DNA of 64,000 nucleotides from Rhodocytophaga aerolata. Its GTDB lineage: Bacteria > Bacteroidota > Bacteroidia > Cytophagales > 172606-1. Under the pieces are notes generated by a model. The model saw nothing but the letters and a program-made list of their open reading frames with translations, was not told the origin of the DNA and searched no databases. The translations under genes were made by a program, and so were the position numbers. Below, piece after piece: positions 1-64,000 of this stretch. The stretch is from NCBI RefSeq assembly GCF_030503435.1, contig NZ_JAUKPO010000001.1, forward strand, positions 806,001 through 870,000. The letters are read 5' to 3'. Numbering within the stretch: position 1 is the first letter of the stretch; every line of letters begins with the position of its first letter.

Positions 1-1921
1 ACGACTGGTTTAAGTTTGGATTTCCGCTTCTGAGTTGCAGCGGGTTTGAATTGTCTATTACATCTTGTAACTGGCTCACTGAAGGCTCATTTGTCCAGGT
101 GCGGTAGTCGAATTCCAGATTTTTAGACTGGCTGAACTTGTAATTCAACTCCACCGAAGGCAGTATACTTTTGAAAGTCCGGTCCATAGTATACTCTTTA
201 GGAAATAGCTGGTCGTTTTTCAGCTGGGCATGCTGATAGGAAGCTTCTACTTCAAATCTGATTTTTTTTGTATTGTACTGGTACCCAACTTCGGTTTCCT
301 GAGTAAGGTATTCACTCCGGAATGTGTTACTTAAGGGGATATTCAGCAGGCGATAATCCAGGTATTGTTCTGAAAAATCAAAGGTACGTTTATCGGAGTC
401 GTTTACGCGGTTGCCTATTTCATATTCAATTTCAACCTGGCCATTCTTTCCAATGCCTTCTCTAACAGAAGCTTCTGCCTCCCAGGTAAAACCAGTTCTA
501 TTCAGGTTAGTATATTGATTCAGAATAGTATTGTCTGCCTGGTTGGTAAAGAAAACATTATTGGCTAAGCGGTAGCTATCCCCTATGCCGCTGTTATACC
601 CAGTATTCAACCTCAGCATTACGCCGCGGCCTTTTTTGGTAAAATTGTGGCTATAAAAAATATTATTATTAAAGTTGATATTGGTATTATCAGCATTCGA
701 AGTATTTTCTGTCTGATTTAGAGGTCCATTATCCGTTACTGTATTGCCAAAGAAATAGGATTCGTTCCCAAGCTGCTGAATAGATACATTGGGTCTGACC
801 AATATGCGGTTGCGGTCGTTAATTTTATAATCCAGGCGCATGTTAAACCGGTGGCTGGCTTCATCGGCCAGGGTGCGGTTTTCTTCAGAATAGACTTGCC
901 CGGAATCTGAAGACAGGATAAAATCACGAAAACGGGTTTGCACCCCCTGGTTTTGCCGCTGGGTGTAGAAATAACTACCGCTGGCTTCAATCTTTTTGCC
1001 CCACAATTCACTATAGTTGATTCCGACCAGGTTGGTTTTGATTATGCCATTTTGCTGCCTTTCTTCCCCCTGGTTGTTAGGGTCGGCTGAGAAATTGAGT
1101 GTATTAATATTGTTGCTTAACCCGGTAATGGTTACCCGGCGGTTTCCGCTGAACAGGTTTACACTGCCGCCAAACAAATACCGCTCATTAGTGCCATACC
1201 CAGCAGATACGCGTCCGAACTGGCCGGTTTTGCGGCTAGGCTTAGTGATGATATTAATCGTTTTAATCCGTTCGCCATCGTCAAAGCCACCCATCTGTGC
1301 CCGGTCACTTTTCTGGTCAAACACCTGAATACTTTCTATTACCTCAGAAGGCAGGTTTTGAAGGGCCGTATTTACATCGTCGCCGAAAAAAGGTTTGCCA
1401 TCTACTAATATCTGTTGCACATCCTGGCCCTGTGCCTGCAACTTGCCATCCTGCATGGCGATACCTGGCATTTTCTGCACCAGATCCTGGGCACTGGCAT
1501 CCGGTGCTGTTTTAAAAGCCCCTGCATTAAACTGGGAAGTATCGCCTTTTTGTTCGCCAGCCAGCGTTTGTCCTATTATTTCTATCTCCTGCAAAGCAGT
1601 TGCTTCTTCCTGCAATGCCAGTATACCTACATTCAATGCCGACTCGCCTACCACAATGGGCTTGCTGAATGGGGCAAAGCCCAGGTAACTTACTTTAATC
1701 AGGTACTTTCCGGGTACTACTTGCTCGAATTTGAATTTGCCATTCAGGTCGGTAACAATGCCTTTTGTGGAACTATCGGCGATTTGCTGAAGAATAACGG
1801 CTGCACCGGGCAGATTAGTTTTATCACTTGCCTGCTGTACACTGCCATAGACATCAACTTTTTGGGAATAAACTTGCTGGAAGGTAAGAAGTAAAATAAA
1901 AACTAGTAAAAGGTTTCTCAT
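1..1921 (-). CDS. TonB-plug outer-membrane beta-barrel receptor (C-terminus off window)
   Basis: About 640 residues are visible; the ATG is at 1919-1921 and the reading frame stays open to the left edge. It starts with a signal peptide ending near residue 20 (QVYSQ). A carboxypeptidase-regulatory-like beta-sandwich follows (about 21-105), then a TonB-plug-like region (about 105-230) containing DLVQKMPGI and ILVDGKPFFGDD, then repeated amphipathic strands typical of an outer-membrane barrel. Family knowledge points to a TonB-dependent or related outer-membrane transporter; the substrate cannot be told. There is no SusD partner beside it, and a LytTR/LytS pair lies upstream on the same strand. 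I worked this frame out by translating the minus strand directly. Confidence 0.88.
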   Translation of the reverse strand, partial: MRNLLLVFILLLTFQQVYSQKVDVYGSVQQASDKTNLPGAAVILQQIADSSTKGIVTDLNGKFKFEQVVPGKYLIKVSYLGFAPFSKPIVVGESALNVGILALQEEATALQEIEIIGQTLAGEQKGDTSQFNAGAFKTAPDASAQDLVQKMPGIAMQDGKLQAQGQDVQQILVDGKPFFGDDVNTALQNLPSEVIESIQVFDQKSDRAQMGGFDDGERIKTINIITKPSRKTGQFGRVSAGYGTNERYLFGGSVNLFSGNRRVTITGLSNNINTLNFSADPNNQGEERQQNGIIKTNLVGINYSELWGKKIEASGSYFYTQRQNQGVQTRFRDFILSSDSGQVYSEENRTLADEASHRFNMRLDYKINDRNRILVRPNVSIQQLGNESYFFGNTVTDNGPLNQTENTSNADNTNINFNNNIFYSHNFTKKGRGVMLRLNTGYNSGIGDSYRLANNVFFTNQADNTILNQYTNLNRTGFTWEAEASVREGIGKNGQVEIEYEIGNRVNDSDKRTFDFSEQYLDYRLLNIPLSNTFRSEYLTQETEVGYQYNTKKIRFEVEASYQHAQLKNDQLFPKEYTMDRTFKSILPSVELNYKFSQSKNLEFDYRTWTNEPSVSQLQDVIDNSNPLQLRSGNPNLNQS

Positions 1922-2045
1922 GCAGTAGTATACTCAAGTATATCCTCTAAAGTATATACTTCAGTTCCGGAATGGAATAAGAGCCCGATAAGCACGTACA
2001 TTTACTTACTCAACCGGGATATCTTCAGCCTAAATTTTCAACCGT

Positions 2046-2813
2046 TTATTTATCAAGCCATTCCTTGAAGCCTGGCGTACGGTCGCTGCTGACAATAATT
2101 TCTTCCGGAATCTCTGGGTACACCTCTACTTTCAGTCGGCCTTTAAAGTAGGGATGTATGGCTCTTACAGCATCAATATAGACAATAAATTTCCGGCTGA
2201 TCCGGAAAAACACATCCGGGTTGAGCATCAGTTCTACTTGTTCCAGCGAATAATCTACCGGAAATTTCTGCCCGGCTGTAGTCATCAGCATAGATACTTT
2301 TTGTTCGGAGAAGAAGTAAGCTATTTCCGAGGTCTTAACAGCCCGGATGTTCATTCCATTTTTTACCAGGAAGCGGGATTTGTATTTGTCCGATCCGGGA
2401 GTAAGCTTTTTTATAATGGATTCAATATCCGGAAGCTTGGGAGGGCCAATGAGAGTTTTCTTTAACTCTTCCAGCTTATGGAGGCTGGTCACCAGTTGTT
2501 GATATTTTACAGGTTTTAATAAGTACGAAATACTGTTTACCTCAAAGGCATCCAGGGCATACTGATCGTAGGAAGTAGTAAAAATAACCGGACAAGTGAC
2601 TTTTACATTTCTGAAAATTTCAAAACAGAGGCCATCCGACAATTGGATATCTACCAATAGCAGGTCAGGCTGGCTGTGGGTATTAAACCAGGCTACAGCA
2701 CTTTCTACCGATGGCAGCACTTCCAGAATTTGTATCGTACTGTCGTAGCGGTGAACCAGATCAGTAAGCCGTTCGGCGGCCAGAGCCTCGTCTTCTATAA
2801 TGAGTATTTTCAT
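2046..2813 (-). CDS. LytTR-family response regulator
   Basis: A 255-residue regulator. The receiver domain (about 1-120) has the acidic pair E7/D8, the phospho-acceptor Asp55 in LLLVDIQLSDG and Lys100 in YLLKP. The C-terminal part (about 150-255) is a LytTR DNA-binding domain (RAVKTSEIAYFFSEQK, FFRISRKFIVYIDAV). I chose the ATG at 2811-2813 because the receiver fold starts there; an in-frame upstream ATG at 2910-2912 lies inside an inverted-repeat element and would add 33 residues unrelated to the family. It follows its likely cognate kinase on the same strand, so the kinase-then-regulator order suggests a two-gene operon interrupted by that element. Confidence 0.92.
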   Translation of the reverse strand: MKILIIEDEALAAERLTDLVHRYDSTIQILEVLPSVESAVAWFNTHSQPDLLLVDIQLSDGLCFEIFRNVKVTCPVIFTTSYDQYALDAFEVNSISYLLKPVKYQQLVTSLHKLEELKKTLIGPPKLPDIESIIKKLTPGSDKYKSRFLVKNGMNIRAVKTSEIAYFFSEQKVSMLMTTAGQKFPVDYSLEQVELMLNPDVFFRISRKFIVYIDAVRAIHPYFKGRLKVEVYPEIPEEIIVSSDRTPGFKEWLDK

Positions 2814-2858
2814 GTTGGGTGCGAGAGTTGCCATGTCTGTTCTGCAAAGGAATATCTT

Positions 2859-3029
2859 AGAAGCTGTTTGAATTAATTTCTTTAAACCACAAACATGCCT
2901 TTTCAGCTGCAACTTCGTTACTTTTTCGGTCTGTAGCCTCCGGCTACGCTCCTACAAAGTGCCTCGTTTCGCTTGAAAATTCATTGTTTTCGCTATTAAG
3001 CTATTAAATTAATAACTCAAACAGCTTCT
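2859..3029. repeat. MITE-like element with terminal inverted repeats
   Basis: AGAAGCTGTTTGA at 2859-2871 is repeated as its perfect reverse complement at 3017-3029, and similarity continues inward (AATTAA against TTAATAAC). The 171-bp interior has no plausible gene but holds a small hairpin, GTAGCC-TCC-GGCTAC. The element fills the gap between the kinase stop codon and the regulator start. Its right end supplies two bases of the kinase TGA stop (3029-3031). No clean target duplication is visible; CTTAG and CTCAG flank the repeats if the ends are drawn slightly further in. This fits a small non-autonomous transposable element, which is inference. Confidence 0.55.
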
Positions 3030-4039
3030 CAGGCTTTTTCCAGATTTAATAGCGGAAGCTTTACAGTGAAATGTGTATCGCTGGGCACTACCTCCAAGGC
3101 TTTATCAGACAGGTATTCGTATCTTTTTCTAATATTGGCCAGGCCGGATTTGGCTGTAAACGATTCAATGGTTTTCACTTGTAAGTTATTTTGCACCACT
3201 ATTGTATCCCCTTCGGCAAATATGTGAACAGTAAGCGGCGTTGTTTGAGATACCTTATTGTGCTTTACGGCATTTTCTACCAGCATCTGTAAGGACAAAG
3301 GTGGTATGTGTCGGCTAAGTAACGGCCTGGGTATATCTATTTGAATAAATAGTTGCTCCTTAAACCGTTTCTCCAGCAAATACCTGTACGACTCTATAAA
3401 TTCCAGTTCGGTACGCAACTCTATTGACTCTACATTTTTGTTTTTCAGCACATAGCGGTATACATCCGAAAAATGCTCTAAAAATTCCTGGGCCGCATTC
3501 TTATCTTTATCTATAAGCAGGGAAAGTATATTCAGGTTGTTGAACAAAAAATGCGGGTCCAGGTGGTTTCTGAGCGAATCCAGCTGCGACTGGATGTTTT
3601 CCTGTTTGAGCTGCTGCGAATAGATAAAACTCTTTTTCCATTGCAGCATAAAGTAAATGCCAAAGTTTATCGAGATTACCGGAATAACAAACAATAAGCC
3701 GTACAGATTAAGCACTATCAATTGTTCGGTATCTGGGGCCAGGCCTAGAAAATAGGTTTTAAATAAGTAATAGGTGCCGTTTACACAAGCCAGAGAATAG
3801 AGGCTGCTGATGAAAAGCTGAATAAAAAACCGGGTAGAAACATATTTTTCCCAAGGCAGAAAACGATTGAGCCAGATAACCAATTGCCGGTTGCCTACCC
3901 ATAACAGCACCGTTACACAAATAATCCAGTAAAAAGCAATATAGTAGATAAAGTCTACTTTTGCTTCAATAGACAATACCAGCAACAGGATTATTACTAT
4001 GCCGGCAATAATATATGCTATGTTCCGTAACCAAACCAA
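3029..4039 (-). CDS. LytS/YehU-type sensor histidine kinase
   Basis: A 336-residue membrane kinase. The first 135 residues hold about four hydrophobic segments (near 8-27, 31-48, 72-95 and 108-130). The His_kinase domain follows with the phospho-acceptor His163 in NHLDPHFLFNN. The ATPase part has LQMLVENAVKHN (N box) and SGLANIRKRYEYL (G box). Family knowledge: such kinases pair with LytTR regulators, and one is encoded just downstream. The start is inferred as TTG at 4037-4039 because no ATG precedes the first membrane segment; AGG sits four bases upstream. The gene lies 16 bp after the repeat-protein gene on the same strand. Confidence 0.9.
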   Translation of the reverse strand: MVWLRNIAYIIAGIVIILLLVLSIEAKVDFIYYIAFYWIICVTVLLWVGNRQLVIWLNRFLPWEKYVSTRFFIQLFISSLYSLACVNGTYYLFKTYFLGLAPDTEQLIVLNLYGLLFVIPVISINFGIYFMLQWKKSFIYSQQLKQENIQSQLDSLRNHLDPHFLFNNLNILSLLIDKDKNAAQEFLEHFSDVYRYVLKNKNVESIELRTELEFIESYRYLLEKRFKEQLFIQIDIPRPLLSRHIPPLSLQMLVENAVKHNKVSQTTPLTVHIFAEGDTIVVQNNLQVKTIESFTAKSGLANIRKRYEYLSDKALEVVPSDTHFTVKLPLLNLEKA

Positions 4040-4055
4040 ATGCCTGCCGATTTGC

Positions 4056-5309
4056 TTAATGAGTAAAAGTTACATAATCTACTTTATTCCAGGGAACATA
4101 CGTTGGTTTTTTTGAACTATTGGTAATTAAAATTCCCCAGTTTTTATCTGTTACATCATTTGTTCCGGTTAACTCTATTGTTTTTCCATTGGTGAATGTA
4201 ACAGCCGCGTACCTATCGTTTTTGCGTTGAACAGACTTAATATGGGAGAAGCAGATATGATATAGCAGTTCTTTTGATTTTCCTTTCAGCAATTCCATGC
4301 TCATACTTTCGTCCAGGTCAAAAATAAGGGAGCCTTGTTGAATGGTGCCATCCATCAGTTTCACTTTGCCCGAAAGTGCTTTTGGCTTTCTATAGTCAGT
4401 ATACGGTACTGGTTGCGGCACTTTAGTTGTAAAGGCTGCTTTCTGAAAATCATGCCATTTAATTTTAATTGTAACAGATTCGGCTGTTTTCACTAGTATG
4501 CCATGATTAGATTTTCCTACATCATCCGTATCAGACAGCTCTATTTTTTCGCCGGAAACTAATGTTAGGCGGCAGGTATTGTCGGCTATCTTTTCTATAT
4601 GGCTAACTTCAGAAAACTGAAAGGCTTTTTTTGTTTCTCCTTGCTTGCCATCCAGGTAATGCATGTTCAGGCTTTCGTCCATATCCCATTGAATAAAGCC
4701 TGTTATTTCGCCTGAAGTAGTCGTAACTGTTCCGTATAAGGGAATAATGGTAGGAGCAAGCACATGAGATGGCGTACTTTTGAACACTACAGATTTAATA
4801 GCAGCCCACTCTAGTTTACTTCGCCGCCCTTGCTTATCTAATATATAAATTTTACGGCCGGTATCCTCCTGCCCGGAAACGTCTACGGTTGTGCCATTTT
4901 TTAAGGTGAGCCTGGCCGATTTTTCTCCGGTAACCGTAATAGAGCGGATATATCCAAACTGGCATTCAAATACATGTTGCTTGGCAGGATACCGGTTTTC
5001 CCAGAGCCGCATGAAGCCCCAATCCATTTTTTCGGTTTTCTCTTCTTCACTTAAGCGTTTAATTTCATCTGAACTCAAAAATTGAAGCACTTTATTCTCT
5101 TGCTTAGTAGCCCTAAAAATATCATTCCAGTGTAGCTCATTCCGGCTCCATTGAATCACTCCTTCATGGGTTGTATTGTCTACCATGGTTATTTTCCCAT
5201 AGATGAAGCCTGCCTGAATTTGCCCGTGGGCAAGCAAAACAGGTATACATAGAAATAAGGAAAGCAGAATACCTATACAATTTTTTATCCGATAGAGGAA
5301 CAAAACCAA
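4056..5309 (-). CDS. secreted protein of three tandem repeats, function unknown
   Basis: A 417-residue protein with an N-terminal hydrophobic signal (about 8-30, ending LLAHGQ). The rest is three copies of a roughly 110-residue unit, starting near residues 36, 190 and 308. Each opens with a strand pair followed by an acidic line (GVIQWSRNELHW, GFIQWDMDESLNMHYL, GSLIFDLDESMSMELL). Copies two and three go on through a HIxxxxxxxxxxxLTxxxGxxIELxxxxDVxxxxxGIL-like segment; copy one is more divergent. The spacing suggests small beta domains outside the cytoplasm. I recognise no named family. The only start before the signal peptide is a TTG at 5307-5309. It sits upstream of the LytS kinase and may be co-transcribed with it. 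Confidence 0.75.
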   Translation of the reverse strand: MVLFLYRIKNCIGILLSLFLCIPVLLAHGQIQAGFIYGKITMVDNTTHEGVIQWSRNELHWNDIFRATKQENKVLQFLSSDEIKRLSEEEKTEKMDWGFMRLWENRYPAKQHVFECQFGYIRSITVTGEKSARLTLKNGTTVDVSGQEDTGRKIYILDKQGRRSKLEWAAIKSVVFKSTPSHVLAPTIIPLYGTVTTTSGEITGFIQWDMDESLNMHYLDGKQGETKKAFQFSEVSHIEKIADNTCRLTLVSGEKIELSDTDDVGKSNHGILVKTAESVTIKIKWHDFQKAAFTTKVPQPVPYTDYRKPKALSGKVKLMDGTIQQGSLIFDLDESMSMELLKGKSKELLYHICFSHIKSVQRKNDRYAAVTFTNGKTIELTGTNDVTDKNWGILITNSSKKPTYVPWNKVDYVTFTH

Positions 5310-5363
5310 TTTGTTTAATGCGAAAAATCAGTCAATTTACACGAATTTATCTTTTTGAAAGCT

Positions 5364-5402
5364 AAAAAAAAAGCAGCATCCGCCAAACTGGGATAACTGC
5401 TT
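5364..5402 (-). terminator. intrinsic terminator of guaA
   Basis: Read on the minus strand, AAGCAG-TT-ATCC pairs with GGAT-G-CTGCTT and is followed by nine T residues (5364-5372 on the plus strand). It lies about 80 bp beyond the guaA stop codon. Confidence 0.8.
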
Positions 5403-5481
5403 ACTAGAAGAGGATAGTATGCTGATAAGATGGAACCGCATTTATCCTACTACTCTTGTTGTGAGAACACAACATTGCTCC

Positions 5482-7011
5482 TTACTCCCACTCAATGGTG
5501 GCTGGCGGCTTCGAGCTGATATCGTATACCACACGGTTTACTCCTTTTACTTTATTAATAATTTCACTGGAAACATCGGCTAGAAATTCATGCGGTAAAT
5601 GTGCCCAGTCGGCAGTCATGCCATCTACACTGGTTACGGCCCGCAAGGCCACTACACTTTCATAGGTACGTTCATCCCCCATAACCCCAACCGACTGCAC
5701 GGGAAGCAGAATAGCTCCTGCCTGCCATACTTCATTGTAAAATCCCCTTTCTTTGAGCGAAGTAATGAATATATCGTCTACTTCTTGCAATGTCTGCACT
5801 TTTTCGGCAGTAACCTCACCTAGTATCCGGATAGCCAAGCCAGGCCCGGGGAATGGATGGCGGCTAATAATATTATCCGGGATAGCTAATGTCCGGCCTA
5901 CCACCCGTACTTCATCTTTGAATAAGGTATTCAGTGGCTCTACTACTTTAAGCTGCATTTTCTCCGGCAACCCACCCACATTGTGGTGCGATTTGATGGT
6001 AACAGACGGGCCTTTGACAGAAACAGATTCGATTACATCCGGGTAGATGGTTCCTTGCCCCAGCCATTTTACGCCCTGAATTTTGTGAGCCTCCGCATCA
6101 AACACATCAATAAATGTGCGGCCAATAGCCTTGCGTTTCAGTTCAGGGTCACTAATACCTGCCAGGGCATCATAGAAGCGGCTTTTGGCATTTACTCCTT
6201 TCACATTCAGCCCCAAATCTTTATATGAATGCAATACATCTTCAAATTCCCGCTTGCGTAGCAGTCCGCTGTCTACAAAGATACAATAGAGATTTTCGCC
6301 AATTGCTTCATGAATAAGCATGGCTGCCACACTGGAATCTACTCCACCCGATAGTCCTAAAACCACTCTGTCGTTCCCTAATTTCTCCCGCAACTGCCTG
6401 ACTGTACTTTCTATAAAAATTTCCGGAGTCCAGTTTTGGGAACATCCGCAAATGTCTACCACAAAATTTTTCAGCAACACTTTCCCCTCTACTGTATGAG
6501 TTACTTCCGGATGGAACTGAATACCATAGGTTTCTTCCCCGGCAACTTTAAAGGCAGCTACTTTAACAGAGTCGGTGCTGGCTATAATTTCATATGCGGC
6601 CGGAAGCTGCGTAATGGTATCTCCATGCGACATCCATACTTGGGTAGCCTGGCTCAGATTTTTTAGCAGTGGATTAGCAGACTGAATGTATTGCAACCTG
6701 GCGCGTCCGTATTCCCGGCTGCTGGATGGCAGTACTTCTCCCCCATTCTGAAAAGCCATTAGCTGTGCGCCATAACAAACACCTAACACGGGTATTTTGC
6801 CGGTAATGGCCTGCAACTGTGGCTGCGGCGAACGGTGGTCGCGTACAGAACAAGGGCTGCCTGATAGAATTATACCTTTTATAGAAGAATCTTGATCAGG
6901 AATATGGGTGAACGGATGTATCTCACAATAAACATTTAACTCTCTGACGCGGCGGGCTATGAGTTGGGTGTACTGGGAACCAAAATCCAGTATGATTATT
7001 TTCTCTGTCAT
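5482..7011 (-). CDS. guaA: GMP synthase (glutamine-hydrolysing)
   Basis: Converts XMP to GMP with ATP and glutamine, the last step of guanine nucleotide synthesis, in the cytosol. It is 509 residues, the usual length. The N-terminal class I glutamine amidotransferase has the catalytic Cys79 in GVCYGAQ and the HPEV histidine. The ATP-pyrophosphatase domain begins at the P-loop GLSGGVDSS (near residue 220). The C-terminal dimerisation domain contains [11 protein letters not shown] and ends IEWE. A single-gene unit is likely, because a strong terminator follows it and a promoter-like TACCTTTG sits just upstream of the ATG. Confidence 0.98.
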
Positions 7012-7015
7012 GCTG

Positions 7016-7023
7016 CAAAGGTA
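7016..7023 (-). promoter_or_regulatory. Bacteroidota -7 element of guaA
   Basis: On the minus strand the sequence reads TACCTTTG, a full match to the Bacteroidota TAnnTTTG -7 box, only four bases before the guaA ATG. I see no clear -33 TTTG. If it is used, transcription would start at or within the first codons. Confidence 0.45.
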
Positions 7024-7163
7024 ATGCTTTGTTTGTGTAAAGAAAATTATTGTCTGCCAAGCCGTAAGACAATTTGCTAGAATAGTATGCGTTTTTTGTA
7101 ACCAAAGTCACTATAATCAAGTACTCATTCCAACCCATTTACTCATTTTTTCAATCTACACCT

Positions 7164-7793
7164 ATGAAGATCAACTACCTTGTGTTATGCATTCTGGGAA
7201 TGCTTATGCTATCGGTTTCCACGGTAGAAGCACAGCAGCGCAAACCTGCCTCCCGCACCAGAGTACTGGATATTGATGATATGCCGAAAAATGTAATTAA
7301 ATTGAATATACTTAGCCTGGCAGTGGGTACCGTTTCCGGATTTTATGAACGGGTGATTAATGAACAAATGAGTTTTCAGCTAGGCGCCAGTTACACCAAC
7401 ATCAGCAGCGACTGGATACTGGATGTACGCTACAAGGGATATACGATTACGCCAGAGTTCAGGTATTATCTATCGTCTACAGAAGCACCCAGAGGCTTTT
7501 ATGCCGCGCCATTTGTGCGTTACCGCCGCTCCGACGTAACAGGCAATATTACCAGAGATGGAAGGGAAATACCAGCTAATGGTAAAATTTCTGCGTATGG
7601 TGCCGGACTGATGGTTGGCGGGCAGTGGATCATTGGAAGACACTTTTCTTTGGATGCGTTTGTAGGACCTTCATTGAATGCACGTTCAATTAAAGTAAAC
7701 ACACCTGATGTAACAGAAAAAGAATTTCCAGTGCCCAATATACTGGGCGTTTTTGGGCTGCGCGCAGGCATTACAGTGGGCGTAGCTTTCTAA
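7164..7793 (+). CDS. DUF3575-like outer-membrane protein
   Basis: A 209-residue protein with a signal peptide (hydrophobic about 5-22, ending VEAQ) followed by alternating strands suggesting a small eight-stranded barrel. The motif NVIKLNILSLAVGTVSGFYER is followed by a QLGASY strand and TPEFRYYL, the pattern of DUF3575-like outer-membrane proteins. The last residues (GVFGLRAGITVGVAF) end in Phe, as expected for a barrel inserted by the BAM machinery. A paralogue lies 470 bp downstream on the same strand. No ligand or enzyme function can be assigned. Confidence 0.8.
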   Translation: MKINYLVLCILGMLMLSVSTVEAQQRKPASRTRVLDIDDMPKNVIKLNILSLAVGTVSGFYERVINEQMSFQLGASYTNISSDWILDVRYKGYTITPEFRYYLSSTEAPRGFYAAPFVRYRRSDVTGNITRDGREIPANGKISAYGAGLMVGGQWIIGRHFSLDAFVGPSLNARSIKVNTPDVTEKEFPVPNILGVFGLRAGITVGVAF

Positions 7794-7957
7794 CAAGAAC
7801 TTATTCTCATTTTTTAAAGGCTTCAAACATGTAGTTCCTTTTGTATCACTATTGCATCTTTGCTTATTTTACTGTAGGATGTAAAGGGTATATAAAAGGA
7901 TTTTTATTAAATGTTAGAGAGAATTAGTAACTCACAACCCATTTTATAACTTTTCAT

Positions 7958-7996
7958 AAAAGAACAACTTCCTACCAGTGTAGGAAGTTATTCTTT
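7958..7996. terminator. bidirectional intrinsic terminator
   Basis: A 10-bp perfect stem (AACTTCCTAC at 7966-7975, GTAGGAAGTT at 7980-7989) with loop CAGT is flanked by AAAAGAA and TTCTTTT, which also pair. It lies about 170 bp after the first outer-membrane protein gene. Confidence 0.7.
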
Positions 7997-8222
7997 TCAA
8001 GTTTGAATTTCCCCTGAAATATTCCTGAAAATAGAATATAATTCTGTTAATCAAGACTTTAACTAACTATCATTTCTTAAGAAAGAATTTTTCTCTTAAA
8101 CTACCTAACGAATTCCTGACACTTTTTATCAGCGGTTGAGTTAATTGTAAAATATCATTCTTTTTTCTTACACTTCAATTTTTGCGTATATAACACATTA
8201 TTTGGAAGTATGAGGGTCTGTC

Positions 8223-8238
8223 TGTTACACTTGTAACA
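8223..8238. promoter_or_regulatory. palindromic operator-like site
   Basis: TGTTACA-CT-TGTAACA forms a perfect 7-bp inverted repeat with a two-base spacer, ending 27 bp before the ATG of the second DUF3575-like gene. The position suits a repressor site or an early-transcript hairpin. The binding protein is unknown. Confidence 0.4.
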
Positions 8239-8265
8239 TCACAAAACAATAAACATTACCCTCAA

Positions 8266-8817
8266 ATGAAAAAAATTACCCTCCTGTTTTTCATGTTTGT
8301 AGCTGTTATGCTGGCTTCGAACTCAGTAATGGCTCAAAAGCAAAATGTTATTAAACTTAACCCTTTAAGTTTAGCATTAGGCAACATTTCCGTTTCCTAC
8401 GAAAGATTTTTAAGCGAGAGAGCTTCTCTGCAATTGCATGGTGCCTATTGGTTAGGTGGTTCTATTGGTGACACTAAGTGGAACGGTATGACCTTAACTC
8501 CAGAATTCCGTTATTATGTGAGCAACAATGAAAGACCAAAAGGCTTTTATTTAGCTCCGTTTGGTAAATATCAGAGCTTTACTGCAAAAAGTAAAGAAGT
8601 TGACTCTAAAGCTAGTATCAGCCGGGTAGGTGGTGGTGCTGCTTTCGGTTACCAGTTCTTGTTTGGCAGAGTAACCTGGGATACTTTCTTAGGTCCTCAG
8701 TATTTATCTAACACTGTAAAATATTCAGGTGAAGGTAGCGATGAGCAAGTAAATATCGACAGATTTGCTGGTAACTTCGGTTTGCGTTTCGGTACTACTA
8801 TTGGTATTGCCTTCTAA
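8266..8817 (+). CDS. DUF3575-like outer-membrane protein, paralogue
   Basis: A 183-residue paralogue of the gene at 7164. It has a signal peptide ending VMAQ (about residue 24), then NVIKLNPLSLALGNISVSYERF, SLQLHGAYW, LTPEFRYYVS and a C-terminal GLRFGTTIGIAF that closes the predicted barrel with Phe. The two proteins share motif order throughout, so tandem duplication is likely. Its codons are more AT-rich than those of its neighbour. It has its own hairpin terminator and a long upstream spacer with a palindrome, so it is probably regulated separately. Confidence 0.8.
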   Translation: MKKITLLFFMFVAVMLASNSVMAQKQNVIKLNPLSLALGNISVSYERFLSERASLQLHGAYWLGGSIGDTKWNGMTLTPEFRYYVSNNERPKGFYLAPFGKYQSFTAKSKEVDSKASISRVGGGAAFGYQFLFGRVTWDTFLGPQYLSNTVKYSGEGSDEQVNIDRFAGNFGLRFGTTIGIAF

Positions 8818-8846
8818 GCAACAATTTACATTTCTTAAACACGAAT

Positions 8847-8878
8847 AAAGAGGGCCTGAATAGGGCTCTCTTTTACTT
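8847..8878 (+). terminator. intrinsic terminator
   Basis: AAAGAGGGCC (8847-8856) pairs with GGCTCTCTTT (8864-8873) through one G-T wobble, followed by a T-rich tract. It lies 30 bp after the stop codon of the second DUF3575-like gene. Confidence 0.7.
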
Positions 8879-8917
8879 TTTACATACCTTTATAGCATAA
8901 ATTTTTAGCCTTGATTT

Positions 8918-9433
8918 ATGCACCCACATACATCTGCTGCTTACTGGATTGAAAAACTACAAATGCTGCCACATCCGGAGGGCGGGTATTATGCAGAAAC
9001 CTATAGAAGCAGCGAAACAATAGAGGCCGGCTACTTACCCAGCCGGTATAATGGCGACCGCACCTTTAGCACGGCTATTTATTTTCTGGTGGAAGGCAGT
9101 AAATTTTCTGCACTTCACCGGATTGCTTCTGACGAACTTTGGCATTTTTATACTGGGAGTACCTTAACTGTTTATGCTATAGCGCCTGATGGACATTTGC
9201 AGACCATCCATTTGGGAAATAATCCGGAAGCCGGGGAGGTTTTTCAGGCAGTAGTAAAAGCCGGATGCTGGTTTGGCTCTAAGGTGGAAGATCCTACAGG
9301 GTTTGCATTGGTGGGTTGTACGGTAGCTCCAGGGTTTGATTTTGCCGATTTTGAACTCGCTAACCGCAAAGAACTGGTAACTCTATATCCGCAGCATGGC
9401 CATATTATTGAAGCCTTTACAAATCCACTATAG
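8918..9433 (+). CDS. cupin_5 (DUF985) family protein
   Basis: A 171-residue cytosolic protein matching the DUF985/cupin_5 family. The N-terminus has LPHPEGGYYAETYRS. The core has STAIYFLVEGSKFSALHRIASDELWHFYTGS, in which the His and Glu residues sit as cupin metal ligands, and later strands include AGCWFGSKV and VAPGFDFADFEL. Family structures show a double-stranded beta-helix; a sugar-related or epimerase-like role has been proposed for relatives, but no substrate is visible here. It converges on modC with only 15 bp between the stop codons. Confidence 0.88.
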   Translation: MHPHTSAAYWIEKLQMLPHPEGGYYAETYRSSETIEAGYLPSRYNGDRTFSTAIYFLVEGSKFSALHRIASDELWHFYTGSTLTVYAIAPDGHLQTIHLGNNPEAGEVFQAVVKAGCWFGSKVEDPTGFALVGCTVAPGFDFADFELANRKELVTLYPQHGHIIEAFTNPL

Positions 9434-9448
9434 GCTATTTAACTAAAG

Positions 9449-10321
9449 TTAAAGTTTTTTAATAATCGGATTAAAAGCTTTAGAAAATACCATAACCTGA
9501 CTGCCTATAGCAAGTTGCTCGGCTTCCTCTTTGGTAGCAATTGTTTTAATAATGCTATTTCCAGTTAGGATTTCAATAATGTATACTACCTCACCAGGCA
9601 CTATGCGGACTACTTCACCAGTCAGTTGTATTTTGCTGCTCAGGCGTTTTTCGCTGAATACTTCATCTGGCTTCCCACTTTTACTAATGCTGCCTTCTTC
9701 TATAATAAGCACTTTATTTGCCAGCCTGTATATTTCTGCCAGATCGTGACTAACAAGTAACGTAGTTGTCTGGAATTGCCGGTGCAGCAGATGGATTTCT
9801 TCCCGCAGTTTATGCCGCATCTCCTGGTCAAGCGCAGATAAGGGCTCATCTAGCAGGAGTATGCTGGGACGGCGAACCAATGCCCGGGCCAGGGCAATCC
9901 GCTGTTTCTGTCCGCCGGATAGTGTAGTGGGTTTGCGGTGTGCCAACTTCTCCATAGACACCATAGTTAGCAGCTGTTTAATAAATTCCTGATCTGGTTT
10001 ATTTCCTGAGGCATATTGCAGGTTTTCCAGAACAGTCATGTTGGGAAATAAGGCAAAATCCTGAAATACAAATCCAATGCTACGTTTTTGCGGAGGCAGA
10101 TTAATTTTTTTCTGTGTGTCCAGCCATACCTGGCCATCTACTTCTATATAGCCCTGTTCCGGTTGAATCAAGCCGGCTAACAAACGTAAAAAGGTAGTTT
10201 TTCCTGCCCCAGATCTACCATAAATGGCAGTAAAGCTACCCGTTTCCAGAGAGGTTTCTATCTGTAATGCCTTTTCTCCTTCACTCATCGATAAGGTTTT
10301 TCTCACCTGTATCCGGATCAT
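9449..10321 (-). CDS. modC: molybdate ABC transporter ATP-binding protein
   Basis: A 290-residue ATPase that powers molybdate import. It has Walker A GRSGAGKTTFL (near 35-45), Q-loop FVFQDFALFPNMTV, signature LSGGQKQR, Walker B SILLLDEPLSALD and switch LLVSHD. The C-terminal part (about 230-290) is a TOBE/Mop-like domain, the usual ModC regulatory extension. The start ATG overlaps the modB stop by four bases, so translation is probably coupled. It is the last gene of a minus-strand molybdate operon. Confidence 0.94.
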   Translation of the reverse strand: MIRIQVRKTLSMSEGEKALQIETSLETGSFTAIYGRSGAGKTTFLRLLAGLIQPEQGYIEVDGQVWLDTQKKINLPPQKRSIGFVFQDFALFPNMTVLENLQYASGNKPDQEFIKQLLTMVSMEKLAHRKPTTLSGGQKQRIALARALVRRPSILLLDEPLSALDQEMRHKLREEIHLLHRQFQTTTLLVSHDLAEIYRLANKVLIIEEGSISKSGKPDEVFSEKRLSSKIQLTGEVVRIVPGEVVYIIEILTGNSIIKTIATKEEAEQLAIGSQVMVFSKAFNPIIKKL

Positions 10322-10995
10322 TCTTTTGTATAGTTTAGTAACCGCTTATTTATTATATAAACCAGGAGCAGTATCGTAAAAGAGAGCAGAAGTAAGATAG
10401 AGGAATACACGTGAGCAGCTTCGTAATTCAGGGTTTCTACTTCGTCGTAGATAGCAATAGAGGCTACTTTAGTTTCTTCCGGAATGTTGCCCCCAATCAT
10501 TAATACCAATCCGAATTCTCCAATGGTATGAGCAAAAGAAAGTACGATTCCTGAGAATAGCGCAGGCTTTATATTGGGCAGCAATACTTGAAACATTGTT
10601 TGTAGTTTGCTTTTTCCTAAGGTATACGAGGCTTCTTTCAGGCTTGCAGGCAAAGCCTCCAATCCCGCTTGTATGGGTTGTACCATAAACGGCAGGCTAT
10701 AAAGAATGGATGCCACCACTAATCCTTCAAAGGAAAAAACCAACCGTATATCAAATACCCTTTCCAGAAAACTGCCTAACCAACCTGTAGGACTAAATGC
10801 CAGTAATAAATAAAAGCCTAGTACTGAAGGCGGTAGTACCAAAGGTAAACTAATGAAGGCTTCCAGTATAGACTTGCTTTTGTGTGTAATGCCAGCCAGA
10901 AAAGAAGCCAGCGGAATTCCCAGGATCAGCAAGAAGAAGGTGGTAGTAAAAGCCAGTTGAAAGGTAAGCAGCAGCGGGCCATAATCTATGTTCAT
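10318..10995 (-). CDS. modB: molybdate ABC transporter permease
   Basis: A 225-residue inner-membrane permease with about five to six hydrophobic helices. The EAA-like loop, where ModC docks, is visible as LEALPASLKEASYTLGKSKLQ, followed by VLLPNIKPALFSGIVLSFAHTIGEFG, a region typical of ModB. It ends by overlapping modC and starts 3 bp after the stop of the di-Mop gene, consistent with one transcript. It forms the channel that accepts molybdate from ModA. Confidence 0.94.
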   Translation of the reverse strand: MNIDYGPLLLTFQLAFTTTFFLLILGIPLASFLAGITHKSKSILEAFISLPLVLPPSVLGFYLLLAFSPTGWLGSFLERVFDIRLVFSFEGLVVASILYSLPFMVQPIQAGLEALPASLKEASYTLGKSKLQTMFQVLLPNIKPALFSGIVLSFAHTIGEFGLVLMIGGNIPEETKVASIAIYDEVETLNYEAAHVYSSILLLLSFTILLLVYIINKRLLNYTKE

Positions 10996-10998
10996 GAA

Positions 10999-11403
10999 TC
11001 AGATAGCTTCCATAATAGATATTTCATTTGTTTTTACCAGGCCCTCTACGTGGTCGCCTACTTGTAAATGCAACCTGTGAACAGATTGGGTGGTAATAAT
11101 GGAATATAATAGCTGTCCTTTAAAATCCAAGGCAATTTTAGATACTATTTTTCCAGGCTCAATTGACCGGATAATCCCCGGAAAACGGTTCCGTAAGCTT
11201 AGCCCTCCTGTTAAATGCTTGGCTATAGACATTTCAGTTTCTTTAAAAATAAGGAATACATTATTTGCCTGTTTCAGATAAGAAGCCGTTTGCGGGGTAT
11301 CTATCACTAATGAAAAAAATTCTGTTCCTTCTGCCAGTATTCCTACCAGAGAGATATTGCCATCTGTTTCAATACTTGTAATTACGCCATTGAGCTGATT
11401 CAT
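10999..11403 (-). CDS. stand-alone di-Mop (TOBE) molybdate-binding protein
   Basis: A 134-residue protein made of two TOBE/Mop units (about 1-65 and 68-134). The first opens NQLNGVITSIE and the second FPGIIRSIE, and each contains an EMSIAK- or EISIMEA-like end. Such di-Mop modules bind molybdate or tungstate and form the sensor half of ModE. Here it is a separate gene between modA and modB, while the DNA-binding half is encoded at 12751. It may store molybdate or supply the sensing domain in trans; that role is inference. Its start overlaps the modA stop by four bases. Confidence 0.85.
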   Translation of the reverse strand: MNQLNGVITSIETDGNISLVGILAEGTEFFSLVIDTPQTASYLKQANNVFLIFKETEMSIAKHLTGGLSLRNRFPGIIRSIEPGKIVSKIALDFKGQLLYSIITTQSVHRLHLQVGDHVEGLVKTNEISIMEAI

Positions 11404-12146
11404 GGGAGACGGTAGCCGTAGGTTTGAAAGATATTTTTTGCTTTGGTGGTGAATAGAAAATCATAAAATTGCCGGGCTGCTGCCTGGTTGCGGGTTGCAG
11501 CACTTTTCAACATAACCACTCCTTGTGCAATAGGTGTATACGTCTGTTGATCTACCTCTATCCATTGCCCTTTATTCTGCATGGAAGGTTCTTGTACAAC
11601 TGATTTAGCTGTAAAGGCCAGGTCTGCTACTCCAGTTAATAAATACTGATTAACGCCGGCAATACTTTCGGCATACACCAGCTTGGGTTCTGCTTGGTCG
11701 TATAGCCTATTTTTACGCAGTGCCTGCACGGCTGCTTCTCCATAAGGAGCCAGTTTAGGATTTGCTATGGCTATTTTTTTTACAGATACCTCATTTACGG
11801 TTTGTAAACCTTTATTTAAATTTTTATCTATTAAACTCCACATCACTAACACGCCATAGGCATATACGTTAGGTTTATCTTCTGTTAAACCACTATCATA
11901 TAAAGCTTGTGGGTATTTCATATCCGCTGAAAGGAACACATCAAATGGGGCCCCTTGTTGTATTTGTGTGGTTAGCTTGCCAGAAGAGCTAATAATTAAC
12001 TGTGTATCAATCCCTGTTTCTTTTTCAAACGATCCTTTTAAAGCTTCCGCTACAAATTGTGCATTAGCCGCTACCGCTACTCTAATCTTTTGACTATACC
12101 CAGGCTGAAACAAACTTATAAAAACAAGCAAGCATATATATCGCAT
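11400..12146 (-). CDS. modA: molybdate-binding periplasmic protein
   Basis: A 248-residue substrate-binding protein with a signal peptide (about 1-18, ending PGYSQ). It then shows the ModA pattern: VAVAANAQFVAEALKGSFE, a SSGKL segment that provides oxyanion ligands, GAPFDVFLSAD, and later APYGEAAVQAL, AESIAGVNQYL and ADLAFTAKS. It captures molybdate outside the inner membrane and delivers it to ModB. It is encoded between the molybdopterin-type protein and the di-Mop gene on the same strand, with very short gaps. Confidence 0.94.
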   Translation of the reverse strand: MRYICLLVFISLFQPGYSQKIRVAVAANAQFVAEALKGSFEKETGIDTQLIISSSGKLTTQIQQGAPFDVFLSADMKYPQALYDSGLTEDKPNVYAYGVLVMWSLIDKNLNKGLQTVNEVSVKKIAIANPKLAPYGEAAVQALRKNRLYDQAEPKLVYAESIAGVNQYLLTGVADLAFTAKSVVQEPSMQNKGQWIEVDQQTYTPIAQGVVMLKSAATRNQAAARQFYDFLFTTKAKNIFQTYGYRLP

Positions 12147-12158
12147 AGGAGATAATTA

Positions 12159-12686
12159 CTATAATTTGGCCACTTTAATCGATTTTACCCATCGTACATG
12201 CCTGGGACCTGTAATGGTATCGGCTGTACAGATGAGCACAAAGGGACCATCCTCCACTATTTCTTTGCTGTTCTCCTCAAATAAAACATATACAGAGTCT
12301 CCGGTTTTATTGTTATATAGTTCATTCCATGAAAAAAGCACCTCATAGCCATCAGTTGCAGAAATAAGTACATAATACTTTCCTCTTTCTTTAGAATTGG
12401 CCATAGTTATTTTTGCTTCGTTCAGCAAATCTTTTAATAGCACCCCTTTATAACTGCCTATGGTACGTTTTACTTCGCCTTTAGAAGAGACAATAGTATA
12501 ATTTTTTCCTTCCACTACCTTCCTTTTCTTTAAAGAAGCCACTGAAATGGAAAGAGGCTTTTCTACCAATCCTTCTACCTGCACTTCTGTAACAGATGGA
12601 AAGGCAGGTGTATCACTAGCTTTGGCTTGCGCAAGCACTTCAATACCAAACACATATAAAAGCAACAAGCAAACAATATTTTTCAT
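12159..12686 (-). CDS. secreted molybdopterin-type oxidoreductase domain protein
   Basis: About 175 residues from the ATG at 12684-12686. I preferred this to an upstream start because the signal peptide (NIVCLLLLYVFGIEVLAQ) begins there. The mature part resembles the molybdopterin-binding fold of the sulfite oxidase family: EVQVEGLVEKPLSISVASLKK, GSYKGVLLKDLLNEA, ATDGYEVLFSW, and ITGPRHVRWVKSIKV at the end. In that family a cysteine ligates molybdenum; I do not see it at an equivalent place, so it may be a reduced or non-catalytic relative. Its position next to modA links it to molybdenum use. Confidence 0.75.
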   Translation of the reverse strand: MKNIVCLLLLYVFGIEVLAQAKASDTPAFPSVTEVQVEGLVEKPLSISVASLKKRKVVEGKNYTIVSSKGEVKRTIGSYKGVLLKDLLNEAKITMANSKERGKYYVLISATDGYEVLFSWNELYNNKTGDSVYVLFEENSKEIVEDGPFVLICTADTITGPRHVRWVKSIKVAKL

Positions 12687-12750
12687 AGAATAGCATCGAT
12701 ATATACACCAATATACAACGAAAACTAGTATTTGCCAGCTACGCAAGGTC

Positions 12751-13110
12751 TCAGGTTGAAAAAGTTTTATGAAAGGCTGCTTTTTCTTGCTCCAAAAATG
12801 TACAAAAACGTTGATGAAGCGCTTTAAAATAGACTATTAATTCTTCCCCATACGCTGTTATTTGTGCTCCTCCGCCACTTTGCCCGCCTTTTTGTGTTAT
12901 CACCACAGGTTGATCGGCAACTTCATTTAATTCATCAATTAGCAGCCAGGCTTTTCTATACGACAAGTTCATTGCTTTGGCTGCCTGTGAAATAGACCCA
13001 TGCTCTTTAATTAATTCCATTAGCTGAACCTTACCAGGCCCAATAAATTTAATATCATTCACTTCTATCCATATTCTTCCTTTTACTTCTACTGGTTTAT
13101 TCATACCCAT
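12751..13110 (-). CDS. ModE-like winged-helix regulator lacking the sensor domain
   Basis: A 119-residue LysR-type winged helix of the ModE N-terminal kind: KVQLMELIKEHGSISQAAKAMNLSYRKAWLLIDELNE, followed by the wing VVITQKGGQSGGGAQIT. Full ModE carries two Mop domains after this; they are absent here and are found as a separate gene at 10999. The protein probably represses the molybdate operon it heads when molybdate is plentiful, but how it senses the anion without its own Mop domains is not shown. It lies 5 bp after the DUF1697 gene stop. Confidence 0.88.
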   Translation of the reverse strand: MGMNKPVEVKGRIWIEVNDIKFIGPGKVQLMELIKEHGSISQAAKAMNLSYRKAWLLIDELNEVADQPVVITQKGGQSGGGAQITAYGEELIVYFKALHQRFCTFLEQEKAAFHKTFST

Positions 13111-13115
13111 TATTA

Positions 13116-13673
13116 CTAAGCTAATCCTAATTTCTGGTGTGCAATTCTTAACAATTCATTCATTGTGCGCCAGTTACGGGTAGTGGCCATTACCTGGAGT
13201 TTTCTTTCAAAAAATGTATTAGTTAATTTGGTTCGCCCATAGCCATTAGGGCAATACAGGTATATTACTTTATCATCCATCACGAATTCATCTGGCTCAA
13301 AAGTAAGCGCCTGGCATTTTTCTATAGCCTGCAAAGCAGGCGCATGCTGTAAAAAAGTAACATGTAGTTTATCTTTTTCTATATTATGGCGTTGCAAAAA
13401 TGGATTTCGGGTTATAACTGCCTCCAAATCAGTAGCTGTGCTGATAAATACTGGTATGTCAAAAGTATACTCTTTATATAGGGCTTTTGTAATAAGCTCC
13501 GCCAGATAATCCGCATCTGAATGTGATGAGGTAAATACTACATTTCCGCTTTGTATATAGGTTCGTACGTTTTCCAGATCTAGCCCTTGGTATAGCTTTT
13601 CTAACTCCTGCATACGCACTTTTTTAGTGCCACTCACATTGATGCCCCGAAGCATAGTTACATAAGTTATCAT
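13116..13673 (-). CDS. DUF1697 family protein
   Basis: A 185-residue protein with the diagnostic DUF1697 start, TYVTMLRGINVSGTKKVRMQEL, then TYIQSGNVVFTS, RNPFL and a C-terminal LTNTFFERKLQVMATTRNWRTMNELL. The family is widespread and predicted cytosolic, with no established reaction. It is in line with the DUF1801 gene upstream (27 bp) and the ModE-like gene downstream (5 bp), so it may be transcribed with them. Nothing in the sequence ties it to molybdenum. Confidence 0.9.
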   Translation of the reverse strand: MITYVTMLRGINVSGTKKVRMQELEKLYQGLDLENVRTYIQSGNVVFTSSHSDADYLAELITKALYKEYTFDIPVFISTATDLEAVITRNPFLQRHNIEKDKLHVTFLQHAPALQAIEKCQALTFEPDEFVMDDKVIYLYCPNGYGRTKLTNTFFERKLQVMATTRNWRTMNELLRIAHQKLGLA

Positions 13674-13700
13674 AGTCTGTCTGAGTAAAAAACGTTGAAA

Positions 13701-14066
13701 TTAACTGGTTTCATCAACTATCAAAGCTTCTTGTATCCATTGCCTCACTTGCGGCCAGTTGATCTGGGAAATGGAGACATAATGCACGGCTATTACTTCT
13801 TTTCTACCATTGCTTTGTAGCAATCCTTCTTCATTGCTCATCAGGTATCCTTTGCAAAAACCTAAAGCCACTCCTTCGGTAAGTCCGCCGTTTGGTACAG
13901 AGGCCGGCCATATAAAACAAACTCTGCTTTTTCTATAGTAGTAAGGAACACCATATGAAAGTTTCTCACGCAGCATAGGGGCCGTCTCTAAAATACAATT
14001 TCGCAGACCAAGAATTATCTTTTTTTCATTCTCTGGTAAGTTAGCAATCAGGTCTTTTACAAACAT
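13701..14066 (-). CDS. DUF1801 domain protein
   Basis: A 121-residue protein of the DUF1801 (YdhG-like) type: an N-terminal helical part (LIANLPENEKKIILGLRNCILE) is followed by EKLSYGVPYYYRKSRVCFIWP and LGFCKGYLM, with a C-terminal helix WIQEAL. Family members are small cytosolic proteins of unknown biochemical role. It sits 8 bp after the AlkC-like gene stop and 27 bp before the DUF1697 gene, all on the minus strand. Confidence 0.85.
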   Translation of the reverse strand: MFVKDLIANLPENEKKIILGLRNCILETAPMLREKLSYGVPYYYRKSRVCFIWPASVPNGGLTEGVALGFCKGYLMSNEEGLLQSNGRKEVIAVHYVSISQINWPQVRQWIQEALIVDETS

Positions 14067-14074
14067 TGGATATG

Positions 14075-15175
14075 TTATGGGATATGAAGGTAAAAAGGTG
14101 TTTCTGCCTCGATTTCGCCATTGAGCATAATACCCAGGGTATGCTTTCCCGGATATAAAGTGCGGGTAGAATAGTGCTGCAGCTTCACTTTTTTGCGGAT
14201 GGTAAACTTCTCTCCCCTGTCTAATTTTTTTTCGGCCAAGTAAAATACTTTTTTGCTTGCTTTGCCATTTTGCCTGGCGAAATCAATTATGTATTGAAGC
14301 CTTATTTCTACTGCTTGCCGGGCCATACAGGAAAAAGTAAACTCTAGGGTTTCATTCAATTGAAAAGTATCCTTATTTAAAATCACGGGAAATACTTCCA
14401 CTACCTGTTTTGCTCCAAATCCGAATAATTGAAGGGCGTGTTCATGGCCAGTTTTAAGTAAGGTACGGCAAGCATGTTTGAGTAATTTATCTGTATTGGA
14501 ATTAGCATTCTTCCATCTTGCCGCAAGTTGTAATACTACCTGAGGATGATCTTTAGATATATCATTTAAGTTATTTGCTACACTGCGGCGTACATACTCT
14601 GATGGATCAGCTTTTAAGTTTTCCAGAATAGGTAGAATAAGTGAAGGATCATTTTTCAGGAATGGGACAGCCATAGCCCAAGGGAGCCGTGGACGGCAAC
14701 CTTCACTAGCTAATCTCCTTACATGTAAGTTGGGGTGCGTAGACCATACGAGCATGGTTTGGAGCATTTGCTGCGGATAAGTTAGTAAAAATGGCCGTAC
14801 AGCAAATTCTGCACTGGCAAGAGAAGTTATTTCCTGTAAGGCATTAACTGATGGCTCAAAATAGTTTAAACCAAATTGCTCTACATAATCTGGTAAAAAC
14901 ATAAAGGCAAATGAATTGGCAAACCCTGCCTGTTGAGCTTTCTGTTTAATCTGAACCAAATAGGGAACAGCCTGCGGAAAATCTGTTGGCAAAAAAACAG
15001 CTAAAACCCGGCTAATATGCTGCATTCTGGCTTTTAATTCCAATGTTTCCCAGGCGGGAATGAAAATACGTCTAAAAAAATCTTTTTTGTTAAAATCTGG
15101 TACTGCTTCTTCTACTATCGTACTTAAATGCTCAAAAAACTGAGCATTGTACATATTCTTTAGCAAGTCAGGCAT
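14075..15175 (-). CDS. AlkC-like DNA alkylation repair protein
   Basis: A 366-residue alpha-helical protein of HEAT-like repeats, resembling the AlkC branch of the AlkD/AlkC DNA glycosylases that remove alkylated bases. Supporting segments are WETLELKARMQHISRVLA, HPNLHVRRLASEGCRPRLPWA and SEYVRRSVANNLNDISKDHP. The last 95 residues or so (from FPVILNKDTF) form a predicted beta-sandwich, matching AlkC proteins that carry a C-terminal Ig-like domain. It heads a run of closely spaced minus-strand genes leading to the molybdate operon. Confidence 0.87.
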   Translation of the reverse strand: MPDLLKNMYNAQFFEHLSTIVEEAVPDFNKKDFFRRIFIPAWETLELKARMQHISRVLAVFLPTDFPQAVPYLVQIKQKAQQAGFANSFAFMFLPDYVEQFGLNYFEPSVNALQEITSLASAEFAVRPFLLTYPQQMLQTMLVWSTHPNLHVRRLASEGCRPRLPWAMAVPFLKNDPSLILPILENLKADPSEYVRRSVANNLNDISKDHPQVVLQLAARWKNANSNTDKLLKHACRTLLKTGHEHALQLFGFGAKQVVEVFPVILNKDTFQLNETLEFTFSCMARQAVEIRLQYIIDFARQNGKASKKVFYLAEKKLDRGEKFTIRKKVKLQHYSTRTLYPGKHTLGIMLNGEIEAETPFYLHIP

Positions 15176-15269
15176 GGAAATTTAGCGATTGGAGGTGGCC
15201 AGGGGATGGCAAAGTAATAAACTAAAATTAAATATATTATAAAGTGAAATTGTTGTTTCCAGCTACCTA

Positions 15270-15737
15270 TCACCAGGAAGAAAATGGATTTTTAATCAGA
15301 CTGGCATTATAATATTTCGGCTGCATGGTTACTTCTTCACCTATCCAGGGTGGTAAATCTATGGGCTGAAACTCATCTTCCAGCTCTACCTCAGCTACTA
15401 CTAAGCCTTTGTTTTCTGCCTCAAATTCATCTATTTCCCAAAGCAAATTGTTATACATAAGTTTGTAGCGTATTTTCTCAATAAGGGGTTTTTCGCATAG
15501 CTGGGTTAACATTTCTATGGCCTCTTCATAAGGTATTTCGTATTCATACTCACTTCTAACAGCACCCATAGTTTTCCCTTTTATGGTAAGGTAAGCCATG
15601 TTCTCAATTGTTCTGATTCTGACTACTCTGTCTGGATGACTGCTGATATAACCCTGTCTATAATAAACACCGGTAGTTAGTTGATTTTTCCAGCTATCAT
15701 CTTTTATCAGAAATTTCTTTTCTATTTCTAATCCCAT
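15270..15737 (-). CDS. CYTH domain protein (triphosphate tunnel fold)
   Basis: A 155-residue CYTH protein. It opens GLEIEKKFLIK, the ExExK signature of triphosphate tunnel enzymes, then has YYRQGYIS, RVRIRTIENMAYLTIKGK and KIRYKLMYNNLLWEIDEFEAENKGLVVAEVELEDE, which supply the alternating basic and acidic tunnel residues. The family hydrolyses triphosphate or related phosphates. The CHAD protein encoded just upstream on the same strand fits the known CYTH-CHAD association with polyphosphate metabolism. The exact substrate is not determinable. Confidence 0.92.
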   Translation of the reverse strand: MGLEIEKKFLIKDDSWKNQLTTGVYYRQGYISSHPDRVVRIRTIENMAYLTIKGKTMGAVRSEYEYEIPYEEAIEMLTQLCEKPLIEKIRYKLMYNNLLWEIDEFEAENKGLVVAEVELEDEFQPIDLPPWIGEEVTMQPKYYNASLIKNPFSSW

Positions 15738-15788
15738 ACTATTAAATAAGCATATAAATAAAAATTAAACAAAAAGCTGGCAAACGAC

Positions 15789-16715
15789 TTACGCTGGCTG
15801 TGTTATGGATTCTTCGGTACGCCAGATGTTCCAGTAAAGCTGAAGGCGTATGATAAAGTCTTTCGGTTTTTCTGCGTAAATCCGTTTAGCCAGCGGATGA
15901 ACCTGCTGTTGTAACGTGTTTCTATAACTTTCTATATGCATCAATAATTTATCAGCTGAAGATCTGCGGCCAAAGGTAAGTTGGCCAGATGTTATTTCTT
16001 CGTACAACATACCCATATCATGATCGTCGCCCAGTAGTTCCGATAATATTCCCAGCTGCACAGCATACGATTCCATCAAACCTTGCCAAACAGGCGTAAG
16101 CAGGCGGGTATGATACCAAAGTATCTTTACTTCTTTTCTAAATTCATGGAAACTGTCTATAGTCGGTTGTTTGCTTGCCTGTTCATAGGCTTTTTTACCC
16201 CTCGTATAGACTAACTGAATGCTAGCAGAAAGTTCATCGAACGAGTGTTGGGCCATTGCAATATCCGGTAGATTTTGTTGGGCTTCTTTTAAGGCTGAAA
16301 GTACTGCAGTGATAGCCTCTTTATTTTTGAAAAAACCCTCTGATACCTCCATTTGCTTAGCTAATAGTTGTTTGCGCAATTGGAAGCAAGCGGTTCTGGG
16401 CATAGCTTTTCTGTCTGATTTTCTCAGTTTCTCTACTGTTTTAATCATTACAGCAGCCTCCCTGACATGGGAAAGCATATGCCCTATATTCCGGTAGCGG
16501 ATATTTTCTTGCTTGAAAAGTTCTTTATCTAAAAGCTTTCTTACCAAACGTAGTACCGCCCGGATTTTTTTAATACTCTTCCGCACCTCATGCACAGCTT
16601 TATCAGGTTCACTGCCAAAGTTTTCCATACTATGGATAGCAGCTGCAAGTTCTTCGGCCCATATTCTCCGGATGTTTTCGGCAACAGATTCATCCCTGAT
16701 AAGTTCGTATGCCAT
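15789..16715 (-). CDS. CHAD domain protein
   Basis: A 308-residue helical protein with repeated basic histidine-containing helices. The first half has DKAVHEVRKSIKKIRAVLRLVRK and the second DSFHEFRKEVKILWYHTRLL, the pattern of CHAD domains that bind inorganic polyphosphate. LGDDHDMGML is also typical. Many bacteria fuse CHAD to CYTH; here they are separate neighbours, with CHAD first and a 51-bp gap before the CYTH gene. The likely role is polyphosphate binding or processing, by family inference. Confidence 0.92.
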   Translation of the reverse strand: MAYELIRDESVAENIRRIWAEELAAAIHSMENFGSEPDKAVHEVRKSIKKIRAVLRLVRKLLDKELFKQENIRYRNIGHMLSHVREAAVMIKTVEKLRKSDRKAMPRTACFQLRKQLLAKQMEVSEGFFKNKEAITAVLSALKEAQQNLPDIAMAQHSFDELSASIQLVYTRGKKAYEQASKQPTIDSFHEFRKEVKILWYHTRLLTPVWQGLMESYAVQLGILSELLGDDHDMGMLYEEITSGQLTFGRRSSADKLLMHIESYRNTLQQQVHPLAKRIYAEKPKDFIIRLQLYWNIWRTEESITQPA

Positions 16716-16812
16716 TCAATAGAGTATAGCTAATATGGAAAATAGAAGAAGGGCTATAAACAAAAAAACATACGCAAAGGCATGTTTTTTATAGAAGGAG
16801 TAAAGAATATGG

Positions 16813-17007
16813 TTATTGAGCAATTTTCACATTCACTGCATTCATGCCTTTTTTGCCTCTCTCAACATCATAAACTACCTGGTCGTTTTCACGAATTTCA
16901 TCGATCAGACCTGTAACATGTACAAAAATATCATCACCACCATCGGATGGTTTAATAAACCCAAAACCTTTTGAGTCATTGAAAAACTTAACGGTACCTT
17001 TTGGCAT
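16813..17007 (-). CDS. cold-shock domain protein
   Basis: A 64-residue CspA-type protein starting MPKGTVKFFND. It contains RNP-1 as KGFGFI (about 13-18) and RNP-2 as DIFVHV (about 26-31), the aromatic face that binds single-stranded nucleic acid. The ATG at 17005-17007 is chosen because the family starts there; an upstream alternative would add 14 unrelated residues. It has a long AT-rich upstream region, and long leaders are known for cold-shock mRNAs, but I cannot define one. It likely acts as an RNA chaperone. Confidence 0.95.
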   Translation of the reverse strand: MPKGTVKFFNDSKGFGFIKPSDGGDDIFVHVTGLIDEIRENDQVVYDVERGKKGMNAVNVKIAQ

Positions 17008-17327
17008 TTGATTGGTTATTAAAAAGTAGTAAAAATTTATTTCACACAAAGTAGTATATTTTTATTGTAAAATCAAATACCTTGTTTTACTGCCTTGAAA
17101 TTTGATTGTTTTAAGGCACAGCATTTCAGGTATATCCATTACTTACTACTTGTGCTCAGGTGGTTATTTTATAGGCTGATATACGCTTTAGAAAATCATC
17201 AAAAGTAGCTTTTCTTAATTCTAGCCCCTTTATTTATAATCAGTACGCACGTAATAATATAAGGCATTTATTTCAACTAGATCTTTCACTTATCTAGCAT
17301 ATTTGTATATATCAACTTACTCTTCGT
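17008..17327. other. gene-free spacer between divergent genes
   Basis: A 320-bp AT-rich region between the cold-shock gene (minus) and the small plus-strand gene at 17328. I see no further gene and no clear full-consensus promoter. It must hold both promoters and possibly a cold-shock leader. Confidence 0.5.
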
Positions 17328-17585
17328 ATGAATAATATATTGGACTCCTATAATTTGAACAGATCAGTTATACAGGATCAGGAAATGCTAACAGGTGGTG
17401 TTTTTGCTTCTGGCGATTATCTCAAAGTTCAGGAAAACATCAACAAATTAAAGTTTGCCAGTTTAGCGGTTATGGTGCTGGAAAGTGATATTATTTCAGA
17501 GAAGGATAAGAAAATGATTGTAAAGCTGTTGATCCTGGGAGAATACAATATGGCTATGAAAATAATTGAAAACTATGTGCTCTGA
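17328..17585 (+). CDS. small hypothetical protein
   Basis: An 85-residue protein I do not recognise. It is predicted helical and soluble, with no signal or membrane segment; the second half (INKLKFASLAVMVLESDIISEKDKKMIVKLLILGEYNMAMKIIENYV) alternates hydrophobic and charged residues like two or three packed helices. It has a clean ATG start and ends 18 bp before a perfect 52-bp palindrome that should terminate its transcript. It is isolated, divergent from the cold-shock gene and convergent with prfC. Confidence 0.6.
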   Translation: MNNILDSYNLNRSVIQDQEMLTGGVFASGDYLKVQENINKLKFASLAVMVLESDIISEKDKKMIVKLLILGEYNMAMKIIENYVL

Positions 17586-17603
17586 AAACTAATCATGGAT
17601 ATA

Positions 17604-17655
17604 TTTTCAAACTAAAACACCCGGAAGAGCTCTTCCGGGTGTTTTAGTTTGAAAA
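17604..17655. terminator. bidirectional terminator, 52-bp perfect palindrome
   Basis: The arms 17604-17629 and 17630-17655 are perfect reverse complements with no spacer. The GC-rich core CACCCGGAAGAG and its mirror are flanked by A- and T-rich ends, so RNA from either strand forms a hairpin followed by T-rich sequence. It lies between convergent genes. Confidence 0.85.
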
Positions 17656-17669
17656 ATTACTGATCTTGT

Positions 17670-19271
17670 CTACACGTTTGATGCTTCCGATTGATTGTAT
17701 TCAGATATAAAATGGAACTCAATGTCCGGATAAATATCTTTAGTCCAGGTAAGAGCAGAAGCAGTCTCTGCCAAAAATACCGGACGCTCGTCTTTATCAT
17801 AGGCAATAAAGGCGGATTTCCTCTCAATAAAATCCTTCAGTTTTTGCTTATTAGAAGAAGTTATCCAGCATGCTTTGTACAATTGCATGGGGTAAAACTC
17901 ACAGGAAGCCCCATATTCCTGTTCCAACCGAAACTTAATTACATCAAACTGCAACTCTCCAACAGTACCAATAATCTTCCGGTTACCAGGCTGCTTATAA
18001 AACAACTGCGCTACTCCTTCATCCGTTAACTGGCGTATACCTTTTTCTAACTGCTTCGTTTTTAAAGGGTTGGTATTTACAAGTTCTCTAAATATTTCCG
18101 GGGAGAAACTGGGAATGCCGGTAAACATAAAATTTTCGCCTTCTGTTAAGGTATCTCCGATTTTAAAGTTACTAGTATCATATAAGCCTACTACTTCTCC
18201 TGGCAAAGCATCTTCTGTTACACTTTTCTCATTGCCTAAAAAAGTATAGGGATTGCTAAACCGGAAGCTTTTACCCAGGCGTACATGGTGGTAAAACTTA
18301 TTACGCTGGAAACGGCCTGAACATACCCGCAAAAAAGCAATCCGGTCACGATGCCGTGGATCCAGGTTGGCATGTATCTTAAAAACAAACCCACTAAAAG
18401 CCTCTTCATTAGCTTGAATTACTCGTTGGGTGGTCGGCTTGTCTCCAGGATAAGGAGCTACTTCTATAAAAGTGTCCAGGAGTTCTTTCACACCAAAGTT
18501 ATTAATGGCACTCCCGAAAAAAACCGGAGCGAGCTTTCCCTCCAGGTACTGCTCTACATTAAAAGGTTCGTAAACGCCTTCAATTAATTCAGCATCTTCT
18601 CTGATCTGATCGGCATCCCGGCCAAGCAATTCATCTAACTCTGGTGTTTCCAGAGAAGCAAGACTGATTACCTCTTTTTCTAATTGGGTTTTATTGGCAT
18701 TAAATAAATCCAAACGTTGCCGGTACAAGTTGTATACTCCTTTGAAATCAGAACCCATATTAATAGGCCAACTCAAGGGACGCACCCGTATCTGCAACTT
18801 TTCTTCTAACTCGTCTAATAAATCAAAGGGATCTTTTCCACTACGGTCCAGCTTATTTACAAAAATAATTACTGGTGTGTTACGCATTCTGCAAACCTGC
18901 ATTAACCTCTCTGTCTGCTCTTCCACACCCTTTACACAATCTACTACTAATATCACACTGTCTACCGCAGTTAACGTGCGGTAAGTATCCTCAGCAAAAT
19001 CTTTGTGCCCTGGTGTATCAAGTAAGTTTATATGAAAACCATTATAAGTAAAACCCATGACAGAGGTTGCTACAGAAATGCCTCTTTGCCGCTCGATCTC
19101 CATAAAATCGGAAGCAGCATGGTTTTTAATTTTATTGGATTTTACAGACCCGGCCGTTTGAATTGCCCCGCCAAAAAGCAGAAATTTTTCGGTAAGGGTA
19201 GTTTTTCCAGCATCCGGGTGGCTGATAATTGCAAATGTGCGCCTCTTTTGTAACTCTTCTTCTAATTTCAT
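17670..19271 (-). CDS. prfC: peptide chain release factor 3
   Basis: A 533-residue translational GTPase that recycles release factors 1 and 2 from the ribosome. G motifs are G1 [11 protein letters not shown] (near 18), G2 in [12 protein letters not shown]3 [14 protein letters not shown] and G4 NKLDR. The length and the RF3-specific C-terminus ([17 protein letters not shown], then a CWITSS segment) separate it from EF-G and LepA. Its 133-bp leader contains a nested inverted repeat whose last arm abuts the start codon, which could control translation. Confidence 0.96.
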
Positions 19272-19274
19272 TCA

Positions 19275-19357
19275 GTTAGGAATTCTATACGTATTGATTA
19301 GCAAAACACTATTCTGCAAACTTACACGACAGAACAGTGTTTCAACCATTTCCTAAC
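19275..19357 (-). promoter_or_regulatory. nested hairpin in the prfC leader
   Basis: GTTAGGAA (19275-19282) pairs with TTCCTAAC (19350-19357), enclosing AAACACTATTCTG (19304-19316) against CAGAACAGTGTTT (19330-19342). On the minus strand the single mismatch becomes a G-T wobble, so it folds better as prfC leader RNA. The arm nearest the gene ends three bases before the ATG. It could instead be the terminator of the upstream glycosyltransferase, though there is no T tract. Confidence 0.45.
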
Positions 19358-19404
19358 AGAAAAATAATAAAATCAGTTTAACCGGCTTCAACTATTGTGT
19401 TAAA

Positions 19405-20586
19405 TCATGTCCGCTTTACTTTTTCCCAGATACCCGTCTGCGTAGTGGTTATATACTTAACAAAACCCAGAAACACTGTGTAATGCATAAAACTGAAATA
19501 AAAAGGCACAAACAGAGCCTGAATCCGCAGTTTGTTCTTTTCCAGCATATAACCTATAATAGCCAGTAAATAAAATAAACATTGCAGAATGAATACTGCT
19601 TCAAATAATTTACTTGAAGGGGCCAGTAACAGATTGGTAATGAATAATAATGGGATACACAGTGGAGCTACCGTCCAGCGGAATACCCTATGCGACAGGT
19701 ACTGAAAACTAAGCAGGCCATACTTGAAAGGATTCAGCAGATGTTTTAGCCGGACTATGGACTGAAAACCTCCCGTACAAATCCGTACTTTCCGCTTCAT
19801 TTCTTCAGCAATGGAAAATGAAGGAGTTTCGATGGCATAGGCTTCCGGCTCATATACCACTTTATAGCCTTTCTCGGCTATTCGCATAGAAATGATAAAA
19901 TCATCCAGTAGCGTGTCTTTCTCTACAGGTTCGTACAATCCCGTGCGGATAGAAAATAGTTCTCCGGCAGCTCCTACAATGGTATTCAGTTCGGCATCCA
20001 GTTTTTTCAGCAAAGATTCATACTTCCAGTATAGTCCTTCTCCGGCACCGGCAGCCTCTGCCAACTGGGTAGTAGCTATGCGTTTTTCCCCAGATACAGC
20101 TCCCACATTCGGATCATTATAATGTTGTACTAATGTGAGTATTGCATCCCGGTTAAGTAGTGTATTGGCATCAGTAAATACAACTATAGGAGTAGTTACC
20201 AGTTTCATTGCCTGATTGATCGCCTCAATTTTACCTTTGCGAACCGTGCCAGCTATAACTTGTATTTGTGAATATTCACTCAAAAATTCTGTAGTGCCGT
20301 CAGTAGAGCCCTCCGTGACGAACATAAGCTGTAGTTTATGAGGCGGATAATTCAACTGCAGCGAGTTACGTAACTTCTGTGCAATACAAGAACGTTCGTT
20401 ATACGCAGGTATGATCAGCGTAACTTCTGGCAAGGGTTTAAATAACAGGGTTTTCCGGGCTTTGTTGGATTGCATCCATTTTTTTAGCCTGACTACTGTA
20501 TATAGCAACAAGCCATATCCTACATAGGAATAGAACAGCAAGAATAGCGCTATCCAGAATATAATACGGATGTAAGATTGTTCCAT
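19405..20586 (-). CDS. membrane glycosyltransferase family 2
   Basis: A 393-residue inner-membrane glycosyltransferase. One N-terminal membrane helix (about 8-30) precedes a GT-A catalytic domain with VTLIIPAYNERSCI, VTEGSTDGTTEFL, VVFTDANTLLNRDA (DxD-like metal site) and DDFIISMRIAEKGYKVVYEPEA. A further amphipathic stretch (KRKVRICTGGFQSI, similar to the QxxRW region) and three or four C-terminal membrane helices follow. This resembles synthases that build and move polysaccharide across the membrane, but the sugar is unknown. It is divergent from a second glycosyltransferase at 20694. Confidence 0.9.
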   Translation of the reverse strand: MEQSYIRIIFWIALFLLFYSYVGYGLLLYTVVRLKKWMQSNKARKTLLFKPLPEVTLIIPAYNERSCIAQKLRNSLQLNYPPHKLQLMFVTEGSTDGTTEFLSEYSQIQVIAGTVRKGKIEAINQAMKLVTTPIVVFTDANTLLNRDAILTLVQHYNDPNVGAVSGEKRIATTQLAEAAGAGEGLYWKYESLLKKLDAELNTIVGAAGELFSIRTGLYEPVEKDTLLDDFIISMRIAEKGYKVVYEPEAYAIETPSFSIAEEMKRKVRICTGGFQSIVRLKHLLNPFKYGLLSFQYLSHRVFRWTVAPLCIPLLFITNLLLAPSSKLFEAVFILQCLFYLLAIIGYMLEKNKLRIQALFVPFYFSFMHYTVFLGFVKYITTTQTGIWEKVKRT

Positions 20587-20693
20587 ATTCCTTAATATTT
20601 TGTGAAAACAATTAGTAACTACTGCCTTCTTCTGACTTTACTTTCACAGGCCAAAAAGTATGTATGCTTGTATTGATTTAGCAAGTATGCACT

Positions 20694-21884
20694 ATGCACG
20701 AGAGAAAGATCAAAATCTTACATACTATACGCCAGGGCGGTTTTGGAGGAGGAGAAACCTATTTATATAACCTGGTGACACGCCTTGACAAGGATATTAT
20801 TGAGCCTGTGGTGTTGTCATTTACAGAGGGTGAGATGGTAGAGAAGCTAAGACAAGCAGGTATCAAAACTTATGTAATTCCAACCCTAAAGCCGTTTAAT
20901 TTTGTTATATACCCCCAGGTGATCCAGATCCTGGAACAGGAGAAAATAGATGTTTTGCATATCCATGGTACCCGGGCTGGTACTAATACGTTAATTCCAG
21001 CCCTGTTGAAAGGAGCCAAGGTAATTTACACCGTACATGGATGGTCTTTTCATACAGGTAATTCTACACTAGCAACTCATTTACGTATTCTTTCTGAACG
21101 TTTTCTGACCCGTTTCGCTACACTAACTATATGTGGTTCGGCAGCTGATATTCAGCAAGGCAAACAATACTGCCCGGAAGGACACTACCAACTGATTAAA
21201 AACAGCATTGATACGCATTTTTTTACCCCTCACACATCTCATACAAGTCACCGGCATGAACTGGGGTTCGCTGAAACTGATCTAGTTATTTCATTTATTG
21301 CCCGGTTTACTTTCCAGAAAGACCCTCTTTCTTTTATTAAAGCAATTCCGGCTATTTGCCGGGAAGTTTCTGCAGCAAAGTTTCTAATGGTGGGTGAAGG
21401 AGAATTGAAAGAAACATGTATTCAGTTGGCTTCTGAGCTGAATATAGCAGACAAAATTGTTTTCTTACCTTTCCGCAAAGATGTAAAAGAACTTTTGCAG
21501 ATCACTGATATTTTTGTTCTTCCAAGCTTGTGGGAGGTAATTCCATTAGGTTTGCTAGAAGCTATGGCTATGGAAAAAGCTTGTATAGCTACCCATATTC
21601 CAGGAACTACTGAAGCCATCACCGATCATCAGAATGGTATGCTAGTAGATGTTCATCAACCAGACCATGTGGCCAGAAAGGTTATTATGCTGGCTTTTAA
21701 TCCGATACTACGCAAAAAATTGGGAAAAAATGCCAGACATACAGTGCTTACCCAATTTGGGATACAAGAGTTGGTTAAAGCCAATGAACATGTATATACT
21801 ATGCTTACAGAACATGCAGTTACTTCACATTTAGCTACTGCGGACCTGGCCACTTCCCCGGATAATCCATTTGTAGCTAGTTAA
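20694..21884 (+). CDS. glycosyltransferase family 4
   Basis: A 396-residue GT-B enzyme. The N-terminal domain has the family pattern [21 protein letters not shown] and [10 protein letters not shown], and the C-terminal domain has [54 protein letters not shown] and [13 protein letters not shown] (the EX7E-type donor site). It probably transfers a nucleotide-activated sugar to an envelope glycan. The start ATG at 20694 is preceded by a second in-window ATG in another frame. Its last 54 bp overlap the 3' end of proA on the other strand. Confidence 0.92.
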
Positions 21885-23075
21885 CTCTTCTAAAGCCATT
21901 GGCCCACGGGCATGCAGTTTTTGGGTACTGATACCAATTTCAGCTCCCAAGCCAAACTGTGCACCATCTGTAAAAGCTGTTGAGCTATTCACATATACGG
22001 CAGCGGCATCAACTACTGTTAAGAATTTTTCTATTACTTCCGACGATTGGGCAATAACCGCTTCGCTGTGTTTGGAGCTGTAGGTAGCTATATGATCCAG
22101 TGCATCCTCTAAAGTAGCAACAGTCTTAACAGCCATTTTTAATGATAGAAATTCTGTTCCGTAGTGTTCTGGTTGTGCCCTAGCAAGTAAGGCCTGAGGA
22201 TAATGGCCTTCCAGCTGCCGGTAAGCTGGTTCGTCGGCAAACACCTGCACTTCTTTACTAGCCAATGGAGCAAGTAAATAAGCTATATCTGCTAACCTGC
22301 TTTGATGGATAAGCAGACAATCCAGAGCGTTGCATACACTCACCCTGCGGGTTTTAGCATTATGGATAATACTCTGGCCTATAGCCTTATCGCCACTTGC
22401 ATCAAAATAAGTATGCACAATGCCAGCACCTGTTTCAATAACCGGCACTTTGGAGTGAGTCCGTACATAATTAATTAATGACTGGCCACCACGGGGAATA
22501 ATTACATCTACGTAGCCGACTGCTTGCAGCATTTCTTCTATAGCAGACCGATCTGGAGGCAAAAGATGTACAATGTCATTGTTTAGGTTATGTTTTTGAA
22601 GCACACTTTGAATTAAAGTAACTATAGCTCTATTTGAATTGGCTGCATCACTTCCGCCTTTTAATAAACAAGCATTTCCGGATTTCAGGCATAAAGCGAA
22701 AACATCGAAAGTAACATTAGGCCTGGCTTCATACACAATACCAATTACGCCTAGAGGAACCGTAACTTTAGAAAGCTCTAGCCCATTTGGCAAAGTACGT
22801 GTAAGTAATGTCTTCCCTACCGGATAGGGTAAGCTGGCTACCTGCCGGATATCTGAAGCTATGCTCTTAATTCGTTCTGGTGTAAGTTTTAACCGGTCGT
22901 ATTTAGCATCTTGCAAAGCCATAACAGCCAGGTCTTTTTTATTCTCTGCTAAAAGAATTTCTATAGCCGACTCAGCTGTATCCGCTACATCTACGAGCAC
23001 TTGGTTTATTGTAGGTAGAGATAATAAAGGTATGGTGCGGCTTGCTTTTCGTATACGATCAAATATAGGGTTCAT
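21831..23075 (-). CDS. proA: glutamate-5-semialdehyde dehydrogenase
   Basis: The NADPH-dependent second step of proline synthesis from glutamate, in the cytosol. The protein is about 414 residues from the ATG at 23073-23075; a TTG three codons earlier is less likely. It has [34 protein letters not shown], the catalytic Cys region [39 protein letters not shown] and the usual C-terminus [10 protein letters not shown]. No proB is nearby. Its 3' end overlaps the convergent glycosyltransferase gene by 54 bp, so antisense interaction is possible. Confidence 0.95.
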
Positions 23076-23399
23076 GGCTTTCAATATGTTAGATAACAGC
23101 TACTTCATAGAATGTTGATCTTCTTTACAAAGTCGTCTGCAGGGAACAACTATTCACACTATAACTTTTTCAACAAAAGCTAAATTTACTTGATATGGAT
23201 AACACAATAAATATGACTTGTAAGATCACGTAAATAGGGTATTTAGCCTATGGCAAATGTAATATATCCAATCATAAAAATTGTACATTTACAATAAATA
23301 TATAAAGTTTTTATAATTTTATTCTGATTTATGGAATCCTGGAACAGTAATTGTTTAAGTAAGATCAGGTTTAAGGTTAAAATAATATATGTGTTATTG

Positions 23400-23433
23400 A
23401 AAAAATCCCGGTTTATATAAGCCGGGATTTTTT
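23400..23433. terminator. orphan intrinsic terminator
   Basis: AAAAAATCCCGG (23400-23411) and CCGGGATTTTTT (23422-23433) are perfect complements around a 10-base AT-rich loop, with A- and T-runs on both sides. No annotated gene ends here: proA runs the other way and the next plus-strand gene starts 260 bp later. Confidence 0.75.
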
Positions 23434-23549
23434 ATGGCTTATCTGTTAAGCTAATATTTTTAATACATTCATTTACTGAATTTTACAGACTATTTCTTAT
23501 TTGTCCCGGCAATAATTTTTGTAATACTACTGTACGGAACCGTACACTC

Positions 23550-23570
23550 ACTGCCCCAAAACGGACACTT
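23550..23570 (+). promoter_or_regulatory. ACTGyCCn-N4-CGGACACTT element, copy 1
   Basis: ACTGCCCC-AAAA-CGGACACTT shares the right arm, spacing and most of the left arm with elements upstream of both PadR genes. It ends 123 bp before the YwqK-like start codon. The left half is imperfect (CC and final C in place of TCCG). Confidence 0.45.
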
Positions 23571-23693
23571 TCTTACACATTTTAGTACCCTTTTTTATTA
23601 ACTCTGCTACATATAATCTTTAAAAACAGTTACCAACATTTACTATGTGCAATATAGCTATATCTGTAGTATACCCATTAATTGTTAAGTTAT

Positions 23694-24005
23694 ATGTTTA
23701 CCTTATTAACTCTTTTGTTTCTTCTACACGGGTCTCCTGCTACCTCTGCTAAACCATTACTCACAGAAAATTGCAAAGGTGAACTGAAAAACAACCTGAA
23801 GGCCGGACACTGGCAATGCTTCTACGACGATGGCAAGCTAATGCAGGAAGGAAACTATACAAACGGCAAAAAAGAAGGCATCTGGAAACTATATCATGCG
23901 AATGGAAAACTAGCCGGTGAAGGCCCCTATGCCAATGATGCCGAGAAAGGAAAATGGAAATTCTTTGACGATGAGGGTAAGTTAATATTAGAGCAGGAGT
24001 ATTAG
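23694..24005 (+). CDS. secreted MORN/YwqK-like repeat protein
   Basis: A 103-residue protein starting at the ATG 23694 (an upstream TTG is less likely), with a signal peptide of about 20 residues (LLTLLFLLHGSPATSA). The rest is three MORN-variant repeats: KNNLKAGHWQCFYDDGKLMQEG, NGKKEGIWKLYHANGKLAGEG and NDAEKGKWKFFDDEGKLILE. Such repeats occur in YwqK-like proteins, where a toxin-antidote role was described in some Bacillus strains, but here no toxin partner is present, so function is unknown. A strong terminator follows it. Confidence 0.8.
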   Translation: MFTLLTLLFLLHGSPATSAKPLLTENCKGELKNNLKAGHWQCFYDDGKLMQEGNYTNGKKEGIWKLYHANGKLAGEGPYANDAEKGKWKFFDDEGKLILEQEY

Positions 24006-24046
24006 AATGAGCAAAGTTACGTAACATTATAAACCAAACGCATATC

Positions 24047-24087
24047 ATAACAGAGGGGAACTTAAAAGCTCCCCTCTGTTATTTTAC
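24047..24087 (+). terminator. intrinsic terminator of the YwqK-like gene
   Basis: ATAACAGAGGGGA (24047-24059) pairs perfectly with TCCCCTCTGTTAT (24070-24082), followed by TTTTA. It lies 42 bp after the stop codon. Confidence 0.8.
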
Positions 24088-24114
24088 TATATCGTACTAG
24101 TAAAATTAGTGCAT

Positions 24115-24146
24115 AAAAAAACGCACCGGTTAACCACTCCGGTGCG
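24115..24146 (-). terminator. intrinsic terminator of the tRNA-like RNA
   Basis: On the minus strand CGCACCGG pairs with CCGGTGCG (24122-24129 and 24139-24146) around a 9-base loop, followed by seven T residues. The stem starts 47 nt after the CCA end of the tRNA-like gene. Confidence 0.85.
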
Positions 24147-24193
24147 CACCTTACTTCATCAACAAACTAAAAACCAAATGAATTAATCTTGTT

Positions 24194-24341
24194 TGGCTGT
24201 AGGAGAAGGCTTCGAACCTCCACGGAGCGGTTAGCCATAGCTCACAATTTAACTTTAGTGGTCAACCCGTTAAGCTACGTTTATCCCGTTATCCCCACCC
24301 CCGAGACAGGAGGGCATGGCTGCCAATTTCATCATCCTACA
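24194..24341 (-). ncRNA. 148-nt tRNA-like RNA with a giant variable region
   Basis: Read on the minus strand, TGTAGGA (24335-24341) and TCCTACA (24198-24204) form a perfect 7-bp acceptor stem followed by discriminator G and an encoded CCA (24194-24196). The D arm (TG, ATG, loop with AAATTGG, CAT) is close to bacterial tRNA-Leu. An anticodon-like arm has stem CCCTC/GGGGG and loop CTGTCTC, giving GUC if read normally. The T arm GGAGG-TTCGAAG-CCTTC is canonical. Between them lie 76 nt where at most about 20 are usual. A full-consensus promoter and a strong terminator frame it. It is not tmRNA in form, because it keeps D and anticodon arms. It may be a divergent tRNA or a non-translational regulator. 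Confidence 0.75.
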
Positions 24342-24366
24342 TTATATCTTCTGCTTTATTGTTATA

Positions 24367-24398
24367 CAAAACTAACACTACTTACGTTATTTTGCAAA
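24367..24398 (-). promoter_or_regulatory. Bacteroidota promoter of the tRNA-like RNA
   Basis: On the minus strand, TTTG (24395-24398) is followed after 20 nt by TAGTTTTG (24367-24374), both full matches to the Bacteroidota -33/-7 consensus at the expected spacing. The -7 box ends 25 nt before the acceptor stem, so a short 5' leader of about 18-20 nt would be removed from the RNA. Confidence 0.7.
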
Positions 24399-24483
24399 TT
24401 TGGTAGTAAAATTTCTTAAAATTTATAATATTTACAATTTATTTGCCGTAAAATTTAAATTTTTATAAAACCTTATTTATAAA

Positions 24484-24954
24484 ATGGATAAAAATTTAGA
24501 AATTGACAATACCGATTTACAAATCCTAGCCCTGCTAATGCAGGATGCTAATATGCCCTATACCGAAATAGGTAAAAAAGTTTTTGTTTCCGGAGGTACC
24601 GTGCATGTACGCATGCGAAAAATGATTGAAATGGGTATTGTAAAAGGTTCACAGCTTATTATTGATTATGCGAAACTGGGTTGGGATATCAGTGCTTACC
24701 TGGGTATATATCTGGATAAAAGCTCTTTGTATGCAGAGGTATCTAAAGAACTGGAAAAAATACCAGAAGTGGTTAGTGCTAATTATACTACCGGGAACTA
24801 TAGTATCTTTGCCAAAATCATATGCCGCGACACGCAGCACCTACGCGAGGTTTTGCATGATAAAATACAGAAAGTCAGCGGAATACAGCGAACGGAGACA
24901 TTTATTTCTTTGGAAGAAAGTATTAACCGCTCTATCCCTTTTGCCCGTAAATGA
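24484..24954 (+). CDS. Lrp/AsnC-family transcriptional regulator
   Basis: A 156-residue regulator. The N-terminal helix-turn-helix (LEIDNTDLQILALLMQDANMPYTEIGKKVFVSGGTVHVRMRKMIEMGIV) is followed by the RAM/AsnC effector domain (about 65-150), including the GNYSIFAKIICRDTQHLREVL strand-helix. Lrp-type proteins form octamers and often respond to amino acids. It is divergent from the tRNA-like RNA and 142 bp upstream of sufB, which has its own promoter. Regulation of either neighbour is possible but not shown. Confidence 0.92.
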   Translation: MDKNLEIDNTDLQILALLMQDANMPYTEIGKKVFVSGGTVHVRMRKMIEMGIVKGSQLIIDYAKLGWDISAYLGIYLDKSSLYAEVSKELEKIPEVVSANYTTGNYSIFAKIICRDTQHLREVLHDKIQKVSGIQRTETFISLEESINRSIPFARK

Positions 24955-25053
24955 AGCTTTTTAGTATCTCATCTCGGGGTTATTTTCTAGGGTTGGAAGA
25001 GATTTATGAAAATATTTTGCAAATTGGTGAGCTTTTTAAAACAAATATTGTTA

Positions 25054-25061
25054 TAGCTTTG
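25054..25061 (+). promoter_or_regulatory. -7 element of the suf operon
   Basis: TAGCTTTG matches TAnnTTTG fully and ends 35 bp before the sufB ATG. A good -33 TTTG at about 20-nt spacing is not seen; T-rich sequence is present. Confidence 0.5.
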
Positions 25062-25096
25062 TAGTTAAGAATGAATCTAAATAACGAGTTATTGAT

Positions 25097-26542
25097 ATGA
25101 GCAAAGACACTCAAATACTGGAGAACATTACGCAATCTGAATATAAATACGGCTTTGAAACCAAGATTGAAGCAGATGAGGCTCCAAAAGGGTTAAGCGA
25201 AGATATTATTAGATTTATTTCTGAGAAGAAAAAAGAGCCTCAATGGATGCTTGACTGGCGGCTGAAAGCATACCGTCATTGGCTTACCCTGAAAGAGCCT
25301 AGATGGCCTAATGTAACCTACCCGGAAATAAACTATCAGGATGTTATTTATTATTCTGCTCCCAAGCAAAAAATCAAACCTAATAGCCTCGATGAGATAG
25401 ATCCTGAGTTACGGGCCACTTTTGAAAAACTGGGTATCTCTCTGGATGAGCAAAAACGCCTTACTGGTGTAGCGGTAGATGCGGTAATAGATAGTGTGTC
25501 TATTGCTACTACTTTTAAAAAGAAACTAGGCGAGCTAGGTATTATCTTTTGCTCGATGAGTGAGGCCGTAGAAAATCATCCGGAACTGGTAAAAAAATAT
25601 ATTGGCTCGGTTGTACCAGCCAGTGATAATTATTTTGCTGCACTTAATTCTGCAGTATTTAGCGACGGCTCTTTTTGCTACATTCCTAAAGGAGTACGCT
25701 GCCCGATGGAGCTTTCTACCTATTTCCGGATTAATGCAGCCAACACCGGCCAGTTTGAACGGACGTTGATTGTAGCAGATGAAGGCAGTTATGTAAGTTA
25801 CCTGGAAGGGTGTACGGCTCCTATGCGGGACGAAAACCAGTTGCATGCCGCTGTCGTGGAAATTATTGCACACGAAAAAGCAGAAGTAAAATATTCTACT
25901 GTACAAAACTGGTATCCTGGCAGTAAGGAAGGCAAAGGCGGTATTTATAACTTTGTAACAAAGCGGGGCATTTGTTTGGGTGATTATTCTAAAATCTCCT
26001 GGACTCAGGTAGAAACTGGTTCGGCTATTACCTGGAAATACCCGTCTGTAATTTTGAAAGGAGATTATTCGGTAGGTGAATTCTACTCAGTAGCTGTTAC
26101 TAACAATTACCAGCAAGCCGATACAGGCACTAAAATGATTCACATTGGTAAAAATACCAAGAGCCGGATCGTATCTAAAGGTATTTCTGCAGGCAAAAGC
26201 CAGAATTCCTATAGAGGCTTAGTAAGGGTATTACGCCGGGCAGAAAATGCACGTAACTTCTCTCAATGCGATTCCCTGCTGATGGGCGACCGTTGCGGAG
26301 CCCATACGTTTCCTTATATAGAAGTAGACAACCCGACTGCCCAGGTAGAACATGAAGCCACTACTTCTAAGATTGGTGAAGATCAAATATTTTACTGTAA
26401 TCAGCGGGGTATAGATACCGAAACGGCTGTAGCCTTAATTGTAAATGGCTATGCCAAAGAGGTATTAAACCAGCTACCTATGGAATTTGCAGTAGAAGCA
26501 CAAAAACTACTTGCCATTAGTCTTGAAGGAAGCGTTGGTTAA
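25097..26542 (+). CDS. sufB: Fe-S cluster scaffold protein SufB
   Basis: A 481-residue SufB, the scaffold subunit of the SufBC2D complex, in the cytosol. It shows [33 protein letters not shown], the beta-helix core with [44 protein letters not shown], and C-terminal [14 protein letters not shown] and [21 protein letters not shown]. It opens the operon sufB, sufC, kinase-like gene, sufD, sufS, sufE, DUF59 gene, bacilliredoxin gene. A hairpin with a T tract after its stop may let sufB be made in excess. Confidence 0.97.
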
Positions 26543-26565
26543 AATAAAACACATAGCATTAAATG

Positions 26566-26589
26566 AAGGCCTCATTAGTGAGGTCTTTT
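26566..26589 (+). terminator. attenuator-like hairpin between sufB and sufC
   Basis: AAGGCCTCA (26566-26574) pairs with TGAGGTCTT (26579-26587) through one G-T wobble around loop TTAG, followed by TT. The T tract is short, so partial read-through into sufC is plausible. Confidence 0.5.
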
Positions 26590-26632
26590 AGTAAATATAT
26601 AATTCTCACTATCTACTTAACCTATACCAAAT

Positions 26633-27385
26633 ATGTTATCAATAAAAAACCTTCAAGCCAATATTGGAGATAAGCAGATTTTGAAAGGCTTGAATCTGGA
26701 AGTAAAAGCGGGCGAAGTACATGCCATTATGGGTCCGAACGGATCAGGCAAAAGTACCCTGGCATCTGTACTGGCAGGCCGCGAAGATTATGAAGTTACC
26801 GGAGGAGAAGTATTATTTTATGGCAAAGACCTGCTGGAACTTTCGCCGGAAGAACGTGCCAGAGAAGGTATATTTTTAGCTTTTCAGTATCCTATTGAGA
26901 TACCAGGTGTAAGTACTACCAACTTTTTAAAAACAGCCGTAAACGAAGTAAGAAAGGCTCGCGGCCAAGAACCGCTGGATGCAGTGCAGTTTCTGACCCG
27001 AATGAAAGAAAAGATGAAGCTGGTAGAAATTAACCAGGCTTTACTGAGCCGTTCACTGAACGAAGGGTTTTCCGGTGGAGAAAAGAAGCGGAATGAAATT
27101 TTCCAGATGGCTATGCTGGAACCCAAACTGGCGATTCTCGACGAAACAGATTCTGGTCTGGATATAGATGCGTTGCGTATTGTAGCAGAGGGTGTAAACA
27201 AACTCCGCACAAAAGACAATGCTACCGTAGTAGTAACTCACTATCAGCGTTTACTGGATTATATTATTCCGGATTTTGTGCATGTGTTATATCAGGGCCG
27301 GATCGTAAAATCAGGTCCCAAAGAACTGGCTCTGGAGTTGGAAGAAAAAGGATACGACTGGATTAAAGATGAAGTATCTGCGTAA
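26633..27385 (+). CDS. sufC: Fe-S assembly ATPase SufC
   Basis: A 250-residue ABC-type ATPase that drives conformational change in the SufBCD complex. It has Walker [12 protein letters not shown] (near 35), Q-loop [19 protein letters not shown], signature [13 protein letters not shown], Walker [17 protein letters not shown] and switch [13 protein letters not shown]. The length and the ENxx-type details match SufC, not a transport ATPase; no membrane partner is nearby. It is followed by the kinase-like gene at 27510. Confidence 0.97.
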
Positions 27386-27509
27386 CTACAGTCTTCAGTA
27401 ACTTGCTTCCGGTCTTTGGGGCAGAAAATTACGGTTTACATGTAAACAGTTAGAAAGTATGCTCAGCTTTACTTTCAGCAACCAGAGACTACATACGAAA
27501 GACTAATTT

Positions 27510-28040
27510 ATGAACAACTTCTCCCGGTATCCGAAAACGTTATCTTCTGGTATCCATAACACAGTTATTGCACTTTCTGAAGTGGAAGTAGCCAAATTGT
27601 TTGATGAAGATACCCGCTCGGATATTGGTTCAGAGGCAGAGAAAATGAAGTTTGCTAACCGGGTTAATGGACTAGTAGTTAAGTTTATCAGACTTGATTT
27701 TGATGAAGAGAAGAAAGCAGAAATGCTGGTGATGGAGAGATTATACCCGGTAGATTTCCGTGCTTTTGAATTAGAGAAACGAGAGTTGTGGCTAGATGTT
27801 TTTGAGGATGAACTAAAAGAACTTCACAAAGCCGGCTTTGCTCACAGGGATATAAAAAGGCCATCGGATGCATTAGGGCTAGCTTTTGATAATATTTTTC
27901 TCACCTTTACCGGATTGCGGTTAATTGATGTTGGCATTTCAGCTTTACGTTCGCAGGTGGGGGAAAAACTATTCGATTACTATAGAGAACAAGAATTAAA
28001 AGAAGTGGCCTTATTCAAGGAATTTTTTTTAACCAGATAA
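27510..28040 (+). CDS. minimal protein-kinase-like protein inside the suf operon
   Basis: A 176-residue protein between sufC and sufD, ending 2 bp before sufD. It looks like a shrunken protein-kinase core: EVAKLF with Lys29 resembles the VAIK strand, Glu42/Glu44 could be the helix-C acid, MLVMERLYPVDF reads as a hinge, HRDIKR (112-117) is the catalytic loop, Asn128 is a possible metal ligand, and LIDVG (138-142) replaces LxDFG. A glycine-rich loop is not clear, and nearly all of the C-lobe after DVG is missing. It could be an active minimal kinase or a pseudokinase. I recognise no named family. Confidence 0.65.
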   Translation: MNNFSRYPKTLSSGIHNTVIALSEVEVAKLFDEDTRSDIGSEAEKMKFANRVNGLVVKFIRLDFDEEKKAEMLVMERLYPVDFRAFELEKRELWLDVFEDELKELHKAGFAHRDIKRPSDALGLAFDNIFLTFTGLRLIDVGISALRSQVGEKLFDYYREQELKEVALFKEFFLTR

Positions 28041-28042
28041 TC

Positions 28043-29377
28043 ATGAACGAAACTACCACATATACCACAGATCTTAAATCAAGACTGCTTTCCAGCTTTT
28101 CTCAATTCGAAAAGGAATTAAATGGTAGCATCTCCTCCCCCATACATACCCTCCGGAAAGATGCCCTTGAGCAATTTGACCGGTTGGGTTTTCCTACCAC
28201 CAAACACGAAGAGTGGAAATATACCGATATAAAAGGGCTGTTGAAACAGGATTTTGACTTTGCTCCTACTAATAATGGCGTTTCTACATCAGTTTATGAT
28301 GTTCAGGATTTACTTATACCGGATGCAGAGGCGAACATCCTTATATTTGTAAATGGTATATACCAGGTCGGTTTGTCCAAAATAGTAAGTCCTTCACAAG
28401 ATATTATCATTAAAGACTTTACGGAAGCCTATACTACGCATGCTTCTGTAATAGATTCCTACTTTGCCAAATTTGCGGCGTATAATACCAATGCTTTTGT
28501 TGCGCTAAACACAGCTTTTGCACAAAAAGGCAGTTTTATCTATGTACCGAATAATAAGATCGTAGAAAAGCCGGTTATTATTTATCATATAGCAGATACC
28601 AGTGTAGGCAAACCAGTGTCTATGCCCCGCAATCTGCTGGTAACTGGTAAAAATAGTCAGGCGAGTGTAGTAGAAGTGTATCTGACCAAAGGAGAAGGAA
28701 CCAGTTTTGCTAATACGGTTACAGAGATTGTTATACAAGAGAATGCCAGCCTGGAGCATATCAAAATTCAGAATGAAGGAAGCGAAGCCTACAACATTGG
28801 CACTACGCAAGTATACCAGGTAAGGGATAGCAAGTTTTTCTCAGTGACTATTTCATTGAACGGAGCTATTGTACGCAACGATTTGAATATTGTACTGGAT
28901 GATCAGAATTGTGAAGCTAACTTATATGGTTTGTATATGCCAACTGGCAAAACCCATATAGATAACCATAGTCTGGTAGACCATGCCAAGCCACATTCCT
29001 ATAGCAATGAATTGTACAAGGGTATATTAGATGGCAAATCTACCGGTGTGTTTAATGGGAAGATTTTTGTGCGGCAAGATGCCCAGAAAACCAATGCTTT
29101 CCAGTCAAATAGAAATATCCTGCTTTCCAAAGAAGCTTCGATGAATACAAAGCCGCAGCTGGAAATTTTTGCAGATGATGTAAAATGCTCGCATGGGGCT
29201 ACTACTGGTCAGTTGGATAACGATATGCTCTTTTACTTGCGCTCTCGAGGAATAAGTCTGGAAAAAGCCAAAGCCCTGCTAATGCATGCCTTTGCAGCCG
29301 ATGTAGTGAATCAGATTAAAATAGAACCAGTACGGCATTACATAGAAAATGCGATTACCAGCCGCTTAACTGAATAG
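28043..29377 (+). CDS. sufD: Fe-S assembly protein SufD
   Basis: A 444-residue SufD, partner of SufB in the SufBC2D scaffold. It has the N-terminal helical part with FPTTKHEEWKYTDIKGLLK, then the parallel beta-helix ending in HSLVDHAKPHSYSNELYKGILDGKSTGVFNGKIFVRQDAQKTNAFQSNRNILLS. The C-terminal AGDD-like FADDVKCSHGATTGQLDNDMLFYLRSRGIS follows. It begins 2 bp after the kinase-like gene, implying coupled translation. Confidence 0.97.
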   Translation: MNETTTYTTDLKSRLLSSFSQFEKELNGSISSPIHTLRKDALEQFDRLGFPTTKHEEWKYTDIKGLLKQDFDFAPTNNGVSTSVYDVQDLLIPDAEANILIFVNGIYQVGLSKIVSPSQDIIIKDFTEAYTTHASVIDSYFAKFAAYNTNAFVALNTAFAQKGSFIYVPNNKIVEKPVIIYHIADTSVGKPVSMPRNLLVTGKNSQASVVEVYLTKGEGTSFANTVTEIVIQENASLEHIKIQNEGSEAYNIGTTQVYQVRDSKFFSVTISLNGAIVRNDLNIVLDDQNCEANLYGLYMPTGKTHIDNHSLVDHAKPHSYSNELYKGILDGKSTGVFNGKIFVRQDAQKTNAFQSNRNILLSKEASMNTKPQLEIFADDVKCSHGATTGQLDNDMLFYLRSRGISLEKAKALLMHAFAADVVNQIKIEPVRHYIENAITSRLTE

Positions 29378-29409
29378 TTTTCTGGTATTTTTTGTTCAGA
29401 ACATAAGTA

Positions 29410-29461
29410 CCCCTAAATCCCCTAAAGGTGCTATAAAAAGTCTCTTTAGGGGATTTAGAGG
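29410..29461. repeat. inverted repeat in the suf operon
   Basis: CCCCTAAATCCCCTAAAG (29410-29427) and CTTTAGGGGATTTAGAGG (29444-29461) match in 17 of 18 positions with a 16-nt loop. It would form a stable hairpin between sufD and sufS, with no T tract. Its form suggests a dispersed palindromic repeat. Confidence 0.6.
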
Positions 29462-29492
29462 CAATACTACCAACACCTAAACTTGCAACACG

Positions 29493-30719
29493 ATGTACAA
29501 AGTATTTGATGTACTGGAAATACGGAAGGATTTTCCTATTCTCAACCAGACCATTCATGGCAAACCACTGGTATATTTCGATAATGCAGCCACTACCCAG
29601 AAACCTCAATCGGTTATACAAGCCATCAGTGAATATTACCAGGAGTTCAACGCCAACATTCACCGGGGTATTCATACTTTAGCCGAGAAAGCTACTGCCG
29701 AGTATGAAGGCACCAGGGAAATGGTGCGTAAGTTTATTAATGCATCCTCTACAGATGAAATAATTTTTACCCGTGGTACTACAGAAAGCATCAATCTGGT
29801 TGCTGCTACCTTTGGCCGTCAGCAGGTAAAAGCTGGCGATGAAGTAATTATTACCACCATGGAGCATCATTCCAATATTGTTCCCTGGCAAATGCTGTGC
29901 GAAGAAAAAGGTGCTACGCTGAAAGTTATCCCTATTAATGATGCAGGCGAAATTATTCTGGAAGAATACGAGAAACTGCTCTCCGAACGTACCAAACTCG
30001 TAGCAGCCGTTTATGTATCTAACAGTTTAGGTACGATTAACCCAGTTAAAGAAATCATAGACCGGGCGCATGCGTTTGGCGCCAGAGTACTGATAGATGG
30101 TGCACAGGCGTCCGCTCATTTAGATATTAATGTGCAGGAACTGAACTGCGATTTTTATGCTTTTTCCTCCCATAAACTGTATGGACCTACTGGTATAGGT
30201 GTATTATATGGCAAGAGAGAATTACTGGATTCTATGCCTCCCTATCAAGGTGGTGGTGAAATGATAAAAGAGGTATCTTTTGAAAAAACGACCTACAACG
30301 AATTGCCCTATAAATTTGAAGCAGGTACACCCAATATTGCCGATACAGTGGCTTTTAAAAAGGCTCTGGAATATGTGAATGAAATTAGCAAACCGGTAGC
30401 TGCCGAGTATGAACATGAATTACTAACCTATGCAACGGAATCTTTACAGGAAATAAATGGTTTACGCATAGTAGGTACGGCCAAAGAGAAAATAAGCATT
30501 GTTTCTTTTGTGGTAGAAGGCGTTCATCATCAAGACATTGGAATTATACTGGATACACAGGGAATAGCTGTACGCACAGGCCACCACTGTACACAACCGT
30601 TAATGCAGCGGTTTGGTATTCCTGGCACCACACGGGCTTCCTTTGCCATGTATAATACAAAAGAGGAAATAGATAAACTGGTGAAAGGCCTACATAGAGT
30701 AGTAAAGATGTTCAGGTAA
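29493..30719 (+). CDS. sufS: SufS-type cysteine desulfurase
   Basis: A 408-residue PLP enzyme that removes sulfur from cysteine to feed Fe-S assembly. It contains HRGIHTLAEKAT, FTRGTTESINLVA, EHHSNIVPWQ, the PLP lysine in DFYAFSSHKLYGPTG, and the catalytic cysteine in RTGHHCTQPLM. The short active-site loop and the start (IRKDFPILNQTIHGKPLVYFDNAATTQKP) are those of the SufS/group II class. The partner SufE is encoded next. Confidence 0.97.
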   Translation: MYKVFDVLEIRKDFPILNQTIHGKPLVYFDNAATTQKPQSVIQAISEYYQEFNANIHRGIHTLAEKATAEYEGTREMVRKFINASSTDEIIFTRGTTESINLVAATFGRQQVKAGDEVIITTMEHHSNIVPWQMLCEEKGATLKVIPINDAGEIILEEYEKLLSERTKLVAAVYVSNSLGTINPVKEIIDRAHAFGARVLIDGAQASAHLDINVQELNCDFYAFSSHKLYGPTGIGVLYGKRELLDSMPPYQGGGEMIKEVSFEKTTYNELPYKFEAGTPNIADTVAFKKALEYVNEISKPVAAEYEHELLTYATESLQEINGLRIVGTAKEKISIVSFVVEGVHHQDIGIILDTQGIAVRTGHHCTQPLMQRFGIPGTTRASFAMYNTKEEIDKLVKGLHRVVKMFR

Positions 30720-30731
30720 AAGAATTAACTA

Positions 30732-31160
30732 ATGACCATAAACCAGATACAAGACGAGATAATAGAGGAATTTGCTCTATTCGATGATTGGACCGATAAA
30801 TATGAGTACATTATTGATATAGGCAAAAAACTTCCTCCCTTATCTTCAGAATATAAAACGGAAGAGAATAAAATAAAAGGTTGCCAGTCGCAGGTATGGT
30901 TGCATGCGCATATGGATGGCGACAAACTTTTGTTTGAAGGAGATAGTGATGCAGTAATTGTAAAAGGCTTAATTGGTTTACTGATCCGGGTTTTGTCTGG
31001 CCAGAAGCCGGAAGATATAGCCAAAGCTACTTTATATTTTATAGATAAAATTGGCATGAGCCAACATCTGGCCCAAACCCGTTCCAATGGGTTGGCTTCT
31101 ATGGTGAAACAGATGAAGCTCTACGGCATAGCTTTTCAGGCAAAACAAGAAGTAAAATAA
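30732..31160 (+). CDS. sufE: sulfur acceptor SufE
   Basis: A 142-residue SufE that takes persulfide from SufS. It has the family start EIIEEFALFDDWTDKYEYIIDIGKKLPPL and the acceptor cysteine in KIKGCQSQVWLH (near residue 50), then LIRVLSGQKPEDI and the C-terminal RSNGLASMVKQMK. It lies 12 bp after sufS in the same operon. Confidence 0.96.
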   Translation: MTINQIQDEIIEEFALFDDWTDKYEYIIDIGKKLPPLSSEYKTEENKIKGCQSQVWLHAHMDGDKLLFEGDSDAVIVKGLIGLLIRVLSGQKPEDIAKATLYFIDKIGMSQHLAQTRSNGLASMVKQMKLYGIAFQAKQEVK

Positions 31161-31212
31161 ATGTATAGAGTTTATTCTCTATTGACTAGCTCTAACCCAA
31201 AACGTTAAACGA

Positions 31213-31527
31213 ATGATGACAGAAGCAGAACTACGGGACAAAGTAATGGATGCCATAAAAATGGTTTATGATCCCGAAATTCCGGTAGATATTTATGAAC
31301 TGGGCCTGATCTATGACATTAAAATTTACCCAGTGAATAATGTATATATCTTAATGACCTTAACTTCGCCTGCCTGCCCGTCTGCCGGAACCATTCCAGG
31401 GGAGGTAGAAGAGAAAATTCGGGCTATTGAGGGAGTAGGCGATGTAAACGTAGAACTAACCTTCGACCCGCCCTATACCCAGGACATGATGTCGGAAGTA
31501 GCCAAACTAGAATTAGGCTTTATGTAA
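31213..31527 (+). CDS. DUF59 metal-sulfur cluster assembly factor (SufT/YitW-like)
   Basis: A 104-residue DUF59/MIP18-type protein. It opens MMTEAELRDKVMDAIKMVYDPEIPVDIYELGLIYDI, the DPE and DIYELGLI motifs of the family, and has the conserved cysteine in LTSPACPSAG, then VELTFDPPYTQDMMS. Such proteins help mature Fe-S proteins, and this gene order (after sufE) is common in Bacteroidota. Either of the first two ATGs could start it. The exact role, SufT-like or PaaD-like, cannot be separated by sequence alone. Confidence 0.9.
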   Translation: MMTEAELRDKVMDAIKMVYDPEIPVDIYELGLIYDIKIYPVNNVYILMTLTSPACPSAGTIPGEVEEKIRAIEGVGDVNVELTFDPPYTQDMMSEVAKLELGFM

Positions 31528-31607
31528 ACAAGTGAATTATCAGTCGGCGCATTGCCAGTAGTTATTCAGCACATTTTCAAATTATTCAATTTTCAAATTA
31601 TACACCT

Positions 31608-32036
31608 ATGTACCCCGAACAATTAGTTGCTCCCATGCGCCAGGACTTAACGGTTGCTGGTTTCCGGGAATTAAGAACTGCCGATGAGGTAAAACAAGTA
31701 TTGGATGAAACCACAGGTACTACACTGGTTGTAGTAAACTCTGTATGCGGTTGTGCAGCTGGTGCTGCCCGTCCAGGTATAAAAATGGCCCTTCAGAACA
31801 GTGATGCACATCCGGACCGTCTGGTAACAGTTTTTGCTGGTGTAGACAAAGAAGCTGTACAAACTGCCAGAGATTATATGTTGCCTTACCCGCCTTCTTC
31901 TCCGTCTATTGCCTTATTTAAAGATGGAGAACTGGTACACTTCATTGAACGGCACCATATTGAAGGCCGTAATGCACAAATGATTGCCAGCCATCTGATT
32001 GAAGTGTTTGATGAGTATTGTGACGAAGAAGATTAA
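31608..32036 (+). CDS. BrxA/BrxB-family bacilliredoxin
   Basis: A 142-residue thioredoxin-fold protein of the YphP/YqiW (DUF1094) family. The active motif CGC is at residues 47-49 in VVNSVCGCAAGAARPG. It also has PDRLVTVFAGVDKEAV, PYPPSSPSIALFKDGELVHFIERHHIEGR and a C-terminal acidic DEYCDEED. Relatives remove bacillithiol or other thiols from proteins. Next to the SUF genes it could protect persulfide chemistry, which is inference. A strong terminator follows, probably closing the operon. Confidence 0.93.
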   Translation: MYPEQLVAPMRQDLTVAGFRELRTADEVKQVLDETTGTTLVVVNSVCGCAAGAARPGIKMALQNSDAHPDRLVTVFAGVDKEAVQTARDYMLPYPPSSPSIALFKDGELVHFIERHHIEGRNAQMIASHLIEVFDEYCDEED

Positions 32037-32061
32037 TATCCGTAAATATTTCTATTTACAG

Positions 32062-32092
32062 AGCCTTACAGAAATGTAGGGCTTTTGTTTTT
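32062..32092 (+). terminator. intrinsic terminator ending the suf operon
   Basis: AGCCTTACA (32062-32070) pairs with TGTAGGGCT (32075-32083) around a GAAA tetraloop, followed by TTTGTTTTT. Confidence 0.85.
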
Positions 32093-32133
32093 ACGCTCAG
32101 TTTATTTTTTCATATTAGCTTGAAATATTGAAT

Positions 32134-32682
32134 ATGTTTGAGATACATACCCAAAGGCTCCGGCTTATTCCACTCAATTTGCAAAACTTACTGCTGTTGA
32201 AAGAAGACAGAGCCGCCATGGAAAAAAATTTAAACCTGGCTATTTCACAGCAAGTCATAGACCCACCTATACAGGCAGAAATTGCCGATGCCATTGATTT
32301 CTGGATAGTAAAAGTAAGCCAGAATGAAGAAAATTATCCGTGGTTCACGAATTGGGAGATGGTGTTGAAAGAAAAAAATGTATCCATTGGCGGAATTGGG
32401 CTAACAGGTGCACCAGACAAACAGGGTCAGGTGATGGTCGGATATGGGCTTGATAAAAACTACCATAATCAGGGATTTGCTACCGAAAGCTTACAGGCAC
32501 TTATTCAGTGGGTGTTCAAAAACCCGGATGCCAAAAGTATTATTGCCGAAACCAAAGCAGATAATGTAGCTTCCCAGAAAGTACTTTCAAAAAATGGATT
32601 TAAACAAGTTGACCGGAAAGAAGATCTGATGTTATGGAAACTGGAAAGAGAAGCCTGGGAAACAAAAAAGCCTGCCAACTAA
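32134..32682 (+). CDS. GNAT-family N-acetyltransferase (RimJ/RimL-like)
   Basis: A 182-residue acetyltransferase from the ATG at 32134 (a TTG two codons earlier is possible). It has the RimJ/RimL style start EIHTQRLRLIPLNLQNLLLL, then NVSIGGIGLTGAP, the acetyl-CoA loop YHNQGFATESLQALIQWVF and ADNVASQKVLSKNGF. Targets in this group are protein N-termini or small molecules, not predictable here. It lies after the suf terminator with its own terminator overlapping the stop codon. Confidence 0.9.
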   Translation: MFEIHTQRLRLIPLNLQNLLLLKEDRAAMEKNLNLAISQQVIDPPIQAEIADAIDFWIVKVSQNEENYPWFTNWEMVLKEKNVSIGGIGLTGAPDKQGQVMVGYGLDKNYHNQGFATESLQALIQWVFKNPDAKSIIAETKADNVASQKVLSKNGFKQVDRKEDLMLWKLEREAWETKKPAN

Positions 32683-32700
32683 TGGGCAGGCTTATATAAT
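32668..32700 (+). terminator. intrinsic terminator overlapping the GNAT stop codon
   Basis: AAGCCTGCC (32668-32676) pairs with GGCAGGCTT (32685-32693) and is followed by AT-rich sequence. The stop codon sits in the loop. Confidence 0.65.
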
Positions 32701-32735
32701 TTTATAAGTGCAGCACAGATACTAGTTACCGAATT

Positions 32736-33491
32736 TTATCTTCTGCTTTTTTCTTTCTCCACTATCACTACATCTTCTACATCGGCAAAGATACGTCCGC
32801 AGTGTTCGCATACAATAATCTTTTTCTTATCGCGGATATCAGCCTGACGTTGCGGAGGAACCGTATTGAAACATCCGCCACAAGCTCCTCTTTTTACCAT
32901 CACTACTGCCAGGCCGTTCAACGCATTGCTTCTGATTTTGTCATATGATTTCAATAACCGGTCTTCAATGTGCTGTATTTGCTTTTCCCGTTCTTCCCTC
33001 AGCTTATTTTCATCCTCTTCGCTCTCCGACACAAGCGCTTTCAGTTCGGTATTCTTGGTATTTAAATCTTTTTTTCGTTCAGAAAGTATACCTTGTGTAT
33101 TTTTAATCTCATCCTGCTTACGGGCTATTTTTGCGTTGGCTTCATTAATCCGCTTGTCGGCCAGTTCCATTTCCAGTGTTTGCAATTCTATCTCTTTGGT
33201 AATGGCATCGTATTCGCGGTTGTTCCGCACATTCATTTGCTGATCTTTGTATTTATTTATCAGCTTTTCGGCTTCTTTTTTGGCTTGCTTATTCCGGTTT
33301 ATTTCCTCCTCCAGAACAGCAATATCCTTTTCAAATTTTCCGACCCTGGTTTCGTAGCCTGCTATTTCGTCTTCCAGATCCATTACTTCCTCCGGAAGGT
33401 CGCCACGTACTTTCTGAATGGCGTCTAATTTGGAATCTATCTGTTGCAGGGTGAGCAAAGCCTCAAGTTTCTGTGCTACTGTTCTTTCCAT
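32736..33491 (-). CDS. coiled-coil protein with C4 zinc ribbon
   Basis: A 251-residue protein from the ATG at 33489-33491; an in-frame TTG three codons upstream would overlap the previous gene. Residues 10-180 form a long charged coiled coil. The C-terminal C4-type zinc ribbon has RGACGGCFNTVPPQ and IIVCEHCGRIFAD. The family is widespread in Bacteroidota and often next to the Nif3-like gene, as here; a nucleic-acid-binding role has been proposed but is not proved. The upstream gene ends 5 bp before this start. Confidence 0.92.
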   Translation of the reverse strand: MERTVAQKLEALLTLQQIDSKLDAIQKVRGDLPEEVMDLEDEIAGYETRVGKFEKDIAVLEEEINRNKQAKKEAEKLINKYKDQQMNVRNNREYDAITKEIELQTLEMELADKRINEANAKIARKQDEIKNTQGILSERKKDLNTKNTELKALVSESEEDENKLREEREKQIQHIEDRLLKSYDKIRSNALNGLAVVMVKRGACGGCFNTVPPQRQADIRDKKKIIVCEHCGRIFADVEDVVIVEKEKSRR

Positions 33492-33496
33492 TGAGT

Positions 33497-34594
33497 TCAA
33501 AGGTAAAAGATAGGATTGGTTATGATTTTTGACAAAATGAGTGCAATATTAGTAAATTTTTGGGACAAATACGTATGAATCAATTCTTTTGTAAATACTT
33601 CACTTTCATAGTGCCCAATATCTGCCAGAATAATTTTTGCATCAGCATCAAAAAACTCATGATACTTTACATCTGCTGTAATAAAAACATCGGCATTTTG
33701 CCGGATGGCATCTGGCAATAAAAAAATACCGGCTCCCCCACAGATAGCAATCTTTTGTATTGGTTTGTTGCGCAGACTTGTATATTTAATGCAATTCAGC
33801 TGCATTTGAGTTTTCAGATAGGATAAAAATGCTTTCTCCTCCATCGGCTGCGGCAGTTCGCCGATGGCACCGGAACCCACATCCTGGTAGGCATTTTCCA
33901 GCGAAGAGAGATAATACGCCACTTCTTCATACGGATGTGCTTGCCTTAAAGCTGCTAACACCCTTCCGGAAAGATAAGCCGGCATAATTACTTCTACCCG
34001 TTCCTCCTGCACCTCTTCTGGTTTATGCTGGTTCCCAATATGCGGATTGGCTTCTTCATTGGGTGTGAAGGTTCCGGTTCCGGCCGTACGGAAACTGCAC
34101 CCGGAATAATTTCCAATATTTCCGGCCCCTGCTTCATACAAGGCATTCAATACCTGGGTGGTATTTTCAACCGGAATAAAAGTTACCAGTTTTTGCAATA
34201 GCTGTTTCTTGGGAGACAGAATACGGACTTTTTCTAATCCTAGTTTTTGGGCTATCTTAAAATTTACTCCGCCCTTTACATTATCCAGGTTGGTATGAAT
34301 CGCATAAATGGCAATATCATTTTTTATAGCTTTCAGCACCGTCCGTTCTACATACGTTGCACCTGTTAGCTTTTTCAACCCTTTAAACACAATAGGATGG
34401 TGAGCAATAACCAGGTTACACGATTGATTAATAGCTTCTTCTACTACAGCCTCCGTAGCATCCAGGCTGATCAGCACTCCTTTTACCTCCCATTCGGGGC
34501 TGCCAGTAATTAGTCCGGCATTGTCGTAGCTTTCCTGGTAGGTAACCGGAGCCCAGTGTTCCAAATAGTTTGTAATATCTCTTATTTTAGGCAT
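33497..34594 (-). CDS. Nif3-like dinuclear metal-centre protein
   Basis: A 365-residue Nif3/YbgI-family protein. The metal-binding halves are at the ends: NAGLITGSPEW, VIAHHPIVFKGLKK, AIYAIHTNLDNVKGGVNF, and near the C-terminus ITADVKYHEFFDA and DIGHYESE. In between (about 130-230) lies a PII/CutA-like insert, KLVTFIPVENTTQVLNALYEAGAGNIGNYSGCSF, as in the longer members. The family forms hexameric rings; the reaction is still uncertain, with GTP cyclohydrolase-like activity discussed for some. It pairs with the zinc-ribbon gene. Confidence 0.93.
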   Translation of the reverse strand: MPKIRDITNYLEHWAPVTYQESYDNAGLITGSPEWEVKGVLISLDATEAVVEEAINQSCNLVIAHHPIVFKGLKKLTGATYVERTVLKAIKNDIAIYAIHTNLDNVKGGVNFKIAQKLGLEKVRILSPKKQLLQKLVTFIPVENTTQVLNALYEAGAGNIGNYSGCSFRTAGTGTFTPNEEANPHIGNQHKPEEVQEERVEVIMPAYLSGRVLAALRQAHPYEEVAYYLSSLENAYQDVGSGAIGELPQPMEEKAFLSYLKTQMQLNCIKYTSLRNKPIQKIAICGGAGIFLLPDAIRQNADVFITADVKYHEFFDADAKIILADIGHYESEVFTKELIHTYLSQKFTNIALILSKIITNPIFYL

Positions 34595-34621
34595 AGCTCA
34601 ATAGTCATTGGTCAGTAGTCA

Positions 34622-35146
34622 TTATACATTTCCCAGATATTTTTCCCGGATCACATTCAGGTGGTGCTGCTCGTGGCCGGCAATGACAAATAGAATAGCC
34701 CTGGCAGAAATATCTTTTCCATTGGCATTCCCTAGTTGAGATAAGCTTTCTTCGGTAAAACTATTAAACAAAAGCAAATTGGCTTCTCTAATCAACTGGT
34801 ATTCTTTCAATACATCGGCAAAAGAGCCGATAGTGCTTGCAGCATGCTGGGCATATATATTTTCATCGAAACCCGGCAAGGCTTGTTTTTCGCCTCTGGC
34901 AATACACAAAGCCCGGTAACTCATCACCCGTTCGGTATCTACCATGTGCCGCAGCAATTCCAGCAAAGACCATTTTCCGGGTGCATAGCGGTAGTGGAGT
35001 TGTTCTGGAGTCAGCGAAGTAAATAACACGGTTACTTCATTCATCCCTTTTCTTAGCTGCGCCAACACATCATTTCCTTCTACTAAATTAATGTACCGGC
35101 TTGTATAGGGGCTTTGGGCATATTCATTTTCTTGTGGTTTGTTCAT
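34622..35146 (-). CDS. DinB-family metal-binding protein
   Basis: A 174-residue DinB/YfiT four-helix-bundle protein. The three histidine ligands are visible as LLRHMVDTE, and GHEQHHLNVI at the C-terminal helix. The N-terminal part has LRKGMNEVTVLFTSLTPEQLHYRYAPGKWSLLEL, typical of DinB proteins. Members include thiol-dependent transferases; the substrate is unknown. It lies 27 bp upstream of the Nif3-like gene on the same strand, and its promoter region is shared with hemF, transcribed the other way. Confidence 0.9.
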   Translation of the reverse strand: MNKPQENEYAQSPYTSRYINLVEGNDVLAQLRKGMNEVTVLFTSLTPEQLHYRYAPGKWSLLELLRHMVDTERVMSYRALCIARGEKQALPGFDENIYAQHAASTIGSFADVLKEYQLIREANLLLFNSFTEESLSQLGNANGKDISARAILFVIAGHEQHHLNVIREKYLGNV

Positions 35147-35209
35147 AGGTGTATAATTGTTTTATGATTTGAGCGTATCGTATTTATAGCCTTACCATCT
35201 AAAATATCG

Positions 35210-35217
35210 TACTTTTG
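35210..35217 (+). promoter_or_regulatory. -7 element upstream of hemF
   Basis: TACTTTTG matches TAnnTTTG and lies 86 bp before the hemF ATG. A -33 TTTG at ideal spacing is not clear, so this is a candidate only. Confidence 0.4.
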
Positions 35218-35303
35218 TTGCAAGTAAATAAAAATGCACCAAATCGGCTACAGGTATAGAACAATGAATAACAGCTAATTTGGTAGTTAAGTATAAAGAT
35301 ACT

Positions 35304-36197
35304 ATGCACAAAGAAGAAATAACGCAATGGTTTCAAGGATTGCAGGACCGTATATGCCATGCTATCGAACAGACAGATGGCAAAGCCACATTTGCGGAAG
35401 ATCTATGGGAGCGGCCTGCCGGGGGTGGCGGCAGAACCAGGATTATTCAGAAAGGCACTATTATAGAAAAAGGAGGAGTACTTTTCTCGGCTGTTCATGG
35501 GCAAACACCCCAGAATATATTAACTGCTTTGAAACTCGAGGAAGCCGACTTTTATGCCACTGGTGTTTCTATTGTGATGCATCCCTACAACCCCATGGTA
35601 CCCATTATTCATATGAATGTGCGGTATTTTGAAATGAGCAATGGCACCTACTGGTTTGGTGGCGGCATTGATCTTACTCCCCATTATGTAAATGAAGCAG
35701 ATGCCAGCTATTTCCATACGCAGATAAAGCAAGCCTGCGACAAACATCATCCTACGTACTACCCCAGATTTAAACAATGGGCAGACGATTATTTTTATAT
35801 TAAACACCGGCAGGAAACCCGGGGCATTGGCGGCATTTTCTTCGACCGGCTTTCTGCGACAGAAGACGTAACCAAAGAGCAACTTTTTGCTTTTGTACAA
35901 TCTGTTGGGGAAACTTTTGCGCCGGTGTACACTTATTTTATGCAGAAAAATGCTCAATTACCTTTTGGCCCCCACGAAAAAGAATGGCAACTGGTACGCC
36001 GTGGCCGCTATGTAGAGTTTAATCTGGTATACGACAAAGGCACCAAATTTGGCCTGGACACAGAAGGCCGCACAGAATCTATCCTGATGAGTTTGCCCCC
36101 TCAAGCCCAATGGCACTACAATCATCAGGTGCAACCCAGAAGCAAAGAAGAACAAACCTTACAACTCCTGAAAAAAGGCATTGACTGGGTGAAGTAA
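35304..36197 (+). CDS. hemF: oxygen-dependent coproporphyrinogen III oxidase
   Basis: A 297-residue enzyme of haem synthesis that converts coproporphyrinogen III to protoporphyrinogen IX with oxygen. The ATG at 35304 is chosen over an upstream TTG because the family starts near HKEEITQWFQGLQ. It shows ERPAGGGGRTRIIQKG, MHPYNPMVPIIHMNVRYFEM, YWFGGGIDLTPHYV, the FYI-like KHRQETRGIGGIFFD and RGRYVEFNLVYDKGTKFGL. An oxygen-dependent form implies that the organism can live aerobically. Confidence 0.97.
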   Translation: MHKEEITQWFQGLQDRICHAIEQTDGKATFAEDLWERPAGGGGRTRIIQKGTIIEKGGVLFSAVHGQTPQNILTALKLEEADFYATGVSIVMHPYNPMVPIIHMNVRYFEMSNGTYWFGGGIDLTPHYVNEADASYFHTQIKQACDKHHPTYYPRFKQWADDYFYIKHRQETRGIGGIFFDRLSATEDVTKEQLFAFVQSVGETFAPVYTYFMQKNAQLPFGPHEKEWQLVRRGRYVEFNLVYDKGTKFGLDTEGRTESILMSLPPQAQWHYNHQVQPRSKEEQTLQLLKKGIDWVK

Positions 36198-36251
36198 AAT
36201 GTCACCGTTTATTGAGGGTGTTGAATACTCATGTATAGTACTCATCAGAGA

Positions 36252-36288
36252 GTAAACTTGTTAAGTTTTGGAGACCTAACAGGTTTAC
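36252..36288. repeat. AAACCTGTTAGGT palindrome family, copy 1
   Basis: The arms GTAAACTTGTTAAGTTT and AGACCTAACAGGTTTAC are imperfect complements (three mismatches). It lies between hemF and the convergent ABC exporter genes and may end both transcripts. Related copies are at 49429, 52251 and 58451. Confidence 0.5.
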
Positions 36289-36378
36289 CCCCATTGATTA
36301 CTTCTATCTACTACAGATATCTTTATTTTTAGCACTACAACTGGCTATTATCTATTGACCTCTGACCGATACCAATAC

Positions 36379-37428
36379 TTAATACCACTTAAATACCCGC
36401 AAGCCAATAATAAACGATATTATTCCATAGCCAAGAAGTAACACTACTTGCAAGGCTATTTGCGGAAAATCGGCTGCTTCATTAAATACACTGCGCAAGC
36501 CGTCTGCCAGCAGGGTTAAGGGCACATACCGGATTATTTTTACGGCCCACTCCGGGAAATTAGTATAGCTAAAAAATACCCCCGACAAAATAGTCATAGC
36601 CAGAGTAACAAAATTGATAATTCCACTACCTACCTGATTCCGCTCCGGCCGGGAGGCTATGAGTATGGCAATTCCTCCGAAAGCAATATTACCGGCAAGA
36701 AACAACAGAATCACATTCAATAAGCTGCCTTGTATTTGCAAGTCAAAAACCAGGTAGGCTAGCAGAACCAACAGTATATTTTCAAAAAAAGTAATTAGTA
36801 GCCTGGTAGTGAATTGGGCTAACAGAAATTCTGATTTGCTCATGGGAGTAGCCACCATGCGGCGCAGCAGCTTTTTAATACGCAGTTCTATTAAATTCCA
36901 CCCAATGCCCCATATACAGGAGTTCATTAAGCCAAAGGCAATCATTCCCGGAATAAGGAAATCAATATAACGGCTACCCGGGGTAGATACGGCTCTTACC
37001 GTAGAAGCACCAGCCGGAGGTGAATGCAGTTTTTTCTCCAGCAATAAGTATTGCAAATTGGCTTCTTCATTGGCTGGGTCGAAATGATAAATTAGATTAT
37101 TGTTTGCTGCCGGTTCTACCACCATGACTACTTCTCCCCTTTTCAACTTGAGAAAAGCCTGCTCTGGCTGAGCCACAAGTAAGGTTATTTGCCGATTACT
37201 TACTGAATCAAAAGACTGGCTTTGCAAACGGGCAATACCTGCATGAATAGGTGTAAAGGTATTTTCAATAATGGCTACACTGCTTTCTTTTACCCCTTGT
37301 TGCGAAAAAGCAAACCCTAATATTGCCGACAAAGCCAGTGGAAACAGCACCGACCAAAAAAGTACCTCTGGCTCCCGGTAAAACTCTTTAATCTGTAAGG
37401 TCACCAGATTGATAAATGAATTATTCAT
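36379..37428 (-). CDS. ABC-2 type exporter permease
   Basis: A 349-residue membrane protein of the ABC-2 type. One N-terminal helix (about 24-45, LFWSVLFPLALSAILGFAFS) is followed by an extracytoplasmic domain of about 130 residues, then a five-helix bundle containing DFLIPGMIAFGLMNSCIWG, RRMVATPMSKSEFLLAQ and VTLAMTILSGVFFSYTNFPEW. It overlaps the ATPase gene upstream by 8 bp. The pair probably exports a drug, lipid or other small hydrophobic compound; the cargo is not visible. Confidence 0.9.
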   Translation of the reverse strand: MNNSFINLVTLQIKEFYREPEVLFWSVLFPLALSAILGFAFSQQGVKESSVAIIENTFTPIHAGIARLQSQSFDSVSNRQITLLVAQPEQAFLKLKRGEVVMVVEPAANNNLIYHFDPANEEANLQYLLLEKKLHSPPAGASTVRAVSTPGSRYIDFLIPGMIAFGLMNSCIWGIGWNLIELRIKKLLRRMVATPMSKSEFLLAQFTTRLLITFFENILLVLLAYLVFDLQIQGSLLNVILLFLAGNIAFGGIAILIASRPERNQVGSGIINFVTLAMTILSGVFFSYTNFPEWAVKIIRYVPLTLLADGLRSVFNEAADFPQIALQVVLLLGYGIISFIIGLRVFKWY

Positions 37429-38356
37429 GCAAGCTCCTTCCTGTCATCGTTCTGAATAAATCATCTAAGGTTTTTTTACGGCTCTCAAAGGAAGTAATGG
37501 TATTTCCGCTGCTTTCTACGAGATTGAGCAGTACAGGCAATGTATGTGTAATACTTTCCACGGTTAACATCCCTTTTACTCCTTCTTCTATCCAATGAAC
37601 ATCCTTTACACCCCTTATCTCATACAAACTATTGGTTGCTAGTGGGCTACTTACCTGAAAGGCAATTACTTCTCCAGGATCATAGCTAGTCAGCAGCGTA
37701 GCTAAGGTATCGTCCGCCAGAATTTTGCCTTTGTCAATAATGACAATCCGGTCGCATAAATAGGCTGCTTCTTCCATATAGTGTGTCGTCAGAATCATGG
37801 AAGTGCCTCTTTCTTTTTTTAACTGCATCAGAATATCCCATATTTCCCGGCGGGCATTGGGGTCAAGGCCGGTAGTAGGTTCATCTAATAATAAGAGTTG
37901 GGGATTATTTAGCATAGCTACACCTAATGCCAGTTTTTGCCGTTGGCCGCCAGAAAGGGTTACCACATATGCTTTCGCTTTCTCTTCCAGGCGGATGGTT
38001 TGCAGAATTTGCCTGGTAACCTTCTTGCCTAACTTGTAAAAACTACCAAACAAATCCAGAACTTCGCTTACGGTCATTTTATCAGTAAACTTTGTCTCCT
38101 GCAGAGATATTCCCATAATAGTACGCAGAAAGGCAGCATCTTTCTGCCAGGTTTTGCCTTGTATGGTAATACTTCCACTATCTGGTTTTTGCAAGCCCTC
38201 AATCATTTCTACCAGGGTGGTTTTGCCAGCCCCGTTAGGACCCAGTAAAGCCACATATTCATTATACCCAACCGAAAGAGTCAGGTTATCTACGGCTTTT
38301 ACACCTTTAAAACTTTTTGTAATAGCTTGGATAGTTATCAGAGGAGACGTATGCAC
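37421..38356 (-). CDS. ABC-2 exporter ATP-binding protein
   Basis: A 311-residue ATPase of the DrrA/CcmA type. It has Walker A GPNGAGKTTLVEM (near 35-47), Q-loop SLQETKFTDKMTV, signature LSGGQRQKLA, Walker B LLLLDEPTTGLDPNAR and switch LTTHYMEEA. About 90 further C-terminal residues end ESRKKTLDDLFRTMTGRSL, typical of exporters. The start is GTG at 38354-38356, as no ATG precedes the first strand. The permease gene follows with an 8-bp overlap. Confidence 0.92.
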   Translation of the reverse strand: MHTSPLITIQAITKSFKGVKAVDNLTLSVGYNEYVALLGPNGAGKTTLVEMIEGLQKPDSGSITIQGKTWQKDAAFLRTIMGISLQETKFTDKMTVSEVLDLFGSFYKLGKKVTRQILQTIRLEEKAKAYVVTLSGGQRQKLALGVAMLNNPQLLLLDEPTTGLDPNARREIWDILMQLKKERGTSMILTTHYMEEAAYLCDRIVIIDKGKILADDTLATLLTSYDPGEVIAFQVSSPLATNSLYEIRGVKDVHWIEEGVKGMLTVESITHTLPVLLNLVESSGNTITSFESRKKTLDDLFRTMTGRSLHE

Positions 38357-38530
38357 CAGCGTAAGAAGATTTATAACAAGAATAACCCCATATACGGAAG
38401 CCTGTTACAAAAATTTGATTAAAAAGATAAAAAAATGAAAAACTGTATACATTGTTTGTAACTTTTCCTTTCCACTTACGTATACTTTCTCATATTTGCT
38501 AAAAATCATTAGAAATAGTGAATTTAGCTT

Positions 38531-38591
38531 ATCAGGATTAAAAGGATTTGGAAAGGAGCTTAGGCTAGAGAAAAATTCTTTTAATCCTTTT
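38531..38591. repeat. imperfect inverted repeat with AGGATTAAAAGGA arms
   Basis: ATCAGGATTAAAAGGATT (38531-38548) faces TTCTTTTAATCCTTTT (38576-38591). It resembles an intergenic palindromic repeat and ends in T-rich sequence. Function unknown. Confidence 0.45.
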
Positions 38592-38712
38592 TTATTGCCC
38601 TTCCCATCCCTTTCTTCTACTAAGAGGCTTACACATCCATTTGAGCCATGGAATTTCATTTTTGTCTTTTATCTCACATTTACATCTACCACCTATGCGG
38701 TTGTCGGTGCAG

Positions 38713-38793
38713 CAACAGCGTGGCTTATTTTAGCCTGTGGGTAAGCCGGAGATATACGGGATAGGCATTTCAAGGGTAAAATAAGCTCTGTTG
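38713..38793. repeat. long imperfect inverted repeat
   Basis: CAACAG then GCTTATTTTA (38713-38732) faces TAAAATAAGC-TC-TGTTG (38777-38793), with a 44-nt loop. It could be a hairpin or a remnant of a mobile element. Confidence 0.4.
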
Positions 38794-39002
38794 GTACTAT
38801 ATTTTTCTTTTGTTACAGCCATACAAGCTGTCTCAAAGCTTACGCTTTGCCCTCTTTTGGACAAGCAAAAGAAAAGGAAGGCAGTAAGGTGAAATTTCTA
38901 TAATTAAGTCTATACTTCAATTAGAATAGCTGATACTAAAATCTTCCTATTGCCAATTGTAATTATCTTAGCACCAACTTCCCTGTTCATTTCCATACAA
39001 CC

Positions 39003-39023
39003 ACTGTCCGTTTCCGGACACTT
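39003..39023 (+). promoter_or_regulatory. ACTGTCCG-N4-CGGACACTT element, copy 2
   Basis: The core TGTCCG-TTTC-CGGACA is a perfect 6-bp inverted repeat. It ends 136 bp before the PadR start and shares arm sequence, spacing and flanks, in the same orientation relative to the gene, with the element upstream of the other PadR gene. Confidence 0.6.
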
Positions 39024-39159
39024 CATCTTCTACATTACTTAGCTAAAATGCATGCTATTGGTTCCAAACCCTGTTTTTTGCACTGGCAAAGCATTTGATA
39101 TACCGAAATAGAAGTAATACCTGTACTTCCTACTTGTAGAATCAATCAATCATTGTTAT

Positions 39160-39504
39160 ATGCGACGAAGCGACCTGGGTGAATTTGAAGAAGTGGTGCT
39201 GCTTGCGGTGGCGGCACTTACTCCCAAAGCGTATAGTGTAGCCATTGCAGAAGATTTGGAAAAGGCTACCGGAAACACCATTACCACCGGTGCGGTACAT
39301 GCCGCCCTGCAACGCCTGGAAGACAAAGGCCTGGTAAATTCCTATATGGGGGAGGCAACGGCTGAGCGGGGCGGCCGCAGAAAACGGCTGTTCAGTGTAA
39401 CACCAGCAGGCAGCCGGGTACTGCACCAGGTACGTACCATACGGGAGAATTTGTGGAGCAGAATTCTGCCGCATGCTTTACCTAAAGTAGATCTGGCCCG
39501 GTAA
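39160..39504 (+). CDS. PadR-family transcriptional regulator
   Basis: A 114-residue winged-helix regulator: MRRSDLGEFEEVVLLAVAALTPKAYSVAIAEDLEKATGN, then GAVHAALQRLEDKGLVNSYMGEATAERGGRRKRLFSVT and a short C-terminal helix for dimerisation. PadR proteins usually repress nearby genes and are released by a ligand. It heads a plus-strand unit with three large permeases (10-bp gap to the first). A near-identical arrangement exists at 58274 on the other strand. Confidence 0.93.
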   Translation: MRRSDLGEFEEVVLLAVAALTPKAYSVAIAEDLEKATGNTITTGAVHAALQRLEDKGLVNSYMGEATAERGGRRKRLFSVTPAGSRVLHQVRTIRENLWSRILPHALPKVDLAR

Positions 39505-39514
39505 TGCTACAAGT

Positions 39515-42157
39515 ATGAAAAAGGCAAGCAACCTGGACCAACCACCTACGCCGCCAAAATGGGGAGACAAACTTATAGAATGGTTTTGTGACCCCCATCT
39601 GCAGGAAGAAGTAATAGGCGATCTGCATGAACGCTTCCATTTGCGGACAAAAAACAGGGGCATAGACAAAGCTAAAAATCTATATATCAGAGAAGTAATA
39701 AGTTATATACGGCTTTCTACCATTACACAAAAAGCTGCCGGTTATTCCTCACCTTTATTTCTGCATCCAGATATGATACGTAACTATTTAACCATCGCTT
39801 ACCGGAACCTTATCCGGAACAAAGGATACTCACTAATTAATATTGGAGGTTTTGCTGTAGGTATGGCAGTAGCTATGCTGATTGGTTTATGGGTGTGGGA
39901 TGAGACTTCCTACAACAAATACCACCGCAACTACCATCGTATTGCACAGGTACTGCAAAACCAGACGTTTGATGGAGAAGTCCGCACCTGGTGGAGCCAG
40001 GCCATGCAACTGGCACCAGAACTCCGCTCAAATTATGGAGATAATTTTACCTATGTGATTACCGCCTCCTGGACAAACGATCGACTACTATCAGTGGGAG
40101 ATAAGGTGCTGACAAAAAGCGGCAACTTTATGGAGCCCCAGATATCCCATATGCTGACACTTCATATGCTGGAAGGCACAAGGGAAGGTTTAAAAGAACC
40201 TAATTCTATTCTGCTTTCGGAATCTGTGGCAAAGGCATTTTTTGGAGATGCCAGCCCCCTGGGGCAGCTGATGAAAATTGACCACCGGATGGATGTAAAA
40301 GTAACCGGCGTATACGAAGACCTGCCGGCTAATTCTGATTTTGCTAACCTGGGCTTTATTGCTCCCTTTGACCTACTGGTAAGAAGTGACGATCTGGAGC
40401 AGAAGGTGGGATGGGGAAACAGCTGGTTCCAGACACTGGTACAGATTGCAGACAATGCAGATATGGACAAAGTTTCGGCAATTATTAAAAATGCAAAAAA
40501 GAAAAAAGTGACAGCCGAAGAAGGAGCCAGATTTAAGCCAGAGCTTTTTCTACACCCCATGAGCCGCTGGCACTTATACTCAGATTTTGAAAACGGCAAA
40601 AATGCAGGTGGCCGTATAGAATATGTTTGGCTATTTGGAATAGTAGGGATGTTTGTACTGCTGCTGGCTTGCATTAATTTTATGAACTTAAGTACGGCCC
40701 GTTCGGAGAAAAGAGCCAAAGAAGTGGGTATCCGCAAAACCATCGGCTCACTCCGGAGTCAGCTCATTAGCCAGTTTATGAGTGAATCTTTGCTGGTGGC
40801 ACTAGTGGCATTTACTTTAGCTGTGGTACTGGTATGGCTGCTCTTACCTGCTTTTAATGAGGTAGCAGATAAAAAAATAGCCATTGCCTGGACAGCACCT
40901 TCCTTCTGGATGGCAGGTATCGGGTTTACCTGTTTTACAGGTTTTCTGGCAGGCAGTTATCCGGCCTTGTATTTATCGGCTTTTAACCCGGTAAAAGTGC
41001 TGAAGGGTACGTTTCAGATGGGCCGCCTGGCTACCCTCCCCCGCAAAGTACTGGTGGTAGTGCAGTTTACTGTTTCCGTAACCCTGATTGTAGGCACTGT
41101 GGTGGTATACAAACAAATTGAGTTTGCCAAAAACCGCCCGGTTGGGTACAGCCGCGATGGGGTGTTTTCCATCTCCATTAAAACCGACGAAGTACGCAAG
41201 AATTTTACAGCTTTCCGTAATAATCTGCTGCAAACCGGAACCATCGTAGCCATTTCTCAGTCGGAGAGTCCGGTAACTAATACCTGGATAACCAATAGCG
41301 GATTCGTGTGGAAAGGCAAAGACCCCAACATGCAGGATGAAGTAGTTACCATGGGCATTACACACGATTTCGGAAAAACAATCAGCTGGAAGATCAGGGA
41401 AGGACGTGATTTTTCTACCGCCTTTGCCACCGATTCATCCGGCTTTATCCTGAACGAAGCGGCTGTAAAATATATGGGCCTGCAACAACCTATTGGAGAA
41501 GTAGTGAAAGCATTCGGGCGTGAATATACCATTATTGGCGTAGTAAATGACATGGTAATGCAATCGATTTATGAGCCGGTAAGACCCACTGTTTTTTATA
41601 TAGACTCTTTCAACAGGGTAGGTTTCATCAATGTAAAAATTCATCCGCAGGTAAGTCCGAAAGAAGCCTTGGAAAAAAGCGAAGCTACTTTTAAAAAACA
41701 TTTCCCGGCCACCCCCTTCGAATACAAATTTGCTGACGAAGACTTTGCCGCCAAATACCAGGCTGAAGAACGCATAGGAAAGCTGGCCGCGGTGTTTGCT
41801 ACGCTGGCTATCTTTATTTCTTGCCTGGGCTTATTTGGCCTGGCTTCTTTCACTGCCGAACAACGCACCAAGGAAATAGGTATCCGCAAAGTGCTGGGCG
41901 CTTCTGTACTAAACGTATGGGGATTGTTATCCAGAGAGTTTGTTTTACTGGTTTGTATTGCTTTTCTGACGGCCGCACCCATTGCCTATTATTTTCTTTC
42001 CGGCTGGCTCCAGAACTACACCTACCGCATTTCTCTCTCCTGGTGGATTTTTGCCTTGTCCGGAGCCGGTGCCCTGCTGGTCACTCTGCTTACCGTAAGT
42101 TTTCAGGCCATTAAAGCAGCCCTTGCCAATCCGGTAAAGTCTTTACGCAATGAATAA
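39515..42157 (+). CDS. prefix-domain FtsX/MacB-type permease 1
   Basis: An 880-residue inner-membrane protein. Residues about 1-85 form a soluble prefix domain (PPKWGDKLIEWFCDPHLQEEVIGDLHERF) found in permeases next to PadR genes. Two MacB-PCD plus FtsX units follow: a first helix (near 110) and periplasmic domain to about 375, a three-helix FtsX part containing RAKEVGIRKTIGS, then a second helix, periplasmic domain and FtsX part with QRTKEIGIRKVLGAS. FtsX/MacB permeases normally need an ATPase; none is encoded here. It may export a peptide or transmit force, by family analogy only. Confidence 0.9.
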   Translation: MKKASNLDQPPTPPKWGDKLIEWFCDPHLQEEVIGDLHERFHLRTKNRGIDKAKNLYIREVISYIRLSTITQKAAGYSSPLFLHPDMIRNYLTIAYRNLIRNKGYSLINIGGFAVGMAVAMLIGLWVWDETSYNKYHRNYHRIAQVLQNQTFDGEVRTWWSQAMQLAPELRSNYGDNFTYVITASWTNDRLLSVGDKVLTKSGNFMEPQISHMLTLHMLEGTREGLKEPNSILLSESVAKAFFGDASPLGQLMKIDHRMDVKVTGVYEDLPANSDFANLGFIAPFDLLVRSDDLEQKVGWGNSWFQTLVQIADNADMDKVSAIIKNAKKKKVTAEEGARFKPELFLHPMSRWHLYSDFENGKNAGGRIEYVWLFGIVGMFVLLLACINFMNLSTARSEKRAKEVGIRKTIGSLRSQLISQFMSESLLVALVAFTLAVVLVWLLLPAFNEVADKKIAIAWTAPSFWMAGIGFTCFTGFLAGSYPALYLSAFNPVKVLKGTFQMGRLATLPRKVLVVVQFTVSVTLIVGTVVVYKQIEFAKNRPVGYSRDGVFSISIKTDEVRKNFTAFRNNLLQTGTIVAISQSESPVTNTWITNSGFVWKGKDPNMQDEVVTMGITHDFGKTISWKIREGRDFSTAFATDSSGFILNEAAVKYMGLQQPIGEVVKAFGREYTIIGVVNDMVMQSIYEPVRPTVFYIDSFNRVGFINVKIHPQVSPKEALEKSEATFKKHFPATPFEYKFADEDFAAKYQAEERIGKLAAVFATLAIFISCLGLFGLASFTAEQRTKEIGIRKVLGASVLNVWGLLSREFVLLVCIAFLTAAPIAYYFLSGWLQNYTYRISLSWWIFALSGAGALLVTLLTVSFQAIKAALANPVKSLRNE

Positions 42158-42184
42158 TACTCCATAGCCAACAACGACTAACCT

Positions 42185-44842
42185 ATGACGAATCAACGGC
42201 CTGCTCCGCCTCCCAAATGGCTAGACCAACTAGTAGAATGGCTCTGCGCCGATCACTTGTATGAAGAAGTACAGGGTGATTTGCATGAACGCTATTACAT
42301 ACGGGTGCAACAACTGGGCGGGCAGAAAGCCAGAAGTTTATATTATAAAGAAGTACTGGCGTACTTGCGGCCTTCTATAATTAAACGAAATTCTATTGAT
42401 AATTCACCTTCTTTCCTCCAACCTGATATGCTCAAACATCTTTTTACTATTGCTTACCGGAACTTGCTTAAGCGTAAAAGTTATGCAGCTATTAATATTA
42501 TAGGTCTGGCTGTAGGAATTACCTGCTGCCTGCTCATTGCTTTTTATGTGCAGCATGAACTATCCTATGACGGGTATCACACAAATGCCGACCGGATTTA
42601 CCGGGTAATTCATGCCTTCCGCAACTCTCAGAATGGCGAAACCTTGCCTCCGCCAACCCCTGAAGAATACCAGGTATGGGGAAATGCACCAGTTGGTCCT
42701 GCGCTGGCTGCCGATTTTCCGGAGATTGAAAAAGTAGTGCAATTTACCAGTCATAATAGCTTACTGCTGCAAAACGGTGAAAAACGGTTTCAGGAAGAAA
42801 ATCTGCTGTTTATGGATTCTACGGCTTTCCAGGTATTTAGCTGGAAACTGCTGGCAGGAAACCCAAATACGGCTTTAGTAGCTCCTAACAGTATTGTATT
42901 AACCGAAAGTACAGCCAAAAAATATTTTGGCGATACCAACCCACTCGGGCAAACCCTCCGGGTAGAAAATCAAGTTGTATTTACAGTAACCGGTGTAATG
43001 GAAGATGTACCTTCCAACTCCCATTTTACCTTCAATGCACTTATTTCCATGACCACGTTCCGGCAGTGGCGGGCAGAAATCTTCGACTGGTGGGGCTATG
43101 TTGATTTTTACACCTATCTGTTGGTGAAACCTCAAACCGATATAGCTTCCTTACAGGCAAAAGTACCGGCATTCCTGAAACGCCATAATGACAATAAGGG
43201 CTACACAATCTCATTTGAACGGCTCTCCGATGCGTACTTACACTCCGTAGCAGGCCGCCAGCCTGGTGTAACCGGCAATCTATCTAATGTGTATATATTC
43301 TCTTTAATTGCCCTGTTTATTCTGGTAATTGCCTGTATCAACTTCATGAACCTATCCACAGCCAGGTCGATGGAGCGGGCCAAAGAAGTGGGTGTACGTA
43401 AAGTGGTGGGTGCTCAACGAAGCGGGCTAATCAAGCAATTTCTGGCTGAATCTTTATTGCTTTCGGTACTGGCTACCTTGTTCTCATGGGTACTGGCTAA
43501 ACTTGCCTTGCCTTTTGTGGAAGAATTGTCTGGCAAAAGTTTTTCCTCCGAAATACTTTTTACATGGGAAGTGTTGGTTTTATTGCTGGCAGGAGCCCTT
43601 ATCGTGGGGGTGCTTGCCGGGAGTTATCCGGCCTGGGTGCTGTCTCAATTCCGGCCAACGCAAGTACTAAAGGGAGCTTTTCATTCTTCCAACAAAGGTA
43701 TTGCGCTTAGAAAAGCCCTGGTAGTTTTTCAGTTCAGCCTTTCTATGGCGCTTATTGCCGGAACGGGCATTGTATTTTCCCAGCTCAAGCACTTACGTTC
43801 CCACGATCTGGGTTTCCATAAGGAGCAAATGCTAATAATTAATTTTGGAAATGATCAAGGAGTGCAGCAGAAGATAGATGTCATTAAAAATGAGCTGCTA
43901 AACCATCCTTCCGTTATTTCTGTATCCGCTTCCAGGGCAGTGCCGGGAGATTTTATTCCGAATGCCCACACAGAGATCCAGTCGGCGGAAGGAGCCATGT
44001 TGCAGAATGGGCCTTTATTGTATGAAATTGACTATGATTTTATTCCTACTTTCGGCATAGAGATGGCCGCCGGAAGACCTTATTCACGGGAATTTCCGGC
44101 AGATACCGCAAAGTCACTCATATTGAATGAAGCAGCTGCCAAGTTGTATGGATATGCCAACCCGGAAGAAATAATAGGTAAGCGGTTTTCTCAATGGGGC
44201 AGAGAAGGTACTGTGATTGGCGTGGTAAAAGATTTTAATTTCCGTTCGCTACATCAACGGGTAGAACCCCTGGCCTTACGTTTTGCACCTAAATCAGAAG
44301 GCGCTCTTGGCCGCCTGGCCCTGCGGATTAAGGCAGATAATATTCACTCTACTATTACAGCTTTAGAAAAGCAATGGAACCAGCTTTCCCCACAGCGGCC
44401 GTTTCTATATAGTTTAATGGACGAATCTTTTAACAAGCAGTATCAGGCCGATCTGCACTTCGGGCGGCTATTCAGCGTATTCTCCGGACTTGCTATCCTT
44501 ATTGCTTGTCTGGGTTTATTTGGCCTGGCTTCTTTCACTGCGCAGCAACGCACCAAAGAAATTGGTATCCGCAAGGTATTGGGTGCTTCCGGCTTCAGCA
44601 TTGTTACGCTGCTCTCAAAAGATTTTATCAAACTAATAGGATTTGCTGTACTGATTGCCACACCTGTTTCTTGGTATGTAATGAACCAGTGGCTGGATGA
44701 CTTTGCTTACCGGATTACCATTAACCCCGGCATTTTTGCAGTGGCTGGTTTACTCGCTATTCTTATTGCCCTGCTAACCGTTAGCTGGCAGGCCTTTAAG
44801 GCATCCAGAGTAAATCCGGTAACAAGTCTCAAAAATGAGTAA
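42185..44842 (+). CDS. prefix-domain FtsX/MacB-type permease 2
   Basis: An 885-residue paralogue of the preceding protein with the same order: prefix domain (PPKWLDQLVEWLCADHLYEEVQGDLHERY), helix, periplasmic domain, FtsX helices with RAKEVGVRKVVGAQ, and the second unit with RTKEIGIRKVLGAS. The gap after permease 1 is 27 bp, so co-transcription is likely. The periplasmic domains have diverged more than the membrane parts, suggesting different ligands or partners for each copy. Confidence 0.9.
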   Translation: MTNQRPAPPPKWLDQLVEWLCADHLYEEVQGDLHERYYIRVQQLGGQKARSLYYKEVLAYLRPSIIKRNSIDNSPSFLQPDMLKHLFTIAYRNLLKRKSYAAINIIGLAVGITCCLLIAFYVQHELSYDGYHTNADRIYRVIHAFRNSQNGETLPPPTPEEYQVWGNAPVGPALAADFPEIEKVVQFTSHNSLLLQNGEKRFQEENLLFMDSTAFQVFSWKLLAGNPNTALVAPNSIVLTESTAKKYFGDTNPLGQTLRVENQVVFTVTGVMEDVPSNSHFTFNALISMTTFRQWRAEIFDWWGYVDFYTYLLVKPQTDIASLQAKVPAFLKRHNDNKGYTISFERLSDAYLHSVAGRQPGVTGNLSNVYIFSLIALFILVIACINFMNLSTARSMERAKEVGVRKVVGAQRSGLIKQFLAESLLLSVLATLFSWVLAKLALPFVEELSGKSFSSEILFTWEVLVLLLAGALIVGVLAGSYPAWVLSQFRPTQVLKGAFHSSNKGIALRKALVVFQFSLSMALIAGTGIVFSQLKHLRSHDLGFHKEQMLIINFGNDQGVQQKIDVIKNELLNHPSVISVSASRAVPGDFIPNAHTEIQSAEGAMLQNGPLLYEIDYDFIPTFGIEMAAGRPYSREFPADTAKSLILNEAAAKLYGYANPEEIIGKRFSQWGREGTVIGVVKDFNFRSLHQRVEPLALRFAPKSEGALGRLALRIKADNIHSTITALEKQWNQLSPQRPFLYSLMDESFNKQYQADLHFGRLFSVFSGLAILIACLGLFGLASFTAQQRTKEIGIRKVLGASGFSIVTLLSKDFIKLIGFAVLIATPVSWYVMNQWLDDFAYRITINPGIFAVAGLLAILIALLTVSWQAFKASRVNPVTSLKNE

Positions 44843-44855
44843 ATAAAGGAAGTAT

Positions 44856-47504
44856 ATGCCGCCTCGTCCGCCACAATGGCTAGATAAAATATTGGAATGG
44901 GTTTGTGTCGACCATCTGCTGGAAGAAATCCAGGGTGATCTGCATGAACGCTATTCCTTACGGGTGCAGCAGGTAGGCCAGCAGAAAGCTAAGCATTTGT
45001 ACTTCCGGGAAGTATTCAGTTACATCCGATTATCTAATATCAACCGTCCATCCTCTACAAAAATCTTCACGACCCCTATGTTTACCAGTTACTTCACCAT
45101 TGCCTGGCGGAACCTATCCAAGCACAAATTATACTCCGCCATCAAGATCGGAGGCTTTGCCCTTGGTATTGCCGCCTGTTTGCTCATTATGCTTTTTATC
45201 CGCGACGAACTTAGCTACGACCAGCATTACCCTAACAAAGACCGCATTTACCGGGTGGTAGGTTTGTTCAATGATAATGGAGAAATTGAGAGAGACGTTT
45301 GGTTTCCGGCTCCTTTGGCTGGCGTATTGAAGCAGGATTATCCGGAAGTAGAACTAACCGGCCGCATAAACCCCAGTGAACTTTTTGGCGCTGGCAGCAA
45401 CCAGATCCGCCGGGCAGATGTGCAGGAAAACTCCTATGAAGAAGGCTTTACCTACGCCGATCAGTCGCTGCTGGATATTTTGCAGGTGCCTATGGTATAC
45501 GGCGAACGGAAGCATGCGCTGGATAAACCTAATACAATTGTACTTTCCAAAAGCAAAGCCGATAAGTACTTCCCCAATGAAAATCCGGTAGGCAAGCTAA
45601 TGATTCTGAACAATGACGAAAAAACTCCATTGACGGTAGGAGGTGTTATCGAAGACTTTCCGGCTAATTCCCACCTGTCCTACGATTTCCTGATCACGAT
45701 GACTGGCCGGGAGTTCTGGGAGGGTGAACAAGCTGCCTGGAACAACAGTAATTACCATACCTATATCTTATTTAAGAAAAAAATAGATCCAGCTCAGGTA
45801 CAGAATAAATTGCTAAGTATACTGGATAGCTACTACCTACCCAGCATGAAAAAAAATGGGGTGCCTGATCCGGAAAATATCCTTGCGAAAGCCAGCTTCT
45901 ACCTTCAGCCTGTAACCGATATTCACTTGAAATCGGATGGTATACATGATAGCTTAACGCATGGCGATATCCGATTTGTGTATATTTTTGGAGCTATTGC
46001 TGCCTTTATATTGGTAATTGCCTGTATCAATTTCGTTAACCTTTCTACTGCTAAGTCGGCTAACCGGGCTAAGGAAGTAGGTGTACGAAAAGTGGTTGGC
46101 TCTCTGCGGGGCAACCTCATTAACCAGTTCCTGGCCGAATCTATGTTATTCAGCTTCCTTTCTTTCGTAGCAGGTATTTTACTGGCTTTACTATTGCTGC
46201 CTTATTTTAACAGTTTATCCGCCAAAACATTAACTATTCCCTGGCAGGCATGGTGGCTGCTGCCAGGCATTGCCTTATCAGCCGTAGTTATTGGGCTGTT
46301 GGCAGGATTTTATCCGGCCTTGTATCTATCGTCTTTCAAACCTATTGATGTACTGAAAGGCAAACTCAGCAGGGGCAGCAAAAGCTCGCTTACCAGAAGT
46401 GTACTAGTCGTTTTTCAGTTCACCACCTCTATTATATTAATTGTAGGCACCTTTGTCATCTACCGGCAGATGAACTATATTTTCCACCAGAAAATTGGTT
46501 TTGATAAAGACCAGGTACTACTTATCCAGGGAGCACATACCTTAGGAGACAAAGTAAAAACTTTGAAAAATGAGCTATTACGCCTGCCGGAGGTAAAACA
46601 TGTAAGTATAAGCGATTACCTGCCTGTTAAAGGGACCAAACGGAATGGCAATGGCTTCTGGATTGATGGACGCAAGAACATTGACAAAGATGTAAGCGCC
46701 CAGTTCTGGCAGGTAGACGAAAATTATTTGCAAACGATGGGAATGAAGCTAGTGGCAGGCCGGAATTTTTCTCCTCAGCTGGCTTCCGATTCACAGGCCG
46801 TTATCATTAATGAGACAATGGTCAGAAAGCTGGGATTAAAAGACCCCTTGAACCAACGTGTTTTTAACTGGAAAGCCTGGAATGTAATAGGCGTGGTGGA
46901 AGATTTTCATTTTGAATCGTTGCGCGATAGTATACAGCCCATAGTCCTGGCTTTAGGCAACAGCCCGTCTATTCTATCTGTAAAAATCAATGCAGGCTCA
47001 GATATGCAGCAGCTACTGCAATCTGTTAACAAAGTCTGGAGAGAGGTTGCCCCTTATCAGCCTATCCGCTACACTTTTCTAGACGAAAGCTATGCCCGGA
47101 TGTACGACGATGTACAGCGGACCGGACGTGTATTCAGCAGTTTTGCCATATTGGCCATTATTGTTGCTTGCCTGGGGCTGTACGGGCTATCGTCCTTTAT
47201 GGTAGAGCAGCGGAGCAAGGAAATAGGCATACGTCTGGTGCTGGGAGCGTCTGTGCAAAATATTTTTGGCCTGCTCACCCTGAATTTTGTCAGACTCGTG
47301 CTTATCTCTTTTGCCATTGCGGTACCCATTGCCTGGTACCTGATGCAAAAATGGCTGGAAGATTTTGTCTACCGCACCGAAGTAAGCCCTGGTATCTTCC
47401 TGCTTGCCGGATTAGCAGCCTTGTCTATAGCTATTTTCACCATCAGCTATCAAGCTATACGGGCTGCCCTCACCAAACCAGTAAACAACCTGCGGACAGA
47501 GTAA
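44856..47504 (+). CDS. prefix-domain FtsX/MacB-type permease 3
   Basis: An 882-residue paralogue, third in tandem, 13 bp after permease 2. The prefix domain has PPQWLDKILEWVCVDHLLEEIQGDLHERY and the two FtsX parts carry RAKEVGVRKVVGS and RSKEIGIRLVLGAS. Eight membrane helices in two groups are expected. After it, 221 bp without a recognisable gene leads to an unrelated cupin gene, so it probably closes the PadR unit. Confidence 0.9.
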   Translation: MPPRPPQWLDKILEWVCVDHLLEEIQGDLHERYSLRVQQVGQQKAKHLYFREVFSYIRLSNINRPSSTKIFTTPMFTSYFTIAWRNLSKHKLYSAIKIGGFALGIAACLLIMLFIRDELSYDQHYPNKDRIYRVVGLFNDNGEIERDVWFPAPLAGVLKQDYPEVELTGRINPSELFGAGSNQIRRADVQENSYEEGFTYADQSLLDILQVPMVYGERKHALDKPNTIVLSKSKADKYFPNENPVGKLMILNNDEKTPLTVGGVIEDFPANSHLSYDFLITMTGREFWEGEQAAWNNSNYHTYILFKKKIDPAQVQNKLLSILDSYYLPSMKKNGVPDPENILAKASFYLQPVTDIHLKSDGIHDSLTHGDIRFVYIFGAIAAFILVIACINFVNLSTAKSANRAKEVGVRKVVGSLRGNLINQFLAESMLFSFLSFVAGILLALLLLPYFNSLSAKTLTIPWQAWWLLPGIALSAVVIGLLAGFYPALYLSSFKPIDVLKGKLSRGSKSSLTRSVLVVFQFTTSIILIVGTFVIYRQMNYIFHQKIGFDKDQVLLIQGAHTLGDKVKTLKNELLRLPEVKHVSISDYLPVKGTKRNGNGFWIDGRKNIDKDVSAQFWQVDENYLQTMGMKLVAGRNFSPQLASDSQAVIINETMVRKLGLKDPLNQRVFNWKAWNVIGVVEDFHFESLRDSIQPIVLALGNSPSILSVKINAGSDMQQLLQSVNKVWREVAPYQPIRYTFLDESYARMYDDVQRTGRVFSSFAILAIIVACLGLYGLSSFMVEQRSKEIGIRLVLGASVQNIFGLLTLNFVRLVLISFAIAVPIAWYLMQKWLEDFVYRTEVSPGIFLLAGLAALSIAIFTISYQAIRAALTKPVNNLRTE

Positions 47505-47725
47505 TGGGCGAAGTGCATAGAACTAGGAACAGAGAGCCTAGGTAAATCAAATTTTCTTTTGCCTGTGCCCTTTATGGTTCCTTTGTGTTCTCTGTGGTTA
47601 AGTAGGTAAACAGATTTGTTTTATAAAATAGCATTATAGAATCAGGTAATTATCAGATTAAAATTTGCACATCAGCACATTTTCTTACTCTTTTCTTTCA
47701 CAGCAAAATAGAACTGCTACTACTT

Positions 47726-48061
47726 ATGAACAAAAAAGAACTCTCCACAGAAATTGCCTTACAGGTGTTAAAAGAAAGCGGACAGGTATTTACAGAAGTA
47801 TTCAACCATGGAAGCTTGTCTGTGGAAATATACAAACCCGATAAAGTAGACCACCAGAAACCCCACGACCGGGACGAAATTTATGTAGTGATCTCTGGAA
47901 CCGGCACCTTTCTGAATGGTGGTAACACATGGCCATTTAAACCAGGCGATTTTCTGTTTGTGCCAGCAGGTGTAGAACACCGCTTTGTTGAGTTTACAGA
48001 CGATTTCAGCACCTGGGTTTTCTTTTACGGACCTGTAGGAGGAGAAAAAGAGAATCTATAA
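47726..48061 (+). CDS. cupin-domain protein
   Basis: A 111-residue single-domain cupin. The first metal motif is visible as KPHDRDEIYVVISGTGTFLNGG and the second as FKPGDFLFVPAGVEHRFVEF, with histidine and glutamate ligands in place. Small cupins of this kind bind a metal and a small molecule; the ligand is unknown. It is followed after 29 bp by a methyltransferase gene on the same strand. Confidence 0.9.
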   Translation: MNKKELSTEIALQVLKESGQVFTEVFNHGSLSVEIYKPDKVDHQKPHDRDEIYVVISGTGTFLNGGNTWPFKPGDFLFVPAGVEHRFVEFTDDFSTWVFFYGPVGGEKENL

Positions 48062-48090
48062 ATTGGCAGCATTCATTTTACAATAACTCC

Positions 48091-48879
48091 ATGAACAAAC
48101 ACATTGAAAGAGACGGTAAAGCAACAGCCAAACATTTTGACACCCGTAATCTGCAAAATGATTATGCTACTCTGCCTCCGCTGCTAAAAGAAGGAATGCG
48201 GGTACTGGATGTGGGTTGCGGCACAGGTGCCATTTCTAAAGGAATAGCAGAATTAGTGGGGCCATCGGGCCATGTCGTAGGCATTGACCATACAGAAGCC
48301 TTTATCAGCAGCGGTAAAGAAACCTACAAGCATGTTCCTAATCTGGAGTTACACCATGCCGACCTGTTCACTTTCGAGCCGGAAGAAAAGTTTGATCTGA
48401 TTGTTTCGGCCAGAGTGCTGCAATGGTTAAGCAATCCCAAAGTTGCCTTGCAAAAGCTGAAAAGTTTATTAAAACCAGGAGGTCAACTTTCTATTCTGGA
48501 TTATAACCATGAAGCCCTGGAATGGCAACCAGAACCGCCTCAAAGCATGCGTACATTTTACCAGACATTTCTGAAATGGCGGGCCGATGCCGGTATGAAC
48601 AACCACATAGCTGAAGATTTAGCAGAGTATATGCAGGAAGCTGGCTTCCATTCTATTGAGGTACTAAACGCCAATGAGATATATAAAAAAGGAGAAGCCA
48701 GCTTCAAAGATAAAGTAGCTATATGGTCGAAAGTAGCTGGTTCCCGGCAGATGGTGGACGAGGGCTACATTACGGATAAAGAGCGGCTACAAGCTATTGA
48801 AGAATACAATCAATGGATCGAAACAGATGCCCAGCTGATGGTTATGAAACTGAAAGAAACCAGAGGAAAAATTGATTGA
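48091..48879 (+). CDS. class I SAM-dependent methyltransferase
   Basis: A 262-residue methyltransferase. The SAM-binding motif I is VLDVGCGTGAISKGIAE (near 50), followed by VVGIDHTEAFI, LELHHADLFTFEPEEKFDLIVSARVLQWL and LKPGGQLSILDYNHE. The C-terminal 90 residues vary and should bind the substrate, which cannot be identified. It lies between a cupin and a DinB gene, all on the plus strand with gaps of 29 and 55 bp. Confidence 0.92.
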   Translation: MNKHIERDGKATAKHFDTRNLQNDYATLPPLLKEGMRVLDVGCGTGAISKGIAELVGPSGHVVGIDHTEAFISSGKETYKHVPNLELHHADLFTFEPEEKFDLIVSARVLQWLSNPKVALQKLKSLLKPGGQLSILDYNHEALEWQPEPPQSMRTFYQTFLKWRADAGMNNHIAEDLAEYMQEAGFHSIEVLNANEIYKKGEASFKDKVAIWSKVAGSRQMVDEGYITDKERLQAIEEYNQWIETDAQLMVMKLKETRGKID

Positions 48880-48934
48880 TAGGCTAATCATTTAATGTGC
48901 GGATGTGATGAGCAGTACCTGAAAATATAATCCC

Positions 48935-49378
48935 ATGCAACAAGCAGACGAACTTCTAGGCATGATTGATAAAAGTGTAAAAGCTTTTGAACAAATACCA
49001 CCAGAAGACTGGGTAGCTACACCTACTCCCGAAAAATGGTCTAAACAGGAAATATTGGGGCATTTGATTGATAGTGCCATAAACAATATCCGGCGGCTGG
49101 TGGTGGGCCAGTATGAACCCAATCAGAAAATGATTTACTTTCAGGATCAGTGGGTAGCTGCACAAAATTACCAGCAAGCCCCTTCCCGGGAGTTACTAGA
49201 TCTTTGGCGGCTGCTGAATCTACAAATGGTACGGGTAATGAATAATGTTCCACCGGAAAAACTACAGAACACCGTTGATACCGGCAAAGGAACAGTCGCT
49301 TTTCATACGCTGGAATTCATCATGACGGATTATGTAGCTCACCTTAAACACCATGTAGCACAGATTGCAGGCAAGTAG
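48935..49378 (+). CDS. DinB-superfamily protein
   Basis: A 147-residue four-helix-bundle protein of the DinB type, second in this window. Likely metal ligands are in EILGHLIDSAINNIRR and VAHLKHHVAQI near the C-terminus; WSKQE at about residue 29 is typical. The function is unknown. A palindromic terminator follows, closing the cupin, methyltransferase and DinB unit. Confidence 0.88.
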   Translation: MQQADELLGMIDKSVKAFEQIPPEDWVATPTPEKWSKQEILGHLIDSAINNIRRLVVGQYEPNQKMIYFQDQWVAAQNYQQAPSRELLDLWRLLNLQMVRVMNNVPPEKLQNTVDTGKGTVAFHTLEFIMTDYVAHLKHHVAQIAGK

Positions 49379-49396
49379 AACAACCTTGATTCGGCA

Positions 49397-49428
49397 TATA
49401 CTAAAAACTACGCGTAGCTTTTAGTATA
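49397..49428 (+). terminator. palindromic terminator after the DinB gene
   Basis: TATACTAAAA (49397-49406) and CTACG pair with CGTAG and TTTTAGTATA (49419-49428), with one mismatch. It is a 32-bp near-palindrome without a T tract, directly followed by a repeat of the AAACCTGTTAGG family. Confidence 0.5.
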
Positions 49429-49472
49429 GCATTAAACCTGTTAGGTTTTCAGAAGCCTAATAGGTTTAATGC
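49429..49472. repeat. AAACCTGTTAGGT palindrome family, copy 2
   Basis: GCATTAAACCTGTTAGG and its right arm (49451-49472) match as complements in about 19 of 22 positions. It sits between convergent genes (DinB on plus, histidine kinase on minus). Confidence 0.6.
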
Positions 49473-49490
49473 TTGTGGCATACAGTAAAT

Positions 49491-50870
49491 TTACCTGAAT
49501 GTTACTGTTTGAATGGGAAACCGCAATTCCACCTTTGTCCCTACCCCTGTTTGCGACTGCACCTTAATATTTCCTCCATGTAAGTGCATGATCTGCTTGG
49601 AAACTGGCAAGCCAATACCAGAACCAGCCGGCTTAGTGGAGTAGAAAGGAATAAATATTTTATCTAGTTTATCTGCCTCAATCCCTTTTCCATTATCTGC
49701 TACGGCTACAATTACTTTTGAATCTTGAGTGATGGCGTTTAATTCAATCTGAGGATTTACTACATCTTCCAGAGCCTGCAAACTATTGGTAAGCAAATTA
49801 ATTAATACTTGTTCCAGCAGCTTAGCATCTGCCTGTATAGTTAAATCCGGAGGAACCGGCAGAACATATATGCTTGCTTTATATTTAGTTATTTCTCCTT
49901 GCATTAATCTGGAAACGGATGCTAACAGATTACCTATGTTGACTGGTGCCAGTTGAGGAGTAGGTATTCTGGTGAGTTGGCGGTAATCGTTCAGGAAATG
50001 CAGCATGCCTCTGCTTCGTTTTTGGATCGTTTTTAAAGCAAGCCGGATATCTTCCAGGTTTTCCTCCGTAATTTCTGCCAGAGGTTTCTGATTTCCATCT
50101 TCTTGCTCCACAATCATCAGCATAGTTTCTGTAAGGGAGGAGAGTGGCGTTACAGAATTCATAATCTCGTGGGTGAGAATGCGGATTAATTTATGCCAGG
50201 CTTCTATTTCTTTGCCTTCAATTTCATTTTTTATATCACTAAATGTAACAACCCGGTAAGGCTCCCCTAGTAATATAACCGGATTAACTCCTACAGAAAA
50301 TTGTCTTTTTTCACCCTCAATCACTACCTCTGCCAAACTGCTTCCGCCTCTCAACCAATGGTCTACGGCTTGTGTAAAGGAATTTCTTTTACTCTGCAGC
50401 TGCTTCCATGATACAATATTTTGCACATCCAACAACTGCTCTGCCGCTTTATTTATCAGCACTATTTCATGTTTACTGTTTAAGGAAATTATTCCTGCCG
50501 ATACATGCTCAACAATTAGTTTGAAGTAGTGATACTGCGATTCTTTCTGGGCTTCTACTTCCTTATACGCATTAATGGCCCCCTGAAATGACTGGTGTAA
50601 TTCTTGAAAAGCCGGATGTGTGCCAGCATCATCAGCAAAACTAACGGAATAATCCTGATGCCTGACCGCTTGTAGAAACCTGGCTAAGTCGCGGGTTGTT
50701 TGGGTAACAAAATGAACGAGGTTATATATTTGAAAACTGAGAATAAACAGCAAAACCAGCTGGCTGAAAAACAGATCCGTTCTGGCAAAAATAAAAGCCA
50801 GGCAAACCACATTGGCCAGGATCAGCCCTACCCGGATGGCCACACCTACCGAAAACCGCTTATAAACCAT
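49491..50870 (-). CDS. NtrB-type sensor histidine kinase
   Basis: A 459-residue kinase. Two N-terminal membrane helices (about 10-50) are followed by a HAMP-like linker, a PAS domain (about 115-225: FKLIVEHVSAGIISLNSKHEIVLINKAAEQLL), the phospho-acceptor box ILTHEIMNSVTPLSSL, and an ATPase domain with LEQVLINLLTNSLQAL, VADNGKGIE and GSGIGLPVSKQIMHLHGG. It overlaps the sigma-54 regulator gene upstream by 11 bp, so they are a coupled pair. The divergent FtsX-type permease at 52524 is the likely target or input. Confidence 0.93.
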   Translation of the reverse strand: MVYKRFSVGVAIRVGLILANVVCLAFIFARTDLFFSQLVLLFILSFQIYNLVHFVTQTTRDLARFLQAVRHQDYSVSFADDAGTHPAFQELHQSFQGAINAYKEVEAQKESQYHYFKLIVEHVSAGIISLNSKHEIVLINKAAEQLLDVQNIVSWKQLQSKRNSFTQAVDHWLRGGSSLAEVVIEGEKRQFSVGVNPVILLGEPYRVVTFSDIKNEIEGKEIEAWHKLIRILTHEIMNSVTPLSSLTETMLMIVEQEDGNQKPLAEITEENLEDIRLALKTIQKRSRGMLHFLNDYRQLTRIPTPQLAPVNIGNLLASVSRLMQGEITKYKASIYVLPVPPDLTIQADAKLLEQVLINLLTNSLQALEDVVNPQIELNAITQDSKVIVAVADNGKGIEADKLDKIFIPFYSTKPAGSGIGLPVSKQIMHLHGGNIKVQSQTGVGTKVELRFPIQTVTFR

Positions 50871-52233
50871 ATTTATTGAGTCTCCTGTACAAAGCCGGCC
50901 GGGTCATGCCTAACTCTCTGGCTACTTTAGATATATTTCCTTCGTATTTTTCTATCAGTTCCCGCAGGTAATTGCGTTCCACTTCCTCCAGCGTTAAGGT
51001 GCGGCCTGGCTGTGTTGTGGGCATGCGTACCTGATTCAGAAACAAATCCGGTGACGAAATACTAGTGCCTTCACTTAAAATAACTGCCCGTTCTACGGCA
51101 TGTTGCAGCTCTCGGATATTTCCGGGCCAGATATATTTCTTTAGCTTAGCCAGTACAGCAGGCTCTATTCTCAACGCCGGTTTCTTGTATTTCCTGGCAT
51201 ACATTGCAAGAAAATGACTAATCAGTAACGGAATATCTTCTGCTCTTTCCCGCAAGGCAGGCACCCTAATTTCTACCGTATTAATCCGGTAAAGCAAATC
51301 CTGCCGGAAGGTATTTTCATAGACCATCTCATGCAGGGGCATATTAGTGGCACAAATCAGGCGTATATCTACTTTTTTCTCCTGGTGCGATCCTACCCGG
51401 CGTACCGTACGGCTTTGCAACACAGTTAATAGTTTGGTCTGCAATGGCAAAGTCAGATTGCCGATTTCATCCAGAAATATGGTGCCGCCGGATGCCAGTT
51501 CAAAGCGGCCTGGTTTGTCTTCTTTAGCATCCGTAAAAGCCCCTTTTACATGGCCAAATAACTCACTTTCAAACAAAGTTTCGCTGATAGCCCCCAGGTC
51601 TACGCTGATAAATACTTCTTTCTTGCGTAAGGAATGAGTATGCAAAGCCCGGGCTACTAATTCTTTGCCTGTGCCATTTTCTCCCAATATCAGCACGTTA
51701 GCATCTGTAGGGGCTACTTTCTCCAGTAAGCCATACAGTTCTTTCATTGCCGGAGAATTGCCGATTAATTCCCCGTATTGCCCGTGTATATCAGCACTTA
51801 ATTGCTGCTGGGTATTGCGGAGTTTTTCAACTTCCAGCTTCGACTTACGCAGTTGTATAGCCGACAAAATCGTAGCCAGCAGTTTCTGGTTCTCCCAGGG
51901 TTTTAACACAAAATCCGTAGCTCCTGCTTTCAGAGCTTGTACAGCCAGTTCCACTTCGCCATAAGCTGTCATCAGAATAATACTAGCCTGTGGATCTTGT
52001 TGCAAAATCTGTTTTAGCCAATGCATGCCTTCTTTGCCACCATTTTCGCCTCTGGTAAAATTCATATCCAGCAGAATAACATCTAGTATAGATTTACTCA
52101 AGATAGCTGGTATGTTCTTAGGTTGTAGTTCTGTTTGTACGGTAAATCCATGCTGCTTCAAAAACATCTGGGCGGTGCTCAACACATCCGGGTCATCATC
52201 CACAATTAGTATACTTCCTTCTTGTTTGGTCAT
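50860..52233 (-). CDS. NtrC-type sigma-54 response regulator
   Basis: A 457-residue enhancer-binding protein. The receiver (about 1-125) has [12 protein letters not shown] with the phospho-acceptor Asp. The AAA+ domain (about 160-390) has Walker [12 protein letters not shown], the loop GAFTDA in place of the usual GAFTGA, Walker [11 protein letters not shown] and the arginine-finger region. The C-terminal Fis-type helix-turn-helix is [25 protein letters not shown]. It activates sigma-54 promoters when phosphorylated by the kinase encoded 11 bp inside its end. Confidence 0.94.
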
Positions 52234-52250
52234 AAGATTCTCGGCTTCTA

Positions 52251-52285
52251 CACCTGTGAGGTTTTAGAAACCTTACAGGTGTGTA
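52251..52285. repeat. AAACCTGTTAGGT palindrome family, copy 3 (variant)
   Basis: CACCTGTGAGGTTT (52251-52264) and AAACCTTACAGGTG (52268-52281) match in 13 of 14 positions, with a short loop. It lies just upstream of the NtrC-type gene. Confidence 0.5.
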
Positions 52286-52304
52286 TTTCCATCAAGGTAA
52301 AAAA

Positions 52305-52346
52305 CTGTAACGGAAATAACTAATCACCTGTAACGGAACTGTTACA
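52305..52346. promoter_or_regulatory. likely binding sites of the NtrC-type regulator
   Basis: CTGTAACGGAA occurs twice (52305-52315 and 52328-52338), and the second copy is part of the inverted repeat TGTAAC-GGAACT-GTTACA (52329-52346). The sites lie between the regulator gene and the divergent permease, about 65-105 bp upstream of a sigma-54-like promoter, the usual place for enhancer sites. Confidence 0.6.
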
Positions 52347-52410
52347 CCCGTCGAACCCATACGATAACTTGATTATATATAAATTACTGATTATCAAATA
52401 AATAATTTAA

Positions 52411-52426
52411 TGGCATTGCCTTTGTC
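52411..52426 (+). promoter_or_regulatory. sigma-54-like promoter of the permease
   Basis: TGGCAT-TGCCT-TTGTC has the -24 GG and, after ten bases, GT in place of the -12 GC (consensus TGGCAC-N5-TTGC). One mismatch at the nearly invariant -12 pair lowers confidence. Confidence 0.45.
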
Positions 52427-52523
52427 TTATGGAGTGGGCAGAGGAAGAATATATTGAAATTACTCTGCTTAAATATTGCTTACATTCTCAAAATTTCTAA
52501 TTTTCAAATTATCTCATTCACCT

Positions 52524-54953
52524 ATGCTCCACCACTATCTGAAAATTGCCATCCGGAACCTGCTGAAGCAGAAATTGTATACGGTAATCAATATTATGGG
52601 CTTGGCTATGGGCCTTGCCAGCTGTGTGCTGATCATCCTGTTTGTGATGGAGCACCTCAGTTTTGATAAGTTTCACCAACGGGCCGACCGCATTTACCGG
52701 GTCAATTACAAAGGAAAATTATCTGCGGATAGTGACCCATATCATATCGGTGCCACTCCACCACCCGTAGCACGTACCCTCATGAACGAATTTCCGGAAG
52801 TGGAACTGGCTACCCGGATTTATCCGAAAGGCAGTAACCTGATCCGTTACCAGGACAAATCTTTTGAAGAGCAACATGTGCTGGCGGTGGATTCAAACTT
52901 TTTCAAAATATTCAGCTTCAAATTACTAGAAGGCGATCCCTCTACAGTTTTCAGCGAACCTAATGCAGTAATTGTAACAGAAGAAATGGCTAAAAAATAC
53001 TTCAATAATCAACCGGCCATGGGTAAAATTCTGAGTTTCGGCGATGAACGTACGCCATATAAAGTAGTAGGGGTGGCAGAAAATCCACCTTATAACTCTC
53101 ATTTTACATTCCATATGCTCACGTCTATTAACACGGAAAAACAGGTGCAGCAGTTCGACTGGAGTTGGATATACTGTGCCCTTACTACCTATGTGCAAGT
53201 AAAAGAAGGTGCTTCTGCAGACAGGATACAAGCTAAATTTCCGGATATGGTCAGACGGCACGCAGGCAATACCATTGGACGAATTTTTGGTACTTCTATC
53301 AAAGACTTTGAAAAAAGCGGTAACAGCATACAATTATCTCTGCAACCCCTTCCAGCTATTCATTTGTATTCGGCAGGAATCGGCAGCGGACTTGGTACAC
53401 ATGGGGATATAAAATACCTATATATCTTTTCCTGTGTGGCTATATTCATTTTGCTGCTGGCCTGTATCAACTTTATGAATTTGTCTACGGCTCGTTCGGC
53501 TGGCCGTAGCAAGGAAGTAGGCGTACGGAAAGTACTAGGTTCGGTGAAAAGTCAATTGGTTGGTCAGTTTCTTACTGAATCTATGTTAACCAGCCTTATT
53601 GCCATGTTGCTGGCTTTTGCCTTGGGAGAACTTTTCTTGTTGTTGTTTAAAGATCTATTATTTGAAGGTCTGGATACCAATTTATTAAACCAGAACTGGA
53701 TCTGGCTTTGCATGGTGCTGCTGGTTTTTATAGTGGGCATTGTGGCAGGAAGCTACCCGGCTTTTTATTTGAGTGCTTTTAGGCCTGTAGAAGTATTGAA
53801 GGGCAAGCTACGGATGGGAGTGAAAAACAGCCGGATCAGAAGTAGCCTGGTGGTTTTTCAGTTTGGTGTGTCTGTCTGCCTCATTATCTGTACGATGTTT
53901 GTATTCCGGCAACTTTCTCATTTGAGCAATATTAATACAGGCTTTACTAAAGAAAATGTGCTGGTAATTACCAATACTGACCGGCTGGGAACCAATAGAG
54001 GTGCTTTTAAGCAAGCATTAACCAATATGCCAGAGGTAGTGAATGCCAGCTATGCTACAAACCTTCCCGGAACCGTAATTGACTCAGATTTATTTAAGCC
54101 GGAAGGAGCAAATACAGAAGATCAGTTGCTGGAGTTCATTACGGCAGATTATGAGTATTTGCAAACATTGAATATAACATTAAAAGATGGCCGCAACTTC
54201 TCCAGAGATTTTCCTTCCGATGCCGATGAAGAAGAGGGTGCTATGCTTATTAATGAATCTGCGGCGGCTATTTTAGGCTGGGATAATCCTATAGGTAAAC
54301 ATTTACGAAGTGCCAGAGATGATAACAACCGTAAAACCATAGGGGTTATTAAAGATTTTAATTTCAGGTCTTTACATAGCCCGATTAAACCTTTGCTTAT
54401 TTTATTGGCTCCGGAAGGAGATTACATGGTGGTACGAATAAAGCCCAGCGAAGGAAAAAAAGTGATAGGTGCTTTAGAAACGAAATGGAAATCTTTTTCG
54501 CCAAATGCGCCATTTGATCATTTCTTTATGGATGAACGGCTGAATGCACAGTATAAGGCTGAACAGCAAATTGGGCAAATATTCTCCATTTTCACGAGTC
54601 TGGCTATTTTTATTGCTTGCCTGGGGTTGTTTGGTTTAGCTGCTTACACCACCGAACAACGGGCTAAAGAAATAGGCATCCGCAAAGTATTGGGCGCTTC
54701 GGTAATGGGTGTGGTAAATTTACTATCCAAGGATTTCTTAAAATTAGTTTTGCTCGCCAATATTATTGCCTGGCCGTTAGCCTGGCTGCTGATGGATTAC
54801 TGGCTACGTGATTTTGCTTACCGTATTGATCTAGAACCCTGGGTATTTTTGGTGGCAGCCTTACTGGCGGTGATCACTGCCCTACTTACCGTATTTTATC
54901 AGGCTTTTAAAGCTGCACAGAATAATCCGGTAGAGTCATTGCGGAGTGAGTAG
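52524..54953 (+). CDS. FtsX/MacB-type permease without prefix domain
   Basis: An 809-residue permease from the ATG at 52524; a TTG upstream would add 16 residues with no family support. It begins directly with the membrane entry HHYLKIAIRNLLKQKLYTVINIMGLAMG, so the prefix domain of the other four copies is missing. Two units of periplasmic domain plus FtsX helices follow, with RSKEVGVRKVLGS and RAKEIGIRKVLGAS. Divergence from an NtrB/NtrC pair and the sigma-54-like promoter suggest envelope-stress control rather than PadR control. Confidence 0.9.
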   Translation: MLHHYLKIAIRNLLKQKLYTVINIMGLAMGLASCVLIILFVMEHLSFDKFHQRADRIYRVNYKGKLSADSDPYHIGATPPPVARTLMNEFPEVELATRIYPKGSNLIRYQDKSFEEQHVLAVDSNFFKIFSFKLLEGDPSTVFSEPNAVIVTEEMAKKYFNNQPAMGKILSFGDERTPYKVVGVAENPPYNSHFTFHMLTSINTEKQVQQFDWSWIYCALTTYVQVKEGASADRIQAKFPDMVRRHAGNTIGRIFGTSIKDFEKSGNSIQLSLQPLPAIHLYSAGIGSGLGTHGDIKYLYIFSCVAIFILLLACINFMNLSTARSAGRSKEVGVRKVLGSVKSQLVGQFLTESMLTSLIAMLLAFALGELFLLLFKDLLFEGLDTNLLNQNWIWLCMVLLVFIVGIVAGSYPAFYLSAFRPVEVLKGKLRMGVKNSRIRSSLVVFQFGVSVCLIICTMFVFRQLSHLSNINTGFTKENVLVITNTDRLGTNRGAFKQALTNMPEVVNASYATNLPGTVIDSDLFKPEGANTEDQLLEFITADYEYLQTLNITLKDGRNFSRDFPSDADEEEGAMLINESAAAILGWDNPIGKHLRSARDDNNRKTIGVIKDFNFRSLHSPIKPLLILLAPEGDYMVVRIKPSEGKKVIGALETKWKSFSPNAPFDHFFMDERLNAQYKAEQQIGQIFSIFTSLAIFIACLGLFGLAAYTTEQRAKEIGIRKVLGASVMGVVNLLSKDFLKLVLLANIIAWPLAWLLMDYWLRDFAYRIDLEPWVFLVAALLAVITALLTVFYQAFKAAQNNPVESLRSE

Positions 54954-55053
54954 TAAAGAGGTTTATAATACTCATATAAAATTCAGAGCACGTATTAACT
55001 TTCAAAAGGAGACTATATAGAGATTTTTTGTCCTCCAGGGCCGGACAGGCCCC

Positions 55054-55134
55054 GCCTTGTCAACACCGCTCTATACAATCCGCACATACCTGCTCCCAGT
55101 GCCAAAGATTGTATAAGGTGGCTTTTGGCAAGGC
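55054..55134. repeat. nested three-helix inverted repeat
   Basis: Pairs in order from outside: GCCTTG with CAAGGC, CACC with GGTG, TATACAATC with GATTGTATA. The helices are collinear over 81 bp around a 26-nt loop. It may be a structured RNA or a mobile-element remnant. Confidence 0.45.
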
Positions 55135-55194
55135 TGTTATCAATTACCAGGCTATCTGGTTTTTAGTTTAGTATACATTGAATACTGAATAAGA

Positions 55195-55250
55195 GAACAA
55201 GGAATGCCGAATATTGAAGGAAGCCCTTCCCTATTCATTATTCCTTGTTC
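55195..55250. repeat. inverted repeat with GAACAAGGAAT arms
   Basis: GAACAAGGAAT (55195-55205) and ATTCCTTGTTC (55240-55250) are perfect complements around a loop that itself contains GGAAG/CTTCC. It is an intergenic repeat or bidirectional terminator. Confidence 0.5.
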
Positions 55251-55272
55251 ATCTGTTCAACATTCCATCGCC

Positions 55273-57939
55273 CTACTCCGAACGCAACGCTTTTACCGGA
55301 TTGGCTAAGGCTGCTTTGATACTTTGGTAGCCTACTGTTAGCAGGGCAATTAACGTTGCTGCGATCCCTACTCCTATGAAAATCCAGATGCTTATTTCAA
55401 TCTGGTAGGGATATTCATTCAGCCACTGTTGCATGAAGAACCAGGCTAAGGGGATGGCAATGCCTAAGGCAATAAGCACCAATTTTATAAAGTCTTTGGA
55501 GAGCACAAAAATAATAGCTGGAATACTGGCTCCCAGTACTTTCCGGATGCCAATCTCCTTGGTCCGTTGCTCGATTACCAGCAATGCCACCGCGAACAAT
55601 CCCGAGCATGACAACAAAATGGCTACAAAAGAGGCAAGTCCAAAAATCTGAAAGAGTCTTTCTACATCCCGGTACCAGGCTTCTATGTTTTCGTCCAGAA
55701 ACGAGCCTATAAATTCCGTTCCAGGGGCTACTTCTTTCCATACCTCTTTCATTTTATCCATACTGGCAGACAGGCTTGCCGGAGCTACCCGCACGAATAT
55801 GTAATGAATGGGCTCTGAATGGGAAAGATGCATGGTAATGGGCTTAATCTCATTGGCTAACGAATACAAGTGAAAATCAGGGACAACGCCAATAATTTGA
55901 ATCTTCGCACCTGCCGTATCTGTCTGGAAAAACTTACCTACGGGTTCTTTTTCACCAATCATATCTGCCATACTTTGCGTAATAACCACCCGGTCTAAGG
56001 AATCGGATGGATAGGCCGGATCAAACTCACGGCCACCCAATAAAGGGATTTGTAAAGTCTTTATATAGTCATAATCTACCAACAGCCAATCGGAAGCCAC
56101 TTCTTTGCCTTTGTAATTAAAACCTATAACGGACCGTGAATTGGTACCATCTTTCCCCCGCCCTAGATTTACGCCAGTACCAGTAATGGATACAATTGCC
56201 GGATCAGAGGCTAATTTGTTTCGCATCCGTTGAAGCACTTGCCGGCCATTGGCCTTGCTTCCTACCGGAATACTGATTACCTGCTCTTTCTCAAATCCCA
56301 GGGGCTTCTGCCGCATATAGTTTACCTGCTGAAAAGCGATTACCGAGCAACAGGCAAGCAAGGCAGACATAGCAAACTGGGCCACAATCAATGAATTGCG
56401 TAATACACCGGGACGTTTCAACGAAATTTTTCCTTTCAGCACTTCCACCGGATGGAAAGCCGCCATCTGTAAAGCCGGATATCCACCAGCTACCAGGGTA
56501 ACCAGGACAAATAAACCAAATAGCAGGGCAATTACCTGTGGCTGGAGCATATACTTAATCGTGAATTTAGCTCCAAAAGCGGCGTTAAACTCAGGTAAAA
56601 GCACATAGGTAAGCAGCAATCCCACTACAAAGCCTAAAAAGCAGAGCAAGGTAGATTCTCCCCATATTTGTACAAAAAGTTGACCTTTCAGCGCACCCAA
56701 TGTTTTCCGTACGCCTACTTCCCTGGCCCGGGTAAAGGAACGGGCTATACTTAAATTGACAAAGTTGATGCAAGCAATGAACAGAATAAATAATCCGATA
56801 CCTATAATGGCATACACCATGGCTATTGGAGGGCCACTGGAAATATCTGTGTCAAAATGTACCTTGGAAAGATTCTGTAAGCGGATAGCAAATATGTCCC
56901 CGTTCTTATCAGGTTTAGCTCCTCTATTTTTTAAGCTCTCTATTTCTGCTGTCAGGTATTTCTGGGCAAAGGGCTTTAAGCGGCTCTCAAATGTTTTTTG
57001 GTCCACATGAGGGGCTAATTTTACAAATGCTTTATGCGAAAAAGCATCCCATTGGTTTTGAGTAGCCTGGTAATTAGGCAGGTTTTCTACCCGGATCAGG
57101 GCATCGAAGCGGATGGAAGAATTCTCTGGTACATCTGCCAATACACCGCTTACAATATAGCCTTTCTGGTTCCCTTCGCCTCCAATTTGCAGTACTTTCC
57201 CCATCGGATCTTCCTTGCCAAATAGTATCTGGGCCATAGTTTTGGTGATGACAATGCTCCGTAGGTCCATAAGCACCGTTTTGCTATTTCCTTTAATCAG
57301 CGGAAAAGAAAATATCTGGAAGAAATCCGGATCGGTCAGGGTTACATCTTTCTCTACAAACTTCCCTTTATACTCTAGGGTACTTTTCCTCATTTCCATC
57401 ACTCTGGCGGCTCCTTCCACATCTTCATATTCTGCTTTTAAGGCGGGAGTCAGCGGTAAAGGCATATTACCCATACGCTCTATTTTTTCTGGCGCATTTT
57501 TAAAAAAATAGGTTTGAAAAATACGTTCCTGGTTCTGGTGAAAGGAATTGAACGAAAGTTGAAAATACGCAGTCAGAAACAGAAAGGTGCAGATACAAAA
57601 GGCCACAGACAAGCCAATACTATTAATGGCCGCATAACCTTTGTTGCGCCAGAGCGTACGCAAGGCGATAGTAACATAACTTTTAAGCATATCGAAGGGG
57701 AATATAGGGGTAGATGGATATAAAGATGATTTTCGTTTAATGGCAAAAGGACGGATAAAGCCCAGTACATCCCAGATATAACGCTGGCGGGCCTGCCTCT
57801 CCCCTATCCGTTCTACTTGGTAATAGAATTCCTCATGCAAGTCTCCCTGCAACTCTTCCAGCAGATGTGGCGCACAAAACCACTCCAGCAATTGATCGGC
57901 CCAGCGGGGCGGCTGTGGTATGTTGGGGTGTTGGTTCAT
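55273..57939 (-). CDS. prefix-domain FtsX/MacB-type permease 4
   Basis: An 888-residue paralogue of the three plus-strand permeases. The prefix domain reads PPRWADQLLEWFCAPHLLEELQGDLHEEF. The two membrane units contain RAREVGVRKTLGALKG and QRTKEIGIRKVLGAS, with the usual eight predicted helices. It overlaps its PadR gene by four bases (ATGA), so translation is coupled. Among the window's permeases it is the only single-copy PadR partner. No ATPase is encoded nearby. Confidence 0.9.
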   Translation of the reverse strand: MNQHPNIPQPPRWADQLLEWFCAPHLLEELQGDLHEEFYYQVERIGERQARQRYIWDVLGFIRPFAIKRKSSLYPSTPIFPFDMLKSYVTIALRTLWRNKGYAAINSIGLSVAFCICTFLFLTAYFQLSFNSFHQNQERIFQTYFFKNAPEKIERMGNMPLPLTPALKAEYEDVEGAARVMEMRKSTLEYKGKFVEKDVTLTDPDFFQIFSFPLIKGNSKTVLMDLRSIVITKTMAQILFGKEDPMGKVLQIGGEGNQKGYIVSGVLADVPENSSIRFDALIRVENLPNYQATQNQWDAFSHKAFVKLAPHVDQKTFESRLKPFAQKYLTAEIESLKNRGAKPDKNGDIFAIRLQNLSKVHFDTDISSGPPIAMVYAIIGIGLFILFIACINFVNLSIARSFTRAREVGVRKTLGALKGQLFVQIWGESTLLCFLGFVVGLLLTYVLLPEFNAAFGAKFTIKYMLQPQVIALLFGLFVLVTLVAGGYPALQMAAFHPVEVLKGKISLKRPGVLRNSLIVAQFAMSALLACCSVIAFQQVNYMRQKPLGFEKEQVISIPVGSKANGRQVLQRMRNKLASDPAIVSITGTGVNLGRGKDGTNSRSVIGFNYKGKEVASDWLLVDYDYIKTLQIPLLGGREFDPAYPSDSLDRVVITQSMADMIGEKEPVGKFFQTDTAGAKIQIIGVVPDFHLYSLANEIKPITMHLSHSEPIHYIFVRVAPASLSASMDKMKEVWKEVAPGTEFIGSFLDENIEAWYRDVERLFQIFGLASFVAILLSCSGLFAVALLVIEQRTKEIGIRKVLGASIPAIIFVLSKDFIKLVLIALGIAIPLAWFFMQQWLNEYPYQIEISIWIFIGVGIAATLIALLTVGYQSIKAALANPVKALRSE

Positions 57940-58274
57940 ATACTGGTAAGCGGTTTGAGTGGACGGGGCAGTAAATGGAGCAGTTGAGAACGGATAGCTT
58001 GAATATCTAATAACGTTTGCTCGCCATAGGCTGTAATAGTAAACAGGCGTTTGCGTCTGCCGCCGCGTTCGGCCGTAGCTTCACCCATTCTGGAGTTTAC
58101 CATTCCTTTTTCTTCCAAGCGCTGCAAGGCCGCATGCACCTGGTTCAGCCGGACACTGCGGCCGGTTTGTTCGATAATTTCGTGGGTAATGGCTACTCCA
58201 TAGGCATTGCCTTCCAAGAGGACCACTGTTAGCAAAACTATTTCTTCAAATTCGCCTAGGTATGTTCGTTTCAT
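57936..58274 (-). CDS. PadR-family transcriptional regulator
   Basis: A 112-residue regulator closely similar to the one at 39160: MKRTYLGEFEEIVLLTVVLLEGNAYGVAITHEIIEQTG, then QVHAALQRLEEKGMVNSRMGEATAERGGRRKRLFTIT. The wing segment GEATAERGGRRKRLF is identical in both, so they may read the same operator. A matching palindrome occurs 106 bp upstream (58380-58400). Confidence 0.93.
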   Translation of the reverse strand: MKRTYLGEFEEIVLLTVVLLEGNAYGVAITHEIIEQTGRSVRLNQVHAALQRLEEKGMVNSRMGEATAERGGRRKRLFTITAYGEQTLLDIQAIRSQLLHLLPRPLKPLTSI

Positions 58275-58379
58275 TCAATAAGCATTAAATCTATATTTGC
58301 TGATCAAATGCTTTGCCAACAGAATAAAAGTGCGATTGTGCTAAAATTAAGCCTGTTTAACTAGTATACGAACTCTAAA

Positions 58380-58400
58380 AAGTGTCCGCTTCCGGACAGT
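58380..58400 (-). promoter_or_regulatory. ACTGTCCG-N4-CGGACACTT element, copy 3
   Basis: On the minus strand, ACTGTCCG-GAAG-CGGACACTT has the same arms, spacing and orientation as the element upstream of the plus-strand PadR gene. A further half site TGTCCGG lies next to it (58405-58411 on the plus strand). Confidence 0.6.
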
Positions 58401-58450
58401 TGATTGTCCGGTTTTGAAAGAGGGAAAACTACCATTGACAAATAAAGAAA

Positions 58451-58513
58451 AAAACCTGTTAGGTCTTCCCTGACTTAAATCTGTCTTGAATGTTAGAAAG
58501 ACCTAACAGGTTT
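58451..58513. repeat. AAACCTGTTAGGT palindrome family, copy 4
   Basis: AAACCTGTTAGGTCTT (58452-58467) and AAGACCTAACAGGTTT (58498-58513) are perfect complements with a 30-nt loop. It lies downstream of the MATE gene on its strand and may end its transcript. Confidence 0.65.
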
Positions 58514-58550
58514 ACTCTCATTGCAACGTCCTTTAGAGCTTGGTAAAAAA

Positions 58551-59939
58551 TTACCCAATCAGACTCTTCTCTGGCTTAGCAGATTTTACACCAGACGAAA
58601 GTTTGTAGAAACGGAAGGTGAGCAGTACAGCTGAAACGGTAAGCCCGGCCAGTAGTCCGATCCAGATTCCTTGTACGTTCATATGAAAAGTAAAGGCCAA
58701 GATATAACCCAGGGGCAAGCCAATTACCCAGTAGGCTACCAGAGCAATAACTGTAGGAACGTTTACATCTTCAATACCCCGTAAAATACCCAGTCCTACT
58801 ACCTGCACGCCATCCGATAATTGAAAGAATCCTCCAATAATGACCAATGAAGCCGCCAGACTAACCACTTCTATGTCTTGTATATATAACCTCACCAGAA
58901 AATAATTGAGTGAAAGAAACAGTATACAGGTAAGGGACATAAAGATAACCGCCAGAGTGAGGGAGACAGTGCCTGCCCGGACAATCTTTGGCTGGCTGCC
59001 TATGCCAAAAGCCTGTCCTACACGAATGCCGCCGGCAGCACCAATTCCGGCAGCAACCATATAGGTAACGGAAGCCAGGTTAATGGCAATCTGGTGGGCA
59101 GCCAGAGGTACAGTGCCCAGCCAACCGGCAATTATGGCAGCTCCGGAAAAAGCGGCTACTTCAAAAAACAACTGAAAACCGCCCGGTAAACCTAACTTCA
59201 ATATTCTCCGGATTAGCGGCAGGTAGGAATAATCCGCAGGTGGCGGCTGTGTGAAAGCCCGGAACATAGGAGCCCGGAAAATATATACCAGCATGGCAAT
59301 GGCCATAAAAATCCGTACGAGTAAGGTAGCAAACCCTGCTCCGTTTAATCCCCAGGCCGGCATACCCAGTTTCCCGAAGATAAACACCCAGTTGAAAAAT
59401 ACGTTCAACACAAGCCCAATCAGGGTAATTACCATGGCTACCCTGGTATATGACAAACCGTCGCTAAATTGCTTAATAGCCAGAAAGAACAGCATCGGGA
59501 TAACCGACATACCAATGATCTGGAGGTATTCTACGGCTAATGCTTCTACCTCCGGTGTTTGCCTAAACCAATGAAAGTTATACGACAGCAGCACAATTAC
59601 CAGACATAACCCAACGCCAAAGAAAAGCCCTAACCGGACACCTGTCCGCAGCAGATAGCTGCATTCCTGCTTGTCGTCTTTTCCGTAGGCAGCTGCTACT
59701 TGCGGTGCAATAACAGAAAGAGTTCCCATGCCAATAATGGCTATTAAGAAATAAACAGAATTAGCAATACCCGCAGCCGCAATGGGAGCTGCTCCCAGCT
59801 TGCCTACCTGTATATTATCGGCTACCCCCATAAGTACCGTACCCAGTTGTGCGATAATAATAGGCACACTTATTTTTAGCGTGGCAGCAATATCCGGACG
59901 GTATAAGCGCCGCATATTGGGTTGAAAAAACGGGAGCAT
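58551..59939 (-). CDS. MATE-family efflux transporter
   Basis: A 462-residue inner-membrane exporter with about 12 helices, driven by a sodium or proton gradient in this family. The ATG at 59937-59939 is preferred to an upstream TTG. The start is DIAATLKISVPIIIAQLGTVLMGVADNIQVGKLGAAPIAAAGIANSVYF, a classic MATE opening, and the second half repeats the fold (LGLPGGFQLFFEVAAFSGAAIIAGWLG, VAAGIGAAGGIRVGQAFG). The substrates, cationic drugs or metabolites, are not predictable. Confidence 0.93.
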   Translation of the reverse strand: MLPFFQPNMRRLYRPDIAATLKISVPIIIAQLGTVLMGVADNIQVGKLGAAPIAAAGIANSVYFLIAIIGMGTLSVIAPQVAAAYGKDDKQECSYLLRTGVRLGLFFGVGLCLVIVLLSYNFHWFRQTPEVEALAVEYLQIIGMSVIPMLFFLAIKQFSDGLSYTRVAMVITLIGLVLNVFFNWVFIFGKLGMPAWGLNGAGFATLLVRIFMAIAMLVYIFRAPMFRAFTQPPPADYSYLPLIRRILKLGLPGGFQLFFEVAAFSGAAIIAGWLGTVPLAAHQIAINLASVTYMVAAGIGAAGGIRVGQAFGIGSQPKIVRAGTVSLTLAVIFMSLTCILFLSLNYFLVRLYIQDIEVVSLAASLVIIGGFFQLSDGVQVVGLGILRGIEDVNVPTVIALVAYWVIGLPLGYILAFTFHMNVQGIWIGLLAGLTVSAVLLTFRFYKLSSGVKSAKPEKSLIG

Positions 59940-60042
59940 AGCTGTGAGCTGATTTTGGAGGTGCAAAACTAGCCATTTCCAGCCAGATTATAGTAAGAAT
60001 GACTATTGACGAATAACTATTGACGAATGATAAAAAATTTCA

Positions 60043-61038
60043 TTATTCATTATTCATTACATACCGTTCTTTTACCCGTACTTCTTCATGCCTTGCTTCT
60101 TCGGCTTTACCTAACTTTTGAAGAATAGTAGCCCGGTAGCTGTGGCATTGGGCGGCAACATAGGAATCGGGAAATGATTTGGCGGACCGGGTAAAAAGCT
60201 CCATTGCTTGCGTAAGAGAAATAGAATCTCCTTTCCGGAACAGTTTTTTGCCTTCTTCAAAATCTGCTTTCCATTGTAATGCAACCGGGTTCATGCGTTC
60301 GGCTTCCTGAAATGCGGCAAAAGGAGTAAGCTGCACCTGGCTGTTCTTCTCTGCTATTGGCGGATGTGAAGCGGAAAAATATTCTTCCAGGGCTTTTACA
60401 AAGGCTTGGGCTTCTTTCTCATTATGATGTTTGCTTTTCAGCCGCTTTTCTTCAACTGCATTAGTAAAAAATGAAGCTTCCGCAATAATTCCCGGAATGC
60501 CATAAGTTCCTCTTAACACTTTTGTGCCAGCTGTAGGGAAAATGGTATGGTCAGACACTACACTTACCGGGGTTTTTCCACCATACAAAAATTGTTTTAA
60601 ATGCTTTGCAACTGCTTTTCCCAGCTCTACACTGGCTACATTTTCAGAAGCATTTCCATGAAAATATACAATAGGAAAATTTACACTCCGGTCGGCTGTG
60701 CCATTATGATGGATAGATAAAAATACATCTGCTTTGTTATCTACAGCTAAGTTGATCCGGTCGTCAAAGCTGATGTTGCTATCGTCGGTGCGGGTAATCC
60801 ATACTTTTGCTCCTTTCTTCTCCAGCATTTCCTTTAGCAATAAGGCTACCCGCAGATTGATCCATTCTTCCCGTTCGCCAGTTATTCCTTGCCGGAAACT
60901 ATCGGTAGCGGCTGTACCACCATGGCCGGGGTCCAGGCAGATTATCTTTCCTGCCAAGTTGCTCTGGGCACAAGTACCCGCCGGGAGCAACAACAGCCAG
61001 AAAAACAGGCAAGCTAGAAGTACTTTAGTTTGTATCAT
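60043..61038 (-). CDS. N-acetylmuramoyl-L-alanine amidase (amidase_3)
   Basis: A 331-residue secreted zinc amidase that cuts the peptide from peptidoglycan. A signal peptide (about 1-24, ending GTCAQ) precedes the catalytic domain: ICLDPGHGGT with ligand His39, EREEWINLRVALLLKEML with the glutamate ligand, FLSIHHNG, and IIAEASFFTN with the catalytic glutamate. The last 90 residues form helix-rich TPR-like repeats. The Cys in the signal region (TCAQ) could also be a lipobox, so it may be lipid-anchored. Confidence 0.92.
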   Translation of the reverse strand: MIQTKVLLACLFFWLLLLPAGTCAQSNLAGKIICLDPGHGGTAATDSFRQGITGEREEWINLRVALLLKEMLEKKGAKVWITRTDDSNISFDDRINLAVDNKADVFLSIHHNGTADRSVNFPIVYFHGNASENVASVELGKAVAKHLKQFLYGGKTPVSVVSDHTIFPTAGTKVLRGTYGIPGIIAEASFFTNAVEEKRLKSKHHNEKEAQAFVKALEEYFSASHPPIAEKNSQVQLTPFAAFQEAERMNPVALQWKADFEEGKKLFRKGDSISLTQAMELFTRSAKSFPDSYVAAQCHSYRATILQKLGKAEEARHEEVRVKERYVMNNE

Positions 61039-61118
61039 CTGTATTTACTTACGTCTTTGCAGAAAAACAAAAAGACCCTTGGAAGGCCTTTCTGTTGTGT
61101 CAACTAATATATGTGCTA

Positions 61119-61541
61119 TTAAGGAATAGTTAGAGTCAGTGTACGGGTATTAGTTAGATCATTAGTCGTTACAGCAGCTGCTTCCAACACGATTTTTTTT
61201 CCAGCGGCTGTTGCCGGTACCGTATAGCTGAATTTTTCTACATAGGAATTATTGGTATCAAAACCACTGATTGATTTTGAGTTAATTTGTTGCTTGGGAT
61301 CGGTAGCCACTGTTTCGTGCAAGATCAGCTCTTTTACAGCTACATTTGGCGAGTAAAACCGCACGGTAAGTTCGATTGTTTCGCCGGCTACCGGCGTAGC
61401 TTTGGAAGCCGTAAAAGCCGGTATTGTAGCTACCGGGCCTACCACATCATACAGATCTTCTTTATCTTCCAGGCAGGATGTTAACCCGGATATAGCCACC
61501 AAGGAGAGAAAGTATATAAAGTAGTTAGCAAAGATTTTCAT
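61119..61541 (-). CDS. small lipoprotein with Ig-like domain beside SusCD
   Basis: A 140-residue lipoprotein: a hydrophobic signal ends in the lipobox GLTSC (Cys23). The mature part is a single predicted beta-sandwich, with FTASKATPVAGETIELTVRFYSPNVAVKEL and YTVPATAAGKKIVLEAAAVTTN. It sits 29 bp after the susD-like gene, in the place where SusE/SusF-like surface glycan-binding lipoproteins usually lie, and may do a similar job. The sequence does not match those proteins well. Confidence 0.75.
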   Translation of the reverse strand: MKIFANYFIYFLSLVAISGLTSCLEDKEDLYDVVGPVATIPAFTASKATPVAGETIELTVRFYSPNVAVKELILHETVATDPKQQINSKSISGFDTNNSYVEKFSYTVPATAAGKKIVLEAAAVTTNDLTNTRTLTLTIP

Positions 61542-61570
61542 ATAGTAAAATTTTCAATGGTTAGTAATGG

Positions 61571-63070
61571 TTATTTATCCCAGAATATCCTATCCGTAAT
61601 GGAAGCACTTGGAACGTTGCCAGCATTATTAATTAACTCTGTTTGCGGATACAGGAATCTTCTGGGAAATAGCCCGCCAGTTTCATTTCCTGGAGCAGGC
61701 GTAAGTCTTGGAATGCCACTTGTGTTTCCCGGAGCCCCGGCAGGAATGCTTCTCCGCCAGTCAGTCCAGGCTTCTGCTTCCAGGAAGAGGGCTATATATT
61801 TTTCAGTAAAAAGCTTTTCAAACCCATTAACCTGCATAGTAGCAGCCGTTTCACTGGCATAAAGTGCTTCATAAGCCGGGTTGGCTGCACCAGTTACCCG
61901 CAGAATAGATGACTTTACAGCCTCATTATAGGCGGTGGCGGCAGCATCAAAATTATTTAGACGTAAATTAGCCTCGGCTTCAATAAACTTAACTTCCGTA
62001 TACGTGATCCAATTGGTAGGAGAGCTGGGCGTATTAATGTACGGCCCTAATCTGGAACGGTTGGCTACTGCCGCCACAGCTCCATAAGGGGTTCCTACAT
62101 AATTTCCATCGGCATCTTTCTGAGCCACGTTACTCACAATATCATCTGTTACATAATAAGGCAATCTGGGGTCATCTACACCCGGGGCTACTCTGTTTTC
62201 CAGCAAATTGATAAATTCCTGAGCAACAGAAATATTATTCTGCCCGAATGTACCCTGCAAGAAACCAAACCAAGGCCCTGCCTGGTCATTAGTCGTACCA
62301 AATACTATTTTGGCATCCTCTGCATTGCTGGTAAAAGTGCCCGCAGTAATTTGTGCCAGCGCATTGGTAGCTGACTGGGTAGCATCTATTTTACTCAAAT
62401 GGTTATAATATCTGGCTTTTAAAGCTCTGGCCAGTTTTATCCATTTGGGTGCGGAAGTGGTTACCCATGCAGCTTCACTACTAGCCCGGTAAATCAGATC
62501 ATTGGTGCTGGGTGAGGTGGTACTGGTGGTTTGCAAATCGGCTATGCCTTCATCCAATAATAGTTGTACCTGCTCATACACTTGTTCGCCACTATCGAAA
62601 GTTGGCTGTGGGTATCTCTCCAGATCAAAAGCTGTACTATAGGGCACATCTCCCCAAAAGTCAACGGCATAGCCCAGCAGCATGGCCATCTGAATTTTGG
62701 CTACACCCCGGTAGTGGGTAGCCCCGTTTTCATTGGCTTTCTGGATAATGGTATGCAGATCTTTCATGGCACCTGCATAAAATTTTTCATTCCAGGCTTC
62801 ATCAAAGAAGCGGGGAAAGTAGCCATAGTCTGTAATGCTGCGCCAGTTGAGCAAAATGCCAGTCATTTGCTGTAGTAAGATGCTGGTTGTTTGAGCCGTA
62901 TATTCTCCAATGGCCCAGGTCTGGTTTGCCTGAGCTACCGGCAAAAGGCCTCCTACAGCCGCATCGGTAGCATTGTTGGGATTAATGTTGGCTTCCTCCA
63001 GGTTGCAGGAATAAAATGTTAGCAGTACCAACACGAAAGAAGTCTTTATATAGCTAGGTAATCGGTTCAT
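61571..63070 (-). CDS. SusD/RagB-family nutrient-binding lipoprotein
   Basis: A 499-residue outer-membrane lipoprotein with lipobox Cys22 in LLTFYSC. The mature protein is the SusD-like helical fold with TPR motifs: NNATDAAVGGLLPVAQANQTWAI near the start, GVAKIQMAMLLGYAVDFWGDVPYSTAFD, KWIKLARALKARYYNHLSK and FEKLFTEKYIALFLEAEAWTDWRRS. It binds the substrate and lids the SusC channel encoded next. The substrate, glycan or peptide, is not shown. It lies 29 bp after the SusC gene. Confidence 0.95.
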   Translation of the reverse strand: MNRLPSYIKTSFVLVLLTFYSCNLEEANINPNNATDAAVGGLLPVAQANQTWAIGEYTAQTTSILLQQMTGILLNWRSITDYGYFPRFFDEAWNEKFYAGAMKDLHTIIQKANENGATHYRGVAKIQMAMLLGYAVDFWGDVPYSTAFDLERYPQPTFDSGEQVYEQVQLLLDEGIADLQTTSTTSPSTNDLIYRASSEAAWVTTSAPKWIKLARALKARYYNHLSKIDATQSATNALAQITAGTFTSNAEDAKIVFGTTNDQAGPWFGFLQGTFGQNNISVAQEFINLLENRVAPGVDDPRLPYYVTDDIVSNVAQKDADGNYVGTPYGAVAAVANRSRLGPYINTPSSPTNWITYTEVKFIEAEANLRLNNFDAAATAYNEAVKSSILRVTGAANPAYEALYASETAATMQVNGFEKLFTEKYIALFLEAEAWTDWRRSIPAGAPGNTSGIPRLTPAPGNETGGLFPRRFLYPQTELINNAGNVPSASITDRIFWDK

Positions 63071-63099
63071 TTGATCGGCTTTAAAAGATGGATGTATAA

Positions 63100-64000
63100 T
63101 TACAGCGTAACATTCAGGCTAATGCCATAACTTTTTGTGTTGGGTGTACCAAAAGCATCAATCCCTATGGCACTATTGGGGCTATTAGGTGAACTTACCG
63201 GCCCATACAGATTGGTTTCCGGATCAATACCTGTGTAATTGGTAATCAGAATCAGGTTTCTGCCATATACACTCAGATCCAGGTTGGTTAATTTAATTTT
63301 GCTGATCAAGGGCTTAGGGAATGTGTACGTGAGTGTGGCATCCCGTAACCTGAACCAGGAGCCGTCTTCAATCATCCGTTCTGCAATGTTTCTGTTACCG
63401 GCGTTCACCCCATAATACGAAGCCTGATTAAGTAAGGCAGGGGTGGTATTTACCTGTCCGTCGGATTCTCTGATACCTTTAAAAATAACCAGGTGGCCCC
63501 GGTCTTCGCTGTTTTTAGGGATGCCCTGTGCATTCATCCAGTTACCGGTAACATTGGCTACATCACCCCCCTTGCGGATATCCCACAAAAAGGATAAGGA
63601 CAGGCCGCTATAGGTAAAGGTATTTCGTATGCCCATTAGCCAGTCTGGCTGCGGATTACCTATTCTTTTCTCTGAGGTCGGGTTATCTGGCGTGGCTGGG
63701 TTTATCTGTGGATACCCGGCATCATTTAGTAAAAGCTGCCCTGCTTCATTACGCTTAAAGGCTGTACCGTAGAATACACCATAGGGTTCACCTTCTCTTA
63801 AGGTAGGCGCTAAATTTCCATACCCACCTAGCCTGATTTCGTCTACTGGCAAAGATTTTACGGTATTTCGGTTGCGGGTAAAATTGACCAGCGCATTCCA
63901 CTTGAATTTATTGATTTGAATGGGTGTACCAGTTAAAACCAGCTCAATCCCTTTATTTTCGATTACGCCGGAATTAATCCGTTGGTTAGTAAATCCGGTA
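63100..64000 (-). CDS. SusC/RagA-family TonB-dependent transporter (N-terminus off window)
   Basis: The C-terminal 300 residues of a SusC-like transporter; the frame stays open to the right edge. Visible are barrel strands and the family end: NKGIELVLTGTPIQINKFKWNALVNFTRN, GAP-free GYGNLAPTLREGEPYGVFYGTAFKRNEAGQ, FTYSGLSLSFLWDIRKGGDV, SWFRLRDATLTYTFPKPL and VYGRNLILITNYTGIDPETN. It forms the outer-membrane channel with the SusD partner downstream. The plug and signal peptide are outside this window. Confidence 0.93.
   Translation of the reverse strand, partial: TGFTNQRINSGVIENKGIELVLTGTPIQINKFKWNALVNFTRNRNTVKSLPVDEIRLGGYGNLAPTLREGEPYGVFYGTAFKRNEAGQLLLNDAGYPQINPATPDNPTSEKRIGNPQPDWLMGIRNTFTYSGLSLSFLWDIRKGGDVANVTGNWMNAQGIPKNSEDRGHLVIFKGIRESDGQVNTTPALLNQASYYGVNAGNRNIAERMIEDGSWFRLRDATLTYTFPKPLISKIKLTNLDLSVYGRNLILITNYTGIDPETNLYGPVSSPNSPNSAIGIDAFGTPNTKSYGISLNVTL

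Follow-up and report, generated by a model that had tools for sequence, protein, structure and literature searches.

The window, a stretch of 64,000 nt from Rhodocytophaga aerolata (NZ_JAUKPO010000001.1), contains on its minus strand a gene for a tRNA-like RNA which, as read from the sequence, is 146 nt long (24341–24196), or 148 nt with its encoded CCA. The RNA gene is preceded by the motif TTTG-N20-TAGTTTTG, which we take to be a promoter of the Bacteroidota type, is followed by a terminator-like hairpin and T run, and lies divergent from a gene for a regulator of the AsnC/Lrp family (Table 1). A small MORN-repeat protein is encoded next to it at 23682–24005 on the plus strand. The original prediction described a stand-alone tRNA-derived RNA with a promoter, a perfect acceptor stem, the usual arms, a 76-nt variable region, a terminator, and an anticodon-like loop with GUC and a pyrimidine at position 37; on re-reading the sequence we find all of these features to be present. 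In the R. aerolata genome (9.07 Mb) we find one copy of the RNA.

Table 1. Positions in the window of the tRNA-like RNA, its parts and its divergent neighbour.
Feature	Position	Strand	Details and basis
Promoter TTTG-N20-TAGTTTTG, presumed Bacteroidota type	24367..24398 (TTTG 24398-24395; TAGTTTTG 24374-24367)	minus	read directly
tRNA-like RNA	24196..24341	minus	position 1 = 24341 (T1), C74 = 24196; read directly
Acceptor stem, 5' strand	24335..24341	minus	TGTAGGA, holds U1, G2 and U3; sequence and covariation
D arm	24316..24332	minus	stem ATG/CAT, tRNA-Leu-like, GG in loop; stem covaries among relatives
Anticodon arm	24298..24314	minus	loop CTGTCTC 24309-24303 = G34 U35 C36 U37 C38
Variable arm, 76 nt	24222..24297	minus	stems 1 and 2, the internal loop of the next row, and an outer part whose sequence varies
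Conserved internal loop of variable arm	GATAAA 24285-24280 / CTAA 24234-24231	minus	relatives' alignment
T arm	24205..24221	minus	sequence and relatives
Acceptor 3' strand, G73, C74, encoded C75 and A76	24194..24204	minus	sequence
Encoded CCA	24196-24194	minus	read directly
Intrinsic terminator-like hairpin and T run	24115..24146 (24146-24139 with 24129-24122; T7 24121-24115)	minus	read directly
AsnC/Lrp-family regulator, 156 aa	24484..24954	plus	divergent from the RNA

The anatomy of the element is that of a tRNA, with acceptor, D, anticodon and T arms, GG in the D loop, a T loop of the form TTCGANN and a tRNA-like 3' end. ARAGORN reports 0 tRNA and 0 tmRNA genes in the window, Rfam 15 gives 0 matches there at its gathering thresholds, and a relaxed Rfam search of the stretch with the element yields no tRNA match at E≤5 and two matches at chance level to unrelated families. 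No long-form RNA is called by ARAGORN in the loci of 12 relatives, and three short relatives that ARAGORN names tRNA-Asp are left uncalled by Rfam. As no Rfam 15 model matches in the window and ARAGORN misses the long form in the loci tried, the family is probably unannotated in most carriers. Neither program reports a known tmRNA or RNA family at the element, in agreement with the earlier view that it is neither a normal tRNA-Leu nor a tmRNA, and no tmRNA gene with a tag peptide is found by ARAGORN or Rfam. Folding of the window copy as a single sequence is only slightly better than that of its own shuffles (z −1.31), so that the structural evidence described below is comparative.

A family of tRNA-like RNAs in Bacteroidota and their viruses

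An exact 22-mer from the D arm matches at least 100 stretches of bacterial genome contigs, the titles of which name Dyadobacter, Emticicia, Siphonobacter, Imperialibacter, Neolewinella, Saprospiraceae and other Bacteroidota. Including the window's copy there are at least 118 occurrences of the 22-mer, and 117 of these 118 could be parsed into copies of the RNA (86 of them distinct) that measure 116 to 196 nt inclusive of the two bases after C74. Tandem copies, diverged from one another, occur two to five at a time in several Neolewinella and Lewinella loci; arrays of 2–5 diverged copies, spaced about 200–250 bp apart, are seen at loci L024, L035, L054, L062 and L043. Upstream of the family, TANNTTTG occurs in 94 of 146 distinct 120-nt stretches, as against 8.5% of letter-shuffled stretches.

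From an alignment of 35 relatives, window copy included, we built a covariance model, to which the window copy, as one of the model's own 35 sequences, matches at 140.6 bits. The share of paired cells in this alignment is 97.7%, shuffles giving 86.7% (sd 0.6). Changes on both sides are seen in 16 pairs, compared with 11.6 for shuffles, and occur in the helices of the acceptor, anticodon and T arms and of the variable arm. The 62 matches to the model, which come from 41 genomes and comprise 60 distinct copies, give 96.6% paired cells against 83.6% in shuffles and 20 two-sided pairs against 13.2, with all seven helices covarying, D stem included, in an alignment that was fitted to the model and so favours its structure. 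Of the five measures applied to this larger set, one does not set it apart from shuffles, namely the number of further pair types, as 81 of 500 shuffles also reach the observed 44. The conservation of the RNA is far beyond chance, and conservation and covariation in relatives, which the original prediction had proposed as its check, are thus both found.

At the core of the variable arm lies a conserved internal loop, RAYAAA (where R is a purine) opposite CTAA, with covarying closing pairs on both sides, beyond which the arm is free in length and sequence and extends up to about 125 nt. A helix between GGTTGACC and GGCTAACC, earlier suggested from the window copy, is not general to the family, as short members do not have the GGTTGACC block and CTAA lies opposite RAYAAA in the internal loop. 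Some members lack the long arm, among them a 77-nt form in genome G072 (L177:4838-4914, minus strand; tRNA-Asp(atc) according to ARAGORN) and two viral forms of 87 and 91 nt, and they indicate that the long arm is not always needed. Where present, it may serve to exclude translation factors or to bind a protein. The proposal of an intron-bearing tRNA is not supported, since the extra sequence is a covarying variable arm, is very variable in length and is missing from the short members.

At the 3' end G73 and C74 are constant in all 62 model matches, and the letters after C74 vary, with CCA encoded in only 11 of the 116 copies that are readable past C74. The encoded CCA noted originally is therefore real in the window copy and is not a feature of the family, the invariant part being G73 and C74. 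The ordinary tRNA genes of the R. aerolata genome mostly end likewise, with the discriminator plus C, so that the RNA follows the local tRNA convention and its terminal CA would come from the CCA enzyme.

Scanning 395 Bacteroidota genomes with the model gives long forms in 40 and the short form in one, although only a few candidates were scored per genome under strict filters and some of the non-carriers may be misses. Among the matches listed, those of at least 87 bits are 109–196 nt long and lie in 40 genomes, and the lower ones are 82–88 nt long except for the 77-nt short form of G072 at 65 bits; 20 of the lower matches (about 51–61 bits) were fetched, and all 20 are ordinary tRNA-Leu. All 15 listed genomes of the window's order are carriers, one of them with the short form only, as are 11 of 13 genomes of family f6, 7 of 10 of f5, 5 of 5 of f9 and 3 of 3 of f49, the last lying outside the class; families f7 and f8 have no carrier in the 395-genome scan.

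The RNA is also carried by viruses. In viral contigs (IMG/VR), 60 of the 80 loci scanned (L213–L292), from 108 stretches found, match at more than 81 bits, which amounts to 59 whole copies with 40 distinct sequences and one copy cut by a contig end; examples are L275:10333-10482, L265:5344-5494 and L257:736-855. Some of these copies stand in long tRNA arrays and some with a tmRNA, the copy at L259 has A37, and no AsnC homologue is found in the 59 viral loci searched. Plasmid records gave no match to the RNA.

Constant positions and tRNA identity elements

Within the 62 copies from 41 genomes, U35, C36 and C38 are as constant as G73 and C74, and G34 is found in 58, being replaced by U in G320, by C in G166 and G387 and by A in G072. 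The pairs U1-A72, G2-C71 and U3-A70 are likewise present in 62 of 62, while pairs 4 to 7 covary. Position 37 is T in 51 copies, C in 7 and G in 4, and never A; position 33 is T in 51, A in 7, C in 3 and G in 1. A working tRNA-Asp has A37 and U33, a combination that the family does not keep, and the RNA thus relaxes positions (33 and 37) that matter for decoding.

The identity elements of the bacterial tRNAs concerned are given in the relevant part of PMC9976931: determinants for Asp are G73, G10, G34, U35, C36 and C38, and AspRS also uses G1-C72, whereas amidation of Asp-tRNA-Asn needs U1-A72, and G1-C72 and U20a block amidation in tRNA-Asp. The RNA has G73, G34, U35, C36 and C38 as an AspRS substrate would, but it has U1-A72 throughout (62 of 62) where AspRS uses G1-C72, and G10 is found in only 13 of the 60 distinct copies, most of which, the window copy among them, have A10. 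U1-A72 is at the same time the determinant for GatCAB. Taking the constant positions together with the published determinants, the RNA combines the principal determinants by which tRNA-Asp is charged with the determinant for amidation on tRNA-Asn. Among the tRNAs shown for the R. aerolata genome, U1 is otherwise found only in tRNA-Asn and tRNA-Gln (setting aside an extra leading T that ARAGORN gives to tRNA-Ala), and a separate canonical tRNA-Asp(GUC) has A37. The AspRS of this genome has 586 aa.

Two other identities were considered. A seryl or leucyl identity conferred by the long arm leaves the invariant loop unexplained, and tRNA-Leu identity would need A73. Reading the loop as a Glu anticodon (UUC in G320, CUC in G166 and G387) applies to a minority of copies and is left as a caveat; the part of PMC6523644 concerned with this activity reports that bacterial AspRSs charge tRNA-Glu as well, in vitro.

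The AsnC-type regulator and the distribution of asparagine enzymes

The regulator gene divergent from the RNA encodes a protein that matches NCBIfam model PRK11179 (AsnC) at 160.8 bits, which is under the curated cut-off of 227, and the Lrp model at 39.8, together with matches to the Pfam AsnC_trans_reg and HTH_AsnC-type domains. Linkage was assessed by comparing 1433 mechanical ORFs from 117 loci all against all, without prior choice of a neighbour. The AsnC cluster is the top neighbour cluster, with an ORF in 63 of the 117 loci, and in those 63 loci all 72 RNA copies are on the strand opposite to it. Among the 40 ORF clusters listed it alone spans most lineages, and the others looked like synteny within lineages. 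By tblastn, a divergent AsnC that is 54–84% identical to the window's regulator is found in 29 of the 40 other genomes, 30 of 41 with the window's own, so that a regulator gene beside its presumptive target, as in an AsnC regulon, is seen in 30 of the 41 genomes. The distance from AsnC to the nearest RNA copy is 122–214 bp in these genomes; in the ORF comparison, two shorter distances (1 bp at L084 and 58 bp at L099) probably reflect a mechanical ORF start set too far upstream. The fetched stretches of the remaining 11 of 41 carriers (the five genomes of f9, four genomes of f2, G091 and G072) lack AsnC.

In E. coli asnC is divergent from asnA. A related arrangement is found in the non-carrier G053 (L210, G053:C1:173000-179500), in which an AsnC homologue, 45% identical, is divergent from an AsnB-like gene (491 bits compared with a cut-off of 499) with 122 bp between the match starts; here the gene for an AsnB-like enzyme holds the place of the RNA. 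No AsnC is found in 17 of the 18 regions around asnA or asnB.

Before testing we fixed the prediction that carriers have GatCAB and lack AsnA/AsnB, and that their non-carrier relatives have AsnA/AsnB, and this prediction mostly held. It was tested in 80 of the 395 genomes, namely all 41 carriers plus 39 non-carriers, of which 24 belong to the same class (out of 60 same-class non-carriers), with presence of the amidotransferase judged by its GatB subunit. All 41 carriers have GatB, as against 1 of 24 same-class non-carriers, counts that, like all those that follow, are not phylogenetically independent. The one exception, G041, has no GlnRS over cut-off, so that it would depend on GatCAB for Gln. 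All 41 carriers have an AsnRS over cut-off, and 34 have a GlnRS. Among the 57 tested genomes of the same order or class with both synthetases, every one of the 34 carriers has GatB and none of the 23 non-carriers does; the split repeats inside families f5 (7 versus 3) and f6 (11 versus 2).

E. coli-type AsnB is over cut-off in none of the 41 carriers, as compared with 18 of the 24 same-class non-carriers, and AsnA is found in 4 carriers and 7 same-class non-carriers. Thirty-seven of the 41 carriers have neither enzyme, as do 5 of the 24 same-class non-carriers. The broader model TIGR01536 is over cut-off in 66 of the 80 genomes, many of them carriers, in which these homologues could be real asparagine synthetases; the only carriers with neither TIGR01536 over cut-off nor AsnA are G320, G150, G269, G249 and G190. 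GatB also occurs in 13 of the 15 non-carriers from outside the class, six of which (G013, G022, G030, G147, G167 and G179) have AsnRS and GlnRS as well, with no element detected. Two carriers of family f3, G166 and G387, in which the RNA has C34, possess short AsnRS-like frames in addition to a full AsnRS gene (G166:C2:595933-596853, 346 aa, and G387:C1:2542190-2542744, 195 aa).

A proposed scaffold for asparagine synthesis

Because of the identity elements together with the gene linkage and co-occurrence described above, we propose that the RNA is a dedicated non-decoding tRNA that acts as a scaffold for asparagine synthesis under AsnC control, which we consider to be its probable role. We hold, with somewhat less confidence though still on balance, the fuller form of this proposal, in which the RNA, also carried by viruses, is a cofactor that no longer reads codons, serves only for the production of free asparagine by AspRS and GatCAB, and replaces asparagine synthetase across large parts of Bacteroidota. 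In this model the divergent AsnC-type regulator would control transcription from the RNA's own promoter, and the transcript would then be trimmed like a tRNA and its CCA completed. AspRS would read the loop (G34, U35, C36 and C38) and G73 and charge the RNA with aspartate, and GatCAB would read U1-A72 and amidate the bound Asp to Asn. The lack of A37, the relaxation of position 33 and the unusual variable arm would probably keep the Asn-charged RNA off the ribosome, and such exclusion is to be expected because Asn would otherwise be inserted at Asp codons. Asparagine would then be released by hydrolysis or passed on, and would feed AsnRS, although we know of no enzyme for the release step. The viral copies would raise the supply of asparagine during infection.

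If this proposal is correct, GatCAB gains a client in bacteria in which AsnRS and GlnRS are present and both AsnA and E. coli-type AsnB are absent, a tRNA has been drawn out of translation as a metabolic scaffold, and the identity elements for a synthetase and for an amidotransferase are combined in one molecule with an asparagine-type regulator adjoining. Synthesis of Asn on a tRNA is already known; what would be new is a separate RNA for it, one that should not decode, and among the titles and opening lines of abstracts retrieved from the open-licence literature we found no description of such an RNA.

An alternative explanation is that GatCAB makes Asn-tRNA-Asn by way of a non-discriminating AspRS, as in Bdellovibrio, and that the RNA does something unrelated. 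The part of PMC4206432 that treats such genomes counts AsnRS, GlnRS and GatCAB without an Asn synthetase in 18 of 547 genera, Bacteroidetes included, and suggests synthesis on tRNA-Asn by a non-discriminating AspRS; the six genomes outside the class fit this explanation without the element, and U1 starts 32 of the 37 tRNA-Asn genes read in carriers (40 were tried, G178 being left out). We nevertheless regard it as unlikely, as GatB and the element coincide without exception in the 57 tested same-order or same-class genomes that have both AsnRS and GlnRS, and as it does not account for the combination of U1-A72 with an Asp-type loop. Moreover, U20a is present in 37 of 37 carrier tRNA-Asn genes read and G1 in five (G072, G166, G387, G064 and G158), both of which are named as antideterminants in the relevant part of PMC9976931; U20a makes no contrast between carriers and non-carriers, being also present in 15 of 15 non-carrier tRNA-Asn genes read. 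Two of the genomes with G1, G064 and G158, have AsnRS, GlnRS and GatB and are without AsnA or E. coli-type AsnB, and by the stated rule the tRNA-Asn found in them cannot be a client of GatCAB, whereas the RNA can.

It could also be envisaged that the RNA is charged with Asp and amidated, but that the Asn (or Asp), rather than being freed, is transferred to an acceptor in a lipid, a peptide or the cell wall. The identity elements and the GatB linkage would then be the same, and a non-decoding loop fits any non-ribosomal use. However, the lack of E. coli-type AsnB in carriers and the AsnC linkage point to asparagine supply, and no transferase stood out on collective inspection of the 40 ORF clusters listed, so that we attach a low probability to transfer of this kind.

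A regulatory tRNA mimic, one of the original suggestions, would be an uncharged or charged sensor that controls the activity of AsnC, AspRS or GatCAB. The long structured arm with its conserved internal loop would suit such a sensor, as would its position adjoining the regulator gene in 30 of 41 genomes, but the constant G73-C74 end is like that of ordinary tRNAs, the short forms do without the long arm, and the viral copies, some of them in tRNA arrays, do without AsnC. The co-occurrence with GatB, the lack of E. coli-type AsnB and the linkage to AsnC favour a biosynthetic role instead, and a mimic of this sort seems very improbable.

A divergent tRNA, also suggested originally, is right as to the origin of the RNA and is no explanation of it, given that the canonical tRNA-Asp(GUC) is separate in the genome. 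That it might still be a working tRNA-Asp reading GAC/GAU, as could be supposed from the presence of GUC in 58 of 62 copies and from the three short forms named tRNA-Asp by ARAGORN, is hardly credible, as position 37 is U, C or G in all 62, position 33 varies, a canonical tRNA-Asp with A37 exists in the same genome, and U1-A72 would invite amidation. Finally, a Y RNA-type partner of a Ro60/Rsr (TROVE) protein, brought to mind by the TTGACC in the variable arm, a motif of Y RNAs, and by a TROVE gene in the R. aerolata genome, can virtually be dismissed, as the acceptor ends are the ends of the RNA and TROVE is found in 6 of 41 carriers as against 3 of 19 non-carriers tested.

A separate element of the R. 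aerolata genome, a weak Rfam tRNA match of 142 nt and 33.9 bits (L179:1092-1233 on the minus strand, equivalent to G000:C125:108091-108232), adjoins tRNA-Lys and lies about 1.6 kb from the TROVE (Ro60/Rsr) gene; it is possibly a Y RNA-like tRNA mimic or a broken tRNA.

As a putative scaffold for asparagine synthesis, the RNA can be compared with several known systems. The bacterial Y RNA YrlA and tmRNA both have a tRNA-like fold, and the RNA differs from them in having no co-occurrence with TROVE, no tmRNA call by ARAGORN and no Rfam model match. With the route in which a non-discriminating AspRS and GatCAB act on tRNA-Asn, as described in the pertinent parts of PMC4206432 and PMC9976931, it would share the placing of Asp on an RNA with G73 and U1-A72, the amidation by GatCAB and, again from PMC4206432, the setting of bacteria with AsnRS and GlnRS and without AsnA/AsnB. 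It differs from that route in that the scaffold is a separate RNA with an Asp-type loop (C36 and C38), without A37 and usually with a long arm, which should not decode. G73, G34, U35, C36, C38 and G2-C71 are shared with the canonical tRNA-Asp(GUC), whereas U1-A72 instead of G1-C72, the lack of A37, the minority status of G10, the Leu-like D arm and the long variable arm set the RNA apart from it.

tRNA-Sec is a specialized tRNA whose variable arm is long and which carries a precursor amino acid during its conversion. The RNA is like it in having such an arm and, as proposed here, in amino-acid conversion on a tRNA, but it has a GUC-type loop rather than the UCA anticodon, linkage to GatB and apparently no codon. 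The staphylococcal tRNA-Gly isoacceptors reserved for cell-wall synthesis are likewise set aside from translation, although their use and architecture differ from those of the RNA, for which we propose a role in the synthesis of an amino acid.
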